Shown here: positions 1 through 36,418 of the stretch, in pieces
How positions within the stretch are numbered: the stretch's first letter is position 1
How the letters are laid out: each line of letters opens with the position of its first letter
Assembly: GCA_003164925.1 (NCBI GenBank)
Contig: PLRV01000095.1
Coordinates: 1-36,418 of the forward strand
Direction: 5' to 3'
Length of the DNA: 36,418 bases
Source of the DNA: Caulobacteraceae bacterium
Lineage (GTDB): Bacteria > Pseudomonadota > Alphaproteobacteria > Caulobacterales > Caulobacteraceae
Program-made: the position numbers and the translations under genes
Notes under the pieces: model-generated
The model's database searches: none
The model's input: only the letters and a program-made list of their open reading frames with translations
What the model was told of the DNA's origin: nothing

Positions 1-920
1 TGATTGAGTTTGGCCCAGTCCAGCCGAGCCGGTGCGCGCACCACGTCCTTCACGTCGAACCAGGCGATGGCTTCCTCGTCGGAAAAGATTTCGTCGTCGC
101 CGTGGCCCCATCCCAGCCGCGCCAGATAGTTGCGCATGGCTTCGGGCAGATAGCCCATGTCGGCAAACTCGCCGACCGCCTGGGCGCCATGCCGTTTGGA
201 CAGCTTGGCTCCATCTGGCCCGTGGATCAGGGGGATGTGGGCGAAGGCCGGGATTTTCAACTCCAGCGCCTGATAGATCAGGGACTGACGCGCGGCGTTG
301 TTGAGGTGGTCGTCGCCCCGTATCACATGGGTCACGCCCATATCGGCGTCGTCCACCACCACGGCCAGATTGTAGGTTGGCGCTCCGTCCGAGCGCAACA
401 GAACCAGATCGTCCAGTTCCTTGTTCTGGAACCGCACCGGGCCTTTCACCAGGTCGTCGACCACGGTCTCGCCCTCGGATGGCCCCTTGAAACGGATGAC
501 GTGGGGAAGGTCGAGGTGTTGATTTTCATCGCGGTCCCGCCAGGGCGAACGAATGGCGTGGCCCTCGGCCCGCGCCTTGGCCCGTTCGATCTCCAGTTCC
601 TCCACGCTCATGTAGCAGCGGTAGGCGCGTCCGCGTTCGAGCAGGGTCTGAACGGCTTGGCGGTGGCGATCGGCGCGGGCGAATTGGAAGACCGGCGGTG
701 CATCCGATTCCAGGCCCAACCAGCCTAAGCCGTCAAGGATGGCCTGCACGGCATCGGGCGTGGAGCGCTCGCGGTCTGTGTCCTCGACGCGCAAAAGGAA
801 CCGTCCGCCGGTGTGGCGCGCGTAAAGCCAATTGAACAGGGCTGTCCGCGCCCCTCCTATGTGCAGGTATCCCGTCGGAGAAGGGGCGAAGCGGGTGACG
901 ACGTCTGAGGGTTTGGGCAT
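1..920 (-). CDS. gltX: Glutamyl-tRNA synthetase, N-terminal part (3' end beyond window)
   Basis: Class I aminoacyl-tRNA synthetase that charges tRNA-Glu with glutamate in the cytosol. The minus-strand translation from ATG at 920 starts [20 protein letters not shown]. The HIGH-type motif HIGG is at residues 20-23 and the KMSKS-type motif KLSKRHGA begins near residue 239. The first 306 or so residues are present, covering the catalytic domain; the C-terminal anticodon-binding domain lies off the left edge. Upstream it is divergent from comEC, with under 60 bp between them if comEC starts at 979. No clear Shine-Dalgarno sequence precedes the ATG, but the conserved FAPSPTG block so close to the start supports it. 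Some alphaproteobacterial GltX enzymes also charge tRNA-Gln, which cannot be decided here. Confidence 0.95.
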
Positions 921-978
921 CGATATCCAGGCTGGAGGCGCGGCGCCTCTTAACACGCGCGCCTCGAGCCGTCCTAGT

Positions 979-3093
979 GTGGCTAGCCTCGGGGCGTGGA
1001 TTTTAAGCCAGGCGCGCGCCCAGGCGGACCGCTGGTCTTTGTGGACTCCGGTGGCGTTCGGTTGCGGATGCGGCGCCTATTTCGCGCTCAAGAGCGAGCC
1101 CGGGCTGGGGTTGGTCGCCGGCGGGGCGGTGTTGTCTTGCCTCGGCGCGCTCCTGCTTAGGCGATGGGGCAGGGCGCCGGTCTTGGCGGGCGTGGTCATG
1201 CTGGCGGCGTTTGGCGCGGCCGGGGTCCTTTCAGGCAAGCTGCAGACCCTGGCCATGGCCGGGCCGGTCAGCCCGCCCCTGGCCGGCGTGGCGGTGGAAG
1301 GCTGGGTGGTGGACATGGCCAGCCGCGGAACCACCGGACCACGTTTGCTGATCGCGCCCACGTTCATCAGCGGCATACCCCAGGACCGGCTGCCCAAACG
1401 CGTGCGCATCACCGTCAAGGACGAGGATGTGATCGGCCCGGGCGCGGCCGTGCGCTTGATCGCCCTGCTCAATCCGCCGCCGCCGCCGGCCGCGCCCGGC
1501 GCATTCGATTTCGCCCGCAGCGCCTATTTCCTCGGCGTCGGCGGGGTAGGGGTGGCCTTGAAGGCCCCCGAGGCGATCGATCTGCCGCCGCCGTCCTGGC
1601 GCGTGGGCGTGCAGTTGGCGGTCAACAGGGCCCGCTGGGCCCTGACCCAGGCCATCATCGAACAGATGGGCCAGCCCACCGGCGGCATCGCCGCGGCCAT
1701 GGTCACCGGCCACGACTATTCGATCAGCCAGGACGACACCAATGAGATGCGCAACGCCGGCATCTCCCACATCCTGTCGATCTCCGGCGTACACATGGCC
1801 ATCGTCGGCGGGTTCATCTTCTTCGCAGTGCGCTTGCTCGTGTCCCTGTGGCCCTGGCTGGCGCTGCGGGTGAACGGCAAGAAAGTCGCCGCCGCGACGG
1901 GCCTGATCGCCATCATCGTCTATCTGGTGGTGTCCGGCGCGCCGCCGCCGGCCCAGCGCTCGGCGATCACCGCCACCATCGCCTTCGGCGCCATCCTGCT
2001 CGACCGGCGCGCCATCACCCTGCGAGGCCTGGGCCTATCGGCCCTGATTGTCCTGGCCATCCAGCCCGAAGCGGTGGTCGAACCCGGCTTCCAGATGTCC
2101 TATGCGGCCACCGTCGCCTTGGTGGCCTTGGCGGAGGCGTGGCCCCACCCGCGCCGGGCCATCAATGCGCCCCTGGTCCTGCGCGTGCTGCAAAAAGCCA
2201 GGGACTGGCTGATCGCGGGTATCGCCGTGGGCCTGGTGGCCGGCGCGGCCACGGCGCCGTTCGCCATCGAGCACTTCAATCGCGTCTCGCTCTACGGCTT
2301 GCCCGCCAACTTGCTGCTGGAGCCCTTATCCAGTTTCGTGATCATGCCGGCCCTGGCCCTGGGCGCGGTGGCCCAATTGTTTGGCGCCGGGGGCTGGCTC
2401 CTGGCCGTCGCGGGGTGGGGCATAGACCGCATGCTCGATCTGGCCCGCCTCACCGCCGAGGCGCCCGGCGCCATGGTCACCATCGCTTCGGCGCCGACCA
2501 TCGCCCTGCCGATCGCATTCATCGGGATTCTCTGGCTGTGTCTGTGGCGCGGGCCGCTGCGCTGGATCGGCCTGCCCTTGGCGCTGGCGGTCGTTCTGTG
2601 GCCCCATCCGTCCGCGCCCGCCGCCTGGGTCTCGTCCGATGGAGCCAACGCCGCCATCCTGGCCGATGGTCATCCGGTGGTTCTGCGCGCGTCGGAGAAA
2701 TTCGCGAGCACCTTGTGGGCTCGGCGCTACGGCTTTGAGCTGCCGACCAACGCCGATGCCGCCCACGACCGCCTGTTCGACTGCAATCGGCGACGATGTT
2801 CGCCCCTGCCGGCCGCGCCCCTGCGTCTTGGCCTATGGGCTGGACGCAAGCCGCCCAAGGCGGCTGACTTCACAAGCCTTTGCCAAGCCTCGGAACTCCT
2901 GGTCCTGCGCTCGCCGATCCCGCAGGGGGCCAGTTGCGCCGGCAAGCCGGTGCTGAGCGCGGCGGACTTCGCCCGGGGCGGGGCGGTGGAGTTGCGACGT
3001 CAAGGCTCAGGCTGGTCCTACCGCTGGGCAGCGGATGAGCGTGGCCGGCGGCCGTGGACCGTCGGCGCCGAGCTCAATGATAGCGACGGATAA
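979..3093 (+). CDS. comEC: ComEC/Rec2-family competence channel protein
   Basis: Predicted inner-membrane channel for import of single-stranded DNA during transformation. From GTG 979 it is 704 residues. An N-terminal membrane region is followed by a DUF4131-like soluble part with a proline-rich stretch near residues 165-175. The Competence domain carries the signature [10 protein letters not shown] from residue 264 and several hydrophobic segments to about residue 540. The C-terminal 160 residues are soluble and have cysteines but no metallo-beta-lactamase HxHxDH motif. The frame stays open upstream to a TTG at 832, but that would overlap gltX, and similarity to the family (W-LxSQA-) begins just after 979, so I prefer GTG 979; GTG 895 is an alternative. 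Its last 20 bp overlap the end of lexA on the other strand. Confidence 0.9.
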
Positions 3094-3775
3094 GGCCGAC
3101 CAGCTTGCCTTGTACCTGCACCTGATCGGGACCGAAGATACGCGTCTCGTAGGCGGGATTGGCCGCTTCCAGGGCGATGGAGGCCCCCTTCTTGCGCAGC
3201 CGCTTGAGGGTGGCTTCTTCGCCCATGACCAGGGCCACCACGATCTCGCCGGAATTGGCGGTGGAATCCTTGCGGATGATCACCTGATCGCCGTCCAGAA
3301 TGCCGGCGTTGATCATGGAGTCGCCCTGCACCTCCAGGATGTAGTGTTCCCCGGCGCCCAGCAGGGTTTCGGGCACGAAAACCCGGTCCTTCTCGTGCTG
3401 GATGGCTTCGATCGGCGTGCCGGCGGCGATGCGGCCCAGCACGGGAAGTTCGCGCACATCGTTGGCGATCGGCAGGTCGCCAGGCGAGGACCCGCGCTCG
3501 CCTTCCACCACCTGCGGACGGAACGGCGCGCGTCCCTTGGGCGGGGCCGCGGCGGTGGCCTGTTGGGGAAGCTTGACCACTTCCAGGGCCCGGGCCCGGT
3601 GAGCGAGGCGGCGCAGAAAGCCACGTTCCTCCAGGGCCGTGATGAGGCGATGAATGCCCGACTTGGAAGCCAAGTCCAAGGCTTCCTTCATCTCGTCGAA
3701 TGACGGCGAAACCCCGGTTTCCTTAATCCGTTCATGGATGAACATGAGTAATTCATGTTGTTTGCGCGTGAGCAT
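3074..3775 (-). CDS. lexA: LexA, SOS response repressor and autoprotease
   Basis: Transcriptional repressor of the DNA damage response; RecA filaments trigger its self-cleavage. The protein is 233 residues from ATG 3775 ([10 protein letters not shown]). It has a winged helix-turn-helix N-terminal domain (about 1-65), a proline-rich linker (70-100) and a peptidase S24 domain. The cleavage bond A118-G119 sits in RIAAGTP, the nucleophile is S153 in GDSM, and the general base is K191 in EATLKRL. The frame is open to 3799, but the conserved start MLTRKQ and the SOS box position favour 3775. It lies 80 bp downstream of trpC on the same strand, yet has its own promoter with an SOS box at 3819-3833, so autoregulation is expected. 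Confidence 0.97.
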
Positions 3776-3818
3776 CGAGCAGAACCCTTCCAGGAACAAA
3801 CCGCTAACTGTTGGAAAT

Positions 3819-3847
3819 GTTCTCTAGGTGTTCTTTCTTAATGTCAA
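3819..3847 (-). promoter_or_regulatory. lexA promoter with alphaproteobacterial SOS box
   Basis: On the minus strand a perfect -35 hexamer TTGACA (3847-3842) is followed 8 nt later by GAAC-N7-GAAC (3833-3819), which read on the plus strand is GTTC TCTAGGT GTTC. GTTC-N7-GTTC is the established LexA operator of alphaproteobacteria. The -10 region (CCTAGAGA, loosely like the Caulobacter GCTANAWC box) falls inside the operator, so bound LexA would block RNA polymerase. The box ends 44 nt upstream of the lexA ATG. That lexA represses itself here is inference from position. Confidence 0.9.
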
Positions 3848-3854
3848 GTTGATG

Positions 3855-4646
3855 CTAGCCGCCCAAAAGCGCGCGCGTTGCCGCAGCCACGTCGGCCTGA
3901 CGCATCAGACTTTCGCCCACCAGCATGGCTGAGGCGCCGCAGGCCTCCAGACGGGCCGCGTCGGCGGGGGTGAAGATGCCGCTCTCCGTTACCAACAAAG
4001 CATTTGCGGGCTTGAGCGCGGCCAGCCGTTCGGTGATCGCGAGGTCCACCTCGAAGGTGCGCAGGTCGCGGTTGTTGACCCCGGCCATGTCGGCGCCCAG
4101 AACGGCCGCGCGCTCCATTTCCGCTTCGTCGTGGGTCTCCACCAGCACGTCCATGCCGAATCGGCGCGCTTCGCTCATGAGGTCCGCCGCCAGCGAGTCG
4201 TCGATCATCGCCAGGATCACGAGGATGCAGTCGGCGCCCAGCGCGCGCGATTCGGCCACTTGCCAGGGATCGATCAGAAAGTCCTTGCGGATGCAGGGCA
4301 GGTCGCTGGCCTCCCTGGCGGCCGTCAGATAGGCGTCCGCGCCCTGAAAGCTTGGTCCATCGGTCAGGACAGACAGGCAGGCCGCGCCGCCGGCCCGATA
4401 GGCGCGGGCCAGGGCGGGCGGATCGAAATCCGCGCGGATCAGCCCGCGTGAAGGACTGGCCTTCTTGATTTCGGCGATCAGGCCCAGGCGGCCGGGCGCA
4501 TGGGCGCGGGTCAAGGCCTGGCGAAAGCCGCGCGGCGCGCTGGCCTGCAGGGCGGCCTGCTCGATCTGCGCGAACGAGCGCGCCGCCTTGCGGGCGGCGA
4601 CTTCCTCGCTCTTGTAGGCGGCGATGCTATCCAGAATATCGCTCAT
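3855..4646 (-). CDS. trpC: Indole-3-glycerol phosphate synthase
   Basis: Closes the ring of carboxyphenylamino-deoxyribulose phosphate to give indole-3-glycerol phosphate, the fourth step from chorismate to tryptophan. It has 263 residues, the usual length of a monofunctional TrpC, with a TIM-barrel fold. Signature blocks are [11 protein letters not shown] (catalytic lysine), [24 protein letters not shown] and LLVTESGIF. Its ATG overlaps the trpD stop by one base (TGATG at 4648-4644), which points to translational coupling in the trpG-trpD-trpC operon. No TrpF domain is fused to it and trpF is not in the window. Confidence 0.97.
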
Positions 4647-5659
4647 CAGCCGTTGCTCGCTTGAACCAGGCGTTCAAGAGCGGCCTTGGCCCGTCCATCG
4701 TCGATGACCCGTCCGGCCAGCGCGACCCCGTCCCGCAAGGTCTCGACCTTGTCCGATACAAGCAGGGCGGCGGCCGTGTTCAGCAGCACCACATCGCGAT
4801 AGGGACCCGCGGCGCCATCCAGCAGATCGCGGATGGCCTGGGCGTTGAACCCGGGATCCCCGCCTAGAAGGTCCGCCAAGGATGCCTGGGGCAGGCCCAC
4901 GGCTTCGGGCGTGACCGTGAACAGGCGCACGGCCCCGTCTTTCCATTCCGCGACGTGGGTTGAACCGGTGGTGGTCATCTCATCCAGGCCTTGACCGTGC
5001 ACCACCCAGGCGCGCTGCGAACCCAGCGCGCCCAGGACGCGGGCCAGCGGCTCGACCCACCGGCTGTCATACACACCCAGCACCTGGCGCTGGGCGCCGG
5101 CCGGATTGGCCAGCGGGCCGAGCAGGTTGAAGATGGTGCGAAAGCCCAATTCCTGGCGGATGGGCGAGACATGGCGAAGGGCCCCGTGATGCGCGGGGGC
5201 GAACAGGAAGCAGATGCCGGCCTCGTCCAGGGCGCGCCGGCTCTGCTCCAGGCTGGCTGAGATATTCACCCCGAGCGCGGCCAGGACGTCTGCGGCGCCG
5301 GACTTGGAGGACATCGCCCGGTTGCCGTGCTTGGCCACCTTGATCCCCGCGCCCGCGGCCACCAGGGCCGAAGCGGTGGAGATGTTCAAGGTGTGCAGGC
5401 CGTCGCCGCCGGTGCCGCAGGTATCGATCACCTGATAGGGGTGCTCCAGCCGCGTGGCGGCCCGCCGCATGGCGCGGGCCGAGGCGGTGATCTCGCCCAC
5501 CGTCTCGCCGCGCAGGCGCATGGCGGTGATGGCGGCGGCGACCTGGGCCGGGGAGGGCTCTCCGCGCAGACAGGCCGCGAAGAAGTCGTCCGCGTCGGCC
5601 TCGGTCAGGGTCGCGCCATCCGCCAGGCGGGCCAGCAGGGGTTTGAAGGCGTCGGACAC
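4646..5659 (-). CDS. trpD: Anthranilate phosphoribosyltransferase
   Basis: Transfers phosphoribosyl from PRPP to anthranilate in tryptophan synthesis. It has 337 residues from GTG 5659 (start [14 protein letters not shown]), matching the family length of about 340. The PRPP-binding glycine loop [14 protein letters not shown] and the block [17 protein letters not shown] are both present. The frame stays open far upstream (to 6100), but that extension is the shadow of trpG in another frame; only the GTG start gives a family-like N-terminus, and it lies 2 nt after the trpG stop. Middle gene of the trpG-trpD-trpC operon. Confidence 0.96.
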
Positions 5660-5661
5660 GG

Positions 5662-6258
5662 TCAGGCCGAGGTTGCCGCGAGGCGCCTCACCCCGGCCAG
5701 GTCGAGGAAGTTGGCGAGCAGTTCGTGGCCGTGTTCGGTGGCGATGGATTCGGGGTGAAACTGCACGCCATGCACCGGTCGGTCGCGCCGCCTCAGGCCC
5801 ATGATCTCGCCATCGCCGCTCCAGGCCGTGATCTCCAGCACGTCCGGCAGGCTTTCGCGCTCCACCGCCAGGCTGTGATAACGCGTGGCCGTAAACGGGC
5901 TGGGCAGACCGGCGAACACGCCCTGGCCGGAATGCTCGATCTGGTCGGTCTTGCCATGCATCAGGGCCTTGGCGCGGACCACCTTGCCGCCGGCGGCTTG
6001 GCCTATCGCCTGATGTCCCAGACACACGCCTAGGATCGGCAGGTCCGCGGGCGCGCGCAGGAGTAGGTCCAAACAGATGCCGGCCTCGTCGGGCGTGCAC
6101 GGCCCGGGCGACAGAAGCACCGCTTCGGGCACCAGCGCGAGCGCCTGCTCTACGCTCATGGCGTCGTTGCGATGCACAAGGGTCTCTGCCCCAAGCTCGT
6201 TCAGGTAGTGGACGAGGTTGTAGGTGAAGCTGTCGTAATTATCGATCACCAGGATCAT
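5662..6258 (-). CDS. trpG: Anthranilate synthase component II (glutamine amidotransferase)
   Basis: Supplies ammonia from glutamine to TrpE for anthranilate formation from chorismate. It has 198 residues from ATG 6258 ([14 protein letters not shown]). The class I amidotransferase triad is visible: C79 in GVCLGHQ, and H168 and E170 in [12 protein letters not shown]. The frame is open to 6414, but the conserved start is at 6258, with GAAAGG about 10 nt upstream. It may also serve as PabA for folate synthesis, as in some bacteria; that is not decidable here. It is first in the operon; its partner gene trpE lies 2.3 kb away in a different transcription unit. Confidence 0.96.
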
Positions 6259-6413
6259 GCGGGCGCGCCTTTCAGTCGGGTTCTTAGGCTCGCGCGCCGC
6301 GAAGGCCAAGAGCCGTGAGCCGAAGCTGAAGAATTGACCGGCGCCGCGCCCCGTCTTGGCGCCACATTCGATCGTCATCTGGCGCGGCCGATCCGCTGAG
6401 CTAAACTCGTCCA

Positions 6414-6605
6414 ATGCAGATCGAGTCGCCCGCGCCTCTCGCCTTAGCCCGCGCCAAGCTGGTCGCGCCGTCCCGGCCGGACCGCCCCCTGGCGGCGGTT
6501 TGCGCAGCGGCTCTTTTCGCGGTTTGCGCCTTGACCTTCGCCGCCGCGGCGATCTTCGCGCCGCCGGTGGTGATCGAGCCGATGGCTAAGCCGGGCGTGC
6601 AGTAG
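6414..6605 (+). CDS. Small single-pass membrane protein, unknown function
   Basis: A 63-residue reading frame, divergent from trpG across 155 bp. After a polar N-terminus ([15 protein letters not shown]) it has one long alanine-rich hydrophobic segment, about residues 26-52, followed by a short tail ending in KPGVQ. I recognise no family. A GCTAAACT sequence at 6400-6407 is a partial match to the Caulobacter -10 box and would start transcription almost at the ATG, so a leaderless mRNA is possible; no ribosome binding site is visible. It could also be non-coding, since open frames of this size arise easily in GC-rich DNA. Confidence 0.45.
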
Positions 6606-6640
6606 CGACCCCGCATTGGGTGTCAGATCGTTTTGATTTT

Positions 6641-6665
6641 GCCCGACGGCGTAATAACGTCGGGC
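6641..6665. repeat. Perfect 8-bp hairpin upstream of the histidine kinase
   Basis: GCCCGACG (6641-6648) and CGTCGGGC (6658-6665) are exact reverse complements around a 9-nt AT-rich loop. There is no T-run after it on either strand in the right direction, so it is not a canonical intrinsic terminator. It ends 10 nt before the GTG of the kinase gene and could be a 5' leader structure or an operator. Confidence 0.5.
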
Positions 6666-6675
6666 TCGGTATAGC

Positions 6676-8571
6676 GTGCAGGATATCCCGCCGGTGGCTT
6701 CTCCCAGGGATTCGAATCTTCACCGACCACCAGGGCAGCAAATGGCCCTGTTCGCCGGCGCCTTTCTGATCCTGTTCGCCGTAGTCACCACATGGTTGGT
6801 CATCAACAGCGCCGGCCGGGTGCGGTGGGTGGAGCATACGCTCGAGGTGGAGCGGGAGATTTCCGAGGCCCAGGCCACCCTTTACGCCGCGGAATCCGCC
6901 GCGCGCGGTTATATTTCCACCGGCAATCCGGGGCTTCTCTCTAACCCCGTGGGAGCCGATCGCGCTCTTTGGGTCAAGCTGGGAGAAATTTCGTCGCTCA
7001 CCTCCGACAATCCCCGGCAAAGCGCCGCGCTGAGAGGCGTCGAACAGAGCGCCGCCGCACGCCTGGCCATGCTCGCTCGCGCCGTGGCCCTCAAGCGTGC
7101 GGGATCGGACGCCGCGGCTCAGAAACAGCTGACCGACCCGCTCGGCATCCGTCAGGAAAATCTGTTCCGTGAGGCCACGGACGGAATGCGCGCCGAGGAG
7201 AACCGGCTTTACGTGGTCCGGCTGAAGCAGGCGGAGGATTCGCGGCGCGCCTTGCTGGTTCTGTCGACCCTGACCGGGGTGGCGACCTTGGCTTTCACCT
7301 TGGCCTGGATAAGCAACGCCTGGCGCTCCACCCAAGCGCTGCAGGCGGCTTATGCCGAACTGATGAGCGCCAATACCCAGCTCAAGACCGAGATCGAGGG
7401 GCGGGCCGTGGCGGAGGGGCAAATCCGCCAACTGCAGAAGATGGAAGCGATCGGCCAGCTCACCGGGGGCATTGCCCACGACTTCAACAACATGCTGGCG
7501 GTCATCATTGGCAATCTGAACCTTATGCAACGCAAGTTGGCTAGCGGGCGGAGCGACATCGAGCCCTATGCCGCCGCCGCCCTGGAAGGCGCGGCCCGCG
7601 CCGCGGCCCTCACAGCGCGACTGCTGGCCTTTTCGCGTCAACAGCCGCTCGCGCCCCAGCCGGTGGACGTGAACAAACGCATGGTGCGCCAGTCGGAGAT
7701 TCTGCGCAGGCTGCTGGGCGAAACGATCATGATCGAGACGGTGCAGGGCGCCGGAATTTGGCGCGCCGAGGTCGATCCCGTTGAGTTGGAAAGCGCGATC
7801 CTCAACCTGGCCGTCAACGCGCGCGACGCCATGGGCGGCGAAGGCAAGCTCACTATAGAAACGGCCAACGCCCATTTGGATGAAGCCTACGCCCGGGCCA
7901 ACGGCGTGGCGGCCGGACAATATGTGATGATCGCCGTAACGGACACTGGCTCGGGTATGACGCCGGACGTGGTGGATCGCGCCTTCGATCCCTTTTTCAC
8001 CACCAAGCCGGCCGGCCAGGGCACCGGGCTGGGGTTGAGTCAGGTTTATGGCTTCGTCAGGCAAACCCACGGCCACGTCAAAATCTATTCAGAGCCAAAC
8101 CACGGCTCCACGGTGAAGATATATCTGCCTCGCCTGGTGGCGGAACACGCCGCGGAGTCGGAGGAGAGCAAACCGGTTCCCGCGCGCCTGGTCGGCAAGC
8201 CTGAGGAGATCGTGATGGTGGTGGAGGACGAGGATCGAGTTCGCCAGTTCGCCGTCGAGGCTTTGCGCGAGCTGGGCTACACCGTGCTGCACGCCCATAG
8301 CGCCCGCGCCGCCCTCGATAAGCTGCAAGCCGAACCGGGCATTTCCCTGCTGCTGACCGATATCGTCATGCCGGAAAAGAACGGCCGTCAACTGGCCGAT
8401 GAAGCCTTACAGATCATCCCCAACCTGCCGGTGCTCTACATGACCGGCTTTTCGCGAAACGCGGTGGTGAACAACGGCATGTTGGACTCTGGGGTGAACT
8501 TCCTGCCCAAGCCCTTCACCCTCGACCAGCTCGGCGCGAAGGTGCGCGAGGTGCTGGACGCGGCGGCCTAG
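6676..8571 (+). CDS. Hybrid sensor histidine kinase with CHASE3 domain and receiver
   Basis: Membrane-bound two-component sensor of 631 residues (GTG 6676; ATG 6742, which starts at MALFAGAF just before the first membrane segment, is an alternative). Order: TM1 about 25-45; CHASE3-like periplasmic sensor about 46-190 ([18 protein letters not shown]); TM2 about 192-212; a short coiled linker; HisKA-type dimerisation domain with [11 protein letters not shown] (phospho-acceptor H268); ATPase domain with [16 protein letters not shown] and GTGLGLS; and a C-terminal receiver with phospho-acceptor D562 (LLLTDIVMP) and K612. No response regulator gene is adjacent, so it is an orphan hybrid kinase. 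The signal is unknown; the trp neighbours do not by themselves imply a link. It converges on trpE with a 15-bp gap. Confidence 0.93.
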
Positions 8572-8586
8572 CGAAAAAAACGCCCG

Positions 8587-10131
8587 TCAGTCGAAGCGCC
8601 AGGCCTCTTGCGCCGCTCGGCGCTGGGCGCCGGATTTGTGCAGGGTCTCGTCGTATTCGGCGCTGGGATCGGAATCCGCCACCACCCCGCCGCCGGCCTG
8701 GGCATAGATCATCCCGTCCTTGAACAGCGCCGAGCGCAGGATGATGCAGGTGTCGATCTGGCCGTCGGCCGAGATGTATCCGGCCGCCCCGCCATAGACG
8801 ACACCGCGCTTGACGCTCTCCAGCTCGTCGATGATCTGCATGGCGCGCACCTTGGGCGCGCCCGACAGGGTGCCTGCGGGCAGGGCCGCCATCAGCACGT
8901 CCACCGGGTCCAGGCCTTCGGGCGCATCGCCTTCCACATTGGAGACGATGTGCATCACATGGCTGTAGCGCTCCACCGTGAAACTTTGGGTGACGCGCAC
9001 GTGCGGCGCGCTCTGGGCCTGGGCGGGGGTGTTGCGGCCTGGTTCGCGCAACATGGCCACGCGGCCCACGTCGTTGCGGCCCAGGTCCAGCAGCATCAGA
9101 TGCTCGGCCCGCTCCTTGGGATCGGCCAGCAGCTCCCGCTCCAGCGCCTGATCCTCGGCGGGGGTCTTGCCGCGCGGGCGGGTGCCGGCGATCGGCCGGA
9201 TGGTGATCTTCCCGTCGCGCAGCCGCACCATGATTTCGGGGCTCGAACCGGCGAGCTGGAAGTCGCCGAAGTTCAGATAGAACATGAAGGGCGAAGGATT
9301 GAGCCGCCGCAGGGACCGATAGAACGCGAACGGGTCCAGGGCGAAGGGCGCGCTGAACCGATGGCTCGGCACCACCTGGAAGATGTCGCCGGCGCGGATG
9401 TATCCCTTGGCTTTCTCGACGATCCCCGCGTAGTCGGCCCGGCTGACCTGGGATTCCAGCGGCTGCTGGGGCTTGGGCTTGCGCTCGGGGCCGATGTGCA
9501 GGGGTTTGCGCAGGTCCGCCACGGTGTCGCCTAGGCGCGTGCGGGCGGCCGCGTAGGCCTGGGCCGCCGTGATCGGGCCGGGGCGAACCGGCGTTGTCAG
9601 CACGATCTCCTGTCCGATGGAATCGAACACCGCCACCACCGAAGGGCGGGTCATGACGGCGTCGGGCAGGCCGAGCGGATCGGGATTGACGTTCGGCAGG
9701 GGCTCGACCAGCCGCACCATGTCGTAGCCCACCGCGCCGAACACGCCGGCCGCCATAGGCGGAAGCTCAGCGGGCATATTGATGCGTGAGCGCGCCACCA
9801 GGCTGCGCAGGGAATCCAGCGCGCCTTCGCTTTCGGGCGTGAAGTCGCCCGTGTCCAGGTCGTCGCCCTGGCTGACCTCGGCCTTGTCGCCGAAACAGCG
9901 CCAGATCAGGTCCGGCTTCATGGCGAGGATCGAGTAGCGGCCGCGCCAGGCGCCGCCTTCCACCGATTCGAACAGGAAGGCGTAGGGCTGGCCTTGGGCA
10001 AGCTTCAGATAGGCGGACACCGGGGTTTCCAGGTCGTCGACCAGGCGCAGAAACACCGCCTGCGGCTGGCCAGCCTCGTAGGTCGCCGCGAAAGTCGTAA
10101 AGTCGGGCTGGACCTCGGCGTTCTGGCTCAT
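8587..10131 (-). CDS. trpE: Anthranilate synthase component I
   Basis: Converts chorismate to anthranilate using ammonia from TrpG. It has 514 residues. The N-terminal half holds the regulatory region (LFESVEGGAWRGRYS, equivalent to the LLES feedback site, so tryptophan inhibition is likely). The C-terminal chorismate-binding domain shows PIAGTRPRGKTPAEDQ, LLADPKERAEHLMLLDLGRND, GTLSGAPKVRAMQIIDELE and QAGGGVVADSDPSAEYDETL. Its ATG overlaps the stop of the upstream chaperone gene in an ATGA arrangement (10131-10128), so the two are translationally coupled. No leader peptide with clustered Trp codons was found upstream. Confidence 0.97.
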   Translation of the reverse strand: MSQNAEVQPDFTTFAATYEAGQPQAVFLRLVDDLETPVSAYLKLAQGQPYAFLFESVEGGAWRGRYSILAMKPDLIWRCFGDKAEVSQGDDLDTGDFTPESEGALDSLRSLVARSRINMPAELPPMAAGVFGAVGYDMVRLVEPLPNVNPDPLGLPDAVMTRPSVVAVFDSIGQEIVLTTPVRPGPITAAQAYAAARTRLGDTVADLRKPLHIGPERKPKPQQPLESQVSRADYAGIVEKAKGYIRAGDIFQVVPSHRFSAPFALDPFAFYRSLRRLNPSPFMFYLNFGDFQLAGSSPEIMVRLRDGKITIRPIAGTRPRGKTPAEDQALERELLADPKERAEHLMLLDLGRNDVGRVAMLREPGRNTPAQAQSAPHVRVTQSFTVERYSHVMHIVSNVEGDAPEGLDPVDVLMAALPAGTLSGAPKVRAMQIIDELESVKRGVVYGGAAGYISADGQIDTCIILRSALFKDGMIYAQAGGGVVADSDPSAEYDETLHKSGAQRRAAQEAWRFD

Positions 10132-12062
10132 TGGGCCTTGGTCGCGGGCGAGGGGGATCCGGCGGCGGCTCTGCCGAGCGGGGTGGGGGCGTCTGCGGAT
10201 GCGCCAATGGCCTGACGCGCCAACTGAATATTGACGCGAGCCTTCAGTTTGGCCTGGGCGTAGGCTCCGCTTTCGTCGTTGAGCTCATCGAACAGGGCGC
10301 GGGAAAGCTGATTCTGCAGGGCATCGACGCTCTGACCGGCAATCTGGGCCGAGGGCGGCTGGATGGCGGTCACCTTCACCACCGCGCCCCCGGAGGTGAA
10401 CATGTCGCCGACCTTGGCCTGGAAGATCTGCCCCAACTCCTCTTGCGACAGCCCGCGATTCGCCTGGGCTTGCTGGCGGGTGATGGCGGCCTGAACCACT
10501 TTGGAGCCGACCGAGGCGGCCACGGCTTCCATGGTCTCGCCCTTTTTCATGCGCGCGATCAGGGTGTTGAGCTTGGCCGACATGCGCTTACGCAAGTCCA
10601 GGGCCTGGAAGTACTGAGTGAGTTGCGGACGGACCTTTTCCAGGGTCGGGGGTTGAGGCGGAATGATCTTGTCGGCGCGCAGGACGAAATACTCGCCCTT
10701 GTCCTCCTGCACCACGTCGCTGTCGGCGCCCTGCGTCAGCATGAAGCCTTCGCCGAGCAGCTTGGGCGACAGCCCCAGTGACTTGCCCTGTGCGTCCTGT
10801 CCCTGGGCGGTCACCGGCCCGAGCGACGTGGCGGCGACGCCGGCCGCCTTGGCCGCATCGAGGATGTTCGCGCCCTTGTCGTGGGCGTCCTGGAATTGCT
10901 GGCTCTCCGCATAGGCCTTATTGGCGGCGATCTCGGCCTTGACCTCTTGCTCGATCTGCGGCCGTGCCTCATCAAGCGTGACTTCGCGCCCGGGAGCGAC
11001 CTTGAGTACCTTGACTACGGCCAAGCCCAGCTGGCCCTGGATCGGACCGGACACCTTGCCCTCGGCCAGGGCAAACGCCGCGTCCGCGACTTTCGGATCG
11101 GCGATCCCGGCCTTGGGCTGATCGACATAGTTGACCGGCTCCACGCCCGCGCCCTTGGCCACTGCGGCGGGATCGGCGCCGGCGGAAAGCTTGGCCGCCA
11201 TGGCCGAGGCGTCGGCGAGAGACTTGGCCGGAAGCTGAACGATGGTGCGCTTTTCAGGCGTGGACAGGGTGTCCTTGCGGAAGTCATAGCGCTTCTTCAC
11301 CTCGGCCGGATCGGCTGTGAGCGTCGGCGCCAGCGCCTTGGCGCTGAAGCGCACCAGGGTGAAAACCCGTGTCTCCGGCGTGGTCAAGGCCTGGACGTTG
11401 GCGTTCATCAGAGACTTGAGCTGATCGTCGCTGGGGGACGCTGGGGGCCCCAGCGTCTTGGGGTCCAGCAGGACATAGCTGAAGGCGTGCGTCTCGAACT
11501 GAAAGTCGGTGATCGCAGCAGTCATCAGGCGCGGGACCCGAAGGCCCGCCGCCAGACCGGCTTGGAGATGGTTGGCCGCCGCCTCGTCGCGCAGCTCGCT
11601 CTGGAACACCTCGGGCGTCAGTTGGTTGTCGGCCAGGCGCTGCACATAGGTCTTCTGGTCGAACTTGCCGGTGATGGGATCGAAGAAGGCCGTGATCTTC
11701 TTAATCTGATCCACCAGGATGTTGTCGGATGGAATGATGCCGTCGCGGCGCAGCGCCTCGGCGAGGGATTCGCGTTTGGCCAGGGATTGCAGGACCTGCT
11801 GGTCCATTCCCTGAGCGACCATCTCGTCGACGGTCAGGGTTTGGCCCTGTTGAGCCAGGCGCTGACGATCACCATCGAACTCGCGCTTGAACTCCCTGGG
11901 ACTGTACACCCGCGAGCCGGCGGTGATGATGGCCTGGGGCGTGAACAGGCCCGAGAGATTCGCCCGAGTGTTGCCGACCAGCAGAAGCCCGCCGACTAGG
12001 GGGATCCCGATAATGATCCACACGATCTTGGACTGCGATAGGGTGCGGAAGAAGGCGAGCAT
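10128..12062 (-). CDS. ppiD: PpiD/SurA-like periplasmic folding chaperone (SurA_N and rotamase domains)
   Basis: Membrane-anchored periplasmic chaperone of the PpiD type, which helps outer-membrane and secreted proteins leave the Sec channel. It has 644 residues from ATG 12062 (MLAFFRTLSQSKIVW). One membrane anchor lies at about 13-32 (IVWIIIGIPLVGGLLLVG). It is followed by a SurA_N-like helical region and a parvulin-type rotamase region around residues 245-360 (RTIVQLPAKS, AFALAEGKVSGPIQGQLGLAVVKV). A frame open to 12122 gives an unlikely polar N-terminal extension. The gene is coupled to trpE by a 4-bp overlap and divergent from tpiA. PPIase activity is uncertain, since PpiD proteins often have inactive parvulin domains. 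Confidence 0.9.
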   Translation of the reverse strand: MLAFFRTLSQSKIVWIIIGIPLVGGLLLVGNTRANLSGLFTPQAIITAGSRVYSPREFKREFDGDRQRLAQQGQTLTVDEMVAQGMDQQVLQSLAKRESLAEALRRDGIIPSDNILVDQIKKITAFFDPITGKFDQKTYVQRLADNQLTPEVFQSELRDEAAANHLQAGLAAGLRVPRLMTAAITDFQFETHAFSYVLLDPKTLGPPASPSDDQLKSLMNANVQALTTPETRVFTLVRFSAKALAPTLTADPAEVKKRYDFRKDTLSTPEKRTIVQLPAKSLADASAMAAKLSAGADPAAVAKGAGVEPVNYVDQPKAGIADPKVADAAFALAEGKVSGPIQGQLGLAVVKVLKVAPGREVTLDEARPQIEQEVKAEIAANKAYAESQQFQDAHDKGANILDAAKAAGVAATSLGPVTAQGQDAQGKSLGLSPKLLGEGFMLTQGADSDVVQEDKGEYFVLRADKIIPPQPPTLEKVRPQLTQYFQALDLRKRMSAKLNTLIARMKKGETMEAVAASVGSKVVQAAITRQQAQANRGLSQEELGQIFQAKVGDMFTSGGAVVKVTAIQPPSAQIAGQSVDALQNQLSRALFDELNDESGAYAQAKLKARVNIQLARQAIGASADAPTPLGRAAAGSPSPATKAQ

Positions 12063-12150
12063 TAAGGCGTCCTTGGCGGCCGGGGCTGAACCCGCGCGGT
12101 ATAGGGCGCCCGTTCCCTCCACAGCAAGGATAACAGCGTCGCCGCGACGA

Positions 12151-12170
12151 GAGGTCAGGTGACAGACCTC
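12151..12170. promoter_or_regulatory. Inverted repeat between ppiD and tpiA
   Basis: GAGGTC (12151-12156) and GACCTC (12165-12170) form an exact inverted repeat with an 8-nt spacer, in the 157-bp divergent promoter region. The position suits an operator controlling either unit, but six base pairs are short enough to occur by chance. Confidence 0.3.
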
Positions 12171-12219
12171 CGCATTTGCCTTAGCTGAGCCTTCACAACA
12201 GCCGCCTCGACGGAAAAGA

Positions 12220-12972
12220 ATGAGCGTTGATCAGCCCCTGATTGTTGGCAATTGGAAGATGTACGGCCTGGCGGACTCCCTGGCCGAGGCGTGCAAGGTG
12301 GCCCATGCGCTGGCCGACCGGCCCAGCCGGGCGCGCGTCGGCCTTTGCCCGCCGGCGACCCTGATCGAACGTATGGCCCGGGCCCTGGCCGGATCGGTCG
12401 TCATCGTGGGCGGCCAGGACAATCACATGGAGGAGGACGGCGCCTTCACCGGCGACATCAGCGCTACGATGCTGGCCGACGCCGGCGCCAAGCTGGTGAT
12501 CATCGCCCACTCCGAACGGCGCGTCTGTTACGGAGAAAGCGACGCCCTGGCCGCCGCCAAGGCGCAGGCGGCCGCCATGGCGGGGTTGGAGCCGATTGTG
12601 TGCGTGGGCGAGACCCTGGTCGAACGGCAATCGGGCCGAGCGTTGGAGGTGGTGCGCAGCCAGGTGTTCGGCTCCCTGCCGGATTACCTCAAGGGACGCC
12701 CCTTCGCCCTGGCCTACGAACCGTTGTGGGCGATCGGCACCGACATGACCCCAACCGTGGATGAGATCGTGCAGACCCACACGGCCTTGCGCCAGGCGAT
12801 GGTCGAGCGCCTGGGAGAGGCCGGCAAGCGGGCCCCGATTCTGTACGGCGGGTCGGTCAATCCCAAGAACGCGCATGAGATTCTGCACGCCCACGAGGTC
12901 GGCGGCGCCCTGGTCGGCCGGGCTTCGCTCCGGGGCGAGGACTTCCTGGCCATCATCCGCGCCATCGACTGA
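12220..12972 (+). CDS. tpiA: Triosephosphate isomerase
   Basis: Interconverts dihydroxyacetone phosphate and glyceraldehyde 3-phosphate in glycolysis and gluconeogenesis. It has 250 residues, standard length, in a TIM barrel. Active-site residues are all present: N11 and K13 in GNWKM, H97 in AHSERR, E167 in AYEPLWAIGT, and the phosphate-binding YGGSVN loop near residue 207. It is the first gene of a plus-strand run tpiA-secG-pyrG and shares the upstream region with the divergent ppiD-trpE pair. A purine-rich GACGGAAAAGA sits right before the ATG. Confidence 0.97.
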   Translation: MSVDQPLIVGNWKMYGLADSLAEACKVAHALADRPSRARVGLCPPATLIERMARALAGSVVIVGGQDNHMEEDGAFTGDISATMLADAGAKLVIIAHSERRVCYGESDALAAAKAQAAAMAGLEPIVCVGETLVERQSGRALEVVRSQVFGSLPDYLKGRPFALAYEPLWAIGTDMTPTVDEIVQTHTALRQAMVERLGEAGKRAPILYGGSVNPKNAHEILHAHEVGGALVGRASLRGEDFLAIIRAID

Positions 12973-13056
12973 CGCTTCAGGACCTTTGCGCTGGAAGGCG
13001 GTTGGTGTTAGACCGGCCGCCGATTTTTGAAGCTTTCGTTTCGGGAACCCGAACCC

Positions 13057-13542
13057 TTGTCCATCCTGGCTAACGTCCTTCTGATTGTGAACGTTTTCGT
13101 CTGCATCGCGCTGATCGCCATCGTGCTGGTGCAGCGCTCGGAGGGCGGCGCGCTCGGTATGGGCGGCGGCGGCGGGTCCGGGGGGGGCTTCATGACCGCC
13201 CGCGGCGCCGGCGATCTGCTCACCCGCATGACCTGGATCCTGGCCTTCGTGTTCTTCTCCCTGGCCATCGCCCAGACCCTGCTGATCGGCCGCGCCCACG
13301 GGCACTCCTCGATCGTGGATCGTCTGAACGCTCAGAGCCTGGATTTCTCGACTCCGGCCAAGCCGCAACCGGCCCGGCCCGCCACGGCGCCTCCGGCCTT
13401 GCAGGCGCCGCCCGCGGCCGTCGCGCCGGGCGTGCAGAACGCGCCGCCGGCGCCGGTCAATGCGGCCAATCCCTTCGCCGGCCTGTCTGCGCCGCCCGCC
13501 GCCCAGCCGGGTCCGGCCCAGCCTGCGCAGAAGAAGCCCTGA
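13057..13542 (+). CDS. secG: Protein translocase subunit SecG
   Basis: Auxiliary subunit of the SecYEG inner-membrane channel. From TTG 13057 it is 161 residues. TM1 is at about 3-25 (ILANVLLIVNVFVCIALIAIVLVQ), followed by the family signature QRSEGGALGMGGG with a glycine-rich loop, FMTARGAGDLLTRMT, and TM2 at about 58-78. The C-terminal 80 residues are a proline/alanine-rich tail typical of alphaproteobacterial SecG. The start is uncertain: TTG 13027 adds ten charged residues, but TTG 13057 gives the usual short N-terminus before TM1. No strong ribosome binding site marks either. It lies between tpiA and pyrG. Confidence 0.9.
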   Translation: MSILANVLLIVNVFVCIALIAIVLVQRSEGGALGMGGGGGSGGGFMTARGAGDLLTRMTWILAFVFFSLAIAQTLLIGRAHGHSSIVDRLNAQSLDFSTPAKPQPARPATAPPALQAPPAAVAPGVQNAPPAPVNAANPFAGLSAPPAAQPGPAQPAQKKP

Positions 13543-13600
13543 GGTGGGCTCGCGTGGGTCGGGAAAACCGGCGGCCTGGCCCGAATCACTGCTAACCTAG

Positions 13601-15241
<1,641 letters not shown>

Positions 15242-15260
15242 GGGGCGATCGCGAGCAGGG

Positions 15261-15295
15261 CGTCGCACGCGGAGCCTTTACGGGCTCAAGCGACG
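15261..15295 (+). terminator. Two-stem hairpin downstream of pyrG, possible terminator
   Basis: CGTCGC (15261-15266) pairs with GCGACG (15290-15295), and inside it GAGCC (15272-15276) pairs with GGCTC (15283-15287) around a six-base loop. It begins 20 nt after the pyrG stop. There is no U-tract after it, so intrinsic termination would be weak; the position is the main argument. Confidence 0.45.
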
Positions 15296-15394
15296 ATCCG
15301 TGCGTCACGAAGCCCACGAAGATCATCCACGGCGCGATACTTGGAGCCGCGGTCATACCGCTCGTTCCGGTGGACCTCGCGCTCAAGGCCAAGG

Positions 15395-15428
15395 TTGACT
15401 AAAAAGTCATTTATGACTATATCGTCAT
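15395..15428 (+). promoter_or_regulatory. Promoter with overlapping TGACT/AGTCA palindromes (candidate operator array)
   Basis: TTGACT (15395-15400) and TATATC (15418-15423) are separated by exactly 17 nt. ACTATATC (15416-15423) also matches six of seven defined positions of the Caulobacter -10 consensus GCTANAWC. Two palindromes overlap and share one half-site: TGACT-AAAA-AGTCA (15396-15409) and AGTCAT-TT-ATGACT (15405-15418). A further GTCAT is at 15424-15428. Any protein bound there would cover the -35, spacer and -10. The predicted transcript starts about 27 nt before the ATG of the fusion gene. No regulator gene is adjacent, so the binding protein is unknown. Confidence 0.65.
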
Positions 15429-15457
15429 CCACGGTATGGCTTTGGATGATTTGCGCA

Positions 15458-17680
15458 ATGCCTGAGGAGCATGACGTCGTTGTAGCCGGGTGCGGTCCCG
15501 TTGGGCTGTGCATCGCGCTGCTTCTGGCGCGCCAGGGGCATAGGGTCGCCGTCGTCGAGCGCCACCTGGCCATCTATGCCTTGCCCCGCGCCATCGCCTT
15601 CGACCACGAGATCGCCCGCATCCTCCATGGGCTCGGTTTAATGGAGCCGATGAAGCCGCACCTCGCCGCGCCAGGCAAATATCAGTGGCGTAACGCGAAC
15701 GGCGAGACCCTGTTCGTGATCGACTGGAGCGAAGACGCCGTCAGCGGATTCCGGAATTCCTATTTCTTCAGTCAGCCGAAACTTGAGCAGGTGATGAACG
15801 CCGCCGCCCAGGCGAATCCGCTCATCACCATCCATCGCGGCTATGAAATGATCGGCTTCCGGCAGGACGAAGAGGGCGTTTCGCTCACGGCCCGCAGGGT
15901 TGCCGCAAGCGATAGCGAGTTGACCCTGTGCGGGCGCTATCTGATCGGCGCCGACGGCGCCAACAGCGGCGTGCGCGCCGGCATGGGAGCAAAGCTCACC
16001 GACCTCGGGTTCGAGGCCGACTGGCTGGTGGTCGACGTCCTGCCGCTCCCCGGCGAACGCCTGCCGTTCGACGACGACCTTGCGATCCAGATCTGCGATC
16101 CCGCGCGACCCACGACGATGATTTCGGGCGGCCCCGGGCGCCGTCGCTGGGAGTTCATGGCGCTCGAAGGCGAGACGCTCGCCGACCTCAATTCCGATGA
16201 GCGCGCTTGGGAATTGCTCCGACCGTTCGGCCTGACGCCGCAAAACGCCCTTCTCGAGCGCCATGCGATCTACACATTCCGTGGCGCCGTCGCGGACCGC
16301 TGGCGGCAGGGACGAGTATTTATTGCCGGGGACGCCGCCCACCTGACCCCGCCCTTTGCGGGACAGGGCCTGTGCGCCGGATTTCGCGACGCCGCGGCGC
16401 TGGCCTGGCGCCTGGATCTCGCGCTTCGGGGGCTGGCGAGCGAAGCCATGCTGGCAAGCTATGGCGCCGAGCGTACAGAACATGCCCGCGCCTGGATCAT
16501 GAATGCGATCGACCTCGGTGAGGTGATCTGCGTCCTCGATCCAGCGGTCGCAGCCGAGCGCGACGCTCGCATGCTCGCAGCGCGCGCGGCCGGTGCGACG
16601 CCGCCTTCGTCGCTCATTCTGCCTCGGCTCGGGCCAGGCATGAGCCTGCCGGATCAGGCGGGCGGCGCGCTGGGTCATGGCGGCGCGCTGCTCAAGGAGG
16701 GGCGGCGGGCGCACATCGACGATTTGCTGGGCGGCGGCTTCCAGCTCATCTCCCGGCTCGGCGATCCCGCCTCGACCTTATCGCCGGCCGCCTATTCGCT
16801 TTTCGCCGCGCTCCATGGCGTCAGCGTTGACCTCAGTCCCAGCAGTGCGATCCGCGACATCGACGGCGTCTACACCCGCTGGTTCGACAAACTGGACGCC
16901 GACACCGTATTGCTACGACCTGACTTCTACCTGTTCGGCGCCGCCACAGGGAAAGCCGGGGCCGAGGCGCTGATGCAGGCTTTTCAATCGTTTGTGACCG
17001 TATCGCGTACCCCTGACCCATCACACAATGAGGCAAATCCTATGTCCGTAACCGAAGAAGGCCATCGTGACGCGTTACTGGCTAAGCCGGGCGTCCGGCC
17101 CTCAAGTCTGGCTCATGTCGTCCTGCGCACCACCCGATACGAAGCCATGCGCGACTTCTATCTGCAGCTGCTTAACGGACGTGTGACGCATGAGAACGGG
17201 ACGGTCTGCTTCATGACCTATGACGAGGAGCATCACCGTGTCGTCGTGATCGACATGCCGCATCTTGCGCCGGTGCAACCGAAGGCCAGCGGCCTGGAGC
17301 ACTACTCCTTCACCTACGCTTCGATGGGTGAATTGCTGGGCAACTATGCGCGCCTCAAAGCGGCGGGCATCCTGCCGGTTTGGACGATCAACCACGGTTT
17401 CACCACGTCGATCTACTATCGCGATCCGGACGGCAACATGATCGAGACGCAGTTCGACAACATGACGAGCGAGGAGGCGAATGCGTTCATGCACGGCCGC
17501 TATTTCGCCCAAAACCCCATCGGCGTGGATTTCGACCCGGAAGTCCTCTTGGCGCGATACCGAGCGGGCGATCCGCTGGACGCGCTCATCCAGTTCCGCT
17601 CGGCGCCCTATGCCGACGGCGTGGAGCATATCCGTCCCGCCTCGGTGGGCTCCTATGACGGCGAAGGCGCTCTTCTCTAG
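15458..17680 (+). CDS. Fusion: FAD aromatic hydroxylase (MhpA-like) and type I extradiol dioxygenase (VOC)
   Basis: A 740-residue protein predicted to hydroxylate a phenolic compound and then cleave the resulting catechol ring. Residues 1 to about 525 are a class A flavin monooxygenase: GCGPVG at 11-16, the DG motif GADGANSGVR near 164, the GD motif IAGDAAHLTPP (D292), and a C-terminal thioredoxin-like region (LLRPDFYLFGAA). From residue 529 a single-module extradiol dioxygenase follows, with likely Fe(II) ligands H553 (LAHVVL), H615 (LEHYSF) and E663 (GNMIETQFDN); it resembles one-domain 2,3-dihydroxybiphenyl dioxygenases. I start at ATG 15458 (MPEEHDVVVAG), although the frame is open from 15341. 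ATG 17042 at the junction is preceded by GAGG, as if a separate gene once began there. No ring-cleavage hydrolase or regulator gene is nearby. The substrate is unknown. Confidence 0.9.
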   Translation: MPEEHDVVVAGCGPVGLCIALLLARQGHRVAVVERHLAIYALPRAIAFDHEIARILHGLGLMEPMKPHLAAPGKYQWRNANGETLFVIDWSEDAVSGFRNSYFFSQPKLEQVMNAAAQANPLITIHRGYEMIGFRQDEEGVSLTARRVAASDSELTLCGRYLIGADGANSGVRAGMGAKLTDLGFEADWLVVDVLPLPGERLPFDDDLAIQICDPARPTTMISGGPGRRRWEFMALEGETLADLNSDERAWELLRPFGLTPQNALLERHAIYTFRGAVADRWRQGRVFIAGDAAHLTPPFAGQGLCAGFRDAAALAWRLDLALRGLASEAMLASYGAERTEHARAWIMNAIDLGEVICVLDPAVAAERDARMLAARAAGATPPSSLILPRLGPGMSLPDQAGGALGHGGALLKEGRRAHIDDLLGGGFQLISRLGDPASTLSPAAYSLFAALHGVSVDLSPSSAIRDIDGVYTRWFDKLDADTVLLRPDFYLFGAATGKAGAEALMQAFQSFVTVSRTPDPSHNEANPMSVTEEGHRDALLAKPGVRPSSLAHVVLRTTRYEAMRDFYLQLLNGRVTHENGTVCFMTYDEEHHRVVVIDMPHLAPVQPKASGLEHYSFTYASMGELLGNYARLKAAGILPVWTINHGFTTSIYYRDPDGNMIETQFDNMTSEEANAFMHGRYFAQNPIGVDFDPEVLLARYRAGDPLDALIQFRSAPYADGVEHIRPASVGSYDGEGALL

Positions 17681-17686
17681 GGTGGC

Positions 17687-17748
17687 GATTCAGAAATCCG
17701 CCTGCGGCTTGTGGAGAGCGCGGAGCGAATTTCTAAATCTCAAGCCGC
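17687..17748. repeat. Interlocked inverted repeats downstream of the fusion gene
   Basis: A 15-bp arm (17687-17701) and its inverted copy (17725-17739) match at 13 of 15 positions. A second pair, GCGGCTTG (17704-17711) and CAAGCCGC (17741-17748), is exact and crosses the first, so an RNA copy could fold as alternative hairpins or a pseudoknot. It starts 7 bp after the fusion-gene stop codon. It may be a terminator region or the remnant of a small repeat element. Confidence 0.45.
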
Positions 17749-17803
17749 ACTAGAAATGTATGATTCCAGTGTGCTGGATATGGCGGACGAGCGGTGACGG
17801 TGA

Positions 17804-18403
17804 ATGACCAACCTCGATATCCGCGCGTGTTTTCTCGGCGACAGCTTCACCTTCGGCCAGGGCGATGACACCGGCCTAGGCTGGGTTGGGCGGGTGCTGG
17901 CGGCCGAGCGTGGCCGGGGCGTGGAGCTCACGGCCTACAACCTCGGTATTCGCGGCCAGACCGGCGCGCAGATCGCCGAGCGGGCCAGCGCAGAAGTCTC
18001 TACCCGGTTGACCGATCGGGGCGACCGTCGCGGGGTGGTGATCTGCTTTGGGGCCAATGACATTTACCTGGGCCGGCCACAGGCGGAATCGGTTCTGGCC
18101 ATGGCCGGTCTGCTGCGCTGGACGCAAGGGGAGGGCCACACGGCCTTCGTGGTGGCCGCCCCGCCCATGGCGGAGCCCTTGCTGGATGCCAAGCGCGCGG
18201 CGTTGAAGGACTCTCTAGCGCAGGTCTGCCGTGACTTTGCCGCGCCGATACTGGACCTGCCCGGCGCCGTGGCCGATTGGTCGGCCTGGCATGCGGAAGC
18301 GGCGGCCGGCGACGGGGCGCATCCCAACGCCGAGGGCTATCGCCGCGTGGCCGAGGCGTTCGGGCGTTGGGCCGAGTGGCGTGAGTGGATCGAAAAGGAC
18401 TGA
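17804..18403 (+). CDS. GDSL-family (SGNH) hydrolase
   Basis: Small esterase/lipase-fold enzyme of 199 residues. The SGNH blocks are visible: block I FLGDSFTFG with nucleophile S14, a glycine in NLGIRGQTG (block II), GAND with N85 (block III), and DGAHPNAEGY with the D170-x2-H173 pair (block V). There is no signal peptide, so it probably acts in the cytoplasm; the substrate is unknown. A GGTGA stretch lies just before the ATG. The last base of its stop codon is the first base of an inverted-repeat element (18403-18538). It lies between the aromatic fusion gene and rpmF, with no visible functional link to either. Confidence 0.88.
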   Translation: MTNLDIRACFLGDSFTFGQGDDTGLGWVGRVLAAERGRGVELTAYNLGIRGQTGAQIAERASAEVSTRLTDRGDRRGVVICFGANDIYLGRPQAESVLAMAGLLRWTQGEGHTAFVVAAPPMAEPLLDAKRAALKDSLAQVCRDFAAPILDLPGAVADWSAWHAEAAAGDGAHPNAEGYRRVAEAFGRWAEWREWIEKD

Positions 18404-18538
18404 ACCACGAAGGCCCCCAAGGGCGTCTTTCCCTTTCCGACATCCCACGGTCGGCTGAAGGCCAATCCCCGGGTCAAGCCCGAGGAGGGCGGTGACGATG
18501 AATTTTTTGCCTTGGTGTTCTTGGCGGCCTTGGCGGTT
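18403..18538. repeat. MITE-like element bounded by 19-bp imperfect inverted repeats
   Basis: The left arm (18403-18421, AACCACGAAGGCCCCCAAG) and the reverse complement of the right arm (18520-18538, AACCGCCAAGGCCGCCAAG) match at 16 of 19 positions. Inside are a CCGAC/GTCGG hairpin (18437-18453) and a CGGGTCAAGCCCG stem. No convincing reading frame spans it. The 149 bp between the right arm and rpmF hold no gene that I can see and should contain the rpmF promoter. The size and terminal repeats suit a non-autonomous mobile repeat, but a copy number cannot be obtained from one window. Confidence 0.5.
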
Positions 18539-18687
18539 AAATCAGACCTGCGCGCCGACCTGCGCCAGTCCGCTTGAATTCCGAACGTGTTTGCGTCATA
18601 CACCGCCGCTCACGTCGGCCGCCGCCAGATTTCCAGTTTGGCGCGGCCGCAGTCATTTACGCCCCAATAGCGCTCCAAGAGACTCCC

Positions 18688-18870
18688 ATGGCCGTTCCCA
18701 AGCGAAAGACCTCGCCCTCGCGTCGCAACATGCGCCGCTCGCATCACGCCCTGGGCGCCAATAGCTTCGTCGAAGACAAGGAAACCGGCGAGATGCGCCG
18801 GCCGCACCATGTCGACCTGAAGACCGGCATGTACAAGGGCCGTCAGGTTCTGGACATCAAGGAAGACTGA
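18688..18870 (+). CDS. rpmF: 50S ribosomal protein L32
   Basis: Small protein of the large ribosomal subunit, 60 residues. The start [20 protein letters not shown] is the family signature; the rest ([21 protein letters not shown], then [11 protein letters not shown]) follows the alphaproteobacterial form, which lacks the zinc-binding CxxC pairs of other L32 proteins. ATG 18688 is preceded by AAGAGA. The frame is open to 18574, but an N-terminal extension would break the conserved start. It is followed by two hairpins, the second a strong intrinsic terminator. Confidence 0.97.
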
Positions 18871-18890
18871 CGTCGCCACACGGCGGCCGG

Positions 18891-18928
18891 TCCTCGGCTT
18901 CGCAGCTTTGCGGATCGCGAGCCGAGGA
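18891..18928 (+). repeat. Long hairpin downstream of rpmF
   Basis: TCCTCGGCT (18891-18899) pairs exactly with AGCCGAGGA (18920-18928). With one bulged T the stem continues for three more pairs (CGC/GCG). It sits 20 nt after the rpmF stop and upstream of the intrinsic terminator at 18947-18979. No U-tract follows, so it may protect the rpmF mRNA 3' end or act as a first terminator stem. Confidence 0.5.
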
Positions 18929-18946
18929 TAACATTTTCAAACGCAA

Positions 18947-20294
<1,348 letters not shown>

Positions 20295-20303
20295 AACTCA
20301 GAT

Positions 20304-21182
20304 ATGTCGACCATCGACCCAGCCGGCGCCTTCCCCCTCGGCGACCGCACCGTCAAACGTCTGGGCTACGGCGCCATGCAGTTGGCGGGTCCAGGCGTGT
20401 TCGGCCCACCCAAGGACCGTGACGGCGCCTTGGCGGTGCTGCGCGAAGCGGTTCGGCTGGGCGTGGACCACATAGACACCAGTGACTTCTACGGCCCGCA
20501 CGTCACCAACCAACTGATCCGCGAGGCGCTGGCGCCCTATCCGGACGATCTGGCCATCGTCACCAAGATCGGCGCCCGGCGCGGCGCCGACGGGTCGTGG
20601 AACCCGGCTTACTCTCCTGAGGAACTGACCCAGGCGGTGCACGACAATCTGCGCAACCTGGGCCTGGACGTGATCGAGGTGGTCAATCTTCGCATCATGT
20701 TCGACATCCATGGCCCAGCCGAAGGGTCGATCGAGGCGCCGCTGACAGCCCTGGCCGAGCTACGGCGCCAGGGCCTGGTGCGGCACATCGGGCTGAGCAA
20801 CGTCACCCCCGCCCAGATCGCCCAGGGGCGCGGAATCTGCCCGATCGTCTGCGTGCAGAACCAATACAACCTCGCGCATCGGGCCGACGACGCCCTGATC
20901 GACGACCTTGCCCGTGACGGCGTCGCCTATACGCCGTTCTTTCCGCTCGGCGGGTTTAACCCGTTGCAGTCTTCCACCCTGTCGGACGTCGCTACGCGCT
21001 TGGGCGCCACGCCCATGCAGGTCGCGCTGGCCTGGCTGTTGCGTCGCGCACCCAATATTCTGCTGATCCCCGGCACATCGTCCATCGCCCACCTGCACGA
21101 AAACCTCGCGGCGGGGGCGCTGGTGCTGCCGGGCGACGCCCTCAAGGCTCTGGATGGCGCGGCGGCGGTCGGCGGGGCCTGA
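20304..21182 (+). CDS. Aldo/keto reductase
   Basis: NADPH-dependent oxidoreductase of the AKR superfamily, 292 residues in a TIM barrel. Active-site positions: D58 and Y63 in HIDTSDFYG and K88 in IVTKIG are present. The usual catalytic histidine is replaced by N128 in EVVNLRIM, a change shared with the YdbC-like subgroup as I remember it. The NADP site is suggested by GLSNVTP and the late LIPGTSSIAHLHENLAA block. It starts 10 bp after the eno stop, so the two are probably co-transcribed. The substrate is unknown. Confidence 0.9.
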   Translation: MSTIDPAGAFPLGDRTVKRLGYGAMQLAGPGVFGPPKDRDGALAVLREAVRLGVDHIDTSDFYGPHVTNQLIREALAPYPDDLAIVTKIGARRGADGSWNPAYSPEELTQAVHDNLRNLGLDVIEVVNLRIMFDIHGPAEGSIEAPLTALAELRRQGLVRHIGLSNVTPAQIAQGRGICPIVCVQNQYNLAHRADDALIDDLARDGVAYTPFFPLGGFNPLQSSTLSDVATRLGATPMQVALAWLLRRAPNILLIPGTSSIAHLHENLAAGALVLPGDALKALDGAAAVGGA

Positions 21183-21266
21183 CAGGCAAACGGCGCCGCA
21201 TCAGACTTGGTTAACCCTGCCCAGCCAAAGTCGCCCCGAGAGTCGTTTTCCCGGAGCCGTTGAGCC

Positions 21267-21563
21267 GTGCTGGCCCGCCTCAGTTCTTATCTGCCCACCG
21301 CCATCCTCGCCTGCCTGATATTCTATTTTGGGTTTCAGGCGCTGACCGGGGACCGGGGACTTCTGTCGCTATCCGAGCGGAATGCGCATCTGGCGGCGCG
21401 CCGGACCGAGCTTGCCGGTCTACAGGAGCAGCAGCGTGTTCTGGACGCACGCATTCGCCTGCTGCGCGATGGTCAAATTTCGCGCGATCTCGTCGAAGAA
21501 CGCGCTCGATACCTGCTAGGCTTCTCTGACCCAAGGGATTATGTGATCCGCACGCAACCGTGA
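21267..21563 (+). CDS. ftsB: FtsB/DivIC-family septum formation initiator
   Basis: Bitopic cell-division protein that links FtsL and FtsQ in the divisome and helps activate septal wall synthesis. It has 98 residues from GTG 21267: a short cytoplasmic N-terminus, TM helix at about 8-27 (LPTAILACLIFYFGFQAL), a periplasmic coiled coil at about 35-70, and the family end block SRDLVEERARYLLGFSDPRDYVI. CCGGAG lies 10 nt upstream of the GTG. The position between eno and pdhA is the usual one in related alphaproteobacteria, which supports the assignment. Confidence 0.9.
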   Translation: MLARLSSYLPTAILACLIFYFGFQALTGDRGLLSLSERNAHLAARRTELAGLQEQQRVLDARIRLLRDGQISRDLVEERARYLLGFSDPRDYVIRTQP

Positions 21564-21601
21564 ATCCGATTGATTTGCGGTTACCCGGAATGGAGAGCTT
21601 G

Positions 21602-22618
21602 ATGGCGCGTGCGCGCAAGAACGGGGTCGGAGGGCAAAAAGCCAACTCCCTCGCCGACAAGGACCGTTGGCTAAAATACTATCGTTCGATGCTGTTGATC
21701 CGGCGGTTCGAGGAACGCGCCGGGCAGTTGTACGGCATGGGTCTGATCGGCGGTTTCTGCCACCTGTACATCGGCCAGGAAGCCATAGCCGTGGGCATGG
21801 AATCGGTCAAACGCGCTGGCGATCAGATCATTACCGGCTATCGCGACCACGGCCACATGCTGGCCGCCGGCATGGATCCCAAGGAAGTCATGGCCGAATT
21901 GACCGGCCGGGCGGGGGGGTCTTCGCACGGCAAGGGCGGCTCCATGCACATGTTCTCGGTGCCCAATGGCTTCTTCGGCGGCCATGGCATCGTCGGCGCC
22001 CAGGTATCTTTGGGCACGGGCCTGGCCCTGGCCAACAGCTACCGCAATGACGGCGCTGTCTCTTACACCTACTTTGGCGATGGCGCGGCTAACCAGGGCC
22101 AGGTGTACGAGAGCTTCAACATGGCCGAGCTGTGGAGCTTGCCCGTCGTCTATGTGATCGAGAACAACCAGTACGCCATGGGCACCAGCGTGGAGCGTTC
22201 ATCGGCCGAGACGCACCTTTATAGGCGCGGCCTGTCCTTCAACATTCCGGGCGAGGAAGTGGATGGCATGGATGTGGACGCCGTGGCCGAGGCCGGCGCC
22301 CGGGCGGCCGAACACGCCCGCACCAAAGGCCCCTACATCCTGGAAATGAAGACCTACCGCTACCGTGGCCACTCCATGTCCGACCCGGCCAAGTATCGGC
22401 CCCAGGGCGAGCTGGAGGAAGTGCGCAAGACGCGCGACCCTATCGACCATCTGAAGGCCAAGCTTGAAGGCGTCGGCCTCAAGGAAGAGGAGCTGAAGGC
22501 GATCGACGCGGAGGTGCGCCAGATCGTGCTGGATGCCGCCGAATACGCCCGCACCAGCCCCGAACCTGATCCATCCGAACTCTATACCGACGTCTATCTG
22601 GAGGCCGCGGCGCGATGA
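21602..22618 (+). CDS. pdhA: Pyruvate dehydrogenase E1 component, alpha subunit
   Basis: With PdhB forms the thiamine diphosphate-dependent E1 that decarboxylates pyruvate. It has 338 residues from ATG 21602, chosen because GGAGAG lies 5 nt upstream; the frame is open to GTG 21560, which would overlap ftsB. The TPP-binding motif runs from G159-D160-G161 ([13 protein letters not shown]) to the VIENNQ block. The phosphorylation-loop region [15 protein letters not shown] is also present. It overlaps pdhB by 4 bp (ATGA). First gene of pdhA-pdhB-pdhC-lpdA. Confidence 0.97.
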
Positions 22619-23976
22619 GCGTAGAAATCCTCATGCCGGCCCTCTCGCCCACCATGGAAGAGGGCAACCTCGCCAAATGGCACATCAAACCGGGCGACAA
22701 GGTCGAATCCGGCCAGGTGATCGCCGAGATCGAGACCGACAAGGCCACCATGGAGGTGGAAGCGGTCGACGAGGGCATCGTCTCCGAAATCCTGGTGCCG
22801 GAAGGCTCCGAGGGTGTGAAGGTCAACACGCCCATCGCCCGCCTGGGGACCGGCGCGGCCAACGGCAAGGCGCCTTCCGCTACGCCTGAACCGGCCGCGG
22901 CCAAGGCTTCCGAGCCGGCCGCGCTCAAGGCTGAGGTCGCCGCGCCGGTCGCCAAGGCCCCCGCCAAAGACCCGGAAATTCCCGCCGGAACCCGCCTGGT
23001 CAAGGTGACGGTCCGCGACGCTCTGCGCGACGCCATGGCTGAGGAAATGCGTCGTGACAGCGATGTCTTCCTCATGGGCGAAGAGGTCGCCCAATATCAG
23101 GGCGCCTACAAGGTCAGCCGCGATTTGCTGCAGGAATTCGGCGAGCGGCGGGTGATCGACACCCCCATCACCGAACATGGCTTCACCGGCCTGGGCGTCG
23201 GCGCCGCCATGGCCGGGCTAAAGCCCATCGTGGAGTTCATGACCTGGAACTTCGCCATGCAGGCGATGGACCAGCTGATCAACTCCGCCGCCAAGACGCT
23301 CTACATGTCGGGCGGCCAGATCCGCTGCTCGATCGTGTTTCGCGGTCCCAACGGCGCGGCCGCCCGCGTGGCGGCCCAGCACAGCCAGGACTATTCGGCA
23401 TGGTACGCCAATGTGCCGGGCTTGAAGGTGATCGCACCCTACGATGCGGCCGACGCCAAGGGCCTGCTCAAGGCCGCCATCCGCGACCCCAATCCGATCA
23501 TCTTCCTCGAGCACGAACTGCTCTACGGCCAGGAATTCGATGTGCCGGAGATCGAGGACTGGATCGTGCCGATCGGCAAGGCCAAGGTCCGCCGCGAGGG
23601 AACGAGCCTTACGATCACCGCGCACTCGCGCATGGTGGGGCTGGCGCTCAAGGCCGCCGAGGAGCTGGCCGCCGACGGGATCGAGGCCGAGGTGATCGAC
23701 CTGCGCACCCTGCGTCCGCTGGATCACGGCACCATCGTGGAAAGCGTGAAGAAGACCAACCGCCTGGTCACGGTCGAGGAAGGCTGGGGTCCCATGGGCG
23801 TCGGCGCCGAAGTCGCCGCCCGGGTGGTGGAGCACGCCTTCGACTACTTGGATGCACCGCCTCTGCGGGTCTGCCAGGAGGACGTCCCCATGCCCTACGC
23901 CGCCAATCTGGAAGCGATCTCGCTGCCTTCGGTGGAGAAGATCGTGAAGGCGGCCAAGGCCGTCTGCTATCGCTGA
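22615..23976 (+). CDS. pdhB: Pyruvate dehydrogenase E1 beta subunit with N-terminal lipoyl domain
   Basis: Second half of E1, 453 residues. An extra lipoyl domain occupies about 1-80 with lipoylated lysine K43 in ETDKATME. An alanine/proline/lysine-rich linker (about 84-125) joins it to the transketolase-like E1 beta body ([52 protein letters not shown]) and C-terminal domain ([17 protein letters not shown]). Lipoyl-E1 beta fusions are known from alphaproteobacteria, so this is expected. The lipoyl segment is nearly identical in DNA to that of pdhC. The start overlaps the pdhA stop. Confidence 0.97.
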
Positions 23977-23998
23977 CACGGCCAGTTCGGACAAAACC

Positions 23999-25264
23999 AT
24001 GACCGACATTCTCATGCCCGCCCTCTCCCCCACCATGGAAGAGGGCAATCTGGCCAAATGGCGCATCAAGGTTGGCGACAAGGTCGAATCCGGCCAGGTG
24101 ATCGCCGAGATCGAGACCGATAAGGCCACCATGGAGGTGGAAGCGGTCGACGAGGGCGTTGTCTCCGAAATCCTGGTGCCGGCGGGAACCGAGGGCGTGA
24201 AGGTCAACGCCCTCATCGCCCGGCTGAAGGACGAGGGCGCTGCGGCGGGCAAGCCGGCGCTCGCGGCCCCGCCGGTCAAGGCCGAAGCCCCGCCCGCGCC
24301 GAAGTCTGAAGCGGCGCCGGCTCCCGTGGCTCCCACGACCGTCGCGTCGGCGCCGGCTGCGCCCAAGGCCTCCGGGGATCGGGTTTTCGCCTCGCCCCTG
24401 GCCAAGCGCCTGGCCGTTCAGAAAGGCGTGGACCTGAAGGCCGTGGCCGGCTCTGGCCCCCATGGGCGGATCATCGCCCGCGACGTGGAGCAGGCCAAGC
24501 CGGGCGTCGCTCCAGCTGGCGCAGCGCCGGCGCCGCAGCGCCAAGCCCTCAGCCTGGAGCAGATGGGCATCGCGCCTGGGTCCTACGACCTGGTCCCGCT
24601 GTCCAACATGCGCAAGACCATCGCGCGGCGCTTGACCGAAAGCTTCCGCGACATCCCGCACTTTCCCCTGTCCATCGATCTGGAGATCGACAGGCTGCTC
24701 GAAGCGCGCCAGCGCATCAACGGATCCCTGGGCAATGACGTGCGGGTGTCGGTCAACGACATCGTCATCCGCGCCGCCGCCCTGGCGCTGAAGAAGGTGC
24801 CCGAGGCCAACGCCAGTTACACGGCCGAGGGCATCGCCATGCATAAGCATGCCGACATCGCCATGGCGGTGGCCATCGACGGCGGGCTGATCACCCCGAT
24901 CATCCGCGCGGCCGAGACCAAGGGCCTGGTGCAGATATCCAAGGAATCCAAGGATCTGGCCGAACGCGCGCGCACCGGCAAGCTCAAGCCGGAGGAATAC
25001 CAGGGCGGCACCTTCTCGGTGTCGAACCTCGGCATGTTCGGCATCAAAAGTTTCGCCTCGATCATCAACGAGCCGCAGGGCGCCATCCTGTCGGTGGGCG
25101 CCGGCGAGAAGCGGGCGGTCGTGCGCGGCGATCAGATCGTCGCCGCCACGGTGATGACTGTGACCTTGACCTGCGATCACCGGGTGGTCGATGGGGCCAT
25201 CGGCGCCCGCTGGCTGCAGGCCTTCAAGCCGCTGATCGAAGACCCCATCGTGATGCTGGCTTAG
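23999..25264 (+). CDS. pdhC: Pyruvate dehydrogenase E2, dihydrolipoamide acetyltransferase
   Basis: Core of the complex; passes acetyl from lipoate to CoA. It has 421 residues: lipoyl domain about 1-78 with K42 in ETDKATME; Ala/Pro linker; peripheral-subunit-binding domain about 122-160 ([30 protein letters not shown]); second linker; catalytic domain from about 195 ([13 protein letters not shown]) ending with the active-site [17 protein letters not shown] (His and Asp). It lies 22 bp after pdhB and 9 bp before lpdA. Confidence 0.98.
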
Positions 25265-25273
25265 GAGGCTCCC

Positions 25274-26674
25274 GTGGATTTCGATGTTATCGTCATCGGC
25301 TCGGGTCCCGGCGGCTATGTGGCCGCCATCCGCGCCGCCCAACTGGGCTTCAAGACCGCCATCGTCGAGCGCGAGCTCCTGGGCGGCATCTGCCTGAACT
25401 GGGGCTGCATTCCCACCAAGGCGCTGCTCAAGTCCGGAGAGCTCTACGAACAGCTCGGCCACTTGGAAAGCTACGGCCTGTCCGTCACCGGCCGTTCCTA
25501 CGACTTCGACAAGGTGGTGCAGCGCTCGCGCGGGGTGGCCAAGACCCTCAACGGCGGCGTCGCCTTCCTGATGAAAAAGAACAAGATCGAGGTGATTGAA
25601 GGGACGGCCAAGCTGGAAAAGAGCTCGCCCGCGCCCAAGGTCGTGATCGCGCTCAAGGCCGGCGGCAGCCGCACGGTGCAGGCCAAGAACGTGATCGTCG
25701 CCACCGGCGCGCGCGCGCGCGCCATCCCCTCCATCGGCCTGGAGCCGGACGGCGACAAGGTTTGGACCTATCGCGAGGCTCTGGTTCCCAAGTCCGCCCC
25801 CGAGTCGCTGATCGTGATCGGCTCGGGCGCCATCGGCATCGAGTTCGCCAGCTTCTTCCGCGCCCTGGGCTCGGACGTGACGGTGATCGAGGCCTTGGAC
25901 CGCATCCTGCCGGTGGAGGACGAAGAGGTGTCCAAGGCCGCCCACAAATCCTTCGAGAAGCGCGGGCTGAAGTTCCGGGTCGCCGCCTCGGTCAAGAAGC
26001 TCACGAAAGACAAGAGCGGTGTCACGATTGAGCTGGAATCAGGCGGCAAGACCGAAAGCCTGAAGGCCGACGTGGCCATCGTGGCCGTGGGCATCGTGGG
26101 CAATGTCGAGAACCTGGGCCTTGAGGCCCTGGGCGTGAAGATCGAGAAGACCCACATCGTCACCGACGATAACGGCGCCACGGGCGTCGCGGGCCTTTAC
26201 GCCATCGGCGATGTGGCCGGTCCGCCCTGGCTCGCCCACAAGGCCAGCCACGAGGGCATCCATTGCGTTGAGCACATCGCCGGGCTGAAGCCCACCAACC
26301 TGCACTCGCCGGTGCCGGGCTGCACCTATTCCACGCCCCAGATCGCCTCGGTGGGTCTGACCGAAGCCCAGGCCAAGGCCAAGGGACTGGACGTGAAGGT
26401 CGGCCGCTATCCCTTCAAGAACCACGGCAAGAACATCGCCTCGGGCGAGACCGACGGCTTCGTCAAGACCGTGTTCGACGCCAAGACCGGCGCCTTGCTC
26501 GGCGCGCACATGATCGGGGCGGAAGTCACGGAGATGATCCAGGGCTTCACCATCGCCATGACCATGGAAGCCACCGAGGCCGAACTGATGGCCACCTGCT
26601 TCCCGCACCCGACAATGTCGGAGGCCATGCACGAGTCCACGCTTGATGCGTATGGGCGAGCGATTCACATCTGA
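25274..26674 (+). CDS. lpdA: Dihydrolipoamide dehydrogenase (E3)
   Basis: FAD enzyme that reoxidises dihydrolipoamide and makes NADH. It has 466 residues from GTG 25274, backed by AGGAGG 6 nt upstream. FAD site GSGPGG near 9-14; redox-active disulfide C40-x4-C45 in GGICLNWGCIPTKA; NAD site GSGAIGIEFASFF near 185; second FAD block YAIGDVAGPPWLAHKA; C-terminal interface with the catalytic His-Glu pair in CFPHPTMSEAMHEST. It is last in the pdh operon and may also serve other 2-oxoacid dehydrogenases, although those often have their own copy. Confidence 0.98.
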   Translation: MDFDVIVIGSGPGGYVAAIRAAQLGFKTAIVERELLGGICLNWGCIPTKALLKSGELYEQLGHLESYGLSVTGRSYDFDKVVQRSRGVAKTLNGGVAFLMKKNKIEVIEGTAKLEKSSPAPKVVIALKAGGSRTVQAKNVIVATGARARAIPSIGLEPDGDKVWTYREALVPKSAPESLIVIGSGAIGIEFASFFRALGSDVTVIEALDRILPVEDEEVSKAAHKSFEKRGLKFRVAASVKKLTKDKSGVTIELESGGKTESLKADVAIVAVGIVGNVENLGLEALGVKIEKTHIVTDDNGATGVAGLYAIGDVAGPPWLAHKASHEGIHCVEHIAGLKPTNLHSPVPGCTYSTPQIASVGLTEAQAKAKGLDVKVGRYPFKNHGKNIASGETDGFVKTVFDAKTGALLGAHMIGAEVTEMIQGFTIAMTMEATEAELMATCFPHPTMSEAMHESTLDAYGRAIHI

Positions 26675-26760
26675 GGCTGGGCGCAAGGTTCGCTCAGAGC
26701 GTCCCCTGAAGAGGCCGGCCAGAGATCGGCGCCTTCGCGCGGCGTGGATGATTCCCGCTG

Positions 26761-26797
26761 GAGTCGGATGACTTCTCTCGAAGTCTGAATCCGGCTC
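26761..26797. repeat. Palindromic repeat 1 downstream of lpdA
   Basis: GAGTCGGAT (26761-26769) pairs with ATCCGGCTC (26789-26797) apart from one T-G pair, and GACTTC (26770-26775) pairs exactly with GAAGTC (26780-26785) around a TCTC loop. It lies in the 326-bp gene-free stretch between lpdA and the sulfotransferase-like gene. The rest of that stretch holds palindromic repeat 2, 16 bp further on, and an AT-richer part before 27001 that should contain the next promoter. Confidence 0.65.
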
Positions 26798-26813
26798 TAC
26801 ATATTTGAATCTA

Positions 26814-26860
26814 GAGCACGATTCAGCGTTTAGGCCCATCCGCCTAAACCCATCGTGCTC
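26814..26860. repeat. Palindromic repeat 2 downstream of lpdA
   Basis: Outer arms GAGCACGAT (26814-26822) and ATCGTGCTC (26852-26860) are exact reverse complements, as are inner arms GTTTAGGC (26828-26835) and GCCTAAAC (26842-26849), around CCATCC. From memory, intergenic palindromes of this GAGCACGAT/GTTTAGG type recur in related alphaproteobacterial genomes, so this is probably a REP/MITE-like element rather than a site specific to its neighbours. Confidence 0.7.
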
Positions 26861-27000
26861 AAGCGTCCAACGCCTATTGCGTTCAGACAGGGGGCGACGC
26901 GCGGACGTCCTGAAAAACGCCGAAACACGCCCGTAATGACGCGGCAAATTAACTGCGTTAGTCTGCCGTATACGGGCTAATTCGGGTAGGGGTTGTCTTT

Positions 27001-27828
27001 ATGTATACCGAGTTGCGTCTCGCTCTGCGCGACCTGCAAACCGATTTCTCCAGCTTTCACCTGCTCAAGTACCGTCGAGTCGACGGCTTTTTGTTTTCCA
27101 GCAAGAACTCCGGCACCCATTGGCTGCGCGCCATGCTCAGCGCCGCCATCGCCCATCATCTGGGCCTGCCGCCGCCGGCCTTCGCCAACGGGCCCGAGGC
27201 CGATGTCTACATCCGCCATCCCAAACGGCCGCGGCGCTACGAGCAGGCGCCCGATATCGGCTGTTCGCACACCATCCCCTCGCGCCTGTCGCTGCTGCCC
27301 TTCGCTCTGGGCCTGATGTCTCTGCCGCCCACGGTGGTGCTGGTGCGTCATATTCCCGAGGCGCTGGTCTCCTATTTCGTCAAATGGAGCGCCAATGGCG
27401 GGCACGGGGAACTGGGCGCCTTGCCCCAGTTCGTCCGTCGTCCGGCGCCGGGCGCACGCAGCGGCGACGACATCTGGTGGTATGTGCGCTTCTTCAACCG
27501 CTGGGGCGAGATCAGTCGCATGGCGAAGGGCCGGGTGATGGTGGTGCGCTACAGCCAGTTGCACGCCGACCCGGCGGCCCTGATCGCACGCATCTGGGCC
27601 CATTGGGGCGTGGCCTTGAGCGCGAACGACATCGCCGCGGGGGTGCGCGCTGGCTCGCGCCAAAGCATGACCGAGCGTCTGGATCCGGTGTGGAACGAGG
27701 CTGTGGTGTCCGATCCCGCCGCGCGAGCCAAGGCTCGGCTCGCGGATGAGGACCGGGTGCTGCTGTGGAGCATCATGGCGCGGCATTTGCGCTACAGCCT
27801 GTGGCCGGGCCGATATCCCCTCGCTTGA
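27001..27828 (+). CDS. Sulfotransferase-like protein
   Basis: 275 residues. A P-loop-like segment FLFSSKNSGTHWLRAML at 30-46 corresponds to the 5'-phosphosulfate site of PAPS-dependent sulfotransferases (family form YPKSGTTWL). VVLVRHIPEALVSYF at about 112-126 corresponds to the 3'-phosphate site (family RNPKDVAVSYY). YVRFFNRWGEI, then VMVVRYSQLHADP, matches the later conserved block in which the polypeptide chooses its fold. The acceptor is unknown. The conserved lysine is present as K35; the substitution of His for a usual Thr at position 40 is mild. ATG 27001 has GGTAGGGG upstream. It is the first gene of the accessory block after lpdA and may be co-transcribed with the SDR-GMC pair. Confidence 0.75.
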   Translation: MYTELRLALRDLQTDFSSFHLLKYRRVDGFLFSSKNSGTHWLRAMLSAAIAHHLGLPPPAFANGPEADVYIRHPKRPRRYEQAPDIGCSHTIPSRLSLLPFALGLMSLPPTVVLVRHIPEALVSYFVKWSANGGHGELGALPQFVRRPAPGARSGDDIWWYVRFFNRWGEISRMAKGRVMVVRYSQLHADPAALIARIWAHWGVALSANDIAAGVRAGSRQSMTERLDPVWNEAVVSDPAARAKARLADEDRVLLWSIMARHLRYSLWPGRYPLA

Positions 27829-27995
27829 TCGGGGCTGAACTCCACGCCGCGCGTTCTGTCACGACGCTTGGGTGCGCGCGGACGTCCGTTCGGCTGCTCC
27901 ACAAGGCGCTGCGCCGGGCCGGGTCTCGGCGGAAACGCTTCCGCAACGCCCTTCAGAAGCGCACAAACAGGGCGGCGTCCAAGCGGAGTCGGCCC

Positions 27996-28811
27996 ATGAC
28001 ACTTTCGTCCACGACGAGGCCTCTCGCCTTGGTCACCGGCGCTTCGGCTGGCCTGGGCGAGGCCTTCGCCCGCGCCTATGCCGCACGGGGACACGATCTG
28101 GCCCTGGTCGCCCGCCGCGCGGACCGGCTGGAGGCCCTGGCGGCGCAATTGTCCGCCGCGCACGGGATCGAAGCCTATGCCTTGCCCGCCGATCTGGCGG
28201 CGACCGATGCGCACAAGCCGATCCTGGCGGCCCTGGCCGAACGGGGGCGGCATGTCGATGTGTTGGTCAACAACGCCGGTTTCAGCATCGCCCAGAGCTA
28301 CGTCGGCGTGCCGTGGGAGCGCCAGCGCGACTTCCTGATGACCCTGATCGTCAGCGCCTGCGGCCTGGCCTATGGCGTGCTGCCCGGCATGATCGAGCGG
28401 GGGGGCGGGGCTATCGTCAATGTCGCGTCCCTGGCCGGCTTCGCCCCCGGCGCGGTGGGCCACACCCTTTATCCGGGGGCCAAGAGCCTGATGATCAAGT
28501 TCAGCCAGTCGCTGGACGCGGAGACGCGCGGGCAGGGCGTGCGCGTGACCGCGATCTGCCCCGGATTCACCTTGACCGATTTCGCCCGCGCCAACGGCAC
28601 GCAGGACCTGATGGATCAGGCGCCCCGCCGGTTCTTCCAGACCGCCGAGGAGGTGGTGCGGACCGCTATCGAGGCCAACCTGAAGGGCAGGGTGGTGGTC
28701 GTTCCGGGCTTGCACAACCAGGTCGCGGCGGCCCTCATGCACTATCTGCCCGAGTCCCTGGTGAGCGCCATCGTCCGCCGGGGCTCGGCCAAGTACCATC
28801 TGGAGTCCTGA
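27996..28811 (+). CDS. Short-chain dehydrogenase/reductase
   Basis: Classical SDR of 271 residues that oxidises or reduces an alcohol/ketone with NAD(P). Cofactor motif TGASAGLG at 14-21, NNAGFS near 97, catalytic serine in NVASLAGF, and the Y159-P-G-A-K163 catalytic pair. The PGF block follows as ICPGFTLTDF. The start ATG 27996 is preceded by GCGGAG; the frame is open to 27765, but that extension overlaps the sulfotransferase-like gene. Only 4 bp separate it from the GMC oxidoreductase gene, so the two form an operon and may act on the same lipid or sterol-like substrate (inference). Confidence 0.92.
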   Translation: MTLSSTTRPLALVTGASAGLGEAFARAYAARGHDLALVARRADRLEALAAQLSAAHGIEAYALPADLAATDAHKPILAALAERGRHVDVLVNNAGFSIAQSYVGVPWERQRDFLMTLIVSACGLAYGVLPGMIERGGGAIVNVASLAGFAPGAVGHTLYPGAKSLMIKFSQSLDAETRGQGVRVTAICPGFTLTDFARANGTQDLMDQAPRRFFQTAEEVVRTAIEANLKGRVVVVPGLHNQVAAALMHYLPESLVSAIVRRGSAKYHLES

Positions 28812-28815
28812 GTCC

Positions 28816-30381
28816 TTGGCCCACTTCGATCTGATCATCATCGGCAGCGGCGCGGGCGGCGCCACCCTGGCCCAGCGCCTGGCCCCGACGGGCGCCAAGA
28901 TCCTGATCCTGGAGCGGGGCGAGCATTTGCCGCGCGAAGCGGAGAACTGGAGCCCGCGTTCGGTGTTCATCGAGCATCGCTACCGCACCAAGGAGCAGTG
29001 GTACGATAAGGCGGGCAAGCCGTTCACGCCCAACACCCACTATTGGGTGGGCGGCAATACCTCCTTCTACGGCGCCGCCCTCATGCGCCTGCGCAAGCGC
29101 GACTTCGAAGAGGTGCAGCACGCCGGCGGCGTCTCGCCCGCGTGGCCCATCGCCCTGGCCGACCTGGCGCCCTACTACGCCGAGGCCGAGACGGCGTGGC
29201 GTGTGCACGGCGCGCGCGGGATCGATCCAACGGAAACCGGCGACGAGCCCGCCTACGCCTATCCCGCCATCGAGAACGACCCGGGCGTGGAGCAGCTGAA
29301 GAGCCATTGGGAGACCCTCGGCTGGCGGCCGTTCTCCCTGCCGCTGGGCGTCAATCTCGACCAGGCGCACCCGGTCACCTCGGCCTGTATCAAGTGCAAG
29401 ACCTGCGGCGGCTATCCGTGTTTGGTGAAGGCCAAGTCCGACGCCCGCACCTTGGCGGTCGAGCCCCTGCTGGGCGCGCCCAACGTCACCTTGCTGACCG
29501 GACGCAAGGTGCTGCGATTGGAGACCGATCCGCAGGGGCGCACGGTGAGCGAAGTGGTGTGCCAGACCGCGCAGGGCGAGGAGCGTTGGACCGGCGACAT
29601 CGTCGCCCTGGCCGCCGGCGCCGCCAATTCAGCCGCGATCCTGCTGGGCTCGGCCAACGCCGCCCACCCCAATGGCCTGGCCAATGGCTCGGACCAGGTC
29701 GGGCGCAACTATATGTTCCACACCCTGACGGCGATGGTCTCCTTGACCGCGGCCCATATGGACGTGAGCTTCCCCAAGACGCTGGCTGTGAACGATTTCT
29801 ACTGGGGCGATCCCAGCGGCGGCTATGACAAGCCGATGGGTCATATCCAGATGCTGGAATACATGTCCGGCCAGACCCTGGAGGGGCAGGTTTCCGACTG
29901 GCTGCCGCCGTCCATGGTGCCCGAGGTGATGGCCGACGCCGTGGCCGAGCGGATGCTGTCGATGCTGGTCATTTCCGAGGATCTGCCGCTGCCCGAAAAC
30001 CGCGTGCGGGTGAGCCCCGATGGACGCATCCATCTCGATTACACCTACAATAACCTGGAGGGGCACGAACGCCTGGTGCAGATCCTCAAGACGTCGCTGG
30101 ATGGCTTCGCCGACCACGCCCACCCGATTTCGCAGCACCACTTCCAGTTCGACAGCCTCTTGCCGCTGTACGGTACGGCCCACCAGGCCGGTACGGTGCG
30201 GTTTGGCGTCGATCCGGCGTCGTCGGTGCTCGACCCCTGGTGCAAGGCCCACGAGCTGGACAACCTCTATGTGGTCGACACCAGCTTTTTCCCCTCGATC
30301 GCCGCGGTGAACCCCACCTTGACAACGGTGGCCAACGCCATGCGCGTGGGCGACCACCTCAAAGCCAGGCTGGGCGCGTAG
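28816..30381 (+). CDS. GMC-family FAD-dependent oxidoreductase
   Basis: 521 residues from TTG 28816 (MAHFDLIIIGSGAGG). FAD-binding GSGAGGATLAQRL near residue 10, the GMC block YWVGGNTSFYGAALMR near 76-91, and a GMC C-terminal domain with HQAGTVRFGVDP and DTSFFPSIAAVNPTLT, containing the active-site His and Asn positions. A cysteine cluster C191-x2-C194-x2-C197-x4-C202 (CIKCKTCGGYPC) lies between the domains. There is no signal peptide. It is paired with the SDR upstream; together they could carry out successive oxidations of an alcohol. The substrate is unknown. The 224 bp after it hold a 19-bp palindrome and no gene. Confidence 0.9.
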   Translation: MAHFDLIIIGSGAGGATLAQRLAPTGAKILILERGEHLPREAENWSPRSVFIEHRYRTKEQWYDKAGKPFTPNTHYWVGGNTSFYGAALMRLRKRDFEEVQHAGGVSPAWPIALADLAPYYAEAETAWRVHGARGIDPTETGDEPAYAYPAIENDPGVEQLKSHWETLGWRPFSLPLGVNLDQAHPVTSACIKCKTCGGYPCLVKAKSDARTLAVEPLLGAPNVTLLTGRKVLRLETDPQGRTVSEVVCQTAQGEERWTGDIVALAAGAANSAAILLGSANAAHPNGLANGSDQVGRNYMFHTLTAMVSLTAAHMDVSFPKTLAVNDFYWGDPSGGYDKPMGHIQMLEYMSGQTLEGQVSDWLPPSMVPEVMADAVAERMLSMLVISEDLPLPENRVRVSPDGRIHLDYTYNNLEGHERLVQILKTSLDGFADHAHPISQHHFQFDSLLPLYGTAHQAGTVRFGVDPASSVLDPWCKAHELDNLYVVDTSFFPSIAAVNPTLTTVANAMRVGDHLKARLGA

Positions 30382-30533
30382 GCGCCCCAAGGCCAAGCGG
30401 CCGCGATCTGACAGGACCGTCGGCGCGATGTAGGCCGGTGCGGAGGCCGACGCCCTCCTTCAACTCAATCAACTTCGCAACAAGGCGATGGCAGCAAAGG
30501 CGGCCCGCCCCCGCGCCTGGGTTAGCAATTGCA

Positions 30534-30552
30534 ATTACGGCAATGCCGTAAT
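30534..30552. promoter_or_regulatory. 19-bp perfect palindrome with one-base centre
   Basis: ATTACGGCA (30534-30542) and TGCCGTAAT (30544-30552) are exact reverse complements around a single A. It lies between the convergent ends of the GMC and phzF genes, without U-tracts. A one-base centre is too tight for an RNA hairpin without losing pairs, so a protein-binding site is as likely as a terminator. GCAATTGC (30525-30532) beside it is a second short palindrome. Confidence 0.5.
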
Positions 30553-30605
30553 GCATGTGCGTCACAAGCGGATGCCGCCGCAGTGGCGGGAACCGGCCGG
30601 TGTGG

Positions 30606-31391
30606 TCACCATTGCGCGATGCCCTCCAAATAGAAGACGCACGATCCTTCGAGTTCGACCCGATCGCCCCGCATCCGGCAGCGCAACTCGCCGCCTCGCG
30701 CCGAAGCCTGAAAAGCGTGAAGTTCGCGCTTGCCGAGCCGCCCCGCCCAATAGGGCGTAAGCGCGCAATGCGCGCCCCCTGTCACCGGGTCTTCCGGGAT
30801 GCCCTTCGCCGGAGCGAAGTAGCGGCTGACGCAATCATGCTCGCCGTCGCCAGGCGCCGTGACGATCACGCCGGCACACGGCATGCGCGCGATGGCGGCC
30901 AGATCGGGTGAAAGGCCGCGTACCTTGTCTGCAGCAGCGAACCGGACAACGAAATTGAATCCGTCCCACAGCACTTCCTCAAAGGACGTCCCGAGCGCCT
31001 TGGCAAGGCCCTCAGGTGGTTCGGTCCGCGTGCACTGACGCACCGGAAAGTCCATGACATAGCCGCGTTCCGAGCGGTGAACGGGCAGCGGGCCGCTGGC
31101 CGAACGGAATACCACCGCATCGCGTGCGGGCTCCAGCCGTTCCAGCACCACGGCCGCGCTCGCCAAGGTCGCGTGGCCGCACAGCGACACCTCAACGGTT
31201 GGCGTGAACCATCTGATCCGGAAGTCATCACCATCGGAAACAATGAAGGCGGTCTCGGCGAGGTTGTTCTCGGCGGCGAGCGCCTGCAACGTGCCCTCGT
31301 CTGGATAGTTATCGAAGAGCATAACCGCAGCCGGATTGCCGGCGAACCGACGCGAGGTAAAGGCATCGAGCTGAAAGAGGCGAGCTTGCAT
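30606..31391 (-). CDS. PhzF-family isomerase/epimerase
   Basis: 261 residues, usual length for the PhzF fold (two diaminopimelate-epimerase-like halves). Signature blocks: QLDAFTSRRFAGNPAAV at the N-terminus; E46 in ENNLAETAF, equivalent to the catalytic glutamate of PhzF; SLCGHATLASA; and EDPVTGGAHC near 205. In phenazine producers PhzF isomerises dihydro-3-hydroxyanthranilate, but no other phz gene is here, so it is one of the many PhzF-like proteins of unknown substrate. It lies downstream of tetR on the same strand across 142 bp and converges on the GMC gene. Confidence 0.88.
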   Translation of the reverse strand: MQARLFQLDAFTSRRFAGNPAAVMLFDNYPDEGTLQALAAENNLAETAFIVSDGDDFRIRWFTPTVEVSLCGHATLASAAVVLERLEPARDAVVFRSASGPLPVHRSERGYVMDFPVRQCTRTEPPEGLAKALGTSFEEVLWDGFNFVVRFAAADKVRGLSPDLAAIARMPCAGVIVTAPGDGEHDCVSRYFAPAKGIPEDPVTGGAHCALTPYWAGRLGKRELHAFQASARGGELRCRMRGDRVELEGSCVFYLEGIAQW

Positions 31392-31533
31392 GGGCCGAAA
31401 CTAGCGGCGGCGCGCGCAGCGCACCATCACCGTAATGCCGGCCATGGCGTGGCCGCCAGAGCGACACAGGTTAAGGACTGCCAATCCCAGTTTGTGGATC
31501 CTCCGTCGTCGCCCAATGTTCATCACCGGCTAG

Positions 31534-32148
31534 TCACGCCTTGGAGCGCAGGAAAAGCGCGATCAGGTCCGAGAACCATTTCTCGAACGCCGCGCCCTGG
31601 GCTCGTTCGTCTTCGCCCTGATTGGCGCTTGCGCGCAGCCGCGCCCCGATCAGCGCGTCGCCCAGCGCCGCCACGGTCACCAGATGCACCACGGCGCGGG
31701 TATCGGCGATATCAGGCTCGACGCCAGGCCCTGAAAAGCTCTGCCGCAAGGCGTGCAGGCTCTGCACCACGTTGTCGAACAGCGGCGTCTGGCCGATAGC
31801 CGGCGGCGGGTCGGACTGAATGGACCAAACCATGCGCCGCGCCAGACCGCCGCGATAGGCGGCAAAGGTGTGCGCGATGCCGTCCTCGCCCGGCTTGGCG
31901 TCCGCCATGCGGTCCACCACCGTGCGAGTCAGGTCTTCCAGGGTGCGCAGGTTCAGCGCTCTCACCAGCCCCTCGCGGCTGCCGAAGTGATGCAGGATGG
32001 TGGGATGCGACACCCCCGCCGCCTTGGCCACATCCTGCAAGCGGATGCCGGCCGGGCCATCGGCGGCCATGCTTTTTTCCGCCGCGTCCAGGATCAAGGC
32101 GCGGGCTTCTTCCGGCCGGCGTCGAACGCGTTTTTCTCTGGCTGCCAA
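31534..32148 (-). CDS. TetR/AcrR-family transcriptional regulator
   Basis: 204 residues from TTG 32148, with GGAG 8 nt upstream. The N-terminal DNA-binding domain holds the TetR block IRLQDVAKAAGVSHPTILHHFGSREGLVRAL (helix-turn-helix about 35-58). The C-terminal ligand domain is alpha-helical and not assignable to a ligand. It is divergent from the COQ4-like gene, and a 22-bp palindrome (32161-32182) lies between them over both predicted promoters, so it likely represses itself and the COQ4-YciB operon until a small molecule binds. Confidence 0.92.
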   Translation of the reverse strand: MAAREKRVRRRPEEARALILDAAEKSMAADGPAGIRLQDVAKAAGVSHPTILHHFGSREGLVRALNLRTLEDLTRTVVDRMADAKPGEDGIAHTFAAYRGGLARRMVWSIQSDPPPAIGQTPLFDNVVQSLHALRQSFSGPGVEPDIADTRAVVHLVTVAALGDALIGARLRASANQGEDERAQGAAFEKWFSDLIALFLRSKA

Positions 32149-32160
32149 GCGGCGACTCCA

Positions 32161-32191
32161 CTATTGACAATATTGTATATAGCGATAGAAC
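32161..32191. promoter_or_regulatory. TetR operator and divergent promoters for tetR and COQ4 operon
   Basis: The core ACAATATTGT (32167-32176) is a perfect palindrome; CTAT (32161-32164) and ATAG (32179-32182) extend the symmetry on both sides with two mismatched positions between. On the plus strand a perfect -35 TTGACA (32164-32169) is followed after 14 nt by GATAGAAC (32184-32191), six of seven matches to the Caulobacter -10 box. On the minus strand GCTATATA (32183-32176) is an equally good -10 for tetR. Both promoters therefore overlap the operator. The binding assignment to the adjacent TetR is inference. Confidence 0.75.
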
Positions 32192-32216
32192 GACCTTGTC
32201 CTTGAGGTTTTCAAGC

Positions 32217-32903
32217 ATGCTTGCCCAACCCGCAATAGACACGAGGCTGCATCCGCTGACGGCCATCCGCGCCGTGCGCAGCCTGATGGCCAATCCCGGC
32301 GATACCCGCCAGATCTTCGTTATCTTCCGGGCCATGCGCGGCCGCTCTGGCGTGAAGTCCTTCCAGCGCTTCTGCGCCAGCCCAGTTGGCCAAGCCGTGC
32401 TTGCCGAACGCCGCGTGCTGCTGGACGTGCTGTCCGACCGCGCGGCTCTGTCGCGCCTGCCAGAAGGCAGCATGGGCCGCGCCTACTTCGAATTCATGGA
32501 AGCGGAAAATCTCTCCGCCGACGGCCTGGTGCAAGCCTCGCAGGACCGGGACGCCGAGCCTTTGCCGCCGGACGTGTCGCTGTTCCTTGAACGCATGCGC
32601 GACGCCCATGACCTGACCCATATCCTGACCGGTTATGGCCGCGACCCGCTGGGCGAGCTGTGTCTTCTCGCTTTCATGTATCAGCACTCTAAAAATCTCG
32701 GCCAGGCGCTGATCGTCGCCATGAGCTGGCCGCGATTGCCCAAGGCGGCGCGCGCCGCGGTGAGGGAGGCCTGGCGCAACGGCAAGAAATCCGAGCTGTT
32801 CCAGAACCAGGATTACGAAGCTTTGCTGGCGCGCCCGCTCGACAAAGTCCGCCGCGAACTGGGCATTCTCGATCCCGGTCTTTATCGCGCGGTCATCTCG
32901 TGA
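32217..32903 (+). CDS. COQ4-family protein
   Basis: 228 residues. It carries the COQ4 metal-binding signature H131-D132-x2-H135-x11-E147 (HDLTHILTGYGRDPLGE). COQ4 in mitochondria is needed for ubiquinone assembly and has been linked to decarboxylation/hydroxylation at ring carbon C1; bacterial relatives occur both in quinone synthesis and in other contexts such as lipid or carotenoid clusters. I use ATG 32217 because GAGG lies 9 nt upstream; TTG 32196 is also open. It is first in an operon with a YciB-like gene (GTGA overlap) under a TetR operator, so it is conditional rather than housekeeping (inference). Confidence 0.88.
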   Translation: MLAQPAIDTRLHPLTAIRAVRSLMANPGDTRQIFVIFRAMRGRSGVKSFQRFCASPVGQAVLAERRVLLDVLSDRAALSRLPEGSMGRAYFEFMEAENLSADGLVQASQDRDAEPLPPDVSLFLERMRDAHDLTHILTGYGRDPLGELCLLAFMYQHSKNLGQALIVAMSWPRLPKAARAAVREAWRNGKKSELFQNQDYEALLARPLDKVRRELGILDPGLYRAVIS

Positions 32904-33466
32904 ACGGTCTGCTCTATTCCGGCCGCGTCCTGGCCGCTGACCTGGCCGCGACCGTCTTCTTCTTTGGGCTTTATGCGCTGACTCACAATATCGCGCTGGC
33001 GGTAGGGTTGGGCGTGGCGCTGGCGCTCGTCCAGATCGGTTGGCGGCTGGCGCGCCGGCAAACCATCGACGCCCTGCAATGGATCAGTCTGTTTTTGGTG
33101 ATCGCCGCGGGCAGCACCACCCTGTTGACGCACAATCCCGTCTTCGTGATGCTCAAGCCGACAGCGATCTATCTTCTGGTGGGCTGCGCGATGATGAAGC
33201 GCGGCTGGATGAACCGCTATCTGCCGCCCCGCGCGTTGGAATTCGTGCCCGATCTGGGCGTGCGCTTTGGCTATGTCTGGGCCGGAATGATGTTCTTCTC
33301 CGCTGCGCTAAATCTGGTGCTGGCGCTGACCTGCAGTGTGGTGGTGTGGGGCGCGGCGATTACGGCCTGGGGCACCGGCAGCAAGATCGCGCTGTTCTTT
33401 GTTCAGTATGCCGTCATGAAAACAACCGGCCGCCGCCGCTATCGCGCGCGCCTGATGATGGCCTAA
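32900..33466 (+). CDS. YciB/IspZ-like inner-membrane protein (septation protein A family)
   Basis: 188 residues from GTG 32900, overlapping the COQ4-like stop by 4 bp. About five hydrophobic segments are visible. The family block TTLLTHNPVFVMLKPTAIYLL at about 74-94 and the later GVRFGYVWAGMMFFSAALNLVLAL at about 118-141 resemble the septation protein A family. E. coli YciB is an envelope integrity protein of unclear function. The fixed pairing with a COQ4-like gene suggests membrane lipid or quinone work instead of division, but that is inference. It ends 57 bp from the convergent ligase gene. Confidence 0.8.
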   Translation: MNGLLYSGRVLAADLAATVFFFGLYALTHNIALAVGLGVALALVQIGWRLARRQTIDALQWISLFLVIAAGSTTLLTHNPVFVMLKPTAIYLLVGCAMMKRGWMNRYLPPRALEFVPDLGVRFGYVWAGMMFFSAALNLVLALTCSVVVWGAAITAWGTGSKIALFFVQYAVMKTTGRRRYRARLMMA

Positions 33467-33479
33467 AATATTTCGGCGC

Positions 33480-33509
33480 AGGGCCGGAAGTGTAATGCTC
33501 CCGGTCCCT
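33480..33509. terminator. Hairpin between convergent genes, possible bidirectional terminator
   Basis: AGGGCCGG (33480-33487) pairs with CCGGTCCCT (33501-33509) with one bulged base, in the 57-bp gap between the YciB-like gene and the ligase gene. No U-tract is present on either side, so termination strength is doubtful. Confidence 0.4.
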
Positions 33510-33523
33510 AGTTCAACAGGCTC

Positions 33524-35059
33524 TCACCCCTCCGCCTCGGCGATCCTCTGCACCGCGCCGTAGTCGGTCTTGCCGCTGCCCAGGAGGATCGGGGCCGCGA
33601 CTTGGACGATCTTGCGCGGGACGGCGATATCCGCGGCGCCATAGGCCTTGGCGTGGGCGAGCAGGGCTTGGACGTCCACCGGCGAGCCCTCGATCACCAG
33701 CACCAGACGCTCGCCCTTGCGCTTATCCGGGGCGGCCACCACCGCGCACCAGCGGTCGGGCCAGACGGCGGCGGCCAGGTCCTCCACCGCCGACAGGGAG
33801 ATCATCTCTCCGCCGATCTTGGCGAAGCGTTTGGCCCGGCCCAGGATGCGCACCAGACCCGTGTCGTCGATGGACACGATATCGCCGGTGTCGTGCCAAC
33901 CGCCCGGCGGGCGCTCCAGCACGCCGGAATCGTCGTTCATATAGCCGGCCATGATATTGGGCCCGCGCACGTGCAGGCGTCCGCCGGCTGTCAGGCCGTC
34001 CACCGGCTCCAGCCGCGCCTCCACGCCGGGCAACAGGCGCCCCACCGTGCCGGGATGGTTGTCGTGAGGATTGTTCACGGCGATCACCGGGCCCGCTTCG
34101 GTGGCCCCATAGCCCTCGATCACCGGTCGGCCGGCGATGGCCGCAAAGGCCCGGTGTGTCTCCTCGCGCACCTTCTCGGCGCCGCAGGCGGCGAACTTCA
34201 GCCCCATGAAGTCCTCACGCGGCGCCGCGCGCAGATATTGGCCCAGGAAGGTATCGGTGGCCAGGAGCACGCTGGCCCCGCTCTCGCGCACGAGGCCAGG
34301 GATGATTTTGATATGCAGCGGAGAGGGATATTCGAAAGCCTTCAGGCCGTTCAGGATGGGCGTCAGCACCCCGCCCGTCAGGCCGAAGGAGTGAAATACG
34401 GGCAGGGGATTGAAGAACACCCAGTCCGGATCGAGCTCGATGTGCTCGGCGATCTGTTTGGCGTTGGCCACCAGATTGCCCTGGCTCAGCACCACCCCGC
34501 GCGGGGCGGCGAAACTGCCTGACGTGAACAGGATGGCGCCCGGGTCGCTCGGCTTCACCGCCTTGCTAAAGCGCCGAGGCCGCATCTCGGCGGCGAAGGC
34601 GTACAGTCGGTCCAGGAGTCCGATCTGTCGGCGAATATCCTCCAGGTAGACGATGCGCGCGAGGTCCCCCAGCTCCCCGATCAGCTCCTCGAGCTGGGCC
34701 TGGGCGATGAAGCGGCGCGAGGACAGGATGGTCTTGACGCCCGCTGTCTGGACCGCGCCCTTCAGGTTGCGCGGACCGGCGGTAAAATTGAGCATGGCCG
34801 GGATACGGCCAAAGGCCTGCAAGGCGAAAAAGGTCACGACCACACCGGCGCTGGTGGGCAGGAACACGCCCACATGCTCGACCGGCTTGGTCATGCCGGC
34901 GATGCGACGGCCCAGGGCGAAGCTGGCGCGGATCAGGTCGCGGTAGGATAGCGGCTTGCGCTCCTGATCCTCCAGGATCAGGCGGGTCGGGCCAAAGCGT
35001 TCGCTGGCCTCGATCAGGGCGTCGAACACCGCCCCGTGCGTCCCAGGCCCATTCGCCAC
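33524..35059 (-). CDS. AMP-forming acyl-CoA/acyl-ACP synthetase (Aas C-terminal-like)
   Basis: 511 residues from GTG 35059. It belongs to the ANL adenylate-forming family. Blocks NPLPVFHSFGLTGGVLTPILNGLK and EYPSPLHIKIIPGLV are those of the acyl-ACP synthetase half of Aas; GYGATEAGPVIAVN (A5), GWHDTGDIV (A7), GRAKRFAKIGGEMISL (A8) and LGSGKTDY with the late catalytic lysine (A10) are intact. The P-loop (A3), normally TSGSEGxPKG, reads T179-S-G-S-F-A-A-P-R-G188. There is no acyltransferase domain, so it likely activates a free fatty acid. It lies 37 bp downstream of the lipoprotein gene on the same strand. Confidence 0.87.
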   Translation of the reverse strand: MANGPGTHGAVFDALIEASERFGPTRLILEDQERKPLSYRDLIRASFALGRRIAGMTKPVEHVGVFLPTSAGVVVTFFALQAFGRIPAMLNFTAGPRNLKGAVQTAGVKTILSSRRFIAQAQLEELIGELGDLARIVYLEDIRRQIGLLDRLYAFAAEMRPRRFSKAVKPSDPGAILFTSGSFAAPRGVVLSQGNLVANAKQIAEHIELDPDWVFFNPLPVFHSFGLTGGVLTPILNGLKAFEYPSPLHIKIIPGLVRESGASVLLATDTFLGQYLRAAPREDFMGLKFAACGAEKVREETHRAFAAIAGRPVIEGYGATEAGPVIAVNNPHDNHPGTVGRLLPGVEARLEPVDGLTAGGRLHVRGPNIMAGYMNDDSGVLERPPGGWHDTGDIVSIDDTGLVRILGRAKRFAKIGGEMISLSAVEDLAAAVWPDRWCAVVAAPDKRKGERLVLVIEGSPVDVQALLAHAKAYGAADIAVPRKIVQVAAPILLGSGKTDYGAVQRIAEAEG

Positions 35060-35096
35060 GTCGTCCTCCGCCGTCCCTGGACCTATCCGGCGTTTC

Positions 35097-36068
35097 TCAG
35101 CGAACCGGAGATCGAGTGAGATCGATAAATGCGGCCAGGGTCCGCGTCCAGGCTGCTGAGGTCCGATCGCCTACTGGGTTCGCGGGAGCGGGGGGCGAAA
35201 GGCTGCAACGCGCCAGCCGGGCGCAGAGGGCGCGCTCATCCGCCGAGGGCGCGGGTCCGGCGGGCAGGATCAGGACCGGGGTTCTGATGGCGCCGAGGTT
35301 TTGGCCTTTGATGGCTGCGGTCTGCGCATCGAAGGCGGCGATATAGCCGAAGCTCGGGCCGCCGATGCGCAGCTCGGGGTTGGCCGTCTGCCAGGCCAGG
35401 GCAAGGCCGGCGCGGCCCGGTTCGCGCGCGCTCCAGGGACTCTGGCCCAGGGCCCGAAGCCAGCCCAGATGCGCCATCTGGACGAAGGGCGCCGCCGATT
35501 CCACGTCGTAGATGTCCGGTCCCGCGAAAGGCGGCGAGAGGACCGGCGCCGACAGCACCGCCCCTTGCGCCGGGAGACCCTGGCGCAGGGCCTCGATCAG
35601 CACCGGCGCGGCCTGGCCCTGGGCGAGCAGCACGGCCGGCCTGTGGTCCATCACCGCGACCATGGCCTTGAGCGCTTGCACATCAAGCTGAAAGTCCGGC
35701 GCATGGCCCACGTCGCGGCCCAGCCCCCCATAGCGCCCCGAGCCGCCCTGGCCGGCCAGATCCAGCGTCCACACGCTGTAGCCGCGGTCGATCAGGGCCT
35801 GGGCCGGCGCGAACCAGGCCTCGGCCGGCTCGCCGTAGTCGGGCAGGATCATCACCTGCCCGCGCGGGACCACCGGCGGCGCGCCCACGCCATAGCGCAG
35901 GGCGGGCCCGTCGCCCAGCTTGATCAGGCCCCACGCCCAGCCCTCCGGCGGCCAGGCCTGAATCGGCAATCCGGCCGGGATTCGGCTGGCGGTGAAGGGC
36001 GCCTGCGCGGCCGGATCGCTGCAGGCGCACAGGCAGACCGCACAGAGCAGGGCGAGCAGGGGACGCAT
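35097..36068 (-). CDS. Lipoprotein with alpha/beta-hydrolase fold, catalytic residues apparently lost
   Basis: 323 residues from ATG 36068. A lipoprotein signal ([16 protein letters not shown]) has a lipobox ending at C16. The body resembles PldB-type serine aminopeptidase/lysophospholipases: [15 protein letters not shown] (oxyanion region), [17 protein letters not shown], and a strand-turn-helix at [15 protein letters not shown] where the family has HSMGG. The nucleophile position is G151, and neither the acid ([15 protein letters not shown]) nor the histidine ([12 protein letters not shown]) is recognisable. It may be a non-enzymatic lipid-binding lipoprotein. The frame is open to 36269, over the lipA start; the lipobox start is far more likely. 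It probably forms an operon with the ligase gene. Confidence 0.8.
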
Positions 36069-36088
36069 GAAGATCACTGTTTTATGCG

Positions 36089-36112
36089 CACGGGCCTTTG
36101 CGCAAGGCCGTG
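36089..36112. promoter_or_regulatory. Inverted repeat in the lipoprotein-lipA divergent region
   Basis: CACGG(G)CCTT (36089-36098) and AAGGCCGTG (36104-36112) form a nine-pair inverted repeat with one bulged G around TGCGC. It lies in the 94-bp region between two divergent start codons, so it may be an operator or a leader hairpin. No conserved factor site was recognised. Confidence 0.35.
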
Positions 36113-36162
36113 CAACCCACGCAAGGCTTGATCTGCAGCCGCCGAAAGCCGATTTAGGCCCC

Positions 36163-36418
36163 ATGGTCACGGTCATCGACACGGTGGATCGGCGCGCCCT
36201 GCGCCATCCCGAAAAGCAATCGCGCCCCGACAGCCCAGTGCTCAAGAAGCCCGAGTGGCTGAGGGTCAAGGCGCCGGGCTCGGCCGGCTACAGAGCCACC
36301 CAGGCCATCGTGAAGGATCACGGCCTGGCCACGGTGTGCGAGGAGGCCGCGTGCCCCAACATCGGCGAGTGCTGGACCGTGTCGCACGCCACCATGATGA
36401 TCATGGGCGACACCTGCA
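36163..36418 (+). CDS. lipA: Lipoyl synthase, N-terminal part (3' end beyond window)
   Basis: Radical SAM enzyme that inserts two sulfur atoms into octanoyl groups on lipoyl domains. The first 85 residues are present from ATG 36163 ([18 protein letters not shown]). [12 protein letters not shown] and the auxiliary iron-sulfur cluster motif [13 protein letters not shown] (three cysteines) are clear; the radical SAM CxxxCxxC lies beyond the edge. Its products are needed by the lipoyl domains of PdhB and PdhC encoded 10 kb upstream. An accessory block separates it from lpdA. Confidence 0.95.

Follow-up and report, generated by a model that had tools for sequence, protein, structure and literature searches.

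The window, a stretch of 36,418 nucleotides from a Caulobacteraceae bacterium (contig PLRV01000095.1), carries on its forward strand one uninterrupted frame of 740 codons, read as an open reading frame from ATG 15458 to TAG 17680. That the frame is open in this assembly is certain. It couples an MhpA-type FAD hydroxylase to a one-domain extradiol-like dioxygenase of the VOC type, as the sequence-only reading had proposed and as Pfam, NF004829, the sequence motifs and an invariant His-His-Glu site now bear out. The features of the locus are as follows.

15405–15418, + strand: operator-like palindrome AGTCATTTATGACT, 14 bases, between a -35-like TTGACT and a -10-like TATATC with a 17-nt spacer
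15458–17680, + strand: joined frame, FAD hydroxylase plus VOC dioxygenase, 740 aa
15458–17002, + strand: MhpA-type class A FAD hydroxylase part (NF004829), about residues 1–515
17003–17041, + strand: junction SRTPDPSHNEANP, 39 nt, read as a former intergenic gap
17030–17033, + strand: GAGG, ribosome-binding-like, 8 nt before ATG 17042
17042–17680, + strand: one-domain VOC extradiol-like dioxygenase, 212 aa from its own ATG, residues 529–740 of the joined protein

An upstream TTG at 15341 was considered as the start and dropped; ATG 15458 matches the point where the alignments with the hydroxylases of Novosphingobium sp. Fuku2-ISO-50 (L036) and Novosphingobium Rr 2-17 (L037) begin.

Two enzyme parts in one frame

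On the 740-residue protein, Pfam places FAD_binding_3 at residues 5–349 (E = 9.8e-57) and Glyoxalase at residues 551–663 (E = 9.8e-14). The hydroxylase half scores 540.7 bits over residues 3–511 with NF004829, the NCBIfam model for MhpA-type class A FAD hydroxylases (curated cut-off 390), and falls under the cut-offs of the four other PRK06183 models listed. Its translation contains the GxGxxG, DG and GD motifs, as GCGPVG, GADG and GDAAHLTPP respectively. It aligns along its full length with the L036 and L037 hydroxylases, and structures of 2-hydroxybiphenyl 3-monooxygenase match it distantly (E about 1e-20). The host genome encodes four further hydroxylases at 38–42% identity, one of which, on contig C80, has an FAA-hydrolase match about 300 bases away.

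The dioxygenase half is equally intact. Counting residues from the M at 17042, H25, D61, H65, R66, H87, P112, H118, G119, S123, Y125, D128 and E135 are invariant in a 67-row alignment of the window and 66 relatives. Among these, H25, H87 and E135 form the 2-His-1-Glu metal triad (67/67 rows). H118 and Y125 (67/67) align with a His and a Tyr of the catechol 2,3-dioxygenases 5zsz and 5znh and of PDB entry 9u42; they are the second-sphere His and Tyr close to the C-terminal metal ligand, H241 and Y250 in BphC. H65 (67/67) is aligned with a His of 9u42, and its possible equivalence to H195, the catalytic second-sphere His of BphC, is by spacing only. FosA, the best PDB match of a single-sequence query, has Arg at the position of H118, which together with the His/Tyr alignment to catechol 2,3-dioxygenases favours an extradiol-type over a FosA-type enzyme. 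The score with the FosA family NF000221 (31.5 bits) also lies under the curated cut-off of 250. The scores with the named extradiol subfamilies are so far below their cut-offs (catechol_2_3, 25.3 versus 320.2 bits; 23dbph12diox, 16 versus 366.45; HpaD, 14.6 versus 321.4) that the dioxygenase half is not a member of any of these three. A structure model of this half alone has a mean pLDDT of 90.5, and in its fold comparison FosA, glyoxalase and dioxygenase chains tie with equal scores, favouring no single function.

The junction and the search for a second joint

The closest relative found, in Novosphingobium sp. Fuku2-ISO-50 (64% identity in the hydroxylase, 77% in the dioxygenase), resembles the window in gene order, strand and the ends of both proteins, but differs in having two genes. 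There the hydroxylase (4842–6554) ends in a TGA stop and is followed by a 29-nt gap and by a dioxygenase that begins at its own ATG in another frame (6584–7222). Measured from the FVTV codons common to both, the dioxygenase ATG follows after 39 nt in the window and after 50 nt in L036. The difference of 11 nt is not a multiple of three, and the alignment gap falls over the L036 hydroxylase stop. Two TGA triplets of the window junction, at 17014 and 17029, lie outside the joined reading frame. L036 has AGAGAGGA at the position equivalent to the window GAGG, and the window itself retains GAGG and ATG 17042, the signals for a free dioxygenase. In Novosphingobium Rr 2-17 the hydroxylase ends in PQE and a stop and a GST gene comes next; the stretch examined around it gave no VOC match.

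These observations support a model in which the joined frame derives from two genes, whether by a real indel or by an error in the sequence, to which we give a probability of about 0.8. A small indel at the gene boundary, true or artefactual, is the economical account. Only L036 shares the gene order, and one relative of 64% and 77% identity is too little for retracing the exact event. An older fusion may also be compatible with the 11-nt difference, since gap length varies freely.

A sequence or assembly error would mean that the organism has two genes and that the consensus lost or gained one or more bases at the junction, an explanation that overlaps with the two-gene origin. The host genome is a draft of 100 contigs, a TGA in another frame stands directly after a run of four C, and the relatives with a visible gene end have a stop, the in-frame joint being seen once. 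Against this, homopolymer errors usually need more than four identical bases. Pfam matches 21 of the 23 other window proteins scanned, most over nearly the full profile, and relatives of pyrG and eno can be aligned with them throughout, so that local indel errors do not seem common, although this bears on base quality only indirectly. On balance we favour a real joined frame over an error. We consider it probably present in the DNA of the organism, with error a substantial minority alternative.

The search for a second joint covered 43 hydroxylase loci besides the window (E at most 1e-40, after removal of three duplicates) and 65 VOC loci besides the window (E at most 1e-20, duplicates removed). 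They were drawn from searches of 61, 391, 398, 385, 378 and 369 genomes in overlapping samples, from the host's own genome, from named genomes and from plasmids, four records of which were inspected. In the genome searches each group was sampled, no species being represented by more than one genome, and the best matches alone became loci; the 391-genome search, in which two candidates per genome were scored, gave 29 new loci from matches in 89 genomes. Such sampling may have overlooked a rare fusion in other genomes. The other hydroxylases stop at the expected place in 42 of 43 loci, the remaining one (L066) reaching a contig end. Their stops lie 0–30 aa beyond the aligned end, or 141–187 aa beyond it in four that align only up to about residue 360. 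None of the 65 other VOC loci has in-frame room for a hydroxylase, the longest upstream extension of a VOC frame from a start codon being 231 aa (L093) and free of any hydroxylase match. The long open frames of some relatives were accordingly rejected as fusions: their hydroxylases stop near the expected end, and their upstream VOC frames lack a hydroxylase match. In the 391-genome search no other match covers both halves without a stop. Two matches there (G325 and G337) extend past residue 545 but do so across a TGA, and no VOC match lies at L041, the locus of G325. A VOC match lies in the flank of 8 of the 45 hydroxylase loci, window included, and directly downstream of the hydroxylase in the window and L036 only. 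The plasmid-borne hydroxylase of Burkholderia cenocepacia is annotated as a separate gene, none of the 184 plasmid records with a match reaches 80% coverage of the joined protein at a single site, and no relative was found among IMG/VR viral contigs. A literature search at the level of record listings likewise found no fusion of a hydroxylase with a VOC dioxygenase.

How far the joined protein may be regarded as an established bifunctional enzyme, selected to pass an unstable diol from hydroxylase to dioxygenase, can be judged against this background. Both halves are complete, with motifs and invariant active-site residues kept, and the two steps are plausibly consecutive. Co-expression of such genes is known elsewhere: in Pseudomonas azelaica HBP1 hbpCA is activated from one promoter, and HbpA and HbpC, a 2-hydroxybiphenyl hydroxylase and an extradiol dioxygenase, carry out consecutive steps, according to PMC3715732. 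The joined frame is similar in pairing a hydroxylase with an extradiol-like dioxygenase for apparently consecutive steps. By the same paper, however, HbpA and HbpC are two proteins with their own hydrolase, HbpD, in the pathway, whereas the window has one frame. The same joint was seen in no independent relative (0/65 other VOC loci; 0/42 other hydroxylase loci with a visible end), the linker is just 13 residues and resembles a former gap, and the internal start signals are kept. An established, selected enzyme therefore appears improbable. The sequence-only reading had named relatives in which the two are always separate genes as an outcome that would speak against a fusion, and among the relatives found they are separate, L036 alone sharing the gene order. 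What survives of its bifunctional proposal is that two enzyme parts with apparently consecutive steps lie in one frame; an established catechol-channelling fusion is not supported, given the two genes of L036, the lack of a fusion in the other relatives examined and a joint that resembles a former gap.

Genomic setting, substrate and role

The pair sits between pyrG and a GDSL-hydrolase gene. In all three other genomes of the genus (L122, L123 and L124) GDSL-gene sequence follows pyrG and leaves no room for the pair, the GDSL match starting about 571, 5 and 25 nt past the pyrG stop, respectively. In L124 the GDSL gene is matched by two short pieces only, and to judge from this alignment its pyrG-GDSL boundary has changed in other ways too. 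The variable spacer after pyrG in these genomes may mark a site of frequent gain and loss. No match to the VOC half is present at E 1e-5 in the same three genomes, which carry only distant hydroxylases elsewhere (28–32% identity). Either this lineage thus acquired the pair or the other lineages lost it, and acquisition is simpler. No transposon-like repeats were found within 15200–17900. Base composition does not clearly mark the insert, with G+C of 0.60–0.70 per 600 bases; third-position G+C is 0.77, versus 0.85–0.89 for secG, pyrG and eno.

The core of the upstream palindrome, GTCATTWATGAC (12 bases), occurs once in the 3.4-Mb host genome. Among 146 loci, of which L001 and L146 represent the site of the window itself, it is otherwise present only upstream of the L037 hydroxylase, which suggests that gene and putative operator may have moved together in some members of the family. 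Any copy in L036 would need at least three mismatches. Counting against the palindrome, a match with two mismatches allowed arises in 36 of 100 shuffles of the window. Promoter and terminator scans of the consensus type reported nothing, TTGACT-17-TATATC included.

Elsewhere in the window, a CHASE3 hybrid histidine kinase gene (6676–8571) lies between trpE (8587–10131) and trpD/trpC (3855–6100), on the opposite strand to both. In the trpD frame (4649–6100) about 150 residues precede the first Pfam domain; our guess is that its start is probably annotated too far upstream, overlapping trpG. Between 27765 and 36269 lie SDR, GMC-oxidoreductase-like, PhzF-like, TetR, Coq4-like, AMP-binding and S33-hydrolase-like genes, possibly a further catabolic cluster.

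The joined gene had been described as standing alone among housekeeping genes and, on that ground, as perhaps detoxifying. The statement that hydrolase and CoA-ligase genes are lacking needs correcting: the same window encodes an AMP-binding, CoA-ligase-like protein (33524–35059) and an S33-hydrolase-like protein (35097–36269), though 16 kb from the joined frame. The step from isolation to detoxification is weakened. The host genome has 12 FAA-hydrolase matches, one a short fragment, so a downstream hydrolase is available in trans and a detoxifying role does not follow from isolation. In addition, the pair is missing at the same place in the three genomes of the genus, and the surroundings of its relatives resemble catabolic clusters, often with an FAA hydrolase alongside. 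Around the L036 pair are FAA-hydrolase, TonB-receptor, acetoacetate-decarboxylase-like, TetR, BKACE and AraC-type genes. On Sphingobium pTK2 the VOC gene adjoins BKACE, in B. cenocepacia BKACE is nearby, and Rhodococcus pNit carries in a row a VOC gene, an FAA hydrolase, an acetoacetate-CoA ligase and an FAD monooxygenase.

This neighbourhood bears on the substrate. For the dioxygenase half a catechol is a possible substrate. Alternatively it may open a hydroquinone-type, homogentisate-like ring, whose product an FAA hydrolase would then convert to a beta-keto acid, a proposal to which we give slightly less than even odds. In a profile search of PDB sequences it matches best 9u42 (E = 2e-16), an Acinetobacter entry with the title homogentisate 1,2-dioxygenase, in which H25, H65, H87, H118, Y125 and E135 align on the same residues; identity to this VOC-type enzyme is about 20%, and its substrate is given by the entry title only. 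FAA-hydrolase matches flank 36/45 hydroxylase loci and 12/66 VOC loci (flanks mostly 1.5 kb, with no background rate for comparison). The beta-keto-acid enzymes near the relatives (BKACE and the acetoacetate-decarboxylase-like protein in L036, BKACE on pTK2 and in B. cenocepacia, acetoacetate-CoA ligase on pNit) and the GST gene adjoining the L037 hydroxylase point the same way. Yet FAA-fold proteins serve catechol routes too, and BKACE and ligase counts are low in flanks of mostly 1.5 kb (BKACE at 2/66 VOC and 3/45 hydroxylase loci; acetoacetate-CoA ligase at 2/66 VOC loci). The PDB sequence file names 9u42 merely 'Glyoxalase', the single-sequence query that puts FosA first ranks it last of 6, and catechol dioxygenases are also among the matches of this half. 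The tie of FosA, glyoxalases and others in fold score counts against a hydroquinone substrate as well, and the literature search found no paper on such a reading.

Origin and significance of the joined frame

Our results suggest a model for how two neighbouring genes came to be read as one. A two-gene catabolic operon, hydroxylase then ring-cleavage dioxygenase, would have been acquired by transfer between pyrG and the GDSL-hydrolase gene. The short gap between the two may then have undergone a small indel that put the hydroxylase stop out of frame, giving the polypeptide of 740 aa. Its hydroxylase half is predicted to add OH to a phenolic ring via FAD, with NAD(P)H and O2, and its VOC half would next open the dihydroxylated ring with the His-His-Glu metal and O2. 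Cutting of the ring-opened product might fall to an FAA-type hydrolase encoded at another locus of the genome. The dioxygenase probably still starts at ATG 17042 as well, by internal initiation, and fused and free forms may coexist.

Neither coding half shows decay, and the fusion could perhaps be tolerated or useful. It is conceivable, if unlikely, that we see a natural bifunctional enzyme at its birth, in which a deletion in the gap joined an FAD hydroxylase to the VOC dioxygenase that uses its product, yielding a working two-step polypeptide together with free dioxygenase. Should the joint prove a sequence error, the value of the locus would be limited to a little-studied operon. A joined frame that is real and active would show at an early stage how neighbouring pathway genes become one enzyme, a relative still having the two-gene state, and would offer a ready test of whether such joining helps with an unstable intermediate.
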